64,000 nt of DNA. Source: an uncultured Veillonellaceae bacterium. GTDB taxonomy: Bacteria; Bacillota; Negativicutes; Veillonellales; Veillonellaceae. The position numbers and the translations under genes were made by a program. This document shows positions 1-64,000 of the stretch, in pieces. Location: NCBI GenBank assembly GCA_945867815.1, contig CAMBIX010000001.1:310001-374000 (forward strand), written 5' to 3'. Under the pieces are notes generated by a model. It saw only the letters and a list, made by a program, of their open reading frames with translations. It ran no database searches and was not told the origin of the DNA. Position 1 is the stretch's first letter. Every line of letters starts with the position of its first letter.

Positions 1-352
1 GACTAATCCAGTCGCGAGAAAGAGCCAAACAGTCCTGTAAGGGCACCTCTTCTATCTGCCTATAAAACCCATTACTTACCAATAGTTCACGAATCTGCTT
101 TAATTGGGCTGTATTAATAACTATAGGAGATAAGGTGTCAAATATCGGCATAAAAGTGACTGTAAGTTCAACTTTTCCCCTTCCTAGCGCCTCTTTAATC
201 CCCTGCCGAATCAAAGGATCAGCCTCTAAAAAAGGCGTAGGTAATTTAAGTTGTATATCTAAAAATTTACTGTTCACAGAGCGCATGGCTATCTGACAAG
301 ACCAATGGTCTGATTCAGCTAATCCCTTACCAAATCCCGTCATACTTCGCAT
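1..352 (-). CDS. yicC: YicC-family endoribonuclease, 3' part cut off by window edge
   Basis: The minus-strand frame opens at 352 and runs off the left edge, giving 117 visible codons. The protein begins MRSMTGFGKG, the N-terminal signature of the YicC/YloC family, followed by the family pattern VNSKFLDIQLKLP. An AGGATG-type ribosome site lies about 10 bases upstream. Family members are endoribonucleases implicated in RNA turnover. The usual length is about 290 residues, so more than half of the gene lies outside. It diverges from rqcH across a roughly 320-base gap. Confidence 0.88.
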   Translation of the reverse strand, partial: MRSMTGFGKGLAESDHWSCQIAMRSVNSKFLDIQLKLPTPFLEADPLIRQGIKEALGRGKVELTVTFMPIFDTLSPIVINTAQLKQIRELLVSNGFYRQIEEVPLQDCLALSRDWIS

Positions 353-674
353 ATGAGCCACATCCTATTCTAAGTATTTAATTTATTTCTTTATATAGTT
401 CTATATTATAACACCTTTTCAGACAGGCTCTATAATCGCCCTCTACCCTTTTTCAAAATTTTTTCTTTCTACCTTTTTCACCGCATACGAGCCCTATCTG
501 TGCTATACTTAATGCACATAAAATAACCTTATTATATCAAAAATGACCTATTCGCTTTTCTTTTTTATAAACTACCTCTCGGCCTATTACATACCAAGTA
601 AACAAAAAGTAATACTACAAAGACGACCTAAAGCGAATCAGGCACAATTACACATATAACGAACAGGAGCAATT
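353..674. promoter_or_regulatory. Divergent intergenic region between yicC and rqcH
   Basis: This 322-base AT-rich gap has no credible gene. For yicC (minus) there is an extended -10 element, TGTTATAAT, with its TATAAT at 405-410. For rqcH (plus) an extended -10, TGCTATACT, has TATACT at 504-509, which would leave a leader of about 160 bases. Neither has a strong -35 box. The rqcH start is preceded by AGGAG. I see no terminator or riboswitch fold here. Confidence 0.45.
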
Positions 675-2417
675 ATGAACTTAGATGGATTAACTTTATC
701 TGTTTTAACCAACGAACTACAAGAACATATACAGGGCGGGCAAATCCAGCGCCTCTTACAAATCGATAAAACCTCTCTCTACTTAAAAATACGAACAGCC
801 AAGAAAGACGAGTATCTCATGATTACTGTTGGCTCAGCACCTGCTTGCTATATAAGCTCACCTATAAAAGACGTACCAAAAGAACCATCCTCCCTTTGCA
901 TGTTTTTACGTAAACATTTAGAGACCGCCCGTATTACCAAGGTTGAACAAATTAATAGCGACCGCATTCTCTGCTTATCGCTAGATAAACTAGAACTGGA
1001 TGGGCGCATTGCTAACTACAAAATTTATGTGGAACTAATGGGTAAGTACTCCAATTGCATTATTGTTAAAGAAGGCGTTATCTTAGAATCACTTATTCAT
1101 GTAACACCATTTATGAATCGAGAACGAACAATAGAGCCTAAACAAACCTATGAACTGCCACCAGGAAGTAACCGAGTATCTATTTTTGATTTCTCACAAG
1201 ACGAACTAAAAAACTTACTTACTATGTATCAAGACCACGCCGATACAATTGGTGCTTTAATCCGCTATGTATTTAATGGGTTTGGTAATCTTTTATTAGA
1301 TGAAGTCTGCTATCGGGCTCAATTAAATGGATCCTTAGCCATTAAAGACCAACTAGATAAAGAGCCATTATGGGCCGCACTTGCCAAGAGCCTATACTCA
1401 CTTGCTCAAGAATTAAAAAAAGCAACAACCCTAATCCAATACCAAACTGCAGGCAATAAACTAATCTATACTCCGCTGCCCCTACAAGAGGCAATGGAAC
1501 GTGGCTATCATATCAAAGAGGATAACCTATCCCCTTCAGCCCTTATTGAAGGCGATATCAAACGTCAAGGCTCTCTACATACAGCTGGCCACAACCTAGC
1601 CCATTTACTAGAACAAGCCATAAAAAAAGAAAAAAATCGAAACAAAAAAATAAAAAAAGAATTATCTGATAGTTCTAAAGCGGATCAGTACAAGGAATAT
1701 GGCGACTTATTAATGATTAACGCCTATCAACCTTGTCATTACCAAAAATCCATTACCTTAGATAATGTTTTAGTTGACCCTGTCGTTCCTATTACCATCC
1801 CCTTAAAACCTGAATTAAGTCTAGTCGAAAATGCGCAACAATATTATAAATGGTATACCAAGCTAAAAAATCGTCTCATCAGCGGCCAATATCAATTCAA
1901 TAAAAGCTGTCAACGCATTGACTACTTAGACTCCATTCTTTACAGCCTGAGCTTAGCCAAGGACAGCAAGGCCGTACAAGAAATCAAAAGTGAATGTGAA
2001 CAGGCCGGTCTTATAAAGAAAAACCATAAGCCAACGCCTTATAAAACAGACAAGAAAAACTTTATACGCTACCCATTAGCTAGCGGTGCTCTTGTCATTA
2101 TTGGTCGAAACAATGCGCAAAATGACTATTTAACTCATCGCTTTGCTAGACCTAATGACCTTTGGTTCCATACCTTACACATACAAGGTTCTCATGTTAT
2201 CTTGCAATCACCAGGTCAAGCAACAGATGAAGATATTTCCTTGGCTGCTGCTTATTCCGCCTACTACAGCAATGCCAAAGACTCAACCCATGTACCTGTC
2301 GACTATACACTAGTAAAAAATATTAAAAAGCCACCCGCTTCTCCTCTCGGCTACGTCACCTATACTAAACAAAAAACAATTATTGTTGATCCTATAGCAC
2401 CACAAACGCCTGAATAA
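675..2417 (+). CDS. rqcH: NFACT-family ribosome quality-control protein RqcH
   Basis: A 580-residue protein of the Rqc2/FbpA (NFACT) family. The N-terminal NFACT-N domain begins MNLDGLTLSVLTNEL. A lysine-rich helical stretch around residues 315-335 suits the coiled-coil arm. The C-terminal NFACT-R domain (about 455-565) carries the DLWFHT and IQGSHVIL motifs, variants of the usual D-WLH and PGSHV. By homology RqcH binds obstructed 50S subunits holding peptidyl-tRNA and adds alanine tails. Many such genes are annotated as fibronectin-binding protein. AGGAG sits about 7 bases before the ATG. It is a single gene ending in a shared hairpin terminator. Confidence 0.93.
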   Translation: MNLDGLTLSVLTNELQEHIQGGQIQRLLQIDKTSLYLKIRTAKKDEYLMITVGSAPACYISSPIKDVPKEPSSLCMFLRKHLETARITKVEQINSDRILCLSLDKLELDGRIANYKIYVELMGKYSNCIIVKEGVILESLIHVTPFMNRERTIEPKQTYELPPGSNRVSIFDFSQDELKNLLTMYQDHADTIGALIRYVFNGFGNLLLDEVCYRAQLNGSLAIKDQLDKEPLWAALAKSLYSLAQELKKATTLIQYQTAGNKLIYTPLPLQEAMERGYHIKEDNLSPSALIEGDIKRQGSLHTAGHNLAHLLEQAIKKEKNRNKKIKKELSDSSKADQYKEYGDLLMINAYQPCHYQKSITLDNVLVDPVVPITIPLKPELSLVENAQQYYKWYTKLKNRLISGQYQFNKSCQRIDYLDSILYSLSLAKDSKAVQEIKSECEQAGLIKKNHKPTPYKTDKKNFIRYPLASGALVIIGRNNAQNDYLTHRFARPNDLWFHTLHIQGSHVILQSPGQATDEDISLAAAYSAYYSNAKDSTHVPVDYTLVKNIKKPPASPLGYVTYTKQKTIIVDPIAPQTPE

Positions 2418-2435
2418 ATGAAAATAATCCTAAAG

Positions 2436-2480
2436 AAAGAGCCTTACCGAATGATTTTACTCGCTCGGTAAGGCTCTTTT
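2436..2480. terminator. Bidirectional hairpin terminator between rqcH and the convergent gene
   Basis: A perfect 15-bp stem (2436-2450 with 2465-2479) and a 14-base loop, with T-rich flanks on both sides. It lies between two convergent genes and can end both transcripts. Confidence 0.85.
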
Positions 2481-2508
2481 ACTGTACCTATAAAGGCTTT
2501 TATACACT

Positions 2509-2982
2509 TTAGTTGTCACTTGCACTCGTATTCGTCGTACTGGACTGTTTTAAACTTTCACGATTTTGGCGTAAGCTTTCCAAAGTCTTTTCCAAATTAT
2601 TTTCTACGTATTTTAATACGTCTCCTGCATATTGAATGGAACTACGTTTTAATTCATCCGAAGACTGGTTAGCCATAGTAATAATTTGGTTGGCTTGTTC
2701 TTGTGCCTGTTTTACAAGTTCGCTTTCTTCTGTCAATTTAGCAATATAATCCTTAGCCTGAGCAATTAGGGTATCTGCCTGACGTTGTGCATCAGCCAAA
2801 ATCTTATCCTTATCAGATACAATACGACGTGATTCTTCTAATTCTAATGGCAAAGATTCACTAATAGCGTCCAAAATGCGCCCAATTTCTCCTTCTTCTA
2901 CCATGCGTTTTTCTGTCAATGGCACCTTAGAACTGTTTTCAATCAAGTTTTCTAACTCATCTAATAATTTTTCTGTCTTCAT
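2509..2982 (-). CDS. Coiled-coil protein of the coaD neighbourhood (often annotated ATPase)
   Basis: 157 residues, starting MKTEKLLDELENLIENSSKV. I chose the ATG at 2982 because GGGAGTGG lies about 7 bases upstream of it, whereas a longer frame starting at 2997 has no ribosome site. The N-terminal 50 residues match a family conserved next to coaD in Firmicutes. Residues 50-140 are a long heptad-rich helix (AQRQADTLIAQAKDYIAKL) resembling F0 subunit b or DivIVA coiled coils. There is no nucleotide-binding motif, so the ATPase label in databases is unsupported. The tail is Ser/Thr-rich. The role is unknown; it ends the rsmD-coaD group. Confidence 0.8.
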   Translation of the reverse strand: MKTEKLLDELENLIENSSKVPLTEKRMVEEGEIGRILDAISESLPLELEESRRIVSDKDKILADAQRQADTLIAQAKDYIAKLTEESELVKQAQEQANQIITMANQSSDELKRSSIQYAGDVLKYVENNLEKTLESLRQNRESLKQSSTTNTSASDN

Positions 2983-3000
2983 CCTACCCACTCCCATGCT

Positions 3001-3486
3001 CTATAGAGACTCATCAAACTTCTTGTGTAATGCTTCTTTTACAATATTAGGTACTAACCCTTCTAAGTTACCATGAAAACGAGCTAATTCTCGAATTCCA
3101 GTGGAACTTAAAAAAGAATATTTATTATTAGTCATGATAAATATAGTTTCTATATCATCATCCAATTGTTTAGCAAATAAAGCCCTCTGAAATTCATATT
3201 CAAAATCGCTTAAGGCCCGAAGACCACGGATAATCACATGACTATCTTTAGACTTCACATACGCATTTAAAAGGCCTTCTTGATAATCAACTTGTATGTT
3301 GGGAATATGCTTAACAGATTGACGAATCATATCTGCCCGCTCTTCCATTGTAAATAACGAATGTTTATTAGGATTAGTTGATACAGCCACAATCAGTTGA
3401 TCTACTAATTTACTAGCTCTCTCAAATATATCAATATGCCCATTCGTCACAGGATCAAAGCTCCCCGGACAAATACCTATACGCAC
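3001..3486 (-). CDS. coaD: Phosphopantetheine adenylyltransferase
   Basis: 161 residues. Transfers AMP from ATP to 4'-phosphopantetheine, making dephospho-CoA, the penultimate step of coenzyme A synthesis. The N-terminus (V/M)RIGICPGSFDPVTNGH contains the nucleotidyltransferase GSFDP and T/HxGH motifs, and the C-terminal SFLSSTGIREL is the ISSTxIR equivalent. I place the start at the GTG at 3486: AAAGGAG lies 7 bases before it, and the length then matches the family. A longer frame to 3597 would overlap rsmD by about 100 bases. It lies 13 bases after rsmD. Confidence 0.95.
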   Translation of the reverse strand: MRIGICPGSFDPVTNGHIDIFERASKLVDQLIVAVSTNPNKHSLFTMEERADMIRQSVKHIPNIQVDYQEGLLNAYVKSKDSHVIIRGLRALSDFEYEFQRALFAKQLDDDIETIFIMTNNKYSFLSSTGIRELARFHGNLEGLVPNIVKEALHKKFDESL

Positions 3487-3499
3487 ATCAGTGCTCCTT

Positions 3500-4042
3500 T
3501 CAAGTTCGTATACGACAATAATCGACTCGCGTATAACCAAATGACTGCGTTCGTATACACTCCATCGTATCTGGTAAGCTGTACTCTTCTCGCTCATGCC
3601 GTTCCAATATTAAATAACCAGTTGGTTTTAATAAGTGATACGTATCCACCATTTGAATGGTCTCTTGAATAAGCCCTTTCTCATAAGGGGGATCAGAAAA
3701 AATATAATCAAAGGTCTGTTCTGCTAATTTAGCACCTACCTGCGGTATCATCATTGATAATATATCAATCTTATCTTCTAAATGACAGTGGATAGCATTT
3801 TCTTTAATTAATTTCTTCGTTCGCTTATCTACAGAGATAGCTTGGCTCGCTCCTCGGCTAAGTGCTTCCAAAGCAAAAGCGCCTGTACCAGAAAATAAAT
3901 CTAATACAGAGACCTTATAAAGTCCCCAATTAGAAAGTACATTAAATACACTCTCCCGTACACGGTCAAGTGTTGGTCTAGTTGATTGTCCTTTTGGTGC
4001 TTTTATGGTATGCCCCTTAGCTAAGCCTGCAATTATCCGCAT
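3500..4042 (-). CDS. rsmD: 16S rRNA (guanine-966-N2)-methyltransferase
   Basis: 180 residues, a class I SAM-dependent methyltransferase. The start MRIIAGLAKGH is typical of RsmD. VLDLFSGTGAFALEALSRGA forms the SAM-binding loop and SDPPYEKG (about residues 116-123) is the N2-guanine catalytic motif (N/DPPY). It methylates G966 of 16S rRNA on assembling 30S subunits. GAGGTG lies upstream of the ATG. The rsmD-coaD order is widely conserved in bacteria and is seen here. Confidence 0.94.
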   Translation of the reverse strand: MRIIAGLAKGHTIKAPKGQSTRPTLDRVRESVFNVLSNWGLYKVSVLDLFSGTGAFALEALSRGASQAISVDKRTKKLIKENAIHCHLEDKIDILSMMIPQVGAKLAEQTFDYIFSDPPYEKGLIQETIQMVDTYHLLKPTGYLILERHEREEYSLPDTMECIRTQSFGYTRVDYCRIRT

Positions 4043-4117
4043 ATAAGTTACACCTCATTCAACTATACTTCTATAATTATAGTATATCAATCAATAAAAG
4101 AAAAGTAGTTACCCTAA

Positions 4118-5119
4118 CTAAATATACATTTCATCTTTTAAGGATCTATCCATTAGGACCTGTAAGGCATCCTTTACACTCTTTTTCTGATAAAGCACTT
4201 CATATAAGGCATTCGTAATCGGTAAATCTAAACCTAACTTCTTAGCCACCTTATATACAGATTCTACAGCGAAAAAGCCTTCAACTACCATATGTGTATG
4301 TTCTCTAATATAGTCCATTGTCTGCCCTGCTGCTAGTGCTATCCCCGCACGCCGATTTCGACTATGCTGGCTCATGCAAGTAGCAATCAAATCCCCCATA
4401 CCAGCTAGTCCTGCATAAGTCTCTCGATTAGCGCCTAAGGCCATACCAAACTTAGTCATCTCGTGAAGCCCTCGAGTAAGTAGAGCAGCCTTAGCATTAT
4501 CACCTAAGCCAAGCCCATCAGAAGCCCCCGCTGCCAGAGCTATAATGTTTTTAGTTGTGCCGGCTAATTCCACACCTACCATATCTTTATTCACATAGAG
4601 ACGAAATGTAGGTGTACTCAAGGCCTTTTGAACCCTCTCTGCTACAGTCAATTTATCAGAGGCCACAACAGCCATAGCTGGTAAATTACGACCTACCTCT
4701 TCTGCGTGATTCGGCCCTGATAATAGGGCAATATCGACATCAAGAAATCCAACAATTTCCTTCATTATGGTAGATAAACGATGACCTGTCTCTTTATCTA
4801 ATCCCTTTGCACAAAGTATAAGAATCTGACCCTCATGCAAATGCTCTTTTAGCCGCTGACAGGTCTCTCTTACATAAATAGACGGTGTTACAAGTAATAC
4901 CATATCTGCTTGTGGTACTAAATCCTCTAAAGAGTGCGATAAAGTAAGTTCTGGTGGAACAATAACGCCTGGCAAGTACTCTTTGTTTTCGCCAAGTGCC
5001 CTAATAGCTGCCACCTGTTCCTGACGACGACAATAAAGGCCTGTCACATTAGCGGCCTGTAAGGATTTTAAAGCTAAAGCCGTTCCCCAGCTACCCGCAC
5101 CAATAACTGTTACCTTCAT
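4118..5119 (-). CDS. gpsA: NAD(P)H-dependent glycerol-3-phosphate dehydrogenase
   Basis: 333 residues. Reduces dihydroxyacetone phosphate to sn-glycerol-3-phosphate for phospholipid synthesis. The N-terminal Rossmann motif is VIGAGSWGTALA (residues 4-15). LSGPNHAEEV and GTTKNIIALAAG carry the conserved substrate-binding and catalytic lysine regions. The ATG overlaps the plsY stop by 4 bases (ATGA), with AGGAG upstream, so it is translationally coupled to the acyltransferase that uses its product. Confidence 0.96.
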   Translation of the reverse strand: MKVTVIGAGSWGTALALKSLQAANVTGLYCRRQEQVAAIRALGENKEYLPGVIVPPELTLSHSLEDLVPQADMVLLVTPSIYVRETCQRLKEHLHEGQILILCAKGLDKETGHRLSTIMKEIVGFLDVDIALLSGPNHAEEVGRNLPAMAVVASDKLTVAERVQKALSTPTFRLYVNKDMVGVELAGTTKNIIALAAGASDGLGLGDNAKAALLTRGLHEMTKFGMALGANRETYAGLAGMGDLIATCMSQHSRNRRAGIALAAGQTMDYIREHTHMVVEGFFAVESVYKVAKKLGLDLPITNALYEVLYQKKSVKDALQVLMDRSLKDEMYI

Positions 5120-5748
5120 TTTTTTACTCCTGGCAAGCGATCCACCTTAAGTTCGGTTCCATGCAATAAGCGTACAATATTGGCCTTATGACGAATAACA
5201 ACAAAAAGAGCACCAAATACGCCAAAGCCAACAATCCACAAAGATTCACCAAAAAGGAACATTAAAATAGGTGTCAAAATGGCTACAATAATAGATCCTA
5301 AAGAGACTATACGGGTAAAATAAACGATTAACCCCCATAAGACCATACAAATAAGGGACACATAAGGTGCTAAATAAATGACAATGCCTAAGCCAGTCGC
5401 TACCCCGCGACCTCCTTTAAATTTTAGAAAGACAGAGCAATTATGCCCTAACATAGCTACTAAACCACCAAAAACCATTAATGGTGACACAGGTGCAAAT
5501 AGCCAAGCTCCTATGGCCCCTTTTATGGCATCACATAGAAATACAGAGAAAGCCGCTTTAAAACCTAATAAACGATAAGCATTGGTAGCTCCCGTATTCT
5601 TACTACCATATAAGCGAAGATCCTTACCATAACAAACCTTGCCAATAATCAGCCCCGATGGAATGGAGCCAATGATATAAGCAATAACTGCATAAAAAAT
5701 AATAGTCACAGTATCAAATCCCTGTAACACTTGCCCCCACCACATCAT
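5116..5748 (-). CDS. plsY: Acyl-phosphate:glycerol-3-phosphate acyltransferase
   Basis: 210 residues, an integral membrane enzyme that acylates glycerol-3-phosphate at position 1. Diagnostic motifs: GSIPSGLIIGK (residues 27-37), KNTGATNAYRLLG, and GHNCSVFLKFKGGRGVATG. About five to seven hydrophobic segments are visible. The ATG overlaps the der stop (TAATG) and its own stop overlaps gpsA, so der-plsY-gpsA read as one message. The protein starts MMWWGQ; either of the first two methionines could be used. Confidence 0.95.
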   Translation of the reverse strand: MMWWGQVLQGFDTVTIIFYAVIAYIIGSIPSGLIIGKVCYGKDLRLYGSKNTGATNAYRLLGFKAAFSVFLCDAIKGAIGAWLFAPVSPLMVFGGLVAMLGHNCSVFLKFKGGRGVATGLGIVIYLAPYVSLICMVLWGLIVYFTRIVSLGSIIVAILTPILMFLFGESLWIVGFGVFGALFVVIRHKANIVRLLHGTELKVDRLPGVKK

Positions 5749-7082
5749 TATTCATCATCCTTCTCTTTCTTACCTCTTAAAATAAGATGTATCGGTGTAC
5801 CTTGAAATCCAAAAGAATCTCGTAATCTATTTTCCAAAAAACGTAAATAGGAAAAATGTATCAAACTAGGATCATTAACAAAGATAATAAAGGTTGGCGG
5901 CTTAACAGAAGCTTGCGTCATATAATATAACTTTGGAAGCCGTCCATTCTGAGAAGGAGCTGGATTCACTGATTGCGCATCAGATAAAACTTGGTTTAAG
6001 ACACTTGTTGAAACACGACGATGCTGTTGTTCTGATACAAAAACAAGTAAATCTGCCAACCGATGAATACGCTGTTTAGTCAAGGCCGATACAAACAAGA
6101 TTGGTGCATATTGTAAAAAGCCTAACTCATCATAAATATCTTCCGTAAAGGTATTTGTTGTCTTATTATCTTTTTCAATCAAATCCCATTTATTAACAAC
6201 AATAATTAATCCCTTACCTGCTTCATGAGCATAGCCAGCGATTTTCTTATCCTGTTCCGTTACCCCATCAGTAGCATCTAGAACAAGCACAACGATATCT
6301 GACCGATCAACAGCTCGCAAAGAACGAACAATACTATAGCGTTCAATAGGTGCATCAACCTTTGATTTTCGCCGCATGCCCGCTGTATCAATCAAGGTAA
6401 ACTTCTGTTCGCCTTGCTGCCAGTGCGTATCAATAGAATCTCTCGTCGTTCCCGCTACGTCACTAACGATAACGCGGTCCTGACCTAATAAAGCATTTGT
6501 TAATGATGACTTACCTACATTCGGTCGGCCAATAAAGCACACATTGATAACGTCATCCTCTTCATCATTACCAGCTGTAGCAGGAAAATAGGATACAACC
6601 TGATCTAATAAATCTCCTAAGTTCATTAGATTCTTAGCAGAAATACCAATGGGATCACCCATACCTAAATTATAAAATTCATAAATATTAGCTTCTTGAT
6701 TAACGCTGTCAATCTTATTAACAACTAAGATAACAGGTTTGCCACTAGCCCGTAAGAGTGTCGCCACTTCTTCATCGGCTGCTACAATGCCTTGTTTACC
6801 ATCAACAACAAACAAGATAACGTCTGCTTCTTCAATAGCTAATTGGGCCTGAAAACGCATCATCTTAGAAATTTGATGACTTTCTGCGTTAACAAATTCA
6901 ATCCCCCCTGTATCAATCATAGTAAACTGATGATTTAGCCATTCAGCATCAAAATAAATACGGTCACGTGTAACGCCAGGGATATCTTCAACAATAGATA
7001 TTCGTTTATTTATAACTGCATTAAATAACGTTGATTTTCCTACATTCGGACGGCCTACAACGGCCACTAAAGGTTTTGCCAT
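5748..7082 (-). CDS. der: Ribosome assembly GTPase Der (EngA)
   Basis: 444 residues with two tandem G domains and a C-terminal KH-like domain. The first P-loop is GRPNVGKSTLFN (residues 10-21) with DTGG and NKID; the second is GRPNVGKSSLTN with DTAGMRRKSKV and NKWD. Der acts in late 50S subunit maturation. GAGGTG precedes the ATG. It heads the der-plsY-gpsA unit. A hairpin terminator at 7144-7177 separates it from the upstream ATPase gene. Confidence 0.97.
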   Translation of the reverse strand: MAKPLVAVVGRPNVGKSTLFNAVINKRISIVEDIPGVTRDRIYFDAEWLNHQFTMIDTGGIEFVNAESHQISKMMRFQAQLAIEEADVILFVVDGKQGIVAADEEVATLLRASGKPVILVVNKIDSVNQEANIYEFYNLGMGDPIGISAKNLMNLGDLLDQVVSYFPATAGNDEEDDVINVCFIGRPNVGKSSLTNALLGQDRVIVSDVAGTTRDSIDTHWQQGEQKFTLIDTAGMRRKSKVDAPIERYSIVRSLRAVDRSDIVVLVLDATDGVTEQDKKIAGYAHEAGKGLIIVVNKWDLIEKDNKTTNTFTEDIYDELGFLQYAPILFVSALTKQRIHRLADLLVFVSEQQHRRVSTSVLNQVLSDAQSVNPAPSQNGRLPKLYYMTQASVKPPTFIIFVNDPSLIHFSYLRFLENRLRDSFGFQGTPIHLILRGKKEKDDE

Positions 7083-7143
7083 ACTTTCACCTCATTCATA
7101 GATTCGTGTCTATTGTAACATAGATAGAAGCCAAAAGGATAGA

Positions 7144-7177
7144 AAAAGAACAGCCATCCTAAGATAACTGTTCTTTT
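7144..7177 (-). terminator. Terminator of the proton-ATPase transcript
   Basis: A 10-bp inverted repeat (7144-7153 with 7168-7177) whose minus-strand copy is followed by a T-rich run. It lies about 95 bases after the ATPase stop. A second small palindrome, CGTTTTTAAAAACG, lies closer to the stop, near 7214-7227. Confidence 0.7.
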
Positions 7178-7270
7178 CATTACTATTTGTATAGATTATA
7201 AGCTATACATCAACTATTCAATTATGATTCATTGCGTTTTTAAAAACGATGAGTCTCTCTTACGCCTCTC

Positions 7271-9808
7271 TTATTTACGAGCAAAATGACTCGTAATGAC
7301 ACGGATACAGCCAAGAATGCACATCCAAACCAAGTTGTATACCCAGACAGCAATAATCGCATCAGCTGAAATAGCCTGTACCATCCAACCGAAGTAGCAC
7401 ATACACAAGGCAAAGACCTGCGTAATCCCCATAGCGCATAACATAACACCAGCTGGGAATGGCGGTGTAAAGAACCAATCCGATTTACGCGATACTAGCA
7501 ATAATAATGGACCACAGGATACTAACTGTAAGAACATAATCGTTTGTAGTTCCGCTTGACTAGTAATAGTAAACCAGTTAGCGGCATCGCCTATATGATG
7601 CAAAGCATAAACACCGGTTGTTAATAAAACCATCGACTGGACAATAGAGAATATACCAAGCACTGTTGATTCGGTTAAGATAGCCGGCATATTCCACCGT
7701 ACAGGATTCTCATCCACATCAGCATTATCATAGGCAATAGAAATAATTGGTAAATCATCAATTAAGGACATAACAACGATCATAATAGCTGTTACTGGTT
7801 GGAAACCATATAAAATCGAAGCCATAACAACTAAAAGCATAATGGTCATCGTCAAAGCCACACGATAAACAGTATAGGCCGTAATACGTTCGAAAATCTT
7901 ACGAGATTCACGAATAGCGGTAGCAATAACAGATAAACCTGGAGCAGTCAAAACCAAGGCAGCAGCCCCACGAGCCGCATCTGTAGCACCAGCTACTGCT
8001 GTACCACAATCCGCTTGTTTTAGAGCCGGTGCATCATTAACACCATCACCTGTCATAGCTACCAAATGACCACGCCGCTGCAAGGTCTTAACAATGGTAT
8101 ATTTATGTTCTGGGAATACACGAGCAAAACCATCCGCTTGTTCAATAGTTTCTGCTAATTTATCGGATAGAGAATCTGGATTCATATTCTTAGGGAAAGT
8201 ATCTTCTGCATTCAAGATATTCGTGCCTAAACCTAATTGGCCAGCAATCTGTTTGGCAATGGCTGTGTCATCACCAGTAATCATCTTAACAGAAACGCCC
8301 ATCTTATTGACTTCTTCAATAGTTGCTTTTGAATCATCCCGTGGTGGGTCAAACATAGATAAAACACCAAGAATTTTCCATGTCTTACCTTGGTCATCTG
8401 AACGCGCTACTGCTAATGCCCGGAAACCCTTTTCCGCCAAATCATTAACCACTTCATTAATTAACTTCGCCTGATTATCATCTGGATGAGCTAGGTCAAC
8501 AATAACTTGTGGCGCCCCTTTTGTAAAGTAAGCAGTTTGTCCATCTCGCGAATGAGTCTGCCCTTCCGTTCGTTTACTAACTGGGTCAAAAGGTACAAAT
8601 TTATCCACAACCCAAGCGTCCAATTGGCTCTTATCTTTTAAAGCTTCGCAAACAGCTGTATCAATAGCATCATGGTCTTCTAGACGAGAGGCTAAAGAAC
8701 CGGCTAAAATGACTTCTTGTTCATCTTTAGCATCAACTAAATGCGTAGCCCCCAAAGTCAACTGATTTTTGGTCAACGTTCCTGTCTTATCTGAACACAA
8801 AATATCAACGCCAGCCATTTCTTCAAGGGAGGATAATTTAGATACAATGGCCTTTTCCTTAGACAAATGTAAAGCACCTAAAGCCAGCGTCATAGAAAAG
8901 ACAGTTGGCATAGCTACTGGAATGGAAGCCACAAGTAAAACAAGCACAAACTGTAAAATATTTAAGGCATCATCAAGGCTCCATGTATTCGTAACAAAAA
9001 TATCTATATATACACGGAAAGCAACCATAATCGCTGCTAAAACAACGGCTACTACAATAAGGAAATTACCAATTTGGAACATAGCTCGTTCGGCATGGCT
9101 TTGTGCACCAGCGCCAGCCACTAACTTAGCCGTCCGTCCAAAGAAGGTATTCGAACCAGTAGAGGTAACAACAGCAGTCATTTCCCCTTGTTTTACAATA
9201 CTACCAGAATAGGCTTGATCCCCTACTTTTTTAGATACTGGTAAGGATTCACCTGTTAAAGCAGCCTGGTCGATGGACGCATAATCACCACCAATTAAAC
9301 GCAAATCAGCTGGTACAACCATACCCAAACGAATTTTAACAATATCACCAGGCACTAAATCTGCTGCTGGAATAGACTGAAAATTCCCATCACGAAGGGC
9401 ATTTGCTGTTGGCGCCAAGCCTTTCTTTAAAGCCGCCAAAGCATTCGATGCCTTATGATCCTGCCAAATCCCAATAAAAGCATTGAAAAATAATAATAGC
9501 AAAATAATAGAGAAATCATCCCAATGCCCAATACAAACAGATACAAGAGCTGCAGCTTCAATCATATAAGCTATTGGTCCCATAAAATGATGGATAAACT
9601 TAGACCATGCTGATTGTTCCTTTGTTGCTAATACATTAGCCCCGTAGGTTTGTAATCGACGCTTAGCTTCTGTCGTCGTTAGACCCTTTTGCGAATCTGT
9701 TACCAATTCTTGCAAAACACTTTCGATCGGCGCTTTTTCTAAATCAACAGATGCATTTGTTAATTTAGCCTGCTGCATCATCACCGTTGAATTACCTTTT
9801 TCCGGCAT
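7271..9808 (-). CDS. Plasma-membrane proton-efflux P-type ATPase (P3A type)
   Basis: 845 residues. It contains all P-type ATPase motifs: TGES of the actuator domain, the phosphorylation site DKTGTLTKNQ, MITGDD, and the hinge GDGVNDAPALKQAD. The sequence AIDTAVCEAL, the N-terminal cation ATPase domain and the family's overall length match the plant/fungal-type H+-ATPases rather than Ca or Cu pumps. About ten membrane helices are expected. I use the ATG at 9808 because GGAGG lies 7 bases upstream; a longer frame would start inside that ribosome site. The likely role is ATP-driven proton export and acid tolerance. It is a single-gene unit with terminators on both sides. Confidence 0.9.
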   Translation of the reverse strand: MPEKGNSTVMMQQAKLTNASVDLEKAPIESVLQELVTDSQKGLTTTEAKRRLQTYGANVLATKEQSAWSKFIHHFMGPIAYMIEAAALVSVCIGHWDDFSIILLLLFFNAFIGIWQDHKASNALAALKKGLAPTANALRDGNFQSIPAADLVPGDIVKIRLGMVVPADLRLIGGDYASIDQAALTGESLPVSKKVGDQAYSGSIVKQGEMTAVVTSTGSNTFFGRTAKLVAGAGAQSHAERAMFQIGNFLIVVAVVLAAIMVAFRVYIDIFVTNTWSLDDALNILQFVLVLLVASIPVAMPTVFSMTLALGALHLSKEKAIVSKLSSLEEMAGVDILCSDKTGTLTKNQLTLGATHLVDAKDEQEVILAGSLASRLEDHDAIDTAVCEALKDKSQLDAWVVDKFVPFDPVSKRTEGQTHSRDGQTAYFTKGAPQVIVDLAHPDDNQAKLINEVVNDLAEKGFRALAVARSDDQGKTWKILGVLSMFDPPRDDSKATIEEVNKMGVSVKMITGDDTAIAKQIAGQLGLGTNILNAEDTFPKNMNPDSLSDKLAETIEQADGFARVFPEHKYTIVKTLQRRGHLVAMTGDGVNDAPALKQADCGTAVAGATDAARGAAALVLTAPGLSVIATAIRESRKIFERITAYTVYRVALTMTIMLLVVMASILYGFQPVTAIMIVVMSLIDDLPIISIAYDNADVDENPVRWNMPAILTESTVLGIFSIVQSMVLLTTGVYALHHIGDAANWFTITSQAELQTIMFLQLVSCGPLLLLVSRKSDWFFTPPFPAGVMLCAMGITQVFALCMCYFGWMVQAISADAIIAVWVYNLVWMCILGCIRVITSHFARK

Positions 9809-9924
9809 ATTCAACACCTCCATTAAAATTACACATGATTCTTATAACTATAAGTTCAAGTACACTTTAAATATACCCCTATTTTTCTAGTCTGTATAGT
9901 CTTTATAGTAAAAAATGATAAAAA

Positions 9925-9955
9925 AATAGTACAGTATGATTCATACTGCACTATT
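9925..9955 (-). terminator. Terminator of the cmk-plsC-ispH transcript
   Basis: A near-perfect 15-bp inverted repeat with a minimal loop. On the minus strand it is followed by a run of seven T. It lies about 50 bases past the ispH/S1 stop. Confidence 0.85.
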
Positions 9956-10006
9956 ACTAATCATGTAATTATCTATTTTGTTTATAGATGATTTCTTACT
10001 GATAAA

Positions 10007-11908
10007 TTATTCTGCATCATCAGAAGCAACTGGTTCCATTAATTCTGTCAAAGCAAGACCTAATTTCTTTTCATCTTTGTTGAAAGATAATACTTTAACT
10101 TCCACTTCTTGACCGCGAGTTAAGTAATCTTCCACTTTTGCATTTCTCTGTTTTGTAATCTGAGAAATATGTAATAAGCCTTGAATATCATCATTTACAG
10201 CTACGAAAGCACCATAAGCAACTAAACGTACAACCTTACCTTTAATAACGTCGCCTACATGAATCGTTTCTTCTGCTTCATCCCAAGGACTCTTTGTTAA
10301 TGCTTTCATGGACAAGGATAACTTGTGGGATTCAGGATCAAAGGACTGTAATTTAACATCAATTTCCTGACCTACAGCCAATACATCTTCCACTTTTTTA
10401 ATCTTATGCCAAGAAATATCAGAAATATGAAGTAAACCTTCAATACCTCCGATATCAACGAAAGCACCATAAGGCATAATCTTACGAACAATCCCTTTGT
10501 AAGTAGCGCCTACTTCGATATGTTTCAAAGCTTCTTCTAATTTAGCACGGCGTTCAATTTCAAGAACAGCACGACGAGAAAGAACCAAACGATTCTTCTT
10601 TTCGTCAATTTCTAATACTTTAGCTTCAAATTCTTTGCCCACTAAATTTTCCAAAGATTTAACAAAACGAACATCGCCTTGAGACAATGGGATAAAACCA
10701 CGTAAGGATTTTACAGTAACAACTAAACCTGCTGGTATAGCATCCACACCCTTGCAGACGATTGTTTCGTCTTTATCTTGTGCTTCATGAACATACTGCC
10801 AGTCTTCATCTTTGGCCAATCGAGTGACGGAAAGATAAATTGGGTTATCTTCTTTAATGTGATTCATGATAACGGCTTTTAATTCATCGCCATCATGAAG
10901 TACATCTTTTAAAGAAGCTGGTGCCGGGTATGCAAATTCAGTACGGTTCAATACCGCTTCATTTTTGTAACCAATGGATACATAAGCCCGATCATCTTCA
11001 ACTTGAACAACAGTTCCTTCTACTACAGAACCTTTTTTCAAGTCTTCTGCCCAATCTGCTTCTTGTGCTAACAATTCTTCAAATTCTTTCATCGTCTCAA
11101 TGACCTCCTTAATTATCCAGTCAGGTGTAGACGCACCTGCTGTTACCCCTACTGATTGAACCCCCTTAAACCAGTTCAATTGTAATTCAGCAGCGGTTTC
11201 TATATGATGTGTGGTACAGCCTACACCTCGGCAGACCTCTGCTAACCGATTCGTATTGCCGCTATTTTTACCACCCACCACAATCATAAGATTAACCTCC
11301 CTAGCCAAGGCTACGGCAGAGTTTTGCCGCTCTTGTGTAGCCATACAGATAGTTTTGAAAACCTTTAGATTATTAGTTTTAGTCTCTAATACCCTAATTA
11401 TACTTTGAAATTTATATTGTGAAAAGGTTGTTTGTACAACAACGCCCATTTTTTTCACGAAATGAAGATTTTTAGCATCTTCTTCATTTTCTACAATAAT
11501 CCCCTTATTATGGGCCCACAGATTGATACTTTTTACTTCTGGATGTTGGCGTTCCCCTAATATAACGAGCGTCATACCATTATCAATAACAGATTTAGCA
11601 TCTTGCTGCGCTTTTTTTACGTGAGGACAAGTCGCATCAACCACTTCCAGTTGTCGCTCTTCTGCCTCAGCATAGGTATCAGGTCCAACCCCATGCGAAC
11701 GGATAATAACAGTGCCTTTAGGAATATCTTTTAAATGGTCAACAGCCTTAACGCCACCATCAGCTAAGGCATTTACTACTTGAGGATTATGTATAATGGG
11801 GCCTAAGGTAAAACTCGTACCCGACCCATCAGCAGCCTCTTCAGCTATAGCTACCGCTCGTTTTACACCAAAGCAAAAGCCACAATTTTCAGCAATTCGT
11901 ATATCCAT
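10007..11908 (-). CDS. ispH: HMBPP reductase fused to four ribosomal protein S1 domains
   Basis: 633 residues. Residues 1-280 are IspH (LytB), the last enzyme of the MEP isoprenoid pathway, reducing HMBPP to IPP and DMAPP. The three [4Fe-4S] cysteines are visible in ENCGFCFG, DATCPHV and TICMATQ. Residues about 295-630 hold four S1 RNA-binding repeats, the last two with canonical GAFVDIGG..GLLHIS and GAFVAV..GLLHIS. This fusion is known in Clostridia and Negativicutes. The C-terminal half probably acts as the cell's S1-like protein. I start at the ATG at 11908 (MDIRIAEN), 10 bases after the plsC stop; the frame could open at 11941, but that lies inside plsC. Confidence 0.95.
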   Translation of the reverse strand: MDIRIAENCGFCFGVKRAVAIAEEAADGSGTSFTLGPIIHNPQVVNALADGGVKAVDHLKDIPKGTVIIRSHGVGPDTYAEAEERQLEVVDATCPHVKKAQQDAKSVIDNGMTLVILGERQHPEVKSINLWAHNKGIIVENEEDAKNLHFVKKMGVVVQTTFSQYKFQSIIRVLETKTNNLKVFKTICMATQERQNSAVALAREVNLMIVVGGKNSGNTNRLAEVCRGVGCTTHHIETAAELQLNWFKGVQSVGVTAGASTPDWIIKEVIETMKEFEELLAQEADWAEDLKKGSVVEGTVVQVEDDRAYVSIGYKNEAVLNRTEFAYPAPASLKDVLHDGDELKAVIMNHIKEDNPIYLSVTRLAKDEDWQYVHEAQDKDETIVCKGVDAIPAGLVVTVKSLRGFIPLSQGDVRFVKSLENLVGKEFEAKVLEIDEKKNRLVLSRRAVLEIERRAKLEEALKHIEVGATYKGIVRKIMPYGAFVDIGGIEGLLHISDISWHKIKKVEDVLAVGQEIDVKLQSFDPESHKLSLSMKALTKSPWDEAEETIHVGDVIKGKVVRLVAYGAFVAVNDDIQGLLHISQITKQRNAKVEDYLTRGQEVEVKVLSFNKDEKKLGLALTELMEPVASDDAE

Positions 11909-11918
11909 ACCTTCCAAC

Positions 11919-12548
11919 TCACCCCTTATAATCAAGTTCATAAAAATGAGGATGGGTTTCTTTGTAATCGACTATCATGTTTTCCATGGCCTGCCGAATC
12001 TTATTATTTAAGGCCTCCATAGCCTTTGGTGTCGCTTTTCCTTTCTCTACAGAAATACGCTCACCAATAATGCAGGCAATATGCCCCCGCTTAAAGGCTG
12101 TCGTCCCCATAACCACTACAGGAACGACCCCAATGCCGGTCCGCAAGGCCATAGAAGCTACCCCATCATGAAAACGACCTAGATGGCCTTCCTTTTGTCG
12201 TGTACCTTCCGGGAATATTCCTAACACCTTATTATCCTTAAGCAATTTCATAGCATGTCGAATAGCCACTTTGTCCACGCCACCACGGTGAACAGGAAAG
12301 GCACCTAGCCATTCAATAATCGGTCTAAGCAATAAATTTTTAAATAATTCAGCCTTAGCCATAAAATGAACCTGTCTTGGCAACGCATGACCAATAACAA
12401 TGGGGTCGTGATTGCTCTGGTGATTAGCTGCTACGATAACAGGCCCCTTTTTAGGAAAACTCTTACGGTTCACTACATCCACCCGATAATACCAATTTAA
12501 GGTAAACAAGAAACCTGTCCGCCATATAAAACGCGACACAATATTCAT
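11919..12548 (-). CDS. plsC: 1-acyl-sn-glycerol-3-phosphate acyltransferase
   Basis: 209 residues. Acylates lysophosphatidic acid to phosphatidic acid at the membrane. The catalytic motif is NHQSNHDP (HX4D, residues 42-49) and the glycerol-phosphate motif is FPEGTRQKEG. One N-terminal hydrophobic segment is present. The ATG overlaps the cmk stop by 4 bases, and ispH follows 10 bases downstream. Together with gpsA and plsY this window carries most steps from DHAP to phosphatidate. Confidence 0.93.
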   Translation of the reverse strand: MNIVSRFIWRTGFLFTLNWYYRVDVVNRKSFPKKGPVIVAANHQSNHDPIVIGHALPRQVHFMAKAELFKNLLLRPIIEWLGAFPVHRGGVDKVAIRHAMKLLKDNKVLGIFPEGTRQKEGHLGRFHDGVASMALRTGIGVVPVVVMGTTAFKRGHIACIIGERISVEKGKATPKAMEALNNKIRQAMENMIVDYKETHPHFYELDYKG

Positions 12549-13228
12549 GCGTTTTTCCCTTCTTTATCTATAATCAACTGTTTAATCTTCTGCACTGTTT
12601 CCTCAAAACTATAAGTACTAGAATCAACAACAACCGCATCAGGCACACACACTAGAGGCGATTCATCGCGATGCATATCTTTATAATCACGCTCTTCTAC
12701 ACTCTTTTTGATAGCATCCAAACTAAGCGACTTTTCTTTGTCTTTAATTTCTAACCAACGTCGTTTAGCCCGTGTTTCCACTGACGCCGTTAAATAGATC
12801 TTCAAATCAGCCTTAGGCAATACAACGGAACCAATATCACGACCATCTAAAATGACACCACCAGCCTTAGCCATTTGCCGCTGCTGTTCAACTAAGAAAA
12901 TACGGACTGCCTTAACGGCTGCTACTTCAGATACAGCAGCCGTTACATCGGCTTTACGAATAGCTTGCGTTACATCTATGCCATTTACAGCTACACATAG
13001 ACCCATTTTACTCGCTTCCATATGTAAATCAATTTGTGGCAAAAGAGCCGCTATAGCCTTTTTATTTGTTAAGGCTATATTTTGCTGCAAAACATACCAA
13101 GTAACTGCTCGATACATAGCACCTGTGTCAATATATAAATAACCTAACTCATTGGCTACTTGCTTAGAAACTGTACTTTTTCCGGCTCCTGCTGGGCCAT
13201 CAATAGCCACTGTAATTTTATGTACCAT
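12545..13228 (-). CDS. cmk: Cytidylate kinase
   Basis: 227 residues. Phosphorylates CMP and dCMP with ATP. The P-loop is AIDGPAGAGKSTVSK (residues 8-22). IDTGAMYRAVT (34-44) and ILDGRDIGSVVLP are diagnostic of CMP binding. GAGGTAGTA lies before the ATG. The upstream 60 bases hold a 27-bp tandem duplication. It heads the cmk-plsC-ispH/S1 unit; in many bacteria cmk precedes rpsA, and here the S1 function is in the fusion protein. Confidence 0.96.
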   Translation of the reverse strand: MVHKITVAIDGPAGAGKSTVSKQVANELGYLYIDTGAMYRAVTWYVLQQNIALTNKKAIAALLPQIDLHMEASKMGLCVAVNGIDVTQAIRKADVTAAVSEVAAVKAVRIFLVEQQRQMAKAGGVILDGRDIGSVVLPKADLKIYLTASVETRAKRRWLEIKDKEKSLSLDAIKKSVEERDYKDMHRDESPLVCVPDAVVVDSSTYSFEETVQKIKQLIIDKEGKNA

Positions 13229-13235
13229 TACTACC

Positions 13236-13289
13236 TCATCCTAAATTCCATATTCACCTAAGTCATCCTAAACTTTATATTTGCCTAAG
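13236..13289. repeat. 27-bp imperfect tandem repeat upstream of cmk
   Basis: Two adjoining 27-base units (13236-13262 and 13263-13289) match at 22 positions. On the minus strand each unit contains TTAGGATGA, a weak ribosome-site-like stretch, and the nearer unit directly precedes the real cmk ribosome site. It looks like a small duplication of leader sequence. Confidence 0.7.
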
Positions 13290-13359
13290 TACTTACATGC
13301 TTTATGCTATAACTAATCTTATCACAAGAGGAAGCATTTTACCCATCTAAGCGCCAGGC

Positions 13360-14619
13360 TTACTTATCTTGTAAACTTTCTACTGCATGCGTAGCGGCTA
13401 CATACCCTGTAGAAAAAGCCGCTTGCAGATTATAACCACCCGTAAAGGCATCAATATCTAAGACTTCACCACAAGCATAGAGTCCAGGAATTTTCTTTAC
13501 TTCCATAGTCTTAGGATCTATTTCTTTCACCGAAATACCACCCGCCGTTACAATAGCCTCTTCCACAGGACGCAAGGCTGTAACCGTTACTGGTAATTCT
13601 TGTATAATTTCCACTAACCGTTGCCGTCCTTCTTTTGTTAGACTCGCAACCGCTTCATGACCTGTAAAATCAGCTTCAGCCAAAATAATAGGTATCAACC
13701 GTTTAGGCAATAAGTCAACTAACCCATTCACTAATTGTTTCTTATGATATTTTTGAAAATCCCGCTGCAAACGTTTATCTAACACGTCTGGACTTAAAGC
13801 TGGTTTTAAATTAATAGTTAGCCATACATCCGTCTTATCCTTAAGAAGCCACTTACCAATGGTATGACTTAAAGACAAAATTAAAGGACCTGTTAATCCA
13901 AAATGAGTAAACATCATTTCGCCAAATAAAGAGGTCTTCTTTTTCCCCTTACGCCAAGCCGTTACAGACACATTTCGTAAACTCAAGCCCATAAGATCCT
14001 TAACCCATGTTTCTTTAGTCACCATAGGCACTAAGGATGGCCGTATATCTGTAATCGTCAGGCCTAAGTCCTTAACCATACGAAGGCCATCACCACTTGA
14101 TCCCGTTGCTGGATAAGAACAGCCACCAGTAGCCAATACAACAGCATCCGCTTGATAGGTCGCCCTATCAGTACGCACACCACACGCATGCCCATTTTCT
14201 ACTAAGATACGTGTAACGGCTTCCTTTGTATGTAAAATAGCCCCATTTTCTTCTAAGACACGGCGGAACATATTTCTTACTTCCAAGGCTGAATCTGACT
14301 GAGGAAAAACACGTCCTCCTCGTTCTACCTTATAAGCTAGGCCCCATTCATCTAACAAGGCAAACAAGTCTTTATTTGTAAACTGCTGATAGGCACTATA
14401 TAAAAATTTTCCATTCCCTGGTGTATTTTTAATAAAATCATCCATAGAATCGGCTGCATTCGTTATATTGCAACGACCCTTTCCAGTAATCCCCATTTTT
14501 AAGCCAGGTAGGTTCATTTTTTCTAGTACGGTTACCTTAGCTCCTAGACGGCTAGCGGTTGCAGCCGCTAACAAACCAGCTGCACCCGCTCCGACAATAA
14601 TAATATGTTTATCTTTCAT
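13360..14619 (-). CDS. BaiN/RdsA-type NAD(P)/FAD-dependent oxidoreductase (HI0933 family)
   Basis: 419 residues. The N-terminal FAD motif is IIVGAGAAGLLAAATASRLG with the second glycine cluster GITGKGRCNITN, typical of the YhiN/HI0933 family. The C-terminal signature TAGGISVKEIDPKTMEV, followed by GLYACGEVLDIDAFTGGYNLQ, is the family's second FAD contact. The substrate is not established; a bile-acid reductase role was shown only for one member. The start overlaps the rluB stop by one base (TAATG), so it is coupled to rluB. Confidence 0.9.
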   Translation of the reverse strand: MKDKHIIIVGAGAAGLLAAATASRLGAKVTVLEKMNLPGLKMGITGKGRCNITNAADSMDDFIKNTPGNGKFLYSAYQQFTNKDLFALLDEWGLAYKVERGGRVFPQSDSALEVRNMFRRVLEENGAILHTKEAVTRILVENGHACGVRTDRATYQADAVVLATGGCSYPATGSSGDGLRMVKDLGLTITDIRPSLVPMVTKETWVKDLMGLSLRNVSVTAWRKGKKKTSLFGEMMFTHFGLTGPLILSLSHTIGKWLLKDKTDVWLTINLKPALSPDVLDKRLQRDFQKYHKKQLVNGLVDLLPKRLIPIILAEADFTGHEAVASLTKEGRQRLVEIIQELPVTVTALRPVEEAIVTAGGISVKEIDPKTMEVKKIPGLYACGEVLDIDAFTGGYNLQAAFSTGYVAATHAVESLQDK

Positions 14620-15455
14620 TATCTACGTTTATGCCCTCTCTTACGTTCCAGCCCTTCAACAGCCTTCCGCATACTAGACCGACCATTACGTGGCCGCGCT
14701 TTTCTATCCGCCCCCTGATTGCTGGTGCGTATACGCTTACCTGACAACATAAAAATCTCATCCCCAGTTAAAGGGCGAAAAGCCCCTCTCTTAACACCTG
14801 ATAAGGTTAAGCCGCCATAAGCAATACGCTTTAAATTATGCACCGAGTAACCAAAATATTCCATCATACGACGTACTTGCCGATTTCTGCCTTCATGAAT
14901 AGCAATCGTAAGCGTTGTTAGTTCCGTCTTAGCATCAAAACCATAATCCGTTACTTCCGCTGGTGCAGTTAATCCGTCCTCCAGAGGAATCCCTTGGCTT
15001 AACTCTTGTAAGTGCTCATCGGCTACGCGCCCCTTGACCTTAACCTGATAGGTTTTAACTACCCCAAAGGATGGATGCGTTAACCTTTGCACGAAATCAC
15101 CATCATTGCTTAAAAGCAAAAGCCCTTCCGTGTAATAATCTAAACGACCTACTGGATAGACCCTCGTTTTTATCTTTTCCAAATAAGGCATAATAGTAGG
15201 ACGCCCTTCTGGATCTGATAGGGTGGTTAAAGTTCCCTTAGGTTTATTAAAAAGATAGTATTCTTTTCGTTCCGGTTCTAGTAAGATACCTTCAATTTTA
15301 ACTCGATCCACGTCTGGATTAATCTTACTACCTAACTCGGTTACGATTTTACCATTAACTCTTACCTTACCTTCTGTGATAAGTGTTTCTGCCTTGCGTC
15401 TTGACGTATAGCCACAGGCACTAATGTATTTCTGCAGTCTCTCCTGTTGTTCCAT
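14619..15455 (-). CDS. rluB: Pseudouridine synthase, RluB family
   Basis: 278 residues. An S4 RNA-binding domain (ERLQKYISACGYTSRRKAE, residues 5-23) precedes the RsuA/RluB catalytic domain, with VGRLDYYTEGLLLLSNDG carrying the catalytic aspartate. The C-terminal tail after about residue 240 is Arg/Lys-rich. By homology it modifies 23S rRNA near U2605. AAGGA lies 8 bases before the ATG. The start lies 35 bases inside the scpB 3' end, the common scpA-scpB-rluB arrangement of Firmicutes. Confidence 0.92.
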   Translation of the reverse strand: MEQQERLQKYISACGYTSRRKAETLITEGKVRVNGKIVTELGSKINPDVDRVKIEGILLEPERKEYYLFNKPKGTLTTLSDPEGRPTIMPYLEKIKTRVYPVGRLDYYTEGLLLLSNDGDFVQRLTHPSFGVVKTYQVKVKGRVADEHLQELSQGIPLEDGLTAPAEVTDYGFDAKTELTTLTIAIHEGRNRQVRRMMEYFGYSVHNLKRIAYGGLTLSGVKRGAFRPLTGDEIFMLSGKRIRTSNQGADRKARPRNGRSSMRKAVEGLERKRGHKRR

Positions 15456-15966
15456 GTATATGTTCCTTCTCCTTGATTTCTGTTTTTAGTGCATCCAATG
15501 ATTCAATACCAACACTACGTAAAAAAGTGTCCGTCGTCCCATATAAAACGGGTCGACCTATAGTTTGTTTACGACCTAAGGTTAAAACCAACTCTCTAGC
15601 TTCTAACTGCTTTAACACCTTATCACAATTAACGCCGCGAACCTCTTCTATTTCTGCCTTAGTTACCGGCTGTTTAAAAGCAATGATAGCTAATGTCTCC
15701 ATAGCCGCTGAAGATAAACGATCTTCTCGTTTACGTATTTTTTCTACAAAAGCAGCACACTCTGGCGCACTTACGAGTTCACACCCAGCAGCCGTTACCT
15801 GCAAACGAATACCCCGCTTTTGATTAATTAATTCTTCTTTATAGGTTTCAAGGGCCTTAACCAAGGTCAACTCATCTATATCAAATAAGCGTTCCAACAT
15901 AGATAAAGACAAGGGCTTAGCCGCTGAAAATAAAACGGCTTCAATTTGATTACTTTCCACCGTCAT
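15421..15966 (-). CDS. scpB: Segregation and condensation protein B
   Basis: 181 residues. The winged-helix kleisin-associated subunit of the SMC-ScpAB condensin. Conserved patterns: IEAVLFSAAKPLS at the N-terminus, METLAIIAFKQPVTKAEIEEVRGV in the middle (family hallmark; here residues about 97-120), and GRPVLYGTT near the end. AAGGAG lies upstream of the ATG. It overlaps scpA by 17 bases and rluB by 35 bases. Confidence 0.95.
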   Translation of the reverse strand: MTVESNQIEAVLFSAAKPLSLSMLERLFDIDELTLVKALETYKEELINQKRGIRLQVTAAGCELVSAPECAAFVEKIRKREDRLSSAAMETLAIIAFKQPVTKAEIEEVRGVNCDKVLKQLEARELVLTLGRKQTIGRPVLYGTTDTFLRSVGIESLDALKTEIKEKEHIHGTTGETAEIH

Positions 15967-16717
15967 TTTTCTTCGCTCCTTCTATCCAAACATCTTCATC
16001 TATATTACCACGCATCTCATAGCTAACCTCTTCACCAACACTTGCCTTAGAAGAAAGTCGAACGACCTGCCTTTTCAATAGTTCCAGAACAGCCATAAAG
16101 GTTACCACTACATGCTCTTTGGTATGGCCTCTACGCAAGAGACTATAAAAAGAAATACGCAGGCCCTTGCTAAATTGCTCTTCTAAGTTTTCCAACATAC
16201 CTTCCAAGGGCACTTGGTCTTTTTCCATTTGTACAACAGGTGCTTCTTTTTCCTTATCTTTAGCCTCAGCATAACAGCGCTTAAATATCTGGTACAAATG
16301 ACTCAACTCAAAGCGAAAAATCTTCTCTCGACCTAACTGGCTAACTTCTTCAGGCCGTGCATACAAACGACTCATAACTAAGCTTTTTTCTTCTAATAAA
16401 CTTTCTAAAGCCTTAATCTGTTTATATTCAACTAATTGCTGGACTAATTCATCTCTTGGATCTTCCTCTTCCATTTCTACAGCAGCCTTTGGTAACAGCA
16501 AGCGAGACTTTATCTGTAACAAGGTGGCCGCCATAACAAGAAACTCACTGCTATATTGAATATCAAATTGATCCCAAGAATGCAAATACGCCATATATTG
16601 TGAAGTTATAGATACAATAGGAATGTCATAAATATCTATTTTATGCCGTTCAATTAAATGTAATAATAAGTCAAGCGGCCCTTCAAAATTAGCCACTGCA
16701 TATTCATAGGTATCCAC
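15950..16717 (-). CDS. scpA: Segregation and condensation protein A (kleisin)
   Basis: 255 residues. The N-terminus FEGPLDLLLHLIERHKIDIYD is the SMC-neck-binding kleisin signature. The middle is charged and helical, and the C-terminus is a winged helix that would close the ring on the SMC head. It is the first gene of a minus-strand series. The upstream 200-base gap is shared with the divergent phosphoethanolamine transferase gene; a minus-strand extended -10, TGATATACT, is visible near 16741-16749. Confidence 0.95.
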   Translation of the reverse strand: MDTYEYAVANFEGPLDLLLHLIERHKIDIYDIPIVSITSQYMAYLHSWDQFDIQYSSEFLVMAATLLQIKSRLLLPKAAVEMEEEDPRDELVQQLVEYKQIKALESLLEEKSLVMSRLYARPEEVSQLGREKIFRFELSHLYQIFKRCYAEAKDKEKEAPVVQMEKDQVPLEGMLENLEEQFSKGLRISFYSLLRRGHTKEHVVVTFMAVLELLKRQVVRLSSKASVGEEVSYEMRGNIDEDVWIEGAKKNDGGK

Positions 16718-16922
16718 TACGCACTCCTATATTCATTAGTATATCATTTATATCGCCTATAAATCTAACCTTTATAGTATATGCTAGATTAAAAAAAAAC
16801 GCCACCTTTTACATATTTCTATTGTATTTTTTATATGACTCTGCTATCTTTGAATAGATGATAATTTATTGAATTATCTTATTATTTTGCAGTTCTTGTA
16901 TATCCGGAAAGGATTCATTAAG

Positions 16923-18749
16923 ATGAAGCGCCTTATTAATTTTTTTACATACCCCCTTGTACGGTATGGCATCATCAGTCTCCTCATTTATTGGTTACTT
17001 TATAGTATTTACGCACCAATTACCTTAGGCCTTGACATGGAAGATGTAACTATCTTAACCGTACCAACTGTAGTGGGGCTTTTTTTATTTCAGTATTTTT
17101 TAGGAGCCACTATTTTACACCGACCTTTTTTAGGGCATGGCATTGTAGCTATTGCTTGGGCCTTAACCTTTCCAGTCCTCTTTCATTGGTCCTACACAAA
17201 AGTCTTCTACTTTTATGAATTTGCCAATGATTTTCTCTTTGGTCTCTTCTTATTTATGGGACTCGTTCTCTGGCAATACGCATGCACCCTACCATTTAAA
17301 CGGACTAACTGGGTAGCCGCCTTCTTTGCTCTTTTTGACTGGGGTCTTAGCCTAATTCCTTTTGCTCAAATTGCTTATTACTTAGTTACTTGGCACTGTT
17401 TAACGCCAAATAGTCTAATGGCTATTTATCAAACAAGTCCTGAAGAATCGTTAGCCTTTGTTAAAAATGTAGGTGGCATCTTTGGTACGATTGGTCTCGC
17501 CATATTGCTTATTGCTGTCTATGCCTTTTTCTTTTGGTGCAATAAGGGCATGCCTTACCTAGTTAATCGAAGCACAACAAAACCTATACGTCATGTCATT
17601 CTAGGTATTGCTTGCATTGCCTTACTCGTTTATGTGCCTTTTATCCTCTATCCAAGAACTTGTATCGTATCCGCCTGGACGCAGATTGCTGATTATACAA
17701 AACAACTCCAATCTTACGACCAACATCATATCGATGTTTATAAAGATATTCATTTGAATACCAAAGAAACAGCCGCACAAAAAGTGCCTGGTACTATCAT
17801 CGTTGTTATTGGCGAATCCTCATCGCGCAATTACATGAAAGTCTATACACCAAGTTTTCCTTATGATGACACACCTTGGCAAGATAAAGAAAGTCACAAC
17901 AAAGACTTTATCTTCTTCAATCATGCCTATTCATCTTATGTACAGACTGTACCAACCCTTGAACGCGCCTTATCAGAGCGTAATCAATACGATGATAAAC
18001 CATTTTTAGAATCAGCTAATATCTTAGATATTGCTAAAAAAGCTGGTTATCATACCTACTGGTTAAGCAACCAAGGTGTTTACGGTCAATATGATACCGC
18101 TATATCCCTAATGGCAAAAACAGCACAAACAGCCAAATGGGCTCACGAGTCTTATGAGTTCTCTGATAAGTATGATGAAGCCTTACTTCCTCTCTTAAAA
18201 AACACAGTAAAACCAGGTCAAAGCAATTTCGTCGTTATCCATATTATGGGTAGCCATATTTACTATAACGACAGATATCCACACGCCTTTAGTAAATGGA
18301 AGAAAGGCGACGTACCAACAGGTATGGAAGCCTATGCTAACAGCCAACTATACACAGACTGGTTGTTACAGCAAATCTTTACCTATGCTAAAGACCATTT
18401 AAACCTTCAAGCTATGGTTTACTTCTCTGACCATGGTGAAAGTATTACCTTGTCTCATAATCCAGACATATTTAACTTTGATATGACGCGCATTCCTTTC
18501 TGGATGTACCTATCCCCTGAATACAGAGCCGCTTATCCACAAACAGCAGCTACTCTTGATGCGCATCAACATCAATACTTCACCAATGATTTACTCTATG
18601 ATACAATTTCCGGTCTTATCCAGGCCCCTTCCAACCGTTATGAAGCCGGCCGTGATTTTACTAATCCATCCTATCGTTTTAACAAAAACAACCTAACAAC
18701 AATGCTAGGGACCAAACACTTAACAGAAGATCCTGACATTAATCTATAA
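16923..18749 (+). CDS. Phosphoethanolamine transferase, CptA/EptA-like sulfatase-fold enzyme
   Basis: 608 residues. About five N-terminal membrane helices (residues 10-240) precede a periplasmic alkaline-phosphatase/sulfatase-fold domain. The nucleophile region is IGESSSRNY, matching the GESxxR form of CptA-like enzymes; HIMGSHIYYNDRYP and YFSDHGES supply metal ligands. The family moves phosphoethanolamine onto lipid A or core sugars, so it implies an outer membrane with LPS. I place the start at 16923, where AAAGGA lies 9 bases upstream; a frame from 16869 has no ribosome site. Donor and acceptor specificity cannot be read here. Confidence 0.85.
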   Translation: MKRLINFFTYPLVRYGIISLLIYWLLYSIYAPITLGLDMEDVTILTVPTVVGLFLFQYFLGATILHRPFLGHGIVAIAWALTFPVLFHWSYTKVFYFYEFANDFLFGLFLFMGLVLWQYACTLPFKRTNWVAAFFALFDWGLSLIPFAQIAYYLVTWHCLTPNSLMAIYQTSPEESLAFVKNVGGIFGTIGLAILLIAVYAFFFWCNKGMPYLVNRSTTKPIRHVILGIACIALLVYVPFILYPRTCIVSAWTQIADYTKQLQSYDQHHIDVYKDIHLNTKETAAQKVPGTIIVVIGESSSRNYMKVYTPSFPYDDTPWQDKESHNKDFIFFNHAYSSYVQTVPTLERALSERNQYDDKPFLESANILDIAKKAGYHTYWLSNQGVYGQYDTAISLMAKTAQTAKWAHESYEFSDKYDEALLPLLKNTVKPGQSNFVVIHIMGSHIYYNDRYPHAFSKWKKGDVPTGMEAYANSQLYTDWLLQQIFTYAKDHLNLQAMVYFSDHGESITLSHNPDIFNFDMTRIPFWMYLSPEYRAAYPQTAATLDAHQHQYFTNDLLYDTISGLIQAPSNRYEAGRDFTNPSYRFNKNNLTTMLGTKHLTEDPDINL

Positions 18750-18753
18750 AATT

Positions 18754-18816
18754 AAAATCGCTATTCTCCTCGAAGCTACTACTATCGTAAGGCTCCTTGT
18801 GGGGAATAGCGATTTT
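18754..18816. terminator. Bidirectional terminator between the transferase gene and hslU
   Basis: Arms at 18754-18769 and 18801-18816 form a stem of about 15 bp with A/T-rich ends, followed by six T on the plus strand. It lies between convergent genes and can serve both. Confidence 0.85.
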
Positions 18817-18834
18817 TTCAATTACCTGTCCATC

Positions 18835-20250
18835 TTATAAGATATAATTAGATAAATCAACATCTTTAACAATATCACCTAATTGTTCTTCTACCATTTG
18901 CGCTGTAATAGTCAAATCAACTGGAGATTCAGGTGGTGCATTAAAGGAAATATCTTGTAATAATTTTTCTAGAATCGTATGTAAGCGCCGCGCACCGATA
19001 TCTTCCGTTTCTGTATTCACACGGAAGGCCAATTCAGCAATTTTATCAATCGATTCTTCTTCAAAGTGGATGGTTACATTATCCGCTTTTAAAAGCATAT
19101 GGTACTGTTTTAACAAAGCTTGCTGTGGCGTTGTCAAAATAGCCTTAAAGTCCTCCTTAGTTAAACTATTTAAATTAACACGAATAGGAAAACGACCTTG
19201 TAATTCTGGTATCAAATCTGATGGTTTAGATACATGGAAGGCCCCTGCTGCAATAAATAAAATATGTTCCGTTTTAACAGCGCCATATTTTGTTGATACA
19301 GTCGCTCCTTCTACGATAGGAAGAATATCTCGCTGTACCCCTTCACGTGATACATCAGGGCCACTACGGCCATTATTGCCAGCAATTTTATCGAATTCAT
19401 CAATAAAAACAATGCCATCTTGTTCAGCCGCTTCAATAGCACGATCTGTTACCTCATCCATATCGAGAAGTTTCTGCCCTTCTTCTTCAATAAAAATCTT
19501 TCTTGCCTTGCCAACTGTCGTATGACGTTTCTTTCGACGATTAGGCATCATAGACCCTAACATATCTTTTAGATTGTTAGACAATTCATCTGGATTGTTA
19601 CCCATCAAAAGGCCTGTCATAGGTTGAGCCTGTTCCTTAACTTCAATTTCGATTTCTCGGTCATCCATCAGCCCACCGACCAAGCGATCATAAAAAGCCT
19701 TACGCTTTTCAGACATATCCGGTGTTTCTGCTTCTTTTTTTACTGCCGCTTCATCATCGTCTTCATTCCCAGAAAATAACATTTCCAATGGATTTTTAGA
19801 TTTTTTACTATCATCATTTTCACCTTTTTTAGGCCATAAAATAGATAACAAGCGTTTATTGGCCAATTCTTCAGCCTTGCTCTTCTGCTGCTCAATCATT
19901 TCTTCCTTAACCATGCGAACAGAGTTTTCTACAAGGTCACGAATCATTTGGTCTACATCACGACCAACATAGCCTACTTCTGTATACTTAGTAGCTTCCA
20001 CCTTCACAAACGGTGCCTTCATTAACTTAGCCAAACGACGGGCTAATTCTGTTTTACCAACGCCTGTCGGTCCAATAAGCATAATATTCTTTGGTACGTA
20101 TTCTTCCCGTACATCATCTGGTAATTGTTTAGCTCGCCACCGATTACGAAGGGCTATGGCTACCATTTTTTTTGCTTCATCCTGACCTACAATATATTTA
20201 TCCAATTCCGCTACAATCTGACGCGGTGTATAATTCATACTAATATCCAT
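18835..20250 (-). CDS. hslU: HslU unfoldase of the HslUV protease
   Basis: 471 residues, an AAA+ ATPase. The N-terminus TPRQIVAELDKYIVGQDEAKK is typical. Walker A is GPTGVGKTE (about residues 55-63), the pore loop is EATKYTEVGYVGRDVD, Walker B is GIVFIDEFDKI, and the C-terminus ends SNYIL, the tail that docks into HslV. An intermediate domain (residues about 115-235) is charged. AGAGG lies 8 bases upstream of the ATG. It is the last gene of the yraN-to-hslU operon. Confidence 0.97.
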   Translation of the reverse strand: MDISMNYTPRQIVAELDKYIVGQDEAKKMVAIALRNRWRAKQLPDDVREEYVPKNIMLIGPTGVGKTELARRLAKLMKAPFVKVEATKYTEVGYVGRDVDQMIRDLVENSVRMVKEEMIEQQKSKAEELANKRLLSILWPKKGENDDSKKSKNPLEMLFSGNEDDDEAAVKKEAETPDMSEKRKAFYDRLVGGLMDDREIEIEVKEQAQPMTGLLMGNNPDELSNNLKDMLGSMMPNRRKKRHTTVGKARKIFIEEEGQKLLDMDEVTDRAIEAAEQDGIVFIDEFDKIAGNNGRSGPDVSREGVQRDILPIVEGATVSTKYGAVKTEHILFIAAGAFHVSKPSDLIPELQGRFPIRVNLNSLTKEDFKAILTTPQQALLKQYHMLLKADNVTIHFEEESIDKIAELAFRVNTETEDIGARRLHTILEKLLQDISFNAPPESPVDLTITAQMVEEQLGDIVKDVDLSNYIL

Positions 20251-20262
20251 TCGTTACGCCTC

Positions 20263-20811
20263 TTATTTCGATTCAATATCTTCGACAATTACATTATGAT
20301 TCGTATACACGCAAATATCCGCTGCTATATGAAGTGCCTTTTCAGCAATATCGTGAGCAGACATATCTGTATTCTGCAAAAGAGCTCTTGCTGCTGCTAA
20401 AGCATAATTCCCACCAGAACCAATAGCACAAATACCATCATCTGGTTCAATGACTTCACCATTACCAGAGATAAGCAAAATACTCTTACCATCAGATACT
20501 AACAAAAGGGCTTCCAAATTTTTAAGAATCTTATCACTGCGCCAATCCTTAGCAAGTTCTACTGCACTCCGCAAGAGCTGCCCATTATATTGATTTAATT
20601 TCGCCTCAAACTTATCAAACAAAGTAAAAGCATCCGCTACAGAACCAGCAAAACCCGATACAACCTTACCATTATACAAGCGGCGTACCTTTTGTGCGGT
20701 ATTCTTCATAACTACACTTTGGCCCATAGTAACTTGGCCATCACCAGCAATAGACGTATGCCCATCCTTCATAACGGCACATATAGTCGTTGCATGAAAA
20801 TCTGTCATCAT
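20263..20811 (-). CDS. hslV: HslV peptidase subunit
   Basis: 182 residues, the threonine protease partner of HslU. The mature N-terminus is expected at the Thr in [11 protein letters not shown] after a short propeptide (MMTDFHA); [19 protein letters not shown] and [14 protein letters not shown] are family motifs. The ATG overlaps the trmFO stop by 4 bases, with AAAGGAG about 10-14 bases upstream, and hslU follows 12 bases later. Confidence 0.96.
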
Positions 20812-22127
20812 AATTGATATATCTCCTTTAATTCTTGTATTGTTTCTAAGGCCCGATTAGCAATTAGTGCATTTTTTTCCTTTTTCTTACGCACTTTGGC
20901 CGGCCATGATTCAATTATACCAAAATTAATATTCATTGGCTGAAAATCAGCTCCTTCATAACGGCTAACATACAAAGATAAGGCCCCTATAGCCGTTGTC
21001 TTAGGGAAAGGAACAACCTCTTTACCTTGTAACTGCCGTCCTAACTGTAAGCCTGCTAAAAGCCCAGAAGCCGCTGACTCTAAGTAACCTTCCACACCCG
21101 TCATTTGTCCCGCAAAATAAATATTTTCATTCTTACGTAATTGAAAAGTAGGCTCTAATAATTGTGGCGAATTAATATAGGTATTACGATGCATAACGCC
21201 ATAGCGTAAAAATTCTGCTTTTTCTAAACCTGGAATCATAGAAAAAACACGTTTTTGTTCGCCCCATTTTAAATGCGTCTGAAAACCCACTAAATTATAA
21301 GCTGTACCTTCCTTATTTTCCTTGCGCAGCTGTACCACTGCATAGGATTCAATACCGGTTCGTTTATCTACAAGTCCTACAGGTTTTAAAGGTCCATACC
21401 GTAAAGTATCAATGCCTCGAGAAGCCATAATTTCCACAGGCATGCAACCTTCGAAATAAATTTCCTTTTCAAAGTCCTTAGGCTGCACTGTCTCAGCTGT
21501 CGTTAAGGCTGTCCAAAAAGCCTTATACTCTTCTTCTGACATAGGACAATTTAGATAATCCGCGTCCCCTTTATCATACCGTGAAGCAGCAAAAACCTTG
21601 GACATATCCAAGGACTCTTCCGATACGATAGGTGCTGCCGCATCATAAAAATAAAAATCATCCAAACCAGTATAGGCACTAATAGCCTCCGTCATAGCTT
21701 CTGACGTTAACGGGCCCGTAGCAATAATCGTTGGCACCTGCCCGTCAGGAAAGGTAGTCACCTCTTGATGAATGACTTCAATATTTGGATGCCCCGTTAT
21801 CTTATCCGTTACCATTTGACTAAATACATGACGATCAACAGCTAAGGCCCCACCTGCAGGTACAGCACTAGCATCAGCACAAGTCATAATCAAAGACCCT
21901 AACTGACGCATCTCTTCTTTTAATAGCCCCACTGCATTTTCTATATTAGCGGCCCGCAAGGAATTACTACAAACGAGTTCCGCAAATTTATCTGTATGAT
22001 GAGCTGGTGACTGCTTCCCTGGTCGCATTTCATACAAGGTAACTTGCAAACCCTGTTGAGCTAACTGCCAGGCTGCTTCTGCTCCAGCTAGACCAGCTCC
22101 TATAACAATTGCTTTTGGTGTATTCAC
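20808..22127 (-). CDS. trmFO: Folate/FAD-dependent tRNA (uracil-54-C5)-methyltransferase
   Basis: 439 residues. Uses methylenetetrahydrofolate and FADH2 to make ribothymidine-54 in tRNA. N-terminal FAD motif [36 protein letters not shown] and [17 protein letters not shown] are signatures of the GidA-like TrmFO family. The start is GTG at 22127, overlapping the topA stop; GGAGGAG lies 5 bases upstream. The trmFO-hslV-hslU order is common in Firmicutes. Confidence 0.96.
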
Positions 22128-24430
22128 TTAATCTCCTCCATATCCACCTTTTTCTTGCGCAGTTTCCGTTTAGGCCTAGTAGGGCACGCCTCATTAGAAC
22201 AGAATTTCTTAGTTGTTCCATTCTTATAGGTCCGTTCTACCATAAGGCTGCCACAAGTGGAACACCGTTCCTCAGGTACAACGGGTTTATCCCATAAGGT
22301 AAAATCACAAGCAGGATATCGGCTGCATCCATAAAAAACACGTCCCCGTCTAGATTTACGTTCTACGATTTCTCCTTGTCCACACTTAGGACAAGTAACG
22401 CCTGTACTTACCGTAATCGGCTTAGTATTCTTACATTCAGGAAAACGAGAACAAGCCAAAAAACGACCAAAGCGACCAAACTTATAAACCATAGGACTAC
22501 CGCAAAGCTCACATATCTCATCACTTGGTTCATCAGCTACATGAACTTTTTCTGCATCATCCGCTTCTTTTAATTCTTCTTCAAAGACAGAATAAAAACC
22601 TTTCATTACATCTAGGTAAGTTTCCTTACCATTAGCAATTTCATCCAGTTCCTCTTCTAAGTGAGCTGTAAAATCTACATTAATCAATTTAGAAAAATGT
22701 TTTACTAAGAAGTCAACAACAACAAAGCCTAATTCAGTCGGTACAAAGTTGCGATTCTGCTTTTCTACATAATTACGAGCCATAATCGTATCAATGATTG
22801 GTGCATACGTACTTGGTCGACCAATCCCCTTTTCTTCCAATGTCTTAATTAGACTGGCTTCCGAATAACGAGCTGGTGGCTGTGTAAAATGCTGCTCTGG
22901 CTTAATGGATATATTTTTTACCCTGTCATTCTTCTTTAAATCCGGTAAAAGCATAGCTGCATCATCTTTTTTATCGTCTTCATAGACTTCCGTAAAGCCC
23001 TTAAATAAAATCTGCCGTCCGGATGCACGCAACTTATAAGCGTCAGATTCCATAGTCGCCGTTACCGTTTCCGATTCCTGAGCTGCCATTTGACTAGCAA
23101 TAAAACGATTCCATATCAAGGTATATAACTTTAGTTCCTCTGTACTCAAGAAGGGCTTAAGCATATGAGGTGGTAACTCTAACATGGTAGGTCGAATGGC
23201 TTCATGCGCATCCTGGCTATTCTCTTTCACCCCATATAAATTACGTTTCTTAGGATAAAAAGCATCTCCATATTCTTTACGAATATACGTCTCCACTGCA
23301 TCTGCCATTTCCTTAGCAATACGTGTGGAATCTGTACGCATATAAGTAATTAAACCTACATGCCCAAAACCACCAATTTCCATACCTTCATAGAGGTGCT
23401 GAGCAATCATCATAGTTCGTTTGGCGCCAAAATTTAATTTACGAACCCCTTCTTGTTGCAATGTCGATGTCGTAAAAGGTGGCGCTGGCCGGCGGGAGCG
23501 TTTTCTTCTTTCTACTGCTGTAATCACGGCTTCTTGCTTTTCTAATTGTTCCTGAATTGCCTGTGCCTCTTCTTTATTCGCAATAGCTACCTTTTTACCC
23601 CCTTTATGAGTCAACTGAGCAACAAACTTCTCTTTATATGTCGTCTCATAAGTACCTTCAATAGACCAATATTCTTCTGGTATAAAAGCCTGTATTTCTC
23701 GTTCTCGTTCACAAACGAGACGAACCGCTACAGATTGTACACGACCAGCGCTAAGCCCTTTGCATACTTTTTTCCAAAGCATAGGACTTAGCCTGTAGCC
23801 TACAATACGGTCTAAAATACGTCTAGCCTGTTGAGCATTGACCATATTCATATCAATTAATCGTGGATTTTCTAAAGCCTCTGCCACAGCACTCTTAGTA
23901 ATTTCATTAAAGGTAATACGGCAACTTTTACTTGTATCTACATTTAATATATAAGCTAAATGCCAAGAAATGGCCTCTCCTTCACGGTCCGGGTCAGTCG
24001 CCAGAAAAATACCTTTGGCCTCATCTGCATCAGCACAGAGTTCATCAATAACCTTTTTACGGCCTGGCAAATTACTATAACGAGGTGTAAAATCATGCTC
24101 AATATCTACTCCCATCTGACTCTGCGGTAAATCTCGCAAGTGCCCCATACTGGCCTTAACAATATACTCATCACCTAAGAATTTTTCAATGGTCTTAGAC
24201 TTAGCTGGTGATTCCACAATAACTAGCCATTTCCCATCTGGATTAAAAACGCGAGGCTCTCTATCTTCTTTACGAGACATAATAAATGTACCATTTTTTT
24301 GATGTACTTTTCCTGAAACGGTTACTGTCTCTTTCTCACCAGATTCTCTTTTTGTACGGCGTTTTTTCTTTGTATCATCTGTTTGCTTTGTATCTGTCGC
24401 ACCAATCACAATGGATCGCTTAATGGACAC
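22124..24430 (-). CDS. topA: DNA topoisomerase I
   Basis: 768 residues. Relaxes negative supercoils. It has a TOPRIM domain ([18 protein letters not shown], then [10 protein letters not shown]), the catalytic-tyrosine region [12 protein letters not shown], and three C-terminal zinc ribbons ([24 protein letters not shown]). A basic N-terminal extension of about 65 residues precedes the TOPRIM domain and is longer than in many homologues. I prefer the GTG at 24430, because GGAGG sits 7 bases before it; the ATG two codons upstream abuts the ribosome site. dprA ends 12 bases upstream. Confidence 0.95.
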
Positions 24431-24442
24431 GTTCATTCCTCC

Positions 24443-25546
24443 CTAACGGAGCAAAATATACCCATTCCCCAGTGTTCGTGTAATCTGCTTTTTCATCTCC
24501 AAGGACAACAAGGCTACATGAAGATTAGCTAGCGGCAAAACCTGTTTATTAACTAGCTCTTGTAAGCTCACTTCTTCACCAGTGGATAATTCAGCTATAA
24601 CCTTTTTTTCTTCTGTTGTTAAGCTTACCATAGGTTCAACCGCTTTTCCACTACTTCCGCCACTTTTTTCATTACCTAGCCAACCATACTCCTGTAAGAT
24701 ATCCTCCGGAGATGTCGCTAATAAAGCACCTTGTCGCAAAAGCCAATGATTACCAGCCGATGTATCTGCCAGTACATTACCTGGCACAGCAAATACATCT
24801 CGTCCATCATTAACAGCCATATCAGCTGTAATAAGGGATCCGCTACGAGCCCTAGCCTCTACCACTACAACTGCCTTAGATAAACCGCTAATAATTCGAT
24901 TACGTACTGGAAAATTATGAGGAAGCACGCCCATACCTGGTGCATACTCAGATAAGAGCAAACCACCTTGTTCTACAATTTGCCTAAACAATTTTTTGTT
25001 TCTTGCCGGATAAGCCTGATGCAGACCACAACCCATAACGGCAATAGTCTGTCCGCCACCACGCAGTGTACCTTCATGGGCATAGGTATCAACGCCATAA
25101 GCACCACCGCTAACAATAACTACCCCCGCTTGACTAAGTGCCTGGCTAAAACTAAGAGCCACATTACGCCCATAAGGCGTACACTTACGAGCCCCCACCA
25201 TACCAATGCGCCGAACATCATCAGCCAATAAATCTATATTGCCTATATAAAATAAGCAAACAGGAGGTTGATATATAGTCTGTAAAAGGCTGGGAAAACG
25301 CTTGTCCTTATAAGAGATAACTTGGCAGCCACAGGCCTCCATCCCTCGTTTTAATTGCCCCACCAAGGTACTAGGCAGCCATGATGCTTCACTAGCCATA
25401 TAGGGCTGACTTTCTTTAATTAACTGCCAACATACTTTTTCAACATCCTGATTTAACTCTTCCATGCAAGCTCGTATACGCCCCGTTCCTATGTCCGGCA
25501 AGGTTGTCATAGCTGCTATATACTGATTTATTTCATCTTGTGTCAA
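24443..25546 (-). CDS. dprA: DNA-processing protein DprA (Smf)
   Basis: 367 residues. Binds incoming single-stranded DNA in natural transformation and loads RecA. The Rossmann-like core includes IGMVGARKCTPYG, VSGGAYGVDTYAHEGTL, GCGLHQAYPARN and NRIISGLSKAVVVVEA. A C-terminal winged-helix-like domain follows residue 300. The start appears to be TTG at 25546 with AGAGAG 6 bases upstream; no nearby ATG has a ribosome site. It sits with comM, so this operon combines competence and DNA functions. Confidence 0.94.
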   Translation of the reverse strand: MTQDEINQYIAAMTTLPDIGTGRIRACMEELNQDVEKVCWQLIKESQPYMASEASWLPSTLVGQLKRGMEACGCQVISYKDKRFPSLLQTIYQPPVCLFYIGNIDLLADDVRRIGMVGARKCTPYGRNVALSFSQALSQAGVVIVSGGAYGVDTYAHEGTLRGGGQTIAVMGCGLHQAYPARNKKLFRQIVEQGGLLLSEYAPGMGVLPHNFPVRNRIISGLSKAVVVVEARARSGSLITADMAVNDGRDVFAVPGNVLADTSAGNHWLLRQGALLATSPEDILQEYGWLGNEKSGGSSGKAVEPMVSLTTEEKKVIAELSTGEEVSLQELVNKQVLPLANLHVALLSLEMKKQITRTLGNGYILLR

Positions 25547-25567
25547 TACAATCTCTCTTTTCTCAAT

Positions 25568-27100
25568 CTATTGTTCATTTTTACGATACGATAAAGCTTC
25601 CGCTATATGTACAGCCTCTATTTTATTAGCCCCTTCTATATCAGCTATAGTCTGCGCTAGACGCCAAATACGGTCATAACTACGCAGGCTAAGACCTAAA
25701 TCAGTAAAGGCTCCTTCTAATACAGTTTGTGCTTCCATAGTAAGCGGTGCCCACGCTAATAAGTCATTATGAGATAAAAGTCCATTAAGAAGTGGTTCCT
25801 TACTTATCCTATCGACCTTCCTGTATCGATAAGCCTGTCGCTCTCTTGCCTCTACCACCTGTTGCCGCATCTCTTTTGAAGATAAGCCACCAGCACTTAT
25901 CGATAATTCATCCAACTTAGGCCGTTCTACCTGTATAGTTAAATCAATCCGATCTAGCATGGGGCCTGATAAGGTCTGTTGGTATTTATTAACCTGTCCC
26001 ATCGTACAGCGACACTGATGTATGCCATCACTAGCTCCATACCAGCCACAAGGACACGGATTAGCTGCTGCTACTAGCAAAAAGCGAGCTGGATAATTAA
26101 ACTGTCGTTGCACTCTCGAAATATGTATAATTCCCGATTCAAGAGGTTGTCGTAAGGTTTCTAAGACACTACGATGAAATTCCGGAATTTCATCTAAGAA
26201 AAGAACACCCTTATGGGCTAGCGTAATCTCTCCTGGTTTAGGTATTCGTCCACCACCAGCCAAAGCCGATACGGTAATCGTATGATGGGGACTGCGAAAA
26301 GGACGCTCCTGTAAAAGCTGGCTATTAGCAACACTATATATTTGATTAACAGCACGCCATTCCTCTCTCGTTAAAGGCGGTAATATGGTCGGCAATCGTT
26401 TAGCCAACATAGTCTTGCCCGCCCCTGGCATACCACTTAAGAAGATATGATGATAACCAGCCGCTGCAATCAAAAAAGCCCTCTTTGCTACGTCCTGCCC
26501 TTGTACATCTCGAAAATCAACCGTATAAGAAGCTTCTATAAAGCGTTCTTTTTCTGCCACCCTATCTAAAGGCTCATCACTAACTATATGAGTGACTACT
26601 TGTCGCAAGGTAGACGCACTATAAATGGACAACCCAGGTTCTATATAAGCTAACTCCTTATCTTCCTCTGAAATAATACAAGTCTGTTTATCCTTAGGCA
26701 AAGACTGTAACATAGCAAAGGTACTAGGCACACCCTTAATTAATCCATCAAGAGATAGTTCCCCTATACAGACTAAAGATTGTAACTTCTCCTTCCACAA
26801 ACGCTGTCTAACCTTATTTTCTTCAGAAGCTGCTAGAATACCTAAAGCTATGGGCAAGTCTAGACCTGCACTATCCTTACGTACATCAGCTGGTGCTAAA
26901 TTAACAATAATCCGCCGCAGAGGTACTTCAAAGCCAGAATTCTTCAAAGCGGCTCGTACTCGTTCCTTAGCTTCTCGTACAGATGCTGTAGGAAGGCCTA
27001 CAATTTCAAAACAAGGTAGTCCAGCGCTAATATCAACTTCTACCGTTACCTCATAGCCATCAAGACCCATAACAGCCATACCAAATGATTTTGCATACAT
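25568..27100 (-). CDS. comM: ComM/YifB-type AAA+ helicase (Mg-chelatase-like)
   Basis: 510 residues. The N-terminal lon-like domain (YAKSFGMAVMGLDGYEVTVEVDI) is followed by an AAA+ module with Walker A GMPGAGKTML, Walker B GVLFLDEIPEF, and the Cys-rich NPCPCGWYG..CRC segment typical of the family. In transforming bacteria ComM is a branch-migration helicase that extends integration of donor DNA. AGGAGGG precedes the ATG. It lies between yraN and dprA, 12 and 21 bases apart. Confidence 0.94.
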   Translation of the reverse strand: MYAKSFGMAVMGLDGYEVTVEVDISAGLPCFEIVGLPTASVREAKERVRAALKNSGFEVPLRRIIVNLAPADVRKDSAGLDLPIALGILAASEENKVRQRLWKEKLQSLVCIGELSLDGLIKGVPSTFAMLQSLPKDKQTCIISEEDKELAYIEPGLSIYSASTLRQVVTHIVSDEPLDRVAEKERFIEASYTVDFRDVQGQDVAKRAFLIAAAGYHHIFLSGMPGAGKTMLAKRLPTILPPLTREEWRAVNQIYSVANSQLLQERPFRSPHHTITVSALAGGGRIPKPGEITLAHKGVLFLDEIPEFHRSVLETLRQPLESGIIHISRVQRQFNYPARFLLVAAANPCPCGWYGASDGIHQCRCTMGQVNKYQQTLSGPMLDRIDLTIQVERPKLDELSISAGGLSSKEMRQQVVEARERQAYRYRKVDRISKEPLLNGLLSHNDLLAWAPLTMEAQTVLEGAFTDLGLSLRSYDRIWRLAQTIADIEGANKIEAVHIAEALSYRKNEQ

Positions 27101-27112
27101 AGGTTACCCTCC

Positions 27113-27544
27113 TTATATGCCACGCATATGAACAATATCGTAATCAGCCCTATCCCGTAAATAGACTTCAATGACATCCATACGCATGCTCCACTTATAC
27201 ACACTATGTTTCTGTGCATACTGAAGGAGTGCTTTTTCCATATGCATTCGTTTTAAGGTGGTGACGGCTTCACAAGGTCGCCCACAATGACCATTACGCC
27301 TCGTCTTTACCTCGACAGCAATTAAAACTTTATCCTTAATGGCCACAATATCTAATTCACCAAAACGTAAACGCACGTTCTTATCAACCAGGGCATAACC
27401 CTTTCTTTCTAAATACCTCCCTGCCAAAGCCTCTCCATAAGCTCCTATCATACGATTAGACCAAGCCTTTATATCCTTAGTTACTTCCATAAGAGCTTCT
27501 TTATTCTTATCTCGTCTCTCTTTTGTAGAACTGTCTTTTTTCAT
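27113..27544 (-). CDS. UPF0102 (YraN) family nuclease-like protein
   Basis: 143 residues. The core motif GAYGEALAGRYLERKGYALVDKNVR, followed by GELDIVAI and AVEVKTRR, gives the restriction-endonuclease-like E..D..ExK constellation of the YraN family. The function is not established, though the fold suggests Holliday-junction or DNA cleavage activity. The first ATG (27544) has GGAG only 3 bases upstream; an internal ATG at codon 19 (MEVTKDIK) is a possible true start. First gene of the operon down to hslU. Confidence 0.85.
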   Translation of the reverse strand: MKKDSSTKERRDKNKEALMEVTKDIKAWSNRMIGAYGEALAGRYLERKGYALVDKNVRLRFGELDIVAIKDKVLIAVEVKTRRNGHCGRPCEAVTTLKRMHMEKALLQYAQKHSVYKWSMRMDVIEVYLRDRADYDIVHMRGI

Positions 27545-27795
27545 AGTCTCCTATTTCTCCCTTTTTCTCAGAATATGTACACTCCTACCTTACCCAAGAA
27601 AAGTTTCTTACACAAGGCAGGTCTTCTTTCTATGAGGAAGAATACCTATGACTATAAGAAAAATTTTTTCCACCAAAGACAAATTAAGTCTACCTATAGG
27701 CACTTATTAATAAGACAAAAAAAGATATTAGTAACTTTATGCAAAATTAAGGCAAGCGTAATCGTTTCTCTTTTATAAGCAAACTAGCTAATGCC
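27545..27795. other. Intergenic region upstream of yraN
   Basis: This 250-base AT-rich gap lies between the rnhB terminator and the yraN operon and should contain the operon promoter. A 67-residue frame on the plus strand (27575-27778) has no homology I recognise and no ribosome site, so I treat it as chance. I cannot identify a convincing -35/-10 pair. Confidence 0.4.
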
Positions 27796-27840
27796 ACGTA
27801 AAAAGACTCTATAGCTAATTACTATAGAGTCTTTTTACGT
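27796..27840 (-). terminator. Strong terminator after rnhB
   Basis: A perfect 19-bp stem (27796-27814 with 27822-27840) and a 7-base loop. The stem contains a T5 run on the outgoing arm. It starts about 20 bases after the rnhB stop. Confidence 0.85.
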
Positions 27841-27860
27841 GCTATATTTATTTACCTACC

Positions 27861-28676
27861 CTACTTAAAAGGGCGGCCTTCTATAATCGATTTTATAGGT
27901 TCAAAACTTTTTCTATGCAGTGGCGTTACACCCATATCAAGTAAAGCCTGCTTGTGCTGTGTCGTATAATAGCCCTTATGGTCACCAAAACCATAACCTG
28001 GATAATCCACTTCAAGAGAGGCCATATAACGGTCCCGTGTTACCTTAGCTATAATGGAAGCCGCTGCAATATTCGCGCTTTTACTATCCCCCTTAATAAT
28101 CGATTGGCAAGGCATGCTTAACTTCGGCAGAGGCATAGCATCAACAAGAACAGCATCAGCCGCTATAGCCAACTTAGCTACCGCTTCATACATGGCTTGC
28201 CGTGTGGCTTCATATATATTTAATCGATCAATCTCTTCTGGCGGATAGGATACACAAGATACAGCTAGGGCCTTATCCATGATTTCATCATAAAGACGTT
28301 CACGCTTGTCTGGCGATACCTTTTTAGAATCATTTAAGCCACCTATATATTCATGAGGAGGTAGTATAACCGCTGCTACCGTAACAGGCCCAGCAATAGG
28401 ACCACGACCCACTTCATCAATCCCCGCTACATGCAAGAGCCCTTGATCATAAAAGGTATCCTCATACCTATATAAACCTTCTATACGCTTGCGCTCAGCC
28501 AATTCCTTTTGTTGTCTGCGTATATAGGCCTGTCCTAAAGACTGCACAGACTTACGTCTATCGGCTTGCGCCCATACAACATAATCTAAGGGCACCCCTT
28601 CCGAACTCGTGAAAAGTTCTTTAATGGCTTTTGTTTTCAACTTACTAAAAGCATCTTGATCTAACAAACCTATCAT
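27861..28676 (-). CDS. rnhB: Ribonuclease HII
   Basis: 271 residues. Removes ribonucleotides from DNA and RNA-DNA hybrids. The catalytic core is IDEVGRGPIAGPVTVAAVIL (about residues 85-104), with DAMPLP, KGDSKSANIAAASIIAKVTRD supplying further acidic and conserved residues. An N-terminal 75-residue extension, predicted helical and Arg/Lys-rich, is common in Firmicute RNase HII. GAAGG abuts the ATG at 28676; a TTG three codons later would be better spaced, so the exact start is uncertain. Confidence 0.94.
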   Translation of the reverse strand: MIGLLDQDAFSKLKTKAIKELFTSSEGVPLDYVVWAQADRRKSVQSLGQAYIRRQQKELAERKRIEGLYRYEDTFYDQGLLHVAGIDEVGRGPIAGPVTVAAVILPPHEYIGGLNDSKKVSPDKRERLYDEIMDKALAVSCVSYPPEEIDRLNIYEATRQAMYEAVAKLAIAADAVLVDAMPLPKLSMPCQSIIKGDSKSANIAAASIIAKVTRDRYMASLEVDYPGYGFGDHKGYYTTQHKQALLDMGVTPLHRKSFEPIKSIIEGRPFK

Positions 28677-28787
28677 CCTTCATATATTACCTATCACATA
28701 AGCATGGAATTCATTACTAACGATTTTTATACTTTTCTTATACAATTCACCTACATAAATAGTCTCTGTTTACCGCTTATCCTTCGC

Positions 28788-29723
28788 TTACCCTTCAACA
28801 GCATCTAAGGTTAAACGTCCTAATCGTCCATCCCGATAGTCTGTCATGAGCACACGTCGTGCCTTATCCATATCTATTAAGCCCCCAGAAACTAAGCAGC
28901 CCCGTTTTTTACCAATCATAGTTAAAATAGTATCAACTGTATCTTCCTGGCTTAAGGTAAATTTATAACGTTCTTCTAAACGCGTCTTATCCGTCATGAC
29001 TATAGCACTTATTAGCTGCGTAGCTATAGATTCTAAATCAACCACGTCGTCAGCGATAGCACCCGTCATAGCTAACTTAGCCGCCCCAGTTTGATCTTCT
29101 AATTTAGGCCATAAAATACCTGGCGTATCTAATAATTCAATATTCTTCCCTATATGGACCCATTGCTGACCACGCGTATAGCCTGCCTTATTAGCCGTTC
29201 GCGTTGCTGCTGTACCAGCTAGGGTATTAATTAAAGTTGACTTGCCTACATTAGGAATACCTAAAATCATAGTCCGTATAGGTCGAGCCTTGATTCCCTT
29301 AGCGAGCCACTTATCAATAACCGGCTTGCTTAAAACCTCTACAGCCCGTACGAGAGCCTTTATTCCTCTGCTAGTAGTTGACGTTATATCAATAACCGTC
29401 ATACCTTCTTTTTGAAAGTTTTCCTTCCATGCCTTTGTCATAACTGGATCCGCTAAATCCGATTTATTGAGTACAACAATATGTGGTTTCTGACCAATTA
29501 ACTCTGTTAAAACAGGATTACTACTGCTTTTAGGGATGCGTGCATCTAATAGCTCAATAACCACATCCACCTTACTAATATAGTCCTTAATCATTCGTGT
29601 AGCCTTAGCCATATGACCGGGGAACCAATGAACCGTAGGAAAAACAGAAACTTCCTTTTGCCCTTCCTCATTTGGCTCTTGTGTACGTTTTATCTTTTTC
29701 TTTTTTTTCTTATAGGCCGCCAT
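28788..29723 (-). CDS. rbgA: Ribosome biogenesis GTPase RbgA (YlqF)
   Basis: 311 residues. Circularly permuted GTPase needed for late 50S assembly. VHWFPGHMAKATRMI is the family signature, then NKSDL (G4), and GIPNVGKSTLINTL (G1) comes after it, with DTPGILWP as G3. An N-terminal Lys-rich stretch (AAYKKKKKKIKR) is extra compared with Bacillus YlqF. AAAGAGG precedes the ATG. An inverted repeat, TATACCC-N9-GGGTATA, lies about 35 bases upstream. Confidence 0.94.
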   Translation of the reverse strand: MAAYKKKKKKIKRTQEPNEEGQKEVSVFPTVHWFPGHMAKATRMIKDYISKVDVVIELLDARIPKSSSNPVLTELIGQKPHIVVLNKSDLADPVMTKAWKENFQKEGMTVIDITSTTSRGIKALVRAVEVLSKPVIDKWLAKGIKARPIRTMILGIPNVGKSTLINTLAGTAATRTANKAGYTRGQQWVHIGKNIELLDTPGILWPKLEDQTGAAKLAMTGAIADDVVDLESIATQLISAIVMTDKTRLEERYKFTLSQEDTVDTILTMIGKKRGCLVSGGLIDMDKARRVLMTDYRDGRLGRLTLDAVEG

Positions 29724-29756
29724 AAGATGCCTCTCTTTCTAACAATTACGATTAAC

Positions 29757-29779
29757 TATACCCCATATAATAGGGTATA
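29757..29779. promoter_or_regulatory. Palindrome upstream of rbgA
   Basis: Perfect 7-base arms, TATACCC and GGGTATA, separated by 9 bases. It overlaps a possible minus-strand promoter, with TATAGT as -10 and TTTTTA 17 bases upstream, so it could be an operator. No regulator is assigned. Confidence 0.4.
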
Positions 29780-30020
29780 AAAACTTATATTTATACAGTT
29801 AAAAATCTTCTTTTCTTGCTTGTTATTCATAGATTCTATTCTTGTGCCATAAATACACACCGCCCATACGAACAGAAAACCTATGCCAATTATGCATTTA
29901 TACAAATCGTTTAAAACTTTTGACAGATTTAATTATATGGTTCGGACATAATCCATTAATGCCCTATGAAAATAATGCTCTATGAAAAATCATTTTTAGC
30001 AAATAACCCTTAAAATAAAA
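29780..30020. other. Non-coding gap between rplS terminator and rbgA
   Basis: About 240 bases of AT-rich sequence. I see no reading frame, repeat or RNA fold worth naming; it presumably carries the rest of the rbgA promoter region. Confidence 0.4.
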
Positions 30021-30051
30021 AAATGACCAATGCCTAAAACATTGGTCATTT
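30021..30051 (-). terminator. Terminator of rplS
   Basis: A 12-bp stem (30021-30032 with 30040-30051) and a 7-base loop. On the minus strand the stem runs into a long T tract. It lies 20 bases after the rplS stop. Confidence 0.9.
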
Positions 30052-30071
30052 CCCTCCGCATATGCGCAAAA

Positions 30072-30413
30072 TTAGCGTTTTTCACGAATACGAGCAGCCT
30101 TACCAGTTAAGTTGCGTAAATAGTACAACTTAGCACGGCGAACTACACCATGACGTACAACTTCGATTTTAGCCAAACGTGGGCTGTGTAGCGGGAAGGT
30201 ACGTTCTACACCAACACCAGAAGCAATACGACGAACGGTGAAAGTTTCACGAACGCTGCCGCCTTGACGGTTGATAACAAGACCTTCAAACACCTGAATA
30301 CGTTCACGACTACCTTCGACAACCTTTACGTGTACACGTAATGTGTCGCCAGAACGGAAGTCTGGAATGTCTTTACGAAGTTGTTCTTGTTCAAGTACGT
30401 TAATAATGTTCAC
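30072..30413 (-). CDS. rplS: 50S ribosomal protein L19
   Basis: 113 residues. [30 protein letters not shown] is the classic L19 N-terminus, followed by [14 protein letters not shown] and [12 protein letters not shown]19 sits at the subunit interface of the ribosome. The start is a GTG at 30413, with GAGGAGG 8 bases upstream and the length then matching the family; a longer frame to 30449 would include the ribosome site. It is transcribed alone, with its own promoter and terminator. Confidence 0.97.
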
Positions 30414-30487
30414 TGTGGTTTCCTCCTCATTGTAGATATTCTTACCCACACTTCATAGGCAGCGGACTATCTCAAAATAACGTTATA

Positions 30488-30516
30488 AGTATAGCATAGG
30501 TGAAGCCATCTCGTAA
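30488..30516 (-). promoter_or_regulatory. rplS promoter
   Basis: A -35 box TTACGA (30511-30516) and a -10 box TATACT (30488-30493), 17 bases apart on the minus strand. It leaves a leader of roughly 70 bases before the L19 GTG. Confidence 0.7.
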
Positions 30517-30520
30517 ATAG

Positions 30521-30756
30521 ATAATTAAGATCTCATCGAATTTTTATTATAAGGCTAAGATTTAATTGAAATGCTATCAATATAGGAACTATCCTTAGCA
30601 AGTAAAATTATGCCTCTTCATCTTATGATGGCTACTGAACAAGGTTCTCTATTAGAGGCAGCCTAATTAATAACAGGTTTGCCCATGGTTAACAATACCT
30701 AAAGAAAATTTACACACAATTATGGGCTTGACTAAATGATCTTAAAACACCTCTAT
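30521..30756. other. Non-coding boundary between housekeeping DNA and CDI cassettes
   Basis: About 235 bases upstream of rplS and downstream of the last immunity gene. I found no gene and no clear terminator for the cassette transcript. It marks the downstream edge of the CDI locus. Confidence 0.4.
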
Positions 30757-31149
30757 TCACCATATAAAAATGTATAAACCTAAAAGAATTTCCGCTCCGA
30801 TTAACATTAAGCATTTAATAAAATGAGGAGACGACATTTTTCTCAATAAACCTGCCGTAAAAAAAATCCACACAGAAATTATATTTATCGCTAACACATA
30901 TACAGTTTCCTCTGTAAGCTTACTAGTTATTAAAAAATACAAACTAGGTACCGTCAATAAAATTGGGAAAAAGGCACTCACGAAAACGGCTTTTGGAAAA
31001 GCAAATTCATATAAATAAGCATCTTTAACTTCCTTTATTTCCTTTCTTTTCCATATATAGGACCAAAATATTTTTATACCTATAACGACTAAAAACATCC
31101 ACGCTAAATATAAGCCTGATAATAAATTAGAGTTAAAGACTTTAATCAT
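30757..31149 (-). CDS. Putative membrane immunity protein of displaced CDI cassette 3
   Basis: 130 residues with four predicted membrane helices (about 10-30, 50-74, 80-100 and 108-130). It is a paralogue of the protein at 32347-32739; both share the segment RKxxSPxFxKCLxLIG before the last helix. It follows the broken toxin fragment, and AAGGAGAG precedes its ATG, so it may still be expressed although its toxin is damaged. By position and topology it resembles immunity proteins to membrane-active toxins. I recognise no named family; the function is inferred from the locus. Confidence 0.7.
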   Translation of the reverse strand: MIKVFNSNLLSGLYLAWMFLVVIGIKIFWSYIWKRKEIKEVKDAYLYEFAFPKAVFVSAFFPILLTVPSLYFLITSKLTEETVYVLAINIISVWIFFTAGLLRKMSSPHFIKCLMLIGAEILLGLYIFIW

Positions 31150-31203
31150 TCTCTTCTCTCCTTATTTTTTCTTCTTCTAGTTTACTTTTCTCCAATTCTA
31201 TAT

Positions 31204-32344
31204 TCACATCATAAAAAAGCTACCAAGTTCACCAGCACCAGCACCAAAACCAGTGCCAATAACAGGAATAGCACTACCAACACCGTCTCCTATAGCTGGT
31301 GCTGCAACCCCAATAGCAAAAGATCTATCTTCAAGCTTTTTAGCCTGTTCTTGTAAATCAGGATATCCTTCAAATGTGGCTGCATCGCTAGCTATATTAT
31401 AGCCATACATTCCCATGACGGTAATATTTCCACCAACTTTCTTACTTAATGCTCTGCCTATAGCTTTAGTATACTTTAATGAACCTTTAAAAGCTTGTTC
31501 CCCAAACTTCTCACCTAACCAGCGCCCTTTTAATCTAGCTGTTTCACTCAAAGTACGGCCCCAAACCGTATTAATGAAGGCATCATAATAAGAATTAGCT
31601 CCATACTTTTTCTTAAAAGCATTCCTTAGTGCTATAAAATTATTTGTTACATTATCCCCTGTATACTCATTTTCATAACTATATTCTACTTTATATTTTT
31701 TAGCAATGGCATTAAAATATGAAGCATCCTCTATCTCCCCTTCACTAATAATTGTCGATTCTCCCAAATCATAAACTTCAGCATTTGATGGATTAGCAGC
31801 TCTTATTCGTTCTGATTTTTCTTCATCAATCTGTCTTTGTATTCTATCTCGATTTTTTGAAATGTGCTCCCACTTATCTAAAATAGACATCATTTCATCA
31901 GGAGATGCACCTTTTTCCATAGCCGCTTCATTAATACCTGCCGGCAGAGCCCCTGCGGTAAAGTTACCTCCCACCAGGCCAGATGTAATTCCACCTACTA
32001 GTGTATGCATAGCTACTTTCTCAGGACTGCCATCTTTCCAACCTTTTTACTGGCTAGTCTTATGGATAGCTTCATTGGCATACTGTGAGAAAATCATGGC
32101 CAGCTCTTGCTTTTCTTCAACTGTCTTCTTGTCAAAGATTACGGCCAATTTATTGAGCGTATTCTGTGTATCTTTACGAATAGTATTAACATCTGTCTGC
32201 CCATCCAATACGCTTATTCTACCGTCAGCAATAGCTGAATAAGTTGTACTATTCGCCTTACCTTTGGCTTCTGGTGCTACATTTGGCGTCAAGCTCATTT
32301 GGCTATAAACAACGTCTTTCTGTCTTGAGTTCCAATAAGCCAGT
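31204..32344 (-). pseudogene. Displaced cdiA-CT fragment 3, decayed by nonsense codon and frameshift
   Basis: The frame opens directly after the stop of the previous immunity gene (first codons near 32344) with no ribosome site. It encodes pretoxin sequence (SAIADGRISV, then NTLNKLAVIFDKKTVEEKQ), then meets an in-frame TAA at 32047-32049 and continues as GWKDGSPEKVAMHTLVGGITSG, homologous to WSDGGEYKVALHGLLGGLVSA of the other cassettes. The C-terminal toxin matches cassette 2 (NIASDAATFEGYPDLQEQAK, then a Gly/Ala-rich hydrophobic tail) and stops early at 31204. Adding one T to the T6 run near 31211-31216 restores a tail YDVNIELEKSKLEEEK, matching cassette 2 and ending at 31142. There are therefore two lesions. 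Confidence 0.82.
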
Positions 32345-32346
32345 AA

Positions 32347-32739
32347 TTAGTAAAAAAAGATATATATTCCTAAAGCTATCTCCATACCAATTAACAATAA
32401 ACATTTAACAAAAACGGGAGAAGTTGACTTTCTTACCAAACCAATAGTAAAAAATAACCATAAAGCCCCATACCCACTTCCAAGCGCATAAACTATACTA
32501 CGCAAATCATTTTTAGCTATTAAAACATAGAAAATAGGAACAATCATTATTACAGGTATTATTGAAGTAAACATAACTAATTGAGGAAAAAGAAACTCTT
32601 CCTCGTAATACTTTTTAACCTCTTTATTTTTTTCTCTATTGACTACATAAAAAATAAATATTCTAATACTTACCCACGCCAAAATCCCCCATGCAAGAAA
32701 AATCTTAATAAAGAGACTCTGAATAATTTGATTAATCAT
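32347..32739 (-). CDS. Putative membrane immunity protein of displaced CDI cassette 2
   Basis: 130 residues, four predicted membrane helices, strongly similar in layout to the 30757-31149 product (shared RKSTSPVFVKCLLLIG and the start hydrophobic region). Its ATG overlaps the stop of the toxin fragment (ATGA), and AGAGG lies 8 bases upstream. The paralogous pair of immunity proteins matches the paralogous toxin tails of cassettes 2 and 3, as expected for cognate toxin-immunity couples. No named family recognised. Confidence 0.72.
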   Translation of the reverse strand: MINQIIQSLFIKIFLAWGILAWVSIRIFIFYVVNREKNKEVKKYYEEEFLFPQLVMFTSIIPVIMIVPIFYVLIAKNDLRSIVYALGSGYGALWLFFTIGLVRKSTSPVFVKCLLLIGMEIALGIYIFFY

Positions 32740-34433
32740 TTTCTATTCCTCTGCTCCTCCAACTCTTGCTTTTCTAATTCTATGGTAACATCATAAACAA
32801 AACTAGTTCCTTCACCTACGACAGTCCCAACAGTCGTTCCTATTCCCGGCGCAAACACACTTCCAACGCCCGCTCCAATTGCTGGCGCTGCAATTCCCAC
32901 AGCTAACGATTCATCATCTAGCACTTTTGCCTTTTCTTGCAAATCAGGATACCCTTCAAAAGTTGCTGCATCACTAGCTACGCTATAACCATAAACACCC
33001 ATTGTGCCAACCAATCCTCCTGTTTTCTTAGCTAAAGCTCTCCCTGTTGCTTTCATATACGTAGGGGCTTTAGACAATGCTTTACCTGCATAAGAAACAC
33101 CGACTTGTGCGCCTTTCATTTCGGCGGTCTTGCCCAAAGTCCGACCCCACAGAGCATCTACTCCAGCTTGAACGATATTACTTGGCCGTTCCGGTGACAC
33201 ACGATTGACATACCAATCATGTCCATATCTATCTTCAACATAATCAATGTGTGTAGCCTCACTATAATGCACAGGATACCCCTTCACATCAGCTAAATAT
33301 TCACCGTATTGACTACCTGAATAACGAGGTATTTCTGTTGTAAAAAGCGTTTGCCCATTATAATCAATATAACTGTTTCCATCTGTTGGCGATTGATAAA
33401 CCTGATTAGCTAAACCATTTTCTATAACTACTCTATCACCTTCATTGGCATATGTTTTTGCTCGCTCTGCAGTTAATTGTTTGCTTAATCCTGGTGGGTC
33501 TACCATCATTACATATTGATTTTTGGCTGAACTTAAATCCCCATGTTCAAAAGCACTTCTATAACTATAAGCTTTATCAACACTGCGCCAGCCACCTAAA
33601 ACATTCACATAATTTAGAAAATAATTCATACCTCCATCAAAAACATATTTATAACCGTCTGGAACAAAACTGTCTAACCCCGATTTAACACTTCCATCAA
33701 TAATCTCATCCCTATCTGTTGAACTACCTTCCCCATGAACATTTCTATAATTACTTAAAGCAAACCAAAAAGCGAGTATATCTCTTCTTCGTTCCTCACC
33801 TTCAGCACCCCAAGTATAACTAGCCGCAAAATCTCTAAGCATCTGTTGTTGCTCTTCATGCGTCAACCAATTAAACTCCGTAGCCTTTTCTGCTATCGCA
33901 CTACCAATATCTTTGCCAGCAAGCTGTCCAATTAAGCCTGAAGCCAACTTCTTAAGTGTGCTATTCGGTAATTTACCAAGTGTCTTAGTCATGTATTCAT
34001 TAACTGCGCCTGCTGTTAGACCATCAGCAAAACCATTGCCACCATAAGCTGATACAAGGCCTCCAAGTAATCCGTGAAGAGCTACTTTATATTCACCACC
34101 ATCACTCCATTTTTTGGCTTCATCAAGGTACTGCTGTGCTTTTGCCTCATCTTTATTAGCCTTAGCTGCTATAGATTTAGCAATCAAGTCTTTTTGCTTG
34201 CTAACGGCTATATCACCAATTAGACCAAAGCCTTCTTTAGCCATAGCATTAGCCAAGGCTTGTTTTTCTTTTACATCTTTCAAATTGAAGATAGCGTCTA
34301 ATTCGTTCAAGGCGTTAGCGGTGTCATGATTAATAGCTTCTAAGTCTTTCTTATCAGCCACTTCAATAATGCCATCCGCAATGGCTGAACGAGTTATACT
34401 GCCAGCATTACCTGTAACGGGTATCGACTGCAA
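32736..34433 (-). CDS. Displaced cdiA-CT toxin fragment 2 (silent cassette)
   Basis: The frame is open from 34664 to the stop at 32736, but no ATG or ribosome site starts it; the first possible initiator is a TTG at 34433 within pretoxin sequence, with no ribosome site. Regions in order: pretoxin and PT-VENN-like domain almost identical to CdiA (QSIPVTGNAGSITRSA to ATEFNWL), then unique sequence, a tandem motif (YANEGDRVV..., GEYLADVKGYPV), and a C-terminal hydrophobic Gly/Ala-rich segment (SLAVGIAAPAIGAGVGSVFA) with a charged coiled tail. Toxin activity is inferred, probably membrane-directed. It would become active if recombined onto cdiA. Confidence 0.75.
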   Translation of the reverse strand: MQSIPVTGNAGSITRSAIADGIIEVADKKDLEAINHDTANALNELDAIFNLKDVKEKQALANAMAKEGFGLIGDIAVSKQKDLIAKSIAAKANKDEAKAQQYLDEAKKWSDGGEYKVALHGLLGGLVSAYGGNGFADGLTAGAVNEYMTKTLGKLPNSTLKKLASGLIGQLAGKDIGSAIAEKATEFNWLTHEEQQQMLRDFAASYTWGAEGEERRRDILAFWFALSNYRNVHGEGSSTDRDEIIDGSVKSGLDSFVPDGYKYVFDGGMNYFLNYVNVLGGWRSVDKAYSYRSAFEHGDLSSAKNQYVMMVDPPGLSKQLTAERAKTYANEGDRVVIENGLANQVYQSPTDGNSYIDYNGQTLFTTEIPRYSGSQYGEYLADVKGYPVHYSEATHIDYVEDRYGHDWYVNRVSPERPSNIVQAGVDALWGRTLGKTAEMKGAQVGVSYAGKALSKAPTYMKATGRALAKKTGGLVGTMGVYGYSVASDAATFEGYPDLQEKAKVLDDESLAVGIAAPAIGAGVGSVFAPGIGTTVGTVVGEGTSFVYDVTIELEKQELEEQRNRK

Positions 34434-34590
34434 AGGATTAACTGGTAAAACAGAACTCTTATCATTAGTTACAGCTAGGCCTTTTTCCTTAGCTTTATAC
34501 TTAGCAGTATTCGTTATATCGTTTAAGCTTAAAGATTTAGTTTTTAATCCGTTACTCTCTTTATCCGCCTGGCTGGCAATAACAGCGTCG
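33865..34590. repeat. Long direct repeat, copy in displaced cassette 2
   Basis: Aligns without gaps to 38867-39592 in cdiA at a constant offset of 5,002 bases. From about 34000 to 34576 I see no difference at all; about eight or nine substitutions cluster between 33905 and 33995, next to where the toxins diverge. The pattern suggests recent gene conversion or duplication. Confidence 0.92.
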
Positions 34591-34646
34591 GTAACCGTCG
34601 TTGTATTCGCCGTCTCTATGTCATAGCCGTCTTTACCGGCATAGAT
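34563..34646. repeat. Short direct repeat shared by cassettes 1 and 2
   Basis: 84 bases align with 36901-36984 in cassette 1 at offset 2,338, and much better than with cdiA over the same codons. Encodes IYAGKDGYDIETANTTTVT followed by AVIASQAD. Cassette 2 is thus a mosaic of cdiA-like and cassette-1-like sequence. Confidence 0.85.
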
Positions 34647-34673
34647 TGTTAGCTTATTTACTGCCTATACGTT

Positions 34674-35174
34674 TTATAATTTAGGTTTCTCTTTTAACAA
34701 ATAATTCATAATATAATAATAAACTACTATAGACGTTATCCAAAAGCGCCATGTTAATAGCATATGCCAATCATCAACTGCTGCCCAAAAATTAACATAA
34801 ATATATCCTATTAAACTAACATATCCTATTATTTGCCGGATTGTTAAATTTTTAGTAGGAAAATATGGATGAAAATTATCCTCAAAGAAAGAAAAAACAA
34901 AACTCTTAACTTCATTTATTGTGTTTATTTCTTTTATTCTAAGTAAAATTCGTTTTATTTTAATAACCATTACCACTAAATTTAATCCGGAAAAAAAGAA
35001 AAATACAACTAATATACTATTAACAAAAATAATATTAAACCAAGTTTCATGTAGAACTATATCTAATAAAATTTCATAAGCAATAAATAACAAAAAAAAG
35101 AACAAAAGGGAAAATAACACATTTATAAAAAGAGGCACTGCTTCAATCGAAGTAAGTAAATTATTTTTTTTCAT
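34674..35174 (-). CDS. Putative membrane immunity protein of displaced CDI cassette 1
   Basis: 166 residues, very AT-rich and very hydrophobic. Four to five helices are visible (about 12-35, 45-70, 112-130 and 140-158), with a charged cytoplasmic-type loop around 70-105. Its ATG lies 14 bases inside the end of the toxin fragment. It is not obviously related to the other three immunity proteins. The role as immunity rests on position after a CdiA-CT fragment and on membrane topology. Confidence 0.68.
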   Translation of the reverse strand: MKKNNLLTSIEAVPLFINVLFSLLFFFLLFIAYEILLDIVLHETWFNIIFVNSILVVFFFFSGLNLVVMVIKIKRILLRIKEINTINEVKSFVFSFFEDNFHPYFPTKNLTIRQIIGYVSLIGYIYVNFWAAVDDWHMLLTWRFWITSIVVYYYIMNYLLKEKPKL

Positions 35175-36867
35175 TTTGATTTACTTTTACCTCCGCTTCT
35201 GCACCTAAAGCAACAGGTATATCATTATAATTTGTTGTAAAATATCCTGGTGCTTTTCCTCCTGCAGAATCCAATTCAACAGCAGCTCCTGTCGCATACC
35301 CTACACCTATTTGCCCTGAAAGACTACCTTCAATTCCCGCTGTAGATATTTTCCCCCCAGCATGCACCTCTCCTAAATAACTTTTCATAAATCCCCCTTG
35401 TTTTTTACTTCCTAACCCATAATTTAACCCACCAGAAATCAATCCCATACCTATAGAAAAAGATATTTTATCATTATTCAAATCATCCAAAGGTCTTTCA
35501 TAACTATAAGTAATATCGGCAGCAGAAGATTCTGCAGATAAATTCACTTTTTTTACTCTCAGCCCTCCCCCTGCTACAAACTTAAAGTTATTATTCCCTA
35601 AACGAATATTTAATGCACTTGTTCCACTATTTTTTATTATATTTAATAAATTAAAATTAGTTTTAATTCCTCCAAAAATACCAGTGCTATTAGTACTAGC
35701 ATTTGCTATTGGCGTAACTGTAGTAGCAAAAGCTTTAGCTTCTCTATTAGCAGTATTAATATTTACCTTTGTTGTTAAATAATCTTTACCTCCCATACGA
35801 ATAAATTTTTGCATTACCCCATTACTTATACTTCCATATTCTGGAAATCCATTAGCTCTCAAAACATATCCATTCTGAGATTCTGGTACTGTTGCTGGGA
35901 ATTGTGTATACTTCATTACTCTACCTGGTTGTACTACAAAATTTGCATTGGAGCCACTCATATATACAACTGGATATCCCTTTGCTGCTAAATAATCACC
36001 TTCATTAGGATAATATACTTCTTGAGAGCTCGACCCTTCAGTATATCCATGCTCTTCTGCAATTCGATAAAATGCATCACCAGTCGCTTGTATGACTTCT
36101 GCACCTGTCGAACTTAAAGATGGAATCATACTATCAACCGCTTGACTTCTTTTCCTATTTAACTTTGTACGACTCCATTTAGCTATCAGACTTCTATGTC
36201 TCCTATTATTAAATTCATACCCATCCATCACTATTGAAGAAGTAATAGCTCCACCTGCAACGTTCCCTATAACTCCTACTGCTATTTTCTTTACCGTATC
36301 ATTAGGGATGCTTTCTAACTTCCCCATCACTCCTTCTGCGCCACCGGCATAAATAATATTTTCTAGAGTTTTTCCGCCTGCATAACCGGATAAAAGACCG
36401 CCTAATAAGCCGTGAAGGGCTGCCTTGTATTCGCCGCCTTCACTCCATTTATTCGCTTCTGCAAGATATTTCTTAGCCCCCGCTTCATCCTTATTGGCTG
36501 TAGCGGCTATGGATTTAGCAATTAACTCTTTCCGCTTGCTGACAGCTATATCGCCAATTAAGTTAAACCCTTCCTTAGCCATAGCATCGGTCAGCGCCTG
36601 TTTTTCTTTTACATCTTTGACGTTAAATGTGTTGTTCAGTTTATTAAGAGCGTTGGCTGTATCATGATTAATAGCCGCCAGGCTCTTCGTATCTGCCACC
36701 GTAATAATCCCCTCTGCCATAGCCGAGCGGGTTACACTGTGTCCATTGCCTGTAATAGGGATAGACTGCTCCGGATTAATAGGCAGCAAGGCTCCTTTCT
36801 CATTGATAAGAGATAAGCCCGTCTTCTTCGCTGTATAATGCAGGGTATTATCTATATCATGCATCAC
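35161..36867 (-). CDS. Displaced cdiA-CT toxin fragment 1 (silent cassette)
   Basis: The frame is open from 37074, but no initiator with a ribosome site exists; the first possible start is GTG-ATG at 36867, inside conserved pretoxin sequence. Upstream codons read SISKGRINSQYASVTDQAGIYAG, homologous to CdiA. Then come the pretoxin domain (SIPITGNGHSVTRSAMAEGI), the PT-VENN-like domain ending DGYEFNN, a tandem motif (NEGDYLAAKGYPV, GYVLRANGFPEYG) and a long Gly/Ser-rich C-terminus (residues about 440-568). The C-terminal toxin is unlike the other cassettes. Its toxic function is inferred only. Confidence 0.72.
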   Translation of the reverse strand: MMHDIDNTLHYTAKKTGLSLINEKGALLPINPEQSIPITGNGHSVTRSAMAEGIITVADTKSLAAINHDTANALNKLNNTFNVKDVKEKQALTDAMAKEGFNLIGDIAVSKRKELIAKSIAATANKDEAGAKKYLAEANKWSEGGEYKAALHGLLGGLLSGYAGGKTLENIIYAGGAEGVMGKLESIPNDTVKKIAVGVIGNVAGGAITSSIVMDGYEFNNRRHRSLIAKWSRTKLNRKRSQAVDSMIPSLSSTGAEVIQATGDAFYRIAEEHGYTEGSSSQEVYYPNEGDYLAAKGYPVVYMSGSNANFVVQPGRVMKYTQFPATVPESQNGYVLRANGFPEYGSISNGVMQKFIRMGGKDYLTTKVNINTANREAKAFATTVTPIANASTNSTGIFGGIKTNFNLLNIIKNSGTSALNIRLGNNNFKFVAGGGLRVKKVNLSAESSAADITYSYERPLDDLNNDKISFSIGMGLISGGLNYGLGSKKQGGFMKSYLGEVHAGGKISTAGIEGSLSGQIGVGYATGAAVELDSAGGKAPGYFTTNYNDIPVALGAEAEVKVNQNEKK

Positions 36868-36900
36868 AAGCGACTTTGTCGTCAGCGTATTCTTTTCTTT

Positions 36901-36984
36901 ATCCGCCTGGCTGGCAATAACAGCGCTGGTGACTGCTGTTGTATTCGCCGTTTCTATGTCATAGCCGTCTTTACCGGCATAGAT
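36901..36984. repeat. Short direct repeat, copy in cassette 1
   Basis: Partner of 34563-34646, with only scattered substitutions. It encodes the end of the CdiA stick just before the pretoxin region and marks a plausible past recombination joint. Confidence 0.85.
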
Positions 36985-37134
36985 ACCGGCCTGGTCGGTG
37001 ACACTGGCATATTGGCTATTAATACGGCCCTTACTTATGCTGGCACTAGCTGTATGACAAGAACATAAACAAAATTATTAATAGCCGTCTAATTAAAGTA
37101 CCTAAAAGAAATTCACACATACCTTAAAGCCTAA

Positions 37135-37572
37135 CTATAAATATTCTAACCCAATAGCTAATGCAAGTACAAGTACACAAAGAAATCCTAAAAACAAAAA
37201 ATACTTAGTAACACCTTTTTTATCCTTTATATATTCTTCTTCAGAAATCAATTTATTAGCATAAAGAAACCTACCAAAATTAAGAGCTACACAATATAAA
37301 AGTAAATATAAAGGAAATAAACCCCAATCGCTTATTGATAATACCCACACACGAATATCCAACTCTGTATGAATTTCCAAAACACGTAAAAAAATAACCA
37401 AACATGCTAATAGACCTAGTACACCAATATCACTATACCTAATATTCTTTAAGATCTTATATGGTTTAGTGTTTTTCCCCATAATAATAAGTAACATCTT
37501 ACTTATACAAAGTGCTACGAATATAATGGGGAAAAAATATATAGCCCAATCCAAAAATTTTATTCCAAACAT
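37135..37572 (-). CDS. cdiI: Putative CdiI immunity protein (membrane type) for the active CdiA
   Basis: 145 residues with four predicted membrane helices (about 8-31, 48-68, 78-100 and 122-143). It starts 12 bases after the cdiA stop with AAAGGAG ahead of the ATG, the standard CdiA-CdiI arrangement. It is unlike the other immunity proteins in sequence. An integral membrane CdiI suggests that the CdiA tip damages the inner membrane rather than nucleic acid. No named family recognised; the assignment rests on position. Confidence 0.75.
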   Translation of the reverse strand: MFGIKFLDWAIYFFPIIFVALCISKMLLIIMGKNTKPYKILKNIRYSDIGVLGLLACLVIFLRVLEIHTELDIRVWVLSISDWGLFPLYLLLYCVALNFGRFLYANKLISEEEYIKDKKGVTKYFLFLGFLCVLVLALAIGLEYL

Positions 37573-37584
37573 TTATTATCTCCT

Positions 37585-40500
37585 TTATTTCCCCATCGGT
37601 ATAAATACTATATTAATTGCCTCAGGATTTTCCTCTTCATACTTTTCCCAAGTTTCTTTAATTTTCTTTAATCCATCGATTTTATTTATTTTTTCACTAT
37701 ATTCCTTACTATATTCATGTAATTCATTTTTTACTTTATCCAAAGCCTTTGCACCAATTGTTTCTGCACCGGCAGCACCAACAATACCTCCGAGCGTACC
37801 ACCAATTATAGCTCCTCTAGGACCTGCAGCTCGACCTATTTTCCATCCCATCTTAGCCCCTTTCGAAGCTGCACCAATAACACCTCTATACTTTCCATAC
37901 GCCGCTCCTTCTGCCAGTCCAAAAGTAACCGGTCCTTCATAATGCTTATAATTATCCACTGTATCATAGACTAAAGGAGTAACTTCAAATACTTTCTTAG
38001 CTACCATTGGTACCATAGTTTTTACTTTATCCGTCGCATAAGGAATCGTATTAACTACTTTTTCAACCCCTTTAACTTCTACCATCTCTTTTACATTGCT
38101 AATTACATTACTAGCAAATGAATTTTGCACTTCTTTTACTGGATTCTCTACCAATGCATTATTTTTCACTGTTACTGCTCTATTAGCACTATAGGCTACT
38201 CCATTATATAAAGTATAATGCACTGGATTATTATCCCATACTGCCTCATATACGGGATAACCATTGTCTGCTAAATAATCGCCAAATTCTCCCGACGAAT
38301 AAGCCGCCTCTTTCTCTGTATACTCCCATTTTCCATTATAAAGAACCATATGCTGCCCTGAGCCTGGCACAACAACAGCTTTATATCCTTCTGCCACTAA
38401 TTTATCTCCAAAATTTGCATAATTAACAGCACTTTTACCTGCAGTAATCTCAAAATTACGCCACATAGCCTGTCCTTGCTCTTCTACGCTCGTATTAAGT
38501 TCTGGATAATGATACTGTAAATAACTCATGCCCATTTGAGATTCATAATAATTAACGGCCATATCTAAACTAGATCTACTAATCCCTTTAGCTTGTGCAT
38601 AGCCATATAAAGCTTGTGCCAACGTACTACCAAAGAATCCTACTTGATTGCTTACTGATTGATTAGCATAATTAAAATAGCCATAAACGCTTCCTACCAG
38701 TGAACTATCCAGCCCATCATTAATTCCTAATTCATAAGCATATGGTGCTGTCTTGTTATTTAAAGCAATATAATATCCTAACTTTTGAGTTATTTCCCAC
38801 AAACCAATTCGACCTGCATCATAATCTGCGATTGACTTTCCTAATGCTAATTGGTCATAATGATTTAACCAATTAAACTCCGTAGCCTTTTCTGCTATCG
38901 CACTGCCAACATCTTTACCAGCGAGCTGTCCAATTAAGCCTGAAGCCAACTTCTTAAGTGTGCTATTCGGTAATTTATCAAGTGCTTTAGTCATGTATGC
39001 ATTAACTGCGCCTGCTGTTAGACCATCAGCAAAACCATTGCCACCATAAGCTGATACAAGGCCTCCAAGTAATCCGTGAAGAGCTACTTTATATTCACCA
39101 CCATCACTCCATTTTTTGGCTTCATCAAGGTACTGCTGTGCTTTTGCCTCATCTTTATTAGCCTTAGCTGCTATAGATTTAGCAATCAAGTCTTTTTGCT
39201 TGCTAACGGCTATATCACCAATTAGACCAAAGCCTTCTTTAGCCATAGCATTAGCCAAGGCTTGTTTTTCTTTTACATCTTTCAAATTGAAGATAGCGTC
39301 TAATTCGTTCAAGGCGTTAGCGGTGTCATGATTAATAGCTTCTAAGTCTTTCTTATCAGCCACTTCAATAATGCCATCCGCAATGGCTGAACGAGTTATA
39401 CTGCCAGCATTACCTGTAACGGGTATCGACTGCAAAGGATTAACTGGTAAAACAGAACTCTTATCATTAGTTACAGCTAGGCCTTTTTCCTTAGCTTTAT
39501 ACTTAGCAGTATTCGTTATATCGTTTAAGCTTAAAGATTTAGTTTTTAATCCGTTACTCTCTTTATCCGCCTGGCTAGCAATGACAGCGCCCATCAACGT
39601 TGTTTTATTCTTAGCCTCTACCTCATAACCAGCTTTACCAGCATAGATACCTGCTTGTTCTGTCACACTGGCATAGTTACTATCAATCTCCCCCTTACTA
39701 TAATTACCACCCAGTGTAGGAATTCCACTAGGAGTAAGAGATAGAGAAAAGCCTTTATTGGACGATGTATTCTTATATACATTCGTATCTTGCAAACTTT
39801 CTATAGTTAAATCACGGCTGGCCTTAACTGTTACCTTATCACCTACAACTTTTGAACCAACTATACCTGTATCTTGTCCAGATTGTAAGTTTACCGACTC
39901 TCTCCCATTAATAACAGAGCGTGTATGCGTAACAAGCTGCCCATTGCCATCTTCTTTATTGCTATAAGCACTTGTATTCACACCAGCCAAATTACCTTTA
40001 AAACCAAAAGATAGACCTACGGCAGAGCCACTACTAGAAGCCTTACTCCTTGTTTGTTCTGTATTAGTACCTGCTCGAACACTTAAATTATTAACCGCCT
40101 CTATATCTACTTTTTTACCAGCTATATTTTGTGCCGTTATTGCTATATTACCATCAATAGTAGCGGTCTTTTTCTGCTCTTTATCTACGCCACGAGCAAT
40201 AATGTGAACGGTTCCCTCTCGACTCGTAAGATTGCCTTGCACAACAGTCGATAACTCTTGTTCCGAAGACTGATTCACTTTAGAGGAGCCAAAGCTAAGA
40301 TTAATATTTATCATTTGATCACGCTTAGCTTGTTTATCCTGCTTGTAATTTTGAACCTTATCGCCAGCCTCTTTCGTATTTTGAGCTAACTGATCTAACT
40401 GTGCATTCGATACCATGCCTGGTGATAAATGCCCCGTTGCTAACAATCCTTGGGTACGTACCGATTGATTTATCATAGCCTTGGTGTTAGCTTGCAACTG

Positions 40501-43500
40501 AGATTTTAGGCCATCTAATGTATAATTGCTGAAACTATTAATCTGTTTATAGCCATCCCTAAGCGTCTTAACTCCCTGATAGTACTCATAGCCAGCCAAG
40601 ATTTTATTATTTATATCATTAGCACTACGAGCATACTGCCTTGCACTTGTAATAGCTGAAACTACAGAACCACCTAAGGAAGCTGTCAATCCTTTCGTAC
40701 TACGTTCATAGGTCTGCCCATAGTATTTCTGCGCCATAACTGCATCTAAGGTAACATTTTTACCATTAAGGGTAATATCCTGCTGGGCTTCAAGATTAGC
40801 ACTTGTAGCCTTTATATCGTCGCCAGTAGTTAGGTCTATTTTACCATGAACAGCCGTCACATTGGTACCTATTGGTTTCGTATACGACTGGGTATTAGTC
40901 GATTTTTCTTTCATCTTACCAATAGTAATCCCCATACCACTAGCAAAGAGCCCCGACTTCTTAGTCTGTTCCATGGCATAAGAAGAGCCAGATTCTGTCA
41001 TCGTGCCTAAGTCCATCTTACCGCTAGCTGTTACTGATACGTTCTTCTCAGCAGCTATATTACTAGCATCTACTTGAAGGTCTTTATTTGTGGCTATTGA
41101 TACACTTTCACCAGATACATTGCTACTTGTTACTGTATCTGATGTGGTCAAATAGGCCTTATCTGTCTGCGTTCTTGTAACAAGGCTTTTCTTTTTTGTC
41201 TGTGACCAGCCAGATTGTTCTAGATGATTAGTATCGCCTGTAATACTTGTATTGCCGTCGGCTTGAATACGTGTCTGCCCCGCTGAAGTTATATCAGTCG
41301 CTTGTAAGCTCGTATCTTGACCAGATATAAGACTGACATTCTTGCCAACAATTGTATTGCCTACCACATCTGACTCATGCCATTCATCATGGGTCTGTGT
41401 AGTCTGACTGTGACCACCACCAGATTTGCCTGTATGCTTATGGTCTTCTACAAGGTCGACTGTATTATGCCCTGTTGTTAACTTTATGCCATTACCCGCA
41501 GACAAGGTAAAGTCTTTATTAGAGCCTATGGTTACGGCTTTACCTTCTATATTATTGCCGGCAGTTAGTATCAAATTCCCATTACTAGTCAGATAGGAGC
41601 CTTCCTCATTAGTCCGCCATTCCGAGCGTTTATTAGCTCCTCGTCCAAGCACTTCTGAGGATGAAGTCTTAATACTATCTAGCTTAATGTCTTGATTAGC
41701 TGCAAGAGCTGTATCCCCTTCGGATTGATTAAAGATGGCTGATCCTGCGATGGTAATATTGCGACCTGCTTGCAAGACTAAATTAGCACCATTAGTACCA
41801 GCATTACCAACATTAGCCTTCTTATTTACCTCGACACTAGTACTTGTATAAGCCTCACTTTGATTAGATTTATCCGCATTGCCCTCTACATTAGCACTGT
41901 TAGACACACCCTCATTACCTGTATAACCCTTGCCTTTTTCACCTCGACCCGTTACTTTAACTTGACCTACCTTAGCTAGACTAGTTACCGTGCTCATCTC
42001 ATTACTATCTGACAAGGTCTTAGAAGCTATTATAATATCTCGTCTAGCCTGCAAGGTAACACTATCTGTACCTGCTATAGTCCCGCCTATATTACGAATA
42101 TCTTCCTTAGCATCGATAGCAACTTTATCTCCTGCAAGAGTGCCTTCATTAGCTACGTTATTAGCCGCTATGACTACCTCATTTTGTCCTAACATAGTCC
42201 CTTTATTAGTAACCGTATTAGCATTCATGATTTGTAAGTCATTAGCACTAATAAGGGCGACTCTAGGCTCTGTCTCATCGACCGCATTCGTTCCTGTCTT
42301 GCTGACCAAATATACCTGTGGCACTAAGGCTTCCACAATCTGACCTGATGGCAAGAGTACGGATACCTTCGTTAAGATAACCATATCTTTTGTAATCCCC
42401 TTTTGCTGGTCAGCTGTTAATGCATCCCCTAATACTACATTATGCTCATTAGCAAAACGGACACCTTCTTCCATCAAGTCCTTATATTCCTCTTCATCAC
42501 TCGTATAACCAGAAAGTTTACGCTTACCTGTCAGCTTCGTAATCTGCTCCATTACAATACCTAGTTCATAATAGCCATCGCCTAAGCGTTTCATGGTGTG
42601 TTTGGGGTCGGTCGCGATACGGTCTAAGTAATAATCTGAAGATAAGAATTTTTTCTTATTCGCATAGGCTGGATCTGTCTCAATAAAATACTGGCTATCT
42701 GGCGAGTTAGCTTCTTGATAAAGAGCAAATAAAGACAACCTACTAGCAATCGATGTAGTCTGCACCGTCCCATTCTCTGTTACTGTCTGTTGTATGGGCT
42801 GAAAGGCTGTTTCTGACTGAGGAACATCTTGACCCTCAGCTAGCTTTGTAGCTGGCACAATAATTTCTTTCGTTTGTATTACATGATACTTCCATCTATC
42901 ATCATTAGTAGAATCATGACCTCGCCTCTTATGACGAGAGTAATTATGGGCATCTCCCACATCTTCAATCGTGCGTATCCCTTTCGCCTCTATATTTTGT
43001 AAATCGGCTACCTCCGTTTTTAAGGTGCCACCAGCTAAAATCTGACTTTTGTCATTAATAAGCTGATTGCCGAAAATTCGCATATTTTTCCCAGCCAGTA
43101 TCTTCCCTGGATCTGTTTCCTTTACCTGGTCGTCTGTAATAATCCGGGTATAAAGAAAACGACTCCAATCTTCATAACTAGCCCCATAAATCTTTAAATG
43201 CACATTTTCAGCATAAAATCGGTCTACATGGTTACTCGGTATAGCTCCACCATTTCCATATATGTGGTCTGGCGTATTCAATACATATCGATTAGGATTA
43301 CCTGCATTTGTTACCTCATCATGCCACTCTCTAGCTACTTCCACTGGCTGCGTAGAAAAATGTAGGTTCTCATTCTTTATTTGTTCTACATCTAAGGTCA
43401 TATTGTCTTTGGCTTCAATGGTGGCACTACTATTAACTAAACTTTTAGCCTTAGGCTGTACCATTTCTACCTGCTCTTGTTCTACACCAGTAGTATTAGG

Positions 43501-45156
43501 AACAACTCCCTCTTTATTATTATTTGTACCTAAACTGTTCCCTTTATCTCTATTCTTCTTAGTTTTATTATCTGTATTAATATTTTTATTAGGTTCTTCC
43601 GATTTAGTATTTTCTACCGCACTATCCTTACTTCTTCCGCTAATAAATAAATCTTCATCAGACGACAAAACAGCATGCTCTGTATTCGTTACCCTTTCTG
43701 CTTCAATCGTCAGATTATCTCTAGCCTTAATAACAGGAGCACCTGGTTCCTGGTACTTACCCGTATTATTTAATTCTCTAGCAGATACATTGACTTGGTC
43801 CCCATAAATACGACCACCCGTCGTATTATCTAACTTATTTTTAACTTGAACGCTAGTCTTATTCCCATTGATAAGACCTTCATTATGTAGATTCTCCGCT
43901 TCAATCTTTGTCTCTAATCCTTCAATAGTACCACTTGTTGCATTATCTAATTTTCTAGCTTTGACACTAGTTGCATCAGCACTAATAGAGCCCTCATTAA
44001 TTAGGGAATTATTAACTTGCACTTTCATACCTTTCCCCTGTGCAAGAGCTGTATCGGTAAGCTTTATATCCTGTGCCTCTATATGAGCCTTATCTCCAGC
44101 ATACATAGTCCCCTTAACCTGCAGAGTACCATCTGCTAATAATTCTAAATCGCCCTTGCTAGCTGCCAACTTGCCATCAACATTAACGCCTAAGCCCTTA
44201 TCTGTGCCTACAAGGTAAATGCTGTCTGCATACATAGCACCCAACGAAGACACATCTAGCATTAGACCCTCTGTAACACTATTACTACTCTCGTCTTTAG
44301 AACGACTCGGACTGTCTGTTTTAGCAGTCTCACTTACACCTTCATTATGACTCTCTTTACTAGAATTATCTTCCCTATAACTACCATCATCACTAGTAGA
44401 CAAATTGGCAGCAGACCTAAAATCTTTATTTAAATGGGCATTTCCCTTATCTTCATCTACTGCCTTTACTTGACCTGTCCTGACATCAATATCATTACTA
44501 CCTACCGCACCTTTTATCTTATTAGCCCAAATGCCAGCATTCACCTTAGCCGCCTTTGTATATATCTCTAAGGCATCGGCTCCTTTAGCATTTAACCCTT
44601 GTCCTGTTACAAGAATCTGCCCACCATCTACACGGTAACCTTTAAGAGCACCATCCTCTATATTAGGCCGTCCCGTCGTAAGTGTAGCCCGTCCAGCATT
44701 AATAAAACCACCGCCATTGACGCTAATGCCATTAGGATTGGCAATAATAACGTCGGCCTTGTTACCGGCTACTTCAACATAACCTTGCATAGCTGTTCTA
44801 TTGCTGCCTGTTACTTCATTTAAAATGACATCCGCCTTAGTCCCTACCATCTGAAAATTGCCGTCTACATAACCAGCTAACTGTGTCTTACTCATTTTAC
44901 CAGAATTATTTAAGATAAGTCCTTTTTCGCCAACCTGTAAATTTGTATATTCATTATGCGATAGACCATGCCCATTGGGCCTGCGTATATCCACTAACGT
45001 CGTCCCATTGGCTGTCTCCCTTACCATAGGCGCCCGCCCATGATTGCCATCTGGCACGGCTACCGTATCCATGGCTAACCCTGCCATAGGATTGGCTATA
45101 AACAACCCCATCGTAATCCATGTTGCTACCTGTCTTGCTAGAACCTTTCCCTTCAT
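37585..45156 (-). CDS. cdiA: CdiA: two-partner-secreted contact-dependent toxin protein
   Basis: 2,523 residues. A signal peptide (about 1-28, ending AGLA) precedes the TPS secretion domain (to about 280; GLILNNSG, NEVTG, VIIANPNGI, GGGFINAG, TLTTG). Low-complexity Ser/Asn/Lys linkers lie near 240-320 and 520-580. FHA-type beta-helix repeats flank a central region (about 600-960; YLDRIATDPKHTMKRLGDGYYE) like the receptor-binding part of CdiA. More FHA repeats run to about 1880, then the pretoxin and PT-VENN-like domain ends at ATEFNWL (about 2096). The 427-residue toxin tip has a tandem GDxLxxxGY motif and a Gly/Ala-rich hydrophobic stretch (about 2427-2456). The start at 45156 has AAAGGA 6 bases upstream. 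Confidence 0.92.
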   Translation of the reverse strand: MKGKVLARQVATWITMGLFIANPMAGLAMDTVAVPDGNHGRAPMVRETANGTTLVDIRRPNGHGLSHNEYTNLQVGEKGLILNNSGKMSKTQLAGYVDGNFQMVGTKADVILNEVTGSNRTAMQGYVEVAGNKADVIIANPNGISVNGGGFINAGRATLTTGRPNIEDGALKGYRVDGGQILVTGQGLNAKGADALEIYTKAAKVNAGIWANKIKGAVGSNDIDVRTGQVKAVDEDKGNAHLNKDFRSAANLSTSDDGSYREDNSSKESHNEGVSETAKTDSPSRSKDESSNSVTEGLMLDVSSLGAMYADSIYLVGTDKGLGVNVDGKLAASKGDLELLADGTLQVKGTMYAGDKAHIEAQDIKLTDTALAQGKGMKVQVNNSLINEGSISADATSVKARKLDNATSGTIEGLETKIEAENLHNEGLINGNKTSVQVKNKLDNTTGGRIYGDQVNVSARELNNTGKYQEPGAPVIKARDNLTIEAERVTNTEHAVLSSDEDLFISGRSKDSAVENTKSEEPNKNINTDNKTKKNRDKGNSLGTNNNKEGVVPNTTGVEQEQVEMVQPKAKSLVNSSATIEAKDNMTLDVEQIKNENLHFSTQPVEVAREWHDEVTNAGNPNRYVLNTPDHIYGNGGAIPSNHVDRFYAENVHLKIYGASYEDWSRFLYTRIITDDQVKETDPGKILAGKNMRIFGNQLINDKSQILAGGTLKTEVADLQNIEAKGIRTIEDVGDAHNYSRHKRRGHDSTNDDRWKYHVIQTKEIIVPATKLAEGQDVPQSETAFQPIQQTVTENGTVQTTSIASRLSLFALYQEANSPDSQYFIETDPAYANKKKFLSSDYYLDRIATDPKHTMKRLGDGYYELGIVMEQITKLTGKRKLSGYTSDEEEYKDLMEEGVRFANEHNVVLGDALTADQQKGITKDMVILTKVSVLLPSGQIVEALVPQVYLVSKTGTNAVDETEPRVALISANDLQIMNANTVTNKGTMLGQNEVVIAANNVANEGTLAGDKVAIDAKEDIRNIGGTIAGTDSVTLQARRDIIIASKTLSDSNEMSTVTSLAKVGQVKVTGRGEKGKGYTGNEGVSNSANVEGNADKSNQSEAYTSTSVEVNKKANVGNAGTNGANLVLQAGRNITIAGSAIFNQSEGDTALAANQDIKLDSIKTSSSEVLGRGANKRSEWRTNEEGSYLTSNGNLILTAGNNIEGKAVTIGSNKDFTLSAGNGIKLTTGHNTVDLVEDHKHTGKSGGGHSQTTQTHDEWHESDVVGNTIVGKNVSLISGQDTSLQATDITSAGQTRIQADGNTSITGDTNHLEQSGWSQTKKKSLVTRTQTDKAYLTTSDTVTSSNVSGESVSIATNKDLQVDASNIAAEKNVSVTASGKMDLGTMTESGSSYAMEQTKKSGLFASGMGITIGKMKEKSTNTQSYTKPIGTNVTAVHGKIDLTTGDDIKATSANLEAQQDITLNGKNVTLDAVMAQKYYGQTYERSTKGLTASLGGSVVSAITSARQYARSANDINNKILAGYEYYQGVKTLRDGYKQINSFSNYTLDGLKSQLQANTKAMINQSVRTQGLLATGHLSPGMVSNAQLDQLAQNTKEAGDKVQNYKQDKQAKRDQMININLSFGSSKVNQSSEQELSTVVQGNLTSREGTVHIIARGVDKEQKKTATIDGNIAITAQNIAGKKVDIEAVNNLSVRAGTNTEQTRSKASSSGSAVGLSFGFKGNLAGVNTSAYSNKEDGNGQLVTHTRSVINGRESVNLQSGQDTGIVGSKVVGDKVTVKASRDLTIESLQDTNVYKNTSSNKGFSLSLTPSGIPTLGGNYSKGEIDSNYASVTEQAGIYAGKAGYEVEAKNKTTLMGAVIASQADKESNGLKTKSLSLNDITNTAKYKAKEKGLAVTNDKSSVLPVNPLQSIPVTGNAGSITRSAIADGIIEVADKKDLEAINHDTANALNELDAIFNLKDVKEKQALANAMAKEGFGLIGDIAVSKQKDLIAKSIAAKANKDEAKAQQYLDEAKKWSDGGEYKVALHGLLGGLVSAYGGNGFADGLTAGAVNAYMTKALDKLPNSTLKKLASGLIGQLAGKDVGSAIAEKATEFNWLNHYDQLALGKSIADYDAGRIGLWEITQKLGYYIALNNKTAPYAYELGINDGLDSSLVGSVYGYFNYANQSVSNQVGFFGSTLAQALYGYAQAKGISRSSLDMAVNYYESQMGMSYLQYHYPELNTSVEEQGQAMWRNFEITAGKSAVNYANFGDKLVAEGYKAVVVPGSGQHMVLYNGKWEYTEKEAAYSSGEFGDYLADNGYPVYEAVWDNNPVHYTLYNGVAYSANRAVTVKNNALVENPVKEVQNSFASNVISNVKEMVEVKGVEKVVNTIPYATDKVKTMVPMVAKKVFEVTPLVYDTVDNYKHYEGPVTFGLAEGAAYGKYRGVIGAASKGAKMGWKIGRAAGPRGAIIGGTLGGIVGAAGAETIGAKALDKVKNELHEYSKEYSEKINKIDGLKKIKETWEKYEEENPEAINIVFIPMGK
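38867..39592. repeat. Long direct repeat, copy within cdiA
   Basis: Partner of 33865-34590. It covers the codons for the last part of the stick, the pretoxin and the PT-VENN-like domain up to EFNWL; beyond that point the two toxins are unrelated. Homologous recombination across it would excise 5,002 bases and join cdiA in frame to toxin 2. Confidence 0.92.
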
Positions 45157-45261
45157 GTCGCTTCCTTTCTCTAAATCCATTTTTCCATCTCTCGTCTGTT
45201 CCGTATTAAAAACTATTTATCTCTACAACATTAAGCTCCTAATTACCAAACATCCTAAGCA

Positions 45262-45572
45262 CTATGTTACAAAGCACCTAATGTTTCTTTTGAATAACTT
45301 ATGAAGTACAGAGTTCCAAAAAATCATTACATACTTCCGTACTCTGAGTGCAACACAAACTTATCTGCCTCTATATTACGAAGCGCCTAATGTCTCTTAC
45401 GGATGACTTGCGAGCGCAGCGAAGGACGGAGTCCCGTAAGACCATTAGATGCTTCCATACTTTGCGATTAATCTAAACGCCTAGGCATTCTGTCACGAAG
45501 CAGTCAATGTTTCTCGCAGGCGACCTTCCGCTAGGACTGAGCCGAGAGAGCATTGACCGCTTCCGCACTCTG
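45262..45572. repeat. Array of three degenerate palindromic repeats between cdiB and cdiA
   Basis: Three units of about 85-90 bases lie at about 45262-45346, 45374-45463 and 45489-45572. Each begins near an AAGC or GAAGC element and ends near CTTCC(A/G)TACTTTG or CTTCCGTACTCTG, and each can fold on itself. In unit 2, CCTAATG pairs with CATTAG(a) and CTTACGG with CCGTAAG; in unit 3, GTCAATG pairs with CATTGAC. The arms differ between units but remain complementary, especially in units 2 and 3. Unit 1 is eroded. The surrounding gap, 45157-45606, has no gene. A role as an RNA stabiliser, attenuator or REP-like element is possible. Confidence 0.7.
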
Positions 45573-45606
45573 CCCTTAAATTTAGTACCCTAACACTCAA
45601 TTCCAT

Positions 45607-47376
45607 TTAATATGTAACAGATACCGAAAATCCAAAAGCTGTCTTACTCGCCTTAAACCCTTCCGGCTTATACACAGGCGTCCCTACAAATCCATCAATA
45701 TATAATCCATTCATAAGCTGACCCTTTACACCCACATAAGCACCGACAAGCATCGTACCCAATAAATCTTCTGTAGACGACCCCCACACGTGTCCTATAT
45801 CTAAACCCACATAAGGATAAAAACGCTTACCAAGAGTCGGAAACGTGACTTCATTACGCAAATAATAGCCACTTTCTCCTGTTAATGTATGGTCGCCACT
45901 AAAGCCTTTTACCGTATACCGTCCACCAAGACTCATTTGATCAGATAAGAACAAGGTATTCGGTGTGTACTGCCCTACAAAACGAAGTAAATACTGTCCT
46001 CGTTTCTGCCCAAAATCTAATGGTACAAGTAAAGTCCCTTGTAAACCAAACAGATGGTACATAGTTGTACCCGATCCATACTGCCCTTCCCACTCCTGTT
46101 GCTCGGCACCCAGCCAAGGTACGCCCTGCCTGTAGTAGGTATATAGGTCAAGTCTCTTCTCTCCAAAATACCGACGGTGTTTAATTCCAAGTTCTAAGAC
46201 AGTTGTATGCTGCCTCTGTACACCCACTTCTTCGCCGTCTAAATACGACCGTTTATCTTTCTTTATAAGATTAAAGGCAGCACTGGTCTTACTAACGGAA
46301 TCACGATATAAAAGCCGTTCTACCCCCAGGCTTATATTCTTTGTTTCTCCCTGCCAGATATAGGGCGTCCGTGCGGCTACCTGCTGATGATACTTGTAGC
46401 TCATCCAACCTAAGTTAAAGGTATAGTTTCCTAGAGGCATCCTATACGCAATTGACCTTGTATCCGTTCCATAAGCTGAACTTGTGTGCCTATGCGCTAA
46501 ATCTTTTGAATAAGATAGAGATAGACTATCTCCTATGCCTAGTGGATTATATACATTACCACTAATAGAACCTTCCAAGCGTCCTGTCGGTTCATAACCG
46601 CCATCGTCAATACTTAGGCTTATATCCCAGGGTTTAGTCCGCTTTACATCCAGTTCAATAATGCTAGTATCTGCCTTGGTACCTGGCAACAACTTAGCCT
46701 TAACCTCTTGATTAGGAAGCGCCCGCATCTGCTCTAACCCCTGTTCTAAAGAACGAAGGTTTAAAACGTCCCCTTTACGTATAGGAAAAGCCCTCTTCCA
46801 CGTACCATAACGATCTGTCTTATAGCGAATGTCTTCTATACGGCCAGCTACTACATGTAACCTTAAAGTACCGCTCGCCATATTCTGCTTAGGTACCTCT
46901 ACCCTAGACGTTACATAGCCAGCCTTCCATAAAGCTTTTGTTAACTCTTGCACAAGGTCATTTACCATAGTAGCTGTCATCCACGTTCCTTCATAAGGGG
47001 CCACTAACTTTCTCATATCCGGCAAGTAGCGACTATCTTTACTAATCTCAATTTTGCGCACGCAAATAGACCCAGCAGGTATAGACCGCACTCTTTGCAT
47101 TACATCAAGAGTTTTCCATCCTGCTGGGTTCTTTATCTTATCTATTTGATTGTCTCTGTTTATCTTATTAACGACAGCACTCGTATCTACGGTTGCTTTA
47201 TCTGAGTTAGCACTTTTAATAATGCTTTCATCATTTTTTTCTATAAACCTATTTTCAACAGTATCCGCTAGCACCTCATTCGTCACTAAACCTGACGTCA
47301 TCAGCAAAGCAAATGCATAAGCAGCTGACGCTATTAATAACCCGTTTCTCCCTCTTATTCCTATACCTTTATGCAT
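45607..47376 (-). CDS. cdiB: CdiB: outer-membrane two-partner-secretion exporter
   Basis: 589 residues. A signal peptide (1-38, ending EVLA) is followed by a linker helix region, POTRA domains (about 110-235) and a 16-strand-type barrel of the FhaC/ShlB family. The conserved L6 loop motif appears as YTVKGFSGD (VKGF instead of the usual VRGY/F), and the last residue is an aromatic Tyr after FSVSVT, as in outer-membrane barrels. It exports CdiA. I start at 47376, where AAGGA lies 7 bases upstream. The 450-base gap to cdiA contains the palindromic array; no strong terminator is obvious, so cdiBA may be co-transcribed. Confidence 0.92.
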   Translation of the reverse strand: MHKGIGIRGRNGLLIASAAYAFALLMTSGLVTNEVLADTVENRFIEKNDESIIKSANSDKATVDTSAVVNKINRDNQIDKIKNPAGWKTLDVMQRVRSIPAGSICVRKIEISKDSRYLPDMRKLVAPYEGTWMTATMVNDLVQELTKALWKAGYVTSRVEVPKQNMASGTLRLHVVAGRIEDIRYKTDRYGTWKRAFPIRKGDVLNLRSLEQGLEQMRALPNQEVKAKLLPGTKADTSIIELDVKRTKPWDISLSIDDGGYEPTGRLEGSISGNVYNPLGIGDSLSLSYSKDLAHRHTSSAYGTDTRSIAYRMPLGNYTFNLGWMSYKYHQQVAARTPYIWQGETKNISLGVERLLYRDSVSKTSAAFNLIKKDKRSYLDGEEVGVQRQHTTVLELGIKHRRYFGEKRLDLYTYYRQGVPWLGAEQQEWEGQYGSGTTMYHLFGLQGTLLVPLDFGQKRGQYLLRFVGQYTPNTLFLSDQMSLGGRYTVKGFSGDHTLTGESGYYLRNEVTFPTLGKRFYPYVGLDIGHVWGSSTEDLLGTMLVGAYVGVKGQLMNGLYIDGFVGTPVYKPEGFKASKTAFGFSVSVTY

Positions 47377-47445
47377 TCTCGCTTCCTTTTCATCCATCAA
47401 AAATATTACTAGTCACTATCACAAAACATAAATATATTTTTGTCC

Positions 47446-47474
47446 ATTATATACAGACTTTTGTTTTCTGTCTA
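47446..47474 (-). promoter_or_regulatory. Predicted cdiB promoter
   Basis: Minus-strand -35 TAGACA (47469-47474) and -10 TATAAT (47446-47451) are separated by 17 bases, close to consensus. It would start transcription about 60 bases before the cdiB ATG and could drive the whole cdiBA-immunity locus. Confidence 0.7.
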
Positions 47475-47523
47475 GACTTTTACCAAATCAAATTATTCAA
47501 CACAACTTTCCAGTTAAATCGAT

Positions 47524-47555
47524 TTGTTAACTAAATATAATATTTCAGTTGACTA
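47524..47555 (+). promoter_or_regulatory. BirA operator overlapping the bioB promoter
   Basis: Half-sites TTGTTAAC (47524-47531) and GTTGACTA (47548-47555), 16 bases apart, fit the known BirA consensus TTGTTAAC-N14-16-GTTAACAA with two mismatches. The spacer contains TATAAT (47536-47541), so binding of biotin-loaded BirA would block the bioB -10 box. Confidence 0.8.
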
Positions 47556-47632
47556 ACTATTCCTATCCTGTCATAATGTTAACTATAAAAGCTCATTAAC
47601 TAATAACAATACTATTGACAGGAGTCTTTATC

Positions 47633-48643
47633 ATGAAAGTAACATCTATCGACAAATTAACACAAGACATACTCGCTGGCTATCGCATCAAACGTGGTGA
47701 TGACCTTTCCTATTTATTAACAGCACCTCTAGACCAATTACAAGAAGGCGCAGGCCGCCTACAGAAACACTTCTGCGGTAATCATATTGATTTCTGTACT
47801 ATTATTAATGGCCGCAGCGGTCGTTGTGGTGAAAACTGTAAATACTGTGCCCAAGCAGCCTGCCACCATACAGGTGTCGATGAATATCCTTTCTTACCTA
47901 AAGAAGAAATCATAAAGAACGCCAAAGCCAACCAAGAAGCTGGTGCCAATCGCTTTGCCATTGTCACCTCTGGCCGTGCCTTAACTGGCGAAGATTTTAA
48001 CAAGGCTATCGATACTTATAAGCAAATGAAAAAAGATTTAACCATCGATTTATGTGCCTCCCATGGCCTACTTAATCGAGACCAATTCAAGAGATTACGG
48101 GCTGCTGGCGTTACCAGTTACCATCATAATATTGAAACGTCACGCCGTTTTTTCCCTCAAATCTGTACCTCTCACACCTATGAAGACCGTATAAAAACCA
48201 TCAAAATCGCACAAGAAGAAGGGTTCTGTGTCTGCTCTGGTGGCATTATCGGCATGGGGGAAACTTGGGAAGACCGTATAGACATGGCTCTTTCCCTTGC
48301 CGAATTAGGTATTGAATCCATTCCAGTCAATGCATTAATGGCCATTCCTGGCACTGGTATGGAAGGACGGCCACAAATTCCTGCAGACGATGTGTTACGT
48401 ACTATTGCTATTTTCCGCTTCATTAACCCAGCAGCCAATATTCGCTTAGCCGCTGGCCGTAAAATTTTACCTAAAAACGGAGCTACGGCCCTAACAGCTG
48501 GTGCCTCTGCCTCCATTACAGGTAATATGTTAACTACCTCTGGCACCACTATTAAAGAAGATATGGTTATGCTTGAAGAACTAGGTCTTACCAATAAAGA
48601 CGAAGACTGCTTAGCTTCTACTGGTACTTGTGGTGCTAGATAA
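47633..48643 (+). CDS. bioB: Biotin synthase
   Basis: 336 residues. Radical-SAM enzyme inserting sulfur into dethiobiotin. GRCGENCKYCAQA carries the CxxxCxxC cluster ligands, then AIVTSGRAL, YHHNIETS, CSGGIIGMGE and NALMAIPGTGMEG. The start is the ATG at 47633, with AGGAG 8 bases upstream. It stands alone here: no other biotin gene is in the window. The upstream BirA-type operator indicates biotin repression. Confidence 0.96.
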   Translation: MKVTSIDKLTQDILAGYRIKRGDDLSYLLTAPLDQLQEGAGRLQKHFCGNHIDFCTIINGRSGRCGENCKYCAQAACHHTGVDEYPFLPKEEIIKNAKANQEAGANRFAIVTSGRALTGEDFNKAIDTYKQMKKDLTIDLCASHGLLNRDQFKRLRAAGVTSYHHNIETSRRFFPQICTSHTYEDRIKTIKIAQEEGFCVCSGGIIGMGETWEDRIDMALSLAELGIESIPVNALMAIPGTGMEGRPQIPADDVLRTIAIFRFINPAANIRLAAGRKILPKNGATALTAGASASITGNMLTTSGTTIKEDMVMLEELGLTNKDEDCLASTGTCGAR

Positions 48644-48655
48644 ATAAAAAACATC

Positions 48656-48695
48656 GTGCCAACCCTAGTGTTTTTTCTAACATAGTGATTGGCAC
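48656..48695 (+). terminator. Possible first terminator after bioB
   Basis: GTGCCAA (48656-48662) can pair with TTGGCAC (48689-48695) around a T-rich loop. It is weak on its own; the stronger hairpin follows at 48732. Confidence 0.4.
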
Positions 48696-48731
48696 TTCCC
48701 TTATTGTTTACTAAACAAGTCACTCCTATAT

Positions 48732-48795
48732 AAAAAATCATCTTCACCTAGGAAGGACAGCTTGGACAACTGCCATCTAGGGAAGATGATTTTTT
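48732..48795. terminator. Bidirectional terminator between bioB and cooS
   Basis: A 14-bp outer stem (48732-48745 with 48782-48795), A6 and T6 at its ends, and further partial pairing inside. It lies between convergent bioB and cooS and can end both. Confidence 0.85.
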
Positions 48796-48896
48796 ATATT
48801 TATAGCGTCTATAAGGTCATATTATATACAGTAACGTAACCAGCGAAAGTTAATCTATAAGAACTTCACTGATCACTTTTCTAAGATTAAGAAGGA

Positions 48897-51050
48897 TTAA
48901 TAAGCCCAACCTAAGGCTTTTCGTTTTTCATTAATATCATCAATAATCTTTTTAGCCACAATCTTCGGGTCAGGATCAACAAACATAACAGAACCTAACA
49001 AGTCTTGAGTACCTTCTTTAATGAACTTCATAACATTGTCAGACCCTTGAATGTTCATTTCAACACAGTGATAAGAGCTAATACCTAACAAGCGATGCGC
49101 CAAAGCTGCATCAACGCCCTTTTCATTAGCCCATTCTGGACTCGACATAGCAAATGGCATATCCGGCAAATCATGACCGCAAGCACCAGCAACAGCACCA
49201 AAGATAGCACTAGACCGCGCATTATCTATACATTCTCCAACATGCCATACAGGTGGCATATCATCATTACCTAAGAATTCTTTTAAACCAGGCCCACAAT
49301 GCTTATCTACTGCTTCTGTCGTACAATAGCCTAATTTCAATAACGGGAAGGACGCACACCCATTAGTTGTTACAATAATATCATTTTTTAATAGTTCATC
49401 AACAATATCTACCGTAGCTCGTTCGAAAACAACCTTCGGATTAGTACAACCAACCACATTAACAATACCACGAATTTTACCACTCTTTAAAGCATCAGCA
49501 ATAGGCTGGGCAGATCCATAGTGTTCCTGCAAATATTGAATGGAGAAACCGACTTCAGCTGTACATTCATAAGGCGGAATAAAAACTGGCAAATCCTTAC
49601 GTGCTGCATGCGTTTCAATAGCTCGCTCTACAATTTTACGAGCAATCTTCTTAGTCTCTCCAATATTGGAATGATGATGGTCATAGCCATAGTGTTCAGC
49701 TCCTGGCAAACGACAAGAGTCACTCGTCGTAACAACCGTTACCTGATTACACCGGGCTACATCCATAATAGCAGGATATACATCTTGTACATCGGCCATC
49801 CACAAGTCAAGTGCACCAGTAGCCAAGACTAGTTCAGCACCAATCGCATTACTTAGTGGGATAACCCCTTCATAGCGATACATTTGAGCCAGTCCTGAAC
49901 AGCAAATACCATAAAACTGAATGCCTTTAGCACCAGCAGCTTTAGCCTTTTCCTGCATTTCTGGTGTGCACGCCATTTCAATAACAGCTGTAACGATGGT
50001 TGGCAAATGGCCATGAACGGCAATGTTAACATAGTCTTTCTTCAAGGCACCTACATTAACTTTGGATGTACGACGTGTACCTCGTCCAAACAAGGCATCT
50101 GTTGCAATATTAACAGCGACAACCCCTGTAAAAGTAAAAGCCAGACCACAGCGTAAAAACTGTTTCATATTACTCATCCAGTCACCATCAGTTCCCACAC
50201 AGGTTCGATGATAGGCATCAAAGACTTCATTATAGGCACTAATTGGTAAAATATCTAAATCCGCCCATACCTTGCGACGTTCTTCTGGAGCTAAGTACTT
50301 AATAGCCTTATACTCTTCTGGCATAGCCCGCGATAAATCATCTAATAAGACGTCAGCCACTTCTTCAGCTAATTGGTTAATAGTCTTTCCTTCCTGTGGA
50401 ATTTCAAAAGCTGCTGCGGTCTGCCGAATACATTCTTCCCCTAAGATTGGCTGATCCAATTTACCTTGAGCTGCATATTTTAAGGATAAAAGAACTTCCC
50501 GTGCATGAGCTCCATGCTGTGCTACACCACCAGCTGCCTGTCGCACTAAATTACGAGCGACAATTAAATCTGCATCAGCTCCACAAATACCACGTGGACT
50601 CTTAGGCGTTACCTTACAAGGCCCCATATTACAAATACGGCAGCATACACCGCCTAGACCAAAGGTGCACTGTGGCTGTTGGGCATCGAAACGATCAAAT
50701 ACATTATCACAACCGATTTGTTCCATCCGTAAAATCAAATCACGCACAGCTGGATCTGGTGTTTCTTCTAAAACTCGCTGCTTAGACGGAAAGGTCTTAC
50801 GATATTCAGCAACCGCCTTCATATAGTCATTTACTCCAGGATGACCATGAGTATAGCGAGGGTCATGTACATGGCCTGACCACTTATCATGGCTGGCAGC
50901 TAATTCTGTATCGGGTGCAGATAAGACCGGTTGGTCTGCCTTGTCACCTCGTTCAAAATAAATCGTATGATCATCATGCTCATGTGTGTGTATATGCGTA
51001 TGCTCATGATTCTGTTCATGCGTATGGTTGTGTTCGTGTTCTTTACTCAT
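48897..51050 (-). CDS. cooS: Anaerobic Ni-dependent carbon monoxide dehydrogenase with His-rich leader
   Basis: 717 residues. Interconverts CO and CO2 at a Ni-Fe-S C-cluster. FGLGGVCCRICNMGPCKV holds the B/D-cluster cysteines; C-cluster ligands are in HGHLPT, YGICCSG, VVGCTNPK, NGCASFP and HVGECIDNAR. The first 28 residues are a His/Glu run (about ten His), followed by more His near 53-70, not part of the normal enzyme; it resembles nickel-binding tails of HypB or CooJ. No acetyl-CoA synthase or CooC gene is nearby, so it stands alone. AGAGGA precedes the ATG; terminators lie on both sides. Confidence 0.95.
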   Translation of the reverse strand: MSKEHEHNHTHEQNHEHTHIHTHEHDDHTIYFERGDKADQPVLSAPDTELAASHDKWSGHVHDPRYTHGHPGVNDYMKAVAEYRKTFPSKQRVLEETPDPAVRDLILRMEQIGCDNVFDRFDAQQPQCTFGLGGVCCRICNMGPCKVTPKSPRGICGADADLIVARNLVRQAAGGVAQHGAHAREVLLSLKYAAQGKLDQPILGEECIRQTAAAFEIPQEGKTINQLAEEVADVLLDDLSRAMPEEYKAIKYLAPEERRKVWADLDILPISAYNEVFDAYHRTCVGTDGDWMSNMKQFLRCGLAFTFTGVVAVNIATDALFGRGTRRTSKVNVGALKKDYVNIAVHGHLPTIVTAVIEMACTPEMQEKAKAAGAKGIQFYGICCSGLAQMYRYEGVIPLSNAIGAELVLATGALDLWMADVQDVYPAIMDVARCNQVTVVTTSDSCRLPGAEHYGYDHHHSNIGETKKIARKIVERAIETHAARKDLPVFIPPYECTAEVGFSIQYLQEHYGSAQPIADALKSGKIRGIVNVVGCTNPKVVFERATVDIVDELLKNDIIVTTNGCASFPLLKLGYCTTEAVDKHCGPGLKEFLGNDDMPPVWHVGECIDNARSSAIFGAVAGACGHDLPDMPFAMSSPEWANEKGVDAALAHRLLGISSYHCVEMNIQGSDNVMKFIKEGTQDLLGSVMFVDPDPKIVAKKIIDDINEKRKALGWAY

Positions 51051-51114
51051 AGGTATGTCCTCTCTCTCGTACTTACGAAAATAGATAGATAATTTTAATT
51101 CCTATCTTTCTAGT

Positions 51115-51142
51115 ATTATATCATAAGAATCTATAAAGCAAG
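51115..51142 (-). promoter_or_regulatory. Predicted cooS promoter
   Basis: An extended -10, TGATATAAT, with TATAAT at 51115-51120, and a poor -35 (TTGCTT at a 15-base spacing). Weak -35 with a strong extended -10 suggests activator dependence. Confidence 0.5.
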
Positions 51143-51179
51143 TGCTTTAATCCACAAGTTAGCTAAATATCTTCCTACT

Positions 51180-51193
51180 TGTAGTATACTACA
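51180..51193. promoter_or_regulatory. Perfect 14-bp palindrome upstream of the cooS promoter
   Basis: TGTAGTATACTACA reads the same on both strands. It lies about 40 bases upstream of the predicted -35 and about 130 bases before the cooS start, a suitable place for an activator dimer. No regulator gene is adjacent. Confidence 0.45.
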
Positions 51194-51246
51194 CTAGCCC
51201 TCATGAATAGCTATCCCCCTTCACACAATATACAAGCTATAATAGC

Positions 51247-51293
51247 AAAAACGGATTGCCCCCTATTTACATAAGAAGAGATAATCCGCTTTT
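51247..51293 (-). terminator. Terminator of glyQS
   Basis: A stem of 10-11 bp with one mismatch (51247-51257 with 51283-51293) and a T5 run on the minus strand, about 45 bases after the glyS stop. Confidence 0.7.
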
Positions 51294-51338
51294 CTTGTAA
51301 AGGCTAAAGCACCTTCGCCTTAAGCAATTACGTTTATT

Positions 51339-53390
51339 CTATTTTAGTACATTTACCGATCCAATGCGTCCCATAGCATTATAAGCTAAGCGGACCAGCT
51401 GTAAGCGATTATTTTTAACCGCTTGGTCCTTATCCATAACCATAACGTCTTCAAAGAACTGATTAATCGTATCAACTAAAGTCCCTGGTAAAGCAACAAC
51501 AGTCGCATAGTCACCCTTATCCATAGCTTCTTGGCTCTTCGCATCTACATCGGCCGCCTTAGCAAATAAAGCTTTTTCAGCATCCATACCTAACAAAGAT
51601 TCATCAACCCCTGTATAAGCCACATCCTTAACTAGGTTATACATGCGGGTATAGGCCTGTACTAAGGATTCGTCTATGTATATAGCATTATCCAATAAAG
51701 CCTTAGCCAACATATCAGCTTCAACGATAGTAACCGACTTATTCGATAAAACTAATTCAATCACTTCATGTGGGTAGTCTTTATCAGAGAAGATATTCTT
51801 TAAGCGAAGTAAGAAGAAATTATGTACCTGATCTAACAACTCATCTTGCTTATCGGCTGGCACCTGTAGAAGTTCCATAGCCTTTTTCCAAATCGGCACA
51901 AGGCTAACATTCCAGCCTGTTGTTAATAAGATATTTAACACACCAATCGTCTGCCGACGTAAAGCATATGGATCTTGTGAACCAGTTGGAATCAAGCCGC
52001 GACTAAAGGTAGCTACGATATTATCAATCTTATCCGCCATACTCAACACCTTACCAGCCCTAGTCTGTGGCAAGATATCCCCAGCAAAACGTGGTAAATA
52101 TTGTTCAAAAATGGCTTCTGCTACTTCCTTGCTTTCTCCGTCAAGCAGAGCATATTCCTTACCCATAACGCCTTGCAATTCAGTAAATTCCGTAACCATA
52201 CCCGTTGTTAAGTCTGTCTTACATAAGAAAGCACTACGTTCTAAGGCAACCAATTCATCTTCAGATAGGTCACAAGCCTCTCCTAAAGCACGGCTCAAAA
52301 CAGTTAAGCGTTCTGACTTATCTGCTAAATTACCTAAACCTTCCTGGAAAACAATCTTAGTCAAACCTTCATATCGATCAGCTAGAGATTTCTTACGATC
52401 TTCCTTGAAGAAAAATTCTGCATCATCAAGGCGTGCCCGCAAAACTCGTTCATTACCAGCCTGTACAGTTGCCAAGGAATGGTCATTGCCATTACGAACC
52501 GTTAAAAACATAGGCAACAACTTACCTTCTTTATCTCGCAATGGAAAATACCGTTGATGGTCTTTCATAGGTGTAATAATAGCTGCTTCTGGCAAATCCA
52601 AATAATGCGTATCAAAACTACCACATAAAGCTGTTGGATATTCAACTAGGTAGACAATCTCTTCTAACAAATCATCATCCCATACAATCGTCGCTTGTTT
52701 CTGACTAGCCAAAGCTTCTAGTTGGTCCTTAATCATCTGTCGACGCACATCCTGGTCAACAATAATATAATTATCTTTTAAGGCATCCACATACTTAGCT
52801 GGTTCTTCAATAGTAATCATCCGTGCGCCCAAGAAGCGATGGCCACGACTTACATTACCACTAGTTACACCAGCAAAAGTAACTGGCACAACGTCCTTCC
52901 CATATAAAGCCACCAACCAACGAACGGGACGAACAAAACGTTCATCTAAATCAGCCCAATGCATAGACTTAGGGAAACTTAATTTATGAATAATCTGAGG
53001 AAAAACATCAGCCAAAATCTTAGTCGCTGGTTCGCCAGCAGATACTGTTTCTGCATAAATATAGCCATCTTCAACAACTAAATCTTTTGGATCAATCCCT
53101 TTTCCACGAGCAAAACCAATAGCGGCCTTCGTTGGATTACCATCGGCATCAAAGCCAATCTTAGCGGATGGTCCTTTATGGCGTTCTGACATATCAGCTG
53201 ACGATTCTTCCACGTCAGAAATTAATAAAGCCAACCGACGAGGGGTGCCTAATGTCTGCACCTGCCCAAAAGCTAGGCGCCGTTCTGTAAGTAGGCTTTG
53301 CCCTAGCTCTTTTAACTGACTAAGAACGGATGGCATAAAACCTGCTGGAATTTCTTCAGTACCAATTTCAAACAATACATCCTTAGCCAT
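51339..53390 (-). CDS. glyS: Glycyl-tRNA synthetase beta subunit
   Basis: 683 residues. MAKDVLFEIGTEEIPAGFMPSVL is the classic beta-subunit start; RHKGPSAKIGFDADGNPTKAAIGFARG and EYPTALCGSFD follow. The C-terminal part holds HD-like and anticodon-recognition domains (DKIDNIVATF, SQDPYALRR). It works with GlyQ as a tetramer. It lies one base after glyQ, under the same T-box. Confidence 0.97.
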   Translation of the reverse strand: MAKDVLFEIGTEEIPAGFMPSVLSQLKELGQSLLTERRLAFGQVQTLGTPRRLALLISDVEESSADMSERHKGPSAKIGFDADGNPTKAAIGFARGKGIDPKDLVVEDGYIYAETVSAGEPATKILADVFPQIIHKLSFPKSMHWADLDERFVRPVRWLVALYGKDVVPVTFAGVTSGNVSRGHRFLGARMITIEEPAKYVDALKDNYIIVDQDVRRQMIKDQLEALASQKQATIVWDDDLLEEIVYLVEYPTALCGSFDTHYLDLPEAAIITPMKDHQRYFPLRDKEGKLLPMFLTVRNGNDHSLATVQAGNERVLRARLDDAEFFFKEDRKKSLADRYEGLTKIVFQEGLGNLADKSERLTVLSRALGEACDLSEDELVALERSAFLCKTDLTTGMVTEFTELQGVMGKEYALLDGESKEVAEAIFEQYLPRFAGDILPQTRAGKVLSMADKIDNIVATFSRGLIPTGSQDPYALRRQTIGVLNILLTTGWNVSLVPIWKKAMELLQVPADKQDELLDQVHNFFLLRLKNIFSDKDYPHEVIELVLSNKSVTIVEADMLAKALLDNAIYIDESLVQAYTRMYNLVKDVAYTGVDESLLGMDAEKALFAKAADVDAKSQEAMDKGDYATVVALPGTLVDTINQFFEDVMVMDKDQAVKNNRLQLVRLAYNAMGRIGSVNVLK

Positions 53391-53391
53391 A

Positions 53392-54267
53392 TTATTTATC
53401 TCCTTTCAATAATGGATAGCCTAACTCTTCACGTTGTTTTAAATAAGAATGTGCACAAATACGAGCCAAATTACGAACACGACCAATAAAAGCCGTTCGT
53501 TCACTAATACTAATAGCCCCACGAGAATCTAATAAATTAAAAGTATGAGAACATTTTAAGACATAGTCATAAGCTGGCAAGACATAACCTTCGTTACAAA
53601 TACGAATGGCTTCTTTTTCATACATGTCAAATAATTTGAAAAGCATGTCTGTATCGGCTAATTCAAAATTATAAGTCGACTGTTCTACTTCATTAGCATG
53701 CCAAATATCACCATAAGTTACCTTGTCATTCCATTTAAGGTCATATACATTTTCTACACCTTGAATATACATAGCCAAGCGTTCCAGACCGTACGTAATT
53801 TCAACAGATACAGGTTTGACGTCAACACTGCCTACCTGCTGGAAATAAGTAAACTGAGTGACTTCCATACCATCTAACCAAACTTCCCAACCAAGACCCC
53901 ACGCACCAAGTGTGGGTGATTCCCAGTTATCTTCAACAAAACGAATATCATGGTCTTCGGCATGAATGCCCAACGTTGCCAAACTCTGTAAATATAATTC
54001 CTGAATGTTATCTGGTGATGGTTTAACAATAACCTGAAATTGATGGTGCTGAAATAAACGATTAGGGTTTTCCCCATAACGACCATCGGCTGGACGACGG
54101 GACGGTTCTACATAACATACAGCCCATGGTTCTGGTCCTAGCACCCGAAGGAAGGTAGCTGGATTCATTGTGCCAGCCCCTTTTTCTACATCATAAGGTT
54201 CTTGCAAGAGACATCCTTGCTTAGCCCAGAATTTTTGTAGATTTAATATAATCTCTTGGAACGTCAT
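53392..54267 (-). CDS. glyQ: Glycyl-tRNA synthetase alpha subunit
   Basis: 291 residues, the catalytic subunit. [47 protein letters not shown] is characteristic, as are [19 protein letters not shown] and [19 protein letters not shown]. Charges tRNA-Gly in complex with GlyS. GGAGG lies upstream of the ATG, just after the T-box terminator. First gene of the glyQS operon. Confidence 0.97.
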
Positions 54268-54299
54268 TGATTAAACCTCCATATAGTAAAAATAAAAAA

Positions 54300-54513
54300 G
54301 CCCCTGTAACAATAAAGTTACAGGGGCGAGTCATCTACTAACCCGCGGTTCCACCCTTATTGGCATAGCCCGCTTTCATGTATTTGTCTGGAACCTTTAC
54401 TAACTGCTAAGCAGTGTTCCTGTTCCTGCTCCGTAGTGCCTTCAACTCTTGTGAGCTCCCACCAAACCTCACTCGCTGGACATAGTCTACTTGTCTACCT
54501 CATCACTAGCCTT
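54300..54513 (-). ncRNA. Glycine T-box riboswitch controlling glyQS
   Basis: On the minus strand the leader contains the T-box core AGGGTGGAACCGCGGGT (complement of 54341-54357) and a terminator stem with 11-bp arms (54300-54310 and 54317-54327) followed by six T. Upstream is a stem I region with GATGAGG and AGTAGA elements, and a GAAGGCAC segment whose GGC is a plausible glycine specifier codon. Uncharged tRNA-Gly would favour antitermination. The fold was read by eye, so stem I boundaries are approximate. Confidence 0.92.
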
Positions 54514-54542
54514 ATCATAGCAAGCAGAATAGGTTATGTCAA
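54514..54542 (-). promoter_or_regulatory. glyQS promoter
   Basis: A perfect -35 TTGACA (54537-54542), 17-base spacer and -10 TATGAT (54514-54519) on the minus strand, just upstream of the T-box. It begins only about 8 bases beyond the recO stop. Confidence 0.85.
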
Positions 54543-54550
54543 CTAAGACT

Positions 54551-55285
54551 TTAGTCCCACAGCCCTATACCCATACTCTTCAAAAACCGCAAACTCTCTA
54601 AGGGTCGCTCTGCCACAGTATCTACATAAGCAAACAAAAGCTTTTCCAAAAGCTCCCACTGACTCTTACCAATAGCAAGCTGGCTGCCCTCTCTCCAATC
54701 ATAGGTGAGGACGAATCCTAAAGCCTGTTTTAATTCAGTAGCAATCGACAAAAAGCTAATACGCCCTACTTCGTCCCAAAAAGCATCGGTCCCCTTACCT
54801 AGCCGATAATCCACAGGGCTAGGCATAAAACCAGCCAAACTGACTAATTGCCAGCCTAAAATAATCGTAGCTAGAGGAATAGATTTTCTCTGTATTTGCC
54901 TAGCATAGAGCAAAATCTTTTCATATAAGCTTCTATCCGCATTAGTATGGTAGAAAAAAGTCATTACCAACTCACCAGCTAAGGCTGTATAACAAATATT
55001 CTGTAAATTACCCTCTAAGGATTTTACAAGAGTCTGTCCAGAAATCTGTTGTAAATTATATAAGTCGTCATCAGCTGGCTGCACGGTAATAACCACTTGA
55101 CTAAAAGGCTGCAAATACCCAGCAGCCTTCAAAGAATGCAAGCGCCTATGAGGCACAGAACAAGTAATAATACCAAGACTGGGTGTAATAAACGAATAGA
55201 TAGTATAATTCTTGCGTTTTTTATGCCATAAAACAACAGCTGGCTGATTTTGTCCAGGTCCTCTTCTATTCGCCGTTTGACTCAT
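54551..55285 (-). CDS. recO: DNA repair protein RecO
   Basis: 244 residues. Helps load RecA at gaps with RecF/RecR. The N-terminal OB-like region includes KRKNYTIYSFITPSLGIITC and the later helical part follows YNLQQISGQTLVKSLEGNLQNICYTALAGEL; overall divergent, and the zinc-finger cysteines of some RecO proteins are missing. I use the ATG at 55285, preceded by GGAAGAGG; a frame from 55378 would overlap the upstream gene by over 110 bases. It overlaps that gene by 20 bases. The era-recO neighbourhood supports the call. Confidence 0.85.
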   Translation of the reverse strand: MSQTANRRGPGQNQPAVVLWHKKRKNYTIYSFITPSLGIITCSVPHRRLHSLKAAGYLQPFSQVVITVQPADDDLYNLQQISGQTLVKSLEGNLQNICYTALAGELVMTFFYHTNADRSLYEKILLYARQIQRKSIPLATIILGWQLVSLAGFMPSPVDYRLGKGTDAFWDEVGRISFLSIATELKQALGFVLTYDWREGSQLAIGKSQWELLEKLLFAYVDTVAERPLESLRFLKSMGIGLWD

Positions 55286-56585
55286 TGGCCTCTTCCTTAG
55301 GCAAAGGTTTCGCCCGCAAGCGACTGATACGATAGCCTTGTACCTCCATAACTTCAAATTGATAGCCATGCGTATCAACCGTATCTCCGACTAGTGGCGT
55401 CCGTTCCAAAAGCCCAAATATATAACCACCAATTGTATCTTCATCGGCATCTTCCATATTAATGTGCATAGCATCTTCTACATCATCAATAAGGACTTTA
55501 CCATCAAATTCAAAGGTCCCATTCGGATAAGTTATAATCGGTAGACTCGGGCTTTCATGTTCATCTTGAATATCCCCTACCAATTCTTCCACTATATCTT
55601 CTAGGCAAACGAGGCCAACCATCCCCCCATATTCATCAACAACAATAGCCTGATAAATACGACGAGACCGCATATACTGCAAAAGGACTGACAACTTCAT
55701 AACTTCTGGCACAGTCAAAATATTACGGCGAATCAAACGCAAGGATTTACGTGCCTTATCTTCTTCTTCCATTAAGTCTTTAATATGGACTAAACCAATA
55801 ATATGATCTTTATCTTCCACACATAGAGGATAGCGGGTATGACTCGTCGCCCGCACCGTCTTCATACTTTCATCATAAGAATCTTCCACATAAAGGCATT
55901 TTACATCTTGACGAGGTATCATGACTTCTTTAGCCATACGTTCCACAAAATCAAAGACGTTATCAATGAGTTCCCCTTCTACATGGGTTAACACCCCCTC
56001 TGAATGACTACGATTAACCATCATCCGAATTTCTTCCTCTGAATGAACTAAATCGACTTCTGTACGATAAGGCGCTCCTGTAGACCGTAAAAGCCAATTA
56101 CCAATGCCATTAGCTAACCATATAAAAGGTGCTACTAGCTTATGGATTCCTATAATACAAGTAGTTGACAACACAATATAGCGTAAAGGGAAAGATAAAC
56201 CCAAGGCCTTAGGAATAATTTCACCAAAAATTAAAACCAAAAGGCTAACCACTAGCAAAACAACAAAGTCAATCACCCAAGGTTCCCATGTGTGAATCCA
56301 TATAAAAGGATGGGTTAACGCTAAAGCATGTACCAAAAAAGAGCCTGTATAAGCCAAAACCAAGGTCAAGAAAATAATCAAAAATTGAGCCGTATTAATA
56401 AAGATCCCAGGCTTTTTATAAAGTTTACTTAACTGTACCTTCTTTTTCTCACTTAAGGCATCCATTTCTTCTATATGTTCGGCTCTAAGACGAGCAAAGG
56501 AAAACTTGCCTAGTACCAATAAATTAATACAAAAAATACAAACAATAAGAATTCCCGCTAAGATGAGACCATCCATAAATGGCAT
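55266..56585 (-). CDS. CNNM/CorC-type transporter-like protein with CBS domains
   Basis: 439 residues. An N-terminal DUF21 membrane domain (three to four helices, residues 5-160) precedes two CBS domains (about 215-335; MIPRQDVKCLYVED, RYPLCVEDKDHIIGLVHIKDL, VDEYGGMVGLVCLEDIVEELVGDIQDE) and a C-terminal transporter-associated domain (365-430). Often annotated hemolysin; better evidence for the family points to Mg2+ export or homeostasis. It lies between era and recO, 2 bases after era and overlapping recO. Confidence 0.9.
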   Translation of the reverse strand: MPFMDGLILAGILIVCIFCINLLVLGKFSFARLRAEHIEEMDALSEKKKVQLSKLYKKPGIFINTAQFLIIFLTLVLAYTGSFLVHALALTHPFIWIHTWEPWVIDFVVLLVVSLLVLIFGEIIPKALGLSFPLRYIVLSTTCIIGIHKLVAPFIWLANGIGNWLLRSTGAPYRTEVDLVHSEEEIRMMVNRSHSEGVLTHVEGELIDNVFDFVERMAKEVMIPRQDVKCLYVEDSYDESMKTVRATSHTRYPLCVEDKDHIIGLVHIKDLMEEEDKARKSLRLIRRNILTVPEVMKLSVLLQYMRSRRIYQAIVVDEYGGMVGLVCLEDIVEELVGDIQDEHESPSLPIITYPNGTFEFDGKVLIDDVEDAMHINMEDADEDTIGGYIFGLLERTPLVGDTVDTHGYQFEVMEVQGYRISRLRAKPLPKEEANESNGE

Positions 56586-56587
56586 AC

Positions 56588-57505
56588 TTATCGTTCACCC
56601 CGCTTACTATAACCTAGTTCTGATAACATAGCTGACTTATTGCGCCAGTCTTTCTTCACTTTCACCCATATATCTAAATAAACTTTACCCGCTAAAAGGC
56701 GTTCAATATCCGCCCGTGCTTCTGCCCCAATCTGTCTAAGCATGGAACCTTTCTTACCAATAAGGATTCCTTTTTGTGAATCTCGTTCACAAAAGACCGT
56801 AGCCCGTACATAAGTTGTACCATCTTTACGGGTCTTCATCTCATCCACTTCTACCGCTATAGAGTGAGGTACCTCATCCTGTGTATGAAGAAGAACCTTT
56901 TCACGCACAATGTCCGATATAATCAGGCGTTCCGGCTGGTCTGTAATCATATCATCAGGGAAGTATTTAGGCCCTACTGGTAAGACCTTATCAATCTCAG
57001 CTACTACTTTGTCAATATTATCCTTTTGTTCTGCTGAAATAGGAATAATAGCTTTAAAAGGATATAACTCTTTATAAGCAACAATCGTTTCTAAAAGTTG
57101 TTCCTTCTTTATCGTATCAATCTTATTGATAATCAAGAAGACAGGCACATGAACTTTCTTTAATTGTTCAATAATAAATAAATCGCCAGGCCCCTTCTTT
57201 TCATTAGCGGCCACTAAGAAAAGAACGGCTTCCACTTCTTTTAAAGAATCTGTAGCCGCCTGCACCATGTACTGACCTAACTTATGTTTAGGCTTATGAA
57301 TACCCGGTGTATCCATGAATACAATCTGCTTCTTATCATCTGTATAAATACAGGTAATCCGATTCCGCGTGGTTTGTGCCTTATCTGACACAATAACAAT
57401 CTTATCACCAATCAAGGCATTAATTAAGGTGGACTTGCCTACATTAGGCCGTCCTACAACGGCAACAAATCCTGATTTATAAGCTGGCGTATCTACATTA
57501 TTCAT
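56588..57505 (-). CDS. era: GTPase Era
   Basis: 305 residues. G1 GRPNVGKSTLINALIG, G3 DTPGIHKPKHKLG, G4 NKID, and a C-terminal KH domain (KGILIGKKGSMLRQIG). Era binds the 3' end of 16S rRNA during 30S maturation. Of the two candidate starts, the ATG at 57505 (MNNVDTPAY) is better, because the one at 57517 directly abuts the AGAGG site. It starts just inside the end of ybeY. Confidence 0.95.
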   Translation of the reverse strand: MNNVDTPAYKSGFVAVVGRPNVGKSTLINALIGDKIVIVSDKAQTTRNRITCIYTDDKKQIVFMDTPGIHKPKHKLGQYMVQAATDSLKEVEAVLFLVAANEKKGPGDLFIIEQLKKVHVPVFLIINKIDTIKKEQLLETIVAYKELYPFKAIIPISAEQKDNIDKVVAEIDKVLPVGPKYFPDDMITDQPERLIISDIVREKVLLHTQDEVPHSIAVEVDEMKTRKDGTTYVRATVFCERDSQKGILIGKKGSMLRQIGAEARADIERLLAGKVYLDIWVKVKKDWRNKSAMLSELGYSKRGER

Positions 57506-57971
57506 TATACGGAGCATCCTCTCTTACATAGCCTAATCGGCCAAGTACAAATTCTTCTTCCTTACGCATTTCTTTTTTATCTTCTGGCGTCATGTGATCA
57601 TAACCTAAAATATGAAGACAGCTATGAGCTGTCAAATAGGCAATCTCCCGTTCATAGGGATGACCGTATTCCTTAGCCTGTTCAGCAGCTCGTTCAAGGG
57701 AAATAACCATATCACCTAGGAGTTTGGCTTCTTCTGGATCTGAAGATTCCCCTTCGTTCAAGGCAAAAGACAAAACATCCGTTGGCCGGTCAATCTGTCG
57801 ATACTGCTTATTAAGCCTATGAATCTGTTCATTATTACATAAAAGTACACTCATTTCGGCATCGTCAGGCAGGCCATAAACGATGCCGACTTCATTACAG
57901 ACCTTCTGAATAATCTCTTCTACTTTTCCATCAGACTCTATGCCTCTATCATATTGAATGGCTACTTTCAT
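57498..57971 (-). CDS. ybeY: Endoribonuclease YbeY
   Basis: 157 residues. The zinc-binding triad is HSCLHILGYDH (HxxxHxxxxxH, about residues 120-130), and TDVLSFALNEGE is the other family motif. YbeY matures 16S rRNA and takes part in ribosome quality control. I start at 57971 (MKVAIQY), with GGAGAG 7 bases upstream and a 4-base ATGA overlap with phoH. Confidence 0.95.
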   Translation of the reverse strand: MKVAIQYDRGIESDGKVEEIIQKVCNEVGIVYGLPDDAEMSVLLCNNEQIHRLNKQYRQIDRPTDVLSFALNEGESSDPEEAKLLGDMVISLERAAEQAKEYGHPYEREIAYLTAHSCLHILGYDHMTPEDKKEMRKEEEFVLGRLGYVREDAPYNE

Positions 57972-58936
57972 TCTTTGTCTCTCCATTTATTATATTCTTC
58001 GTAAGCTTTTACAATCTTGCTTACTAAGTCATGACGCACTACATCTTTATCTGTAAAATACACACGATATATACCTGGTATGCCATTTAATACCTTCTCT
58101 GCTTCTTCTAGGCCTGATGGCACCTTGCCTGGCAAATCAATTTGCGTCTTATCCCCGTTAATAACCATTTTAGATTGATTACCCAAACGAGTTAAAAACA
58201 TCTTCATCTGTTCCGGTGTTGTATTCTGCGCTTCATCTAATATAACAAAAGACCGTTCCAAAGTCCGCCCACGCATATAAGCTAGAGGGGCTACCTCAAT
58301 AGTGCCTTTTAATAAAAGTCGCTGCACCTGGTCAGCTCCAATCATTTCATTTAGGGCATCATACAAAGGACGAAGATAAGGATCTACCTTCTCCTGTAAA
58401 TCCCCTGGCAGATAACCTAATTTTTCTCCCGCTTCTACGGCTGGACGTGTCAAAATGATGCGGTCTACTTCGCGATTTTTTAAATAAAAAGCAGCTAAAG
58501 CCACGGATAAATAGGTCTTGCCAGTTCCAGCTGGTCCAATACCAAAAGTAATGGTATTACGGCGAATACTATCAACATACTCTTTCTGACCTTCTGTTTT
58601 TGGTGTAATCGCCTTACCACGTGTAGAAATAGCAATCGTATCCTCTACCATAGCATGAAGCAAATCAATTTTTCCCTCTTTAACAAAACGAGCCGTTAAA
58701 CGTACCTGCTGAGCTGTAATACTATTACCTTCTTGCGCCAAGAAAACGAGGGCTTCCAAGGTCCGTTCTAATTCTTCTACATCTTTATCAGCGCCAGATA
58801 AAGTCAGGGTCGTACCTCCACGGCTAACCACTTGGCAAGGAAAGATAGACAATAATAATTTTAAAAACTGATCCTGCCGACCTAAAATAGGGGCAGCTAA
58901 ATCATAAGTAGGAAAGGTAAATATTCGTTCGCTCAT
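57968..58936 (-). CDS. phoH: PhoH-family ATPase
   Basis: 322 residues. The N-terminal KH-like segment is followed by a helicase-like P-loop domain: FGIGPAGTGKTYLSVALA (Walker A), RPAVEAGEKLGYLPGDLQEKVDPYLRPLYD, and FVILDEAQNTTPEQMKMFLTR (Walker B). The exact role is unclear; the phoH-ybeY-era cluster links it to RNA or ribosome metabolism. AAGGAGG lies 7 bases before the ATG. It overlaps the upstream radical-SAM gene by 4 bases. Confidence 0.95.
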   Translation of the reverse strand: MSERIFTFPTYDLAAPILGRQDQFLKLLLSIFPCQVVSRGGTTLTLSGADKDVEELERTLEALVFLAQEGNSITAQQVRLTARFVKEGKIDLLHAMVEDTIAISTRGKAITPKTEGQKEYVDSIRRNTITFGIGPAGTGKTYLSVALAAFYLKNREVDRIILTRPAVEAGEKLGYLPGDLQEKVDPYLRPLYDALNEMIGADQVQRLLLKGTIEVAPLAYMRGRTLERSFVILDEAQNTTPEQMKMFLTRLGNQSKMVINGDKTQIDLPGKVPSGLEEAEKVLNGIPGIYRVYFTDKDVVRHDLVSKIVKAYEEYNKWRDKE

Positions 58937-59910
58937 ACGCGAACCTCCTTAGTAAATTTTCTAACGGCTTTGCCATCTAAATAATCACACAAATCGCCTT
59001 GCCATAAGTCATCTGCTTCCATTCGCGCTTCAATAGATTCTTGAATCCGCCACCAGCCCATAGACCAATTAGTAAACAAAGTGTTTTCTTCTGGCGCTCG
59101 ACCAATCAAACGTTGTAACACAATCTTAGGCGATAAATAACGTAAAAAGGTAATGACTCGTTCAATATAAGCATCTGATGAAATAAGCTCTATCTCATGA
59201 TTTTCATACCACTTAGCCATCTCTGTCCCTTTTACAATATATAAAGCATGAAGTTTCACTTGGTCAACAGATAAAGCCGACAAGACCCTAGCCCCTTCAA
59301 TGACATCATCCATAGTGTCACCTGGAAGATTTAGTATCATATGCGTACATACAGAAAATCCATACGCCTTCGTCTTAAGAACCGCATCGATAAATTCAGC
59401 CAAGCCATGACCACGGTTAATTTTCTGTAAGGTCTTATAATTAACTGTTTGCAAGCCGTATTCTAAATAAATAGCAAGACCATACGCCTCTTGTATCTCT
59501 TTTAGTATAGCTAAATAAGTATCATTAATGCAATCAGGCCGCGTCGCAATCGCCAACCCAACGACTGAATCTAAGCAAGCTTCTTCCAAATAGGCCTTAA
59601 ATTGCTTTGGTTCTAAGTAGGTATTACTAAAATTCTGAAAATAGGGAATAAACTTTTTAGCCTTATACTTAGGCCCAATATGAGCTATATTTTCTTTAAT
59701 CTGCTGACCTACTGTCATAGACGCTGGTAAATTCTCATAACCAGCACCAATTTCACCACAAAAGGCACAGCCGCCATGGCCAATTTCTCCATCTCGATTA
59801 GGGCAAGTCACAGGTAAAGCTACAGGAATTTTATATACCTTTTCCCCATAACATTCTTTCATATAGACTGAATAGGGCCGGTAATGTTTTGGTTTTCTTG
59901 TATCACCCAT
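58933..59910 (-). CDS. Radical SAM protein, YhcC/TIGR01212 family
   Basis: 325 residues. KIPVALPVTCPNRDGEIGHGGCAFCGE holds the family's unusual cluster motif (C-x12-C-x2-C arrangement). The middle contains GLQTVNYKTLQKINRGH and HMILNLPGDTMDDV. Substrate unknown. The ATG overlaps the stop of the upstream radical-SAM gene by one base (TAATG), and its own stop overlaps phoH. Confidence 0.88.
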   Translation of the reverse strand: MGDTRKPKHYRPYSVYMKECYGEKVYKIPVALPVTCPNRDGEIGHGGCAFCGEIGAGYENLPASMTVGQQIKENIAHIGPKYKAKKFIPYFQNFSNTYLEPKQFKAYLEEACLDSVVGLAIATRPDCINDTYLAILKEIQEAYGLAIYLEYGLQTVNYKTLQKINRGHGLAEFIDAVLKTKAYGFSVCTHMILNLPGDTMDDVIEGARVLSALSVDQVKLHALYIVKGTEMAKWYENHEIELISSDAYIERVITFLRYLSPKIVLQRLIGRAPEENTLFTNWSMGWWRIQESIEARMEADDLWQGDLCDYLDGKAVRKFTKEVRV

Positions 59911-61775
59911 TATATGTTGTCCTCCCTAAGGTCTGGCCTAATAAAAAGTGGCCTTCGTCCTAAACAATCCGCTACAAGTATATACCTTTTTTGCCTTATC
60001 TTTTCAGCCATGACATCCACTTGCTTGCTGCTATCTATCTTATCCTTCTTTATGGCTGACATCCTCGTCCTACTTTCGTTAGCCTTCTCTAATAAGACCA
60101 GCTCATCCTTTGGTAATATAGTATATAGGGCTTCAATTGTTTTGTCAGCCACGTCTATTTCCACATAATCCCGTCGAATACGCCGCCACTCTGTAAACTG
60201 ATAGGTAGGAATATACTGTTTCACGAGATCTTCCTGTCGCCAGAAAACTTCGCTTTCTTTACGCTGATCCTCTTTAGGTACGGCCAGCCCTAATTGTTCA
60301 TCTCGAATATGACCCTTAAAGGCTTGGGCTATGTCTAAGCGTAACAATTCAATAGCTGTACTATCTTGCTTACTCCTAAAGAAATTCATCAAAAAGACTA
60401 ACCTATCTAAATCGCGCAGCTTTTTCTTATGTAACCCTTGATCTAACCAAGCCTTCGTCATCTCTTCAAAATAAGCAAAGGCACTCTGCCCCTTAGCTAA
60501 TAACTGACCACCTACATAGAGAAAGGTGCGCCGATAACGTTCACTATTATAAAACTGTTCGAAAACATCTTCAAACTGTTTAAGAAAACGTACCTTTTCA
60601 TAGGGCAACACATTAGTCTCTAGTATTTCATAAGGTGCCTTAGGATCCGCCTTATAAACAAAACCATCTGTATTTAAAATAGAAGCTCCCCTAAGGAGTT
60701 TTAGAAAACCAATCTGCAAGGCCTGCGGTTCTAAAGCAAACAAATCATCAAAAGACTGTCCAAACCGCTCATAGCCCTCTTCAGGAAGGCCAACAATCAA
60801 ATCCATATGGACGTGCGTTCGCCCTGCCTTAATAATAGGACTTAAAACCCTTTTACAATGATCCCAATCATTCATACGATGTATCGCTTCTAAGGTGGCT
60901 GGATTGGTAGACTGTACACCTACTTCAATCTGCATACGCCCCTTAGGTGCTGTACTTAATAAATCTACTTCTTCAGGCCCAATAAGCCCCCCTTCCATTT
61001 CTAGATGAAAGTTTGTCGTCTCACCGTAAGCCGCTATCCATTTCATTAACGGCAAATGATGATTCGGCGCACAATTAAAGGTACGGTCAACAAATTTAAC
61101 TTGTGGCACCTTATGAGCCACAAACCAAGCTAACTCCTTTAAAGTCCGTGCTTCATCAAAAAAACGAACCGTATTCTGATTACCAGATAGGCAATACCGA
61201 CAATGAAACGGACACCCACGAGAGGATTCATAATAAATGATTCGATGCTCTAAATCAGCCATATCCTCTTCCGTATAAGGAAACGGAATGGTATTTAAAT
61301 CCTTCACTTCAGCCAACTGATGAGAGCCCACAATCCGTCCATCTTCTCGCCCTAAAACGCCTGGTATACATAGACCTTGTAATGAAGCATGAGAGAGCAA
61401 CTGTTTACTTAAGGCATAAAAGGCTTCTTCCCCTTCACCCTGTACAATATAATCTACATAATCACAGGCTTCTAATACAGATTCTGCCGTATAAGATACT
61501 TCAGGCCCACCAAAAATAATACGAATATCTGGATATACCGTCTTTATTAGCTGAGCCAAATGCTTAGTCATTTCAATATTCCAAATATAGCAGGCAAAAC
61601 CAATCATACTAGGCTTATTACTGGTAATAGCTGACAAAATATCTAGTATTGGCTGATTAATAGTATATTCTTGAATTTCATAATTCATACCATGAGCAGA
61701 TCCATAAGCCTTCAAATAGCGTAGGGCCAAGGATGAATGAATGAACTTCGAATTAAGGGTGGATAGAACAATCAT
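59910..61775 (-). CDS. B12-binding radical SAM protein with DUF4080 domain
   Basis: 621 residues. An N-terminal cobalamin-binding domain (residues about 1-135; IGFACYIWNIEMTKHLAQLI, IIFGGPEVS) is followed by the radical SAM core with ESSRGCPFHCRYCLSG (CxxxCxxC, about 185-200) and GLPEEGYERF, and a C-terminal DUF4080 region (about 370-520). Substrate unknown. It is first in a seven-gene overlapping series ending in recO. Confidence 0.88.
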   Translation of the reverse strand: MIVLSTLNSKFIHSSLALRYLKAYGSAHGMNYEIQEYTINQPILDILSAITSNKPSMIGFACYIWNIEMTKHLAQLIKTVYPDIRIIFGGPEVSYTAESVLEACDYVDYIVQGEGEEAFYALSKQLLSHASLQGLCIPGVLGREDGRIVGSHQLAEVKDLNTIPFPYTEEDMADLEHRIIYYESSRGCPFHCRYCLSGNQNTVRFFDEARTLKELAWFVAHKVPQVKFVDRTFNCAPNHHLPLMKWIAAYGETTNFHLEMEGGLIGPEEVDLLSTAPKGRMQIEVGVQSTNPATLEAIHRMNDWDHCKRVLSPIIKAGRTHVHMDLIVGLPEEGYERFGQSFDDLFALEPQALQIGFLKLLRGASILNTDGFVYKADPKAPYEILETNVLPYEKVRFLKQFEDVFEQFYNSERYRRTFLYVGGQLLAKGQSAFAYFEEMTKAWLDQGLHKKKLRDLDRLVFLMNFFRSKQDSTAIELLRLDIAQAFKGHIRDEQLGLAVPKEDQRKESEVFWRQEDLVKQYIPTYQFTEWRRIRRDYVEIDVADKTIEALYTILPKDELVLLEKANESRTRMSAIKKDKIDSSKQVDVMAEKIRQKRYILVADCLGRRPLFIRPDLREDNI

Positions 61776-61807
61776 AAATACGTAAATAAATCCTCTCTAT
61801 ATGGGAA

Positions 61808-61829
61808 AAGAAGCCCCGTAGGACTTCTT
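61808..61829 (-). terminator. Weak hairpin after the small membrane protein gene
   Basis: A 6-bp stem, AAGAAG with CTTCTT, loop of 10, followed on the minus strand by T residues. It overlaps the stop codon, so it is probably leaky and may only partly separate the gat genes from the radical-SAM operon. Confidence 0.4.
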
Positions 61830-62160
61830 ACCACAAACTTTTTAGTATGAATAATAATAAAATAATAGCCAAGAAAGGCAAGGCGGCTACAAAAAATAAA
61901 CTACCTAATAAAACAAGTACAGCTATACCAACGCCTGCTAAAGCAGCTAAACTTAATTTAGTTTTCCAAGATAAGGATTTCCACGTAATAATCTTTACAT
62001 GAGGCAGGCCAAAAGAACTTTCATACGTTCTTTGCTCTGCTTCCTCTTGTTCCCGATTATAAGTGTCTTCGCGGCCATTCTCATCCAAGGTTACGCCCTT
62101 AAAATCACGCCGTTCTTCTTCTGTTAATACCTGCGTTCGTTTTGTATCTCTTTCATCCAT
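61828..62160 (-). CDS. Small membrane protein of unknown function
   Basis: 110 residues. The first 65 are very charged and hydrophilic (MDERDTKRTQVLTEEERRDF...); residues about 70-108 form one long or two short hydrophobic helices (LAALAGVGIAVLVLLGSLFF, ALPFLAIILLLFILKSLW). I do not recognise a family. A ribosome site, GAGG, precedes the ATG. It lies 36 bases after gatB and 52 before the radical-SAM gene. The hydrophilic N-terminus is probably cytoplasmic. Confidence 0.7.
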   Translation of the reverse strand: MDERDTKRTQVLTEEERRDFKGVTLDENGREDTYNREQEEAEQRTYESSFGLPHVKIITWKSLSWKTKLSLAALAGVGIAVLVLLGSLFFVAALPFLAIILLLFILKSLW

Positions 62161-62196
62161 ACGGTTACCTCACATAGCCTTACTGGCTATCGTCGA

Positions 62197-63639
62197 CTAT
62201 TTGGATAATTCTTCTTTAAGCATTTGATTAACCATACCTGGGTTAGCTTTCCCCTTAGACGCTTTCATCACTTGGCCAACTAAGAAGCCAATCGCTTTGC
62301 CTTTACCACTCTTGAAATCCTCAACAGATTTTGGATTATCGGCAATAACTTGCTTAACCAAAGCTTCAATAGCACCTGTATCCGTAATTTGTACCAGGCC
62401 CTGTTCTTCTACAATCACATCTGGGTCCTTGCCAGTATCCCACATAGAAGCTAATACCTTCTTAGCAATCTTACCGGAAATTGTTCCTTTCGTAATTAAA
62501 GCCATCATCTTAGCTAATTGTTCTGGCTTAACTGGTGCGTCTTTAAAAGTGATATTAGCTTCATTTACCATCTTAGATAAGTCACCTAGCATCCAATTGG
62601 CTGCGCCCTTAGCATCTGCGCCAGCTTTTACTGTAGCATCTAAATAATCAGCCGTTTCCCGTAGGGCTGTCAAAATACGGCTATCTTCATTAGATAGTCC
62701 ATATTCATCTTGGAAACGAGCCATCTTAGCATCTGGCAATTCTGGCAAAGTCTTACGTGCGTCTTCAATTTGTTCATCACTAATAGTCAGTGGCACTAAA
62801 TCTGGTTCTGGGAAGTAACGATAGTCGTTTTCAGCCTCTTTCTTACGCATAGATAAGGTCATACCCTTACCATCATCCCAAGTCCGTGTTTCCTGTACGA
62901 CCTGCCCACCGTCATCAACAAGTTCTGCTTGACGAAGAGCTTCGTATTCAACCCCTTTTTGCAAGGCCGATAAGGAGTTCATATTCTTAATTTCCGTCTT
63001 AGTACCTAACTTATCATCACCAACCAAACGGACAGAAATATTGGCATCACAGCGTAAACTACCTTCTTCCATACGTACGTCAGATACATCTAAGTACTTA
63101 AGGATAGACCGCAATTTTTCTACATAAGCCCGTGCTTCTTCACCAGATCGCATGTCTGGTTCCGATACAATTTCTAGCAAAGGCACACCTGTACGGTTAT
63201 AGTCAACATTAGACGAATCTGATGTACTAATGGTACTACCGCTATGAACAAGCTTACCTGCATCTTCTTCCATATGAATACGAGTAATACGAATACGGCG
63301 AGTCTTACCGCCGACTTCAATATCCAAATATCCATTTAAGCAAATTGGTAAATCATACTGGGACGTCTGAAAATTCTTAGGCAAATCTGGGTAGTAATAA
63401 TTCTTACGATCAAATTTATTAAAGCCTAAAATATCACAGTGCAAAGCCAAACCAACTTTAATAGCATAATCTAATACCTTTTTATTAAGGACTGGCAAAC
63501 AACCTGGTAAGCCTAGGCAAACAGGACAAACATGTGTATTTTGGTCGCCCCCGAATTCTGTAGTACAACCACAGAAAATCTTAGATTTTGTCTTCAGCTC
63601 TGTATGTACTTCCAAGCCGACTACTGTTTCATATTTCAT
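62197..63639 (-). CDS. gatB: Aspartyl/glutamyl-tRNA amidotransferase subunit B
   Basis: 480 residues. The N-terminus [23 protein letters not shown] with [27 protein letters not shown] and [17 protein letters not shown] is diagnostic. The tail domain (about 330-480) binds tRNA. GatCAB converts Glu-tRNA-Gln (and Asp-tRNA-Asn) to the amide forms. It overlaps gatA by 4 bases. Confidence 0.97.
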
Positions 63640-64000
63640 AGTTGTACCTCCCCTGTTGGTGCCACTTTATTACATTCTGGACGTGCTTGTTCAAACGTAT
63701 AAGCCGCCTGCAAAATAGCTTCTTCTCCCATAGGTTTTCCCATAAGCTGCATACCAATTGGCATACCATTAGAAGCAAAACCGGCTGGAATACTAATAGC
63801 TGGAATACCAGCTAAGTTAACAGGTACCGTACAAATATCTTCTAAATACATAGATAATGGATCATTAATCTTTTCACCAAATTTAAAGGCTGTATTTGGT
63901 GCTACAGGTGCTAATAAAACATCCACATCTTCAAAAGCTCGATCAAATTCTTCTTTAATTAAACGACGAGCTTTCATAGCTTTCAAATAATAGGCATCAT
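63636..64000 (-). CDS. gatA: Amidotransferase subunit A, 3' part only
   Basis: The frame is open to the right edge, so the N-terminal three quarters, including the catalytic Ser-Lys-Ser, lies outside. The visible 121 codons read [20 protein letters not shown], then [44 protein letters not shown] and [12 protein letters not shown], the typical GatA C-terminus. It runs directly into gatB. Confidence 0.95.

Follow-up and report, generated by a model that had tools for sequence, protein, structure and literature searches.

A CO-dehydrogenase-like gene of an uncultured Veillonellaceae bacterium, a gut/oral-type anaerobe, begins with a histidine-rich stretch, which raises the question of whether such an extension could take the place of the nickel chaperone CooC. 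The window, by which we mean the whole stretch of 64,000 nucleotides that was analysed, contains this cooS-like gene of the CODH clade B type at 48897..51050 (minus strand, 717 aa), and with its own protein as query (E<=0.001) it is the sole CooS match in its genome. Its ATG start is preceded by GAGAGAGGACATACCT, a good ribosome site. Residues 1-28 (MSKEHEHNHTHEQNHEHTHIHTHEHDDH; 50967..51050, minus strand; pLDDT about 30-36) form a variable tract of 11 His and 5 Glu, and 16 His lie in the first 70 residues (those beyond residue 28 at 54, 60, 62, 68 and 70), which bears out the His/Glu-rich start described in the initial annotation. The full extension of 96 residues contains 16 His and 10 HxH. 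When all 28-residue stretches of the window's 47 non-overlapping ORFs (100 aa or longer) are compared, the second-richest holds 5 His. Given a His frequency of 1.97% in the window, 11 His in 28 residues have a probability of about 3e-12 per stretch, with about 19,000 stretches. Because the His codons are mixed (13 CAT and 3 CAC, the same as in the remainder of the gene) and tandem repeats in the tail DNA are weak (24 bp, 2.1 copies), we ruled out a simple DNA repeat as the source of the tail. An artefact or a wrong start is ruled out by the good ribosome site, the mixed His codons and the tails of the relatives.

In the AlphaFold model (35 sequences as input, overall pLDDT 81.5), residues 1-73 are disordered (pLDDT <50) and precede a core with the normal CODH fold, for which 6t7j is the best match among solved CODHs (TM 0.83, query length). 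Alignment with 12 Veillonella-type relatives divides the extension into two parts, an indel-rich variable His tract and a proximal block of ordered HxH pairs that is placed before DYMKAVAEYRKT, the start of the core. This proximal block (residues 54-83, 50802..50891, minus strand), of the form WxxHxHxxxxxHxHxxVNDYMKAVAEY with His60/62/68/70, is common to the 12 relatives. Of 71 N-tailed members, 42 have two HxH pairs at most 34 residues from the core block. Most N-tailed members without these pairs, many of them Lachnospiraceae/Ruminococcus, show a different block at this place, HSHR..IGFD..GIP; in L012, L030, L159 and other Lachnospiraceae/Ruminococcus, a conserved module HSHRxLIGFDxHGIPTxxxKxDH at residues about 20-70 separates the His tract from the core. 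No known domain was found in the extension in Pfam, the best PDB match was no better than E 0.41, and the extensions of L030 and L041 had no Pfam match below E 0.16.

The rest of the protein matches TIGR01702, the model for the catalytic subunit of anaerobic CODHs, with 516 bits over residues 99-714 (cut-off 478), and Pfam Prismane. Column counts locate the D-/B-cluster Cys128, 136, 137, 140, 145 and 156 (codon span 50583..50669, minus strand), so that both D-cluster Cys (128, 136) are present. The C-cluster ligands His346, Cys384, Cys535, Cys565 and Cys607 are retained, as are the columns of the acid-base residues His179 and Lys644, whose correspondence to CODH-II numbers was assigned from the alignment. 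At the position of the second C-cluster Cys, column counts and pairwise alignment place Asp423 (codon 49782..49784, minus strand). We take this position to be Cys333 of Carboxydothermus hydrogenoformans CODH-II. With Asp423 at this site, which the initial annotation did not consider, the protein is a putative Ni-CO dehydrogenase, and both nickel at this Asp-type site and activity with CO would be predictions.

The tail is a real feature that has already been described in print. The consulted sections of Inoue et al. 2019 (PMC6344411) characterise group B-1 of Ni-CODH clade B by an N-terminal His-rich region together with Asp/Glu for the second C-cluster Cys, and note ABC transporters with this group. 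The window protein has the N-terminal His-rich region (4-48 His with HxH repeats in the published group) and Asp/Glu at the second C-cluster Cys with the remaining C-cluster ligands kept, by which we assign it to group B-1. In the published group the D-cluster is of type II. The window protein further resembles that group in its other cluster residues, in the acid-base His and Lys and in having a NitT/TauT ABC transporter as partner (PMC6344411, consulted sections); however, its cooS stands alone in the window, and the full importer set is not adjacent but elsewhere in the genome, on contig C5. Groups B-2 and B-3 share the Asp at the second C-cluster site, and B-3 has a C-terminal His tail, but both lack an N-terminal tail, and in most tail-less members that we surveyed CooC adjoins cooS. 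CooS-V and group D-1 are characterised by Glu in place of the first C-cluster Cys (Cys295); the window protein lacks this change and keeps Cys384. The statement in the initial annotation that the extension is not part of the usual CooS thus applies to CODHs generally but not to its own clade, in which nearly every member is tailed.

To survey the clade, we combined a scan of genome contigs (64 loci) with searches of the same family (28 genomes, 17 with a match), the phylum (398 genomes, of which 12 matched at E<=1e-150), the order of G073 (9 genomes, 3 with a match) and the phylum of G466, Pseudomonadota (398 genomes). As only 1 genome matched in the latter, we also searched the order of G466 (195 genomes, 6 with a match). 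Plasmid records added one tailed member, from Ruminococcus albus. Seven of the 64 contig-scan loci were dropped: four are frame-split (L048, L055, L056, L062), with tails visible in another frame, two are partial (L060, L064) and one is distant (L063, 30%). From the same-family search, 1 duplicate and 5 fragments were removed, and from the phylum search, duplicates and broken copies. For L020, L051 and L054, we chose the start manually, at a site 5' of the scripted one. The final set comprises 83 clade-B-like CooS including the window's, free of duplicates, fragments and broken copies, and these form one fully supported group against 5 other CODHs in a tree without a named clade reference. Read by pattern, their second C-cluster site is Asp in 72, Glu in 8 and unmatched in 3; as no Cys was seen, Inoue's group B-4, in which this Cys is kept, is unrepresented in the sample.

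The survey of CooS N-termini that the initial annotation had called for revealed an N-terminal tail in 73 of the 83 proteins; three have a C-terminal tail (L149-L151) and seven have none (L050, L052, L053, L091, L092, L148, L152). Clade B CooS with a tail were found in Veillonella and Selenomonas as well as in many Lachnospiraceae and Ruminococcus. The number of His per N-tail ranges from 4 to 49 with a median of 12 (70 N-tails with scripted starts). Tails that vary this widely in length and His number are like passive stores, and as the sequence specifies no metal, the tail might be a general buffer, sensor or detoxification device for Zn, Cu or Ni that was fused to CooS by chance and leaves the active site unfed. 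Such a free buffer need not track CooC, whereas the tails stay on CooS, at either end, and coincide with the absence of CooC, so that we consider a general buffer quite improbable.

To compare tails with CooC, we counted CooC at E<1e-15 over >200 residues, which leaves aside the short matches of P-loop type at E 1e-5 to 1e-9. The window's own genome yielded no CooC match at E<=1e-5, neither beside cooS nor elsewhere, and the earlier remark that no CooC is nearby can thus be extended to the genome. Full-length CooC was found neither there nor in any of the 28 family genomes, which gave two short matches near 1e-6. Among the tail-less clade B genes, CooC directly adjoins cooS in six of seven (L052, L053, L091, L092, L148, L152) and is present in the genome in all seven, with the CooC of L050 located elsewhere, near another CODH. 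In L091 and L092, a CooC-type ATPase directly precedes the tail-less cooS; the best PDB match of the L092 neighbour is CooC 3kje (E 3e-37; next 1e-13). Conversely, CooC lies beside cooS in none of the 76 N- or C-tailed members, although at 8 of 82 loci one of the two flanks is shorter than 1.5 kb, so that adjacency is incompletely visible there. At the genome level, CooC occurs in 4 of 74 tailed genomes searched (G445, G453, G459, G417; L043 and L159 were excluded from this count, and G453 and G090, with identical coordinates, were counted once). In all four, a CooC is near another CODH that shares only 32-35% identity with that of the window; a second CooC region in G459 has no CooS match in the fetched stretch. 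Four loci outside these counts or at their edge should be read with them: L051 and L054 (Verrucomicrobia) have 5-6 His, an uncertain start and no CooC, and would break the rule if scored as tail-less; L064, an 87-aa tail-less fragment, comes from a genome without CooC; and L060, a tailed gene truncated at a contig end, has a CooC-like match elsewhere in its genome (29%, E 2.6e-20).

Tails are thus found where CooC is missing and are absent where CooC is next door, which suggests that the tail may replace the helper. Fisher's exact test of tail against CooC gives 1.9e-8 for adjacent genes and 9.5e-8 for genomes when kinship is ignored. On a tree inferred by a quick method, with an unresolved base, we observed two changes of tail state and 1 (starred) to 2 independent contrasts, each of which either points the expected way or shows no difference. 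With only 1-2 independent contrasts, the association loses its significance when relatedness is taken into account. This small number would also fit unrelated lineage traits with no functional exchange, CooC belonging to a branch that arose early and the tail to one that arose later. The N-terminal tails are distinct from the C-terminal ones, yet both accompany the absence of CooC, and both states are found within the same order: in Chromatiales, the C-tailed L149-L151 come from genomes without CooC and the tail-less L052, L053 and L148 all have it. We therefore regard unrelated traits as unlikely. The wider distribution fits the replacement of a chaperone by the tail, as the initial annotation had proposed for this protein, and favours it, though without deciding the matter.

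If the tail does collect a metal, an importer could supply it. An NMT1/NitT-type binding protein is encoded within the fetched stretch at 51 of 83 loci; none was found near the window's cooS. The ortholog in the window's own genome (62% identity) is on contig C5 with a permease and an ATPase, unlinked to cooS. This locus (L172:6255-8861) is a complete clade-B-type ABC importer; the two genes beside it are, we assume, chromate-transporter-like. In the Veillonellaceae, the binding protein (E<1e-100) is present in 13 of 17 CooS-positive vs 0 of 11 CooS-negative genomes. The four CooS-positive genomes without it comprise two with a broken cooS (G025, G026), one with a fragment (G007) and one with an intact gene (G024). 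A tailed CooS with no strong importer match occurs in G024 and, outside the family, in G094 and G297. The closest structure to the binding protein is 3un6 (E 4.6e-60), which is described as metal-binding in the consulted sections of Inoue et al. 2019 (PMC6344411), and this likeness would also suit a tail that buffers metals in general. Our literature search on the metal specificity of 3un6-type binding proteins gave no answer. Eight importer binding proteins have in common an invariant Cys-Cys pair and one invariant His, which, judged by sequence, would suit metal binding.

Our best reading, which we hold to be evenly poised between right and wrong, is that the extension is a disordered in-cis nickel store on clade-B CooS that makes CooC dispensable. 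Ni2+ would enter through the dedicated NMT1/NitT-type ABC importer, the HxH-rich tail would hold it in a CooJ-like manner, and nickel would pass from the tail to the C-cluster of the same dimer; as a result of the tail, the ATPase chaperone CooC could be dispensed with. CooJ binds four Ni through its His-rich domain (PMC6006190, consulted part). By composition, the window tail is HxH-rich like the CooJ and HypB extensions, but these belong to separate accessory proteins whereas the tail is part of the enzyme. A nearby form of the chaperone-replacement idea has already been published: in the consulted sections of Inoue et al. 2019 (PMC6344411), the tails are likened to CooJ and HypB, and it is hypothesised that they bind and insert imported Ni. 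These sections contain no comparison of tails with the presence of CooC, and it is this exchange of tail and CooC across relatives that our analysis adds. A search by title and abstract start, with most subscription journals outside its scope, found no publication joining the tail with CooC, although such a link may well have appeared in print outside that scope.

The main competing explanation concerns the active site. According to the consulted part of an eLife 2026 study of CODH contexts (PMC13056359), maturases are nearly absent from clade B operons outside one small cluster that branches early, their loss through re-purposing is suggested, and no CODH of clade B has yet been characterised biochemically; the term 'His-rich' does not occur in its main text. 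The Asp site of a re-purposed enzyme would, as in CooS-V, carry an Fe-S or Fe-S-O cluster instead of Ni, CooC would have been lost as no Ni is inserted, and the tail would serve otherwise. Asp/Glu in all 80 pattern-read sites of the 83 sequences fits this, as does CooS-V of C. hydrogenoformans (7b7q), which, in the consulted part of PMC9311411, has Cys295 replaced by Glu, a hybrid cluster and no CO activity. The window protein shares with CooS-V the CODH fold and the change of one C-cluster Cys to an acidic residue; however, it keeps the Cys at the CooS-V position (Cys384), its altered ligand is the next one, Asp423, and the catalytic His and Lys columns are kept. Furthermore, the six tail-less genes beside CooC also have Asp at the second C-cluster Cys. 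The Asp site thus goes with the nickel-insertion machinery and can be argued to still receive metal, which makes re-purposing rather doubtful in our view. That CooC was replaced by an enzyme-fused His-rich nickel tail at least twice, at the N- and at the C-terminus, together with an Asp-ligated C-cluster, is a tentative proposal to which we give somewhat less than an even chance. Besides the few independent contrasts, the loci L051, L054, L060 and L064 and the three genomes with a tailed CooS but no strong importer match, it also counts against the nickel-store reading that some CODHs, among them C. hydrogenoformans CODH-II, mature without CooC (PMC6006190, PMC13056359, consulted parts).

The exchange of tail and CooC turns a published guess into a testable question, namely whether the work of an ATPase chaperone can be taken over by a few dozen histidines on the enzyme itself. 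It bears on whether an Asp-ligated C-cluster still accepts nickel, and it separates two published readings, a self-loading nickel enzyme (2019) and a re-purposed enzyme without a maturase (2026). Putative CODHs are reported from 323 of 443 Veillonella and 7 of 12 F0422 gut genomes in the consulted part of Katayama et al. 2024 (PMC11338639).

Lastly, we note some observations on the gene and its surroundings. An Rfam scan of the window gave no match, hence no riboswitch was found near cooS, and a promoter/terminator scan of the gap upstream of cooS gave nothing exceeding shuffles and nothing on the strand of the gene. In Ruminococcus albus 7, the tailed cooS and the ABC importer (L159) are located on the 353-kb plasmid pRUMAL02, which is typed as conjugative. 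Three Veillonellaceae have a broken cooS, by a frame split, an internal deletion and as a fragment (L096 in G026, L097 in G025 and L080 in G007, respectively). Near cooS, both in the window (47615-48643) and in a Veillonella-type genome (L098:9053-10207), is a gene that, named by its motif, we take to be a biotin-synthase-like radical SAM gene. The region 37585-47400 of the window presumably encodes a filamentous haemagglutinin-like protein of 2531 aa and its two-partner secretion outer-membrane partner.
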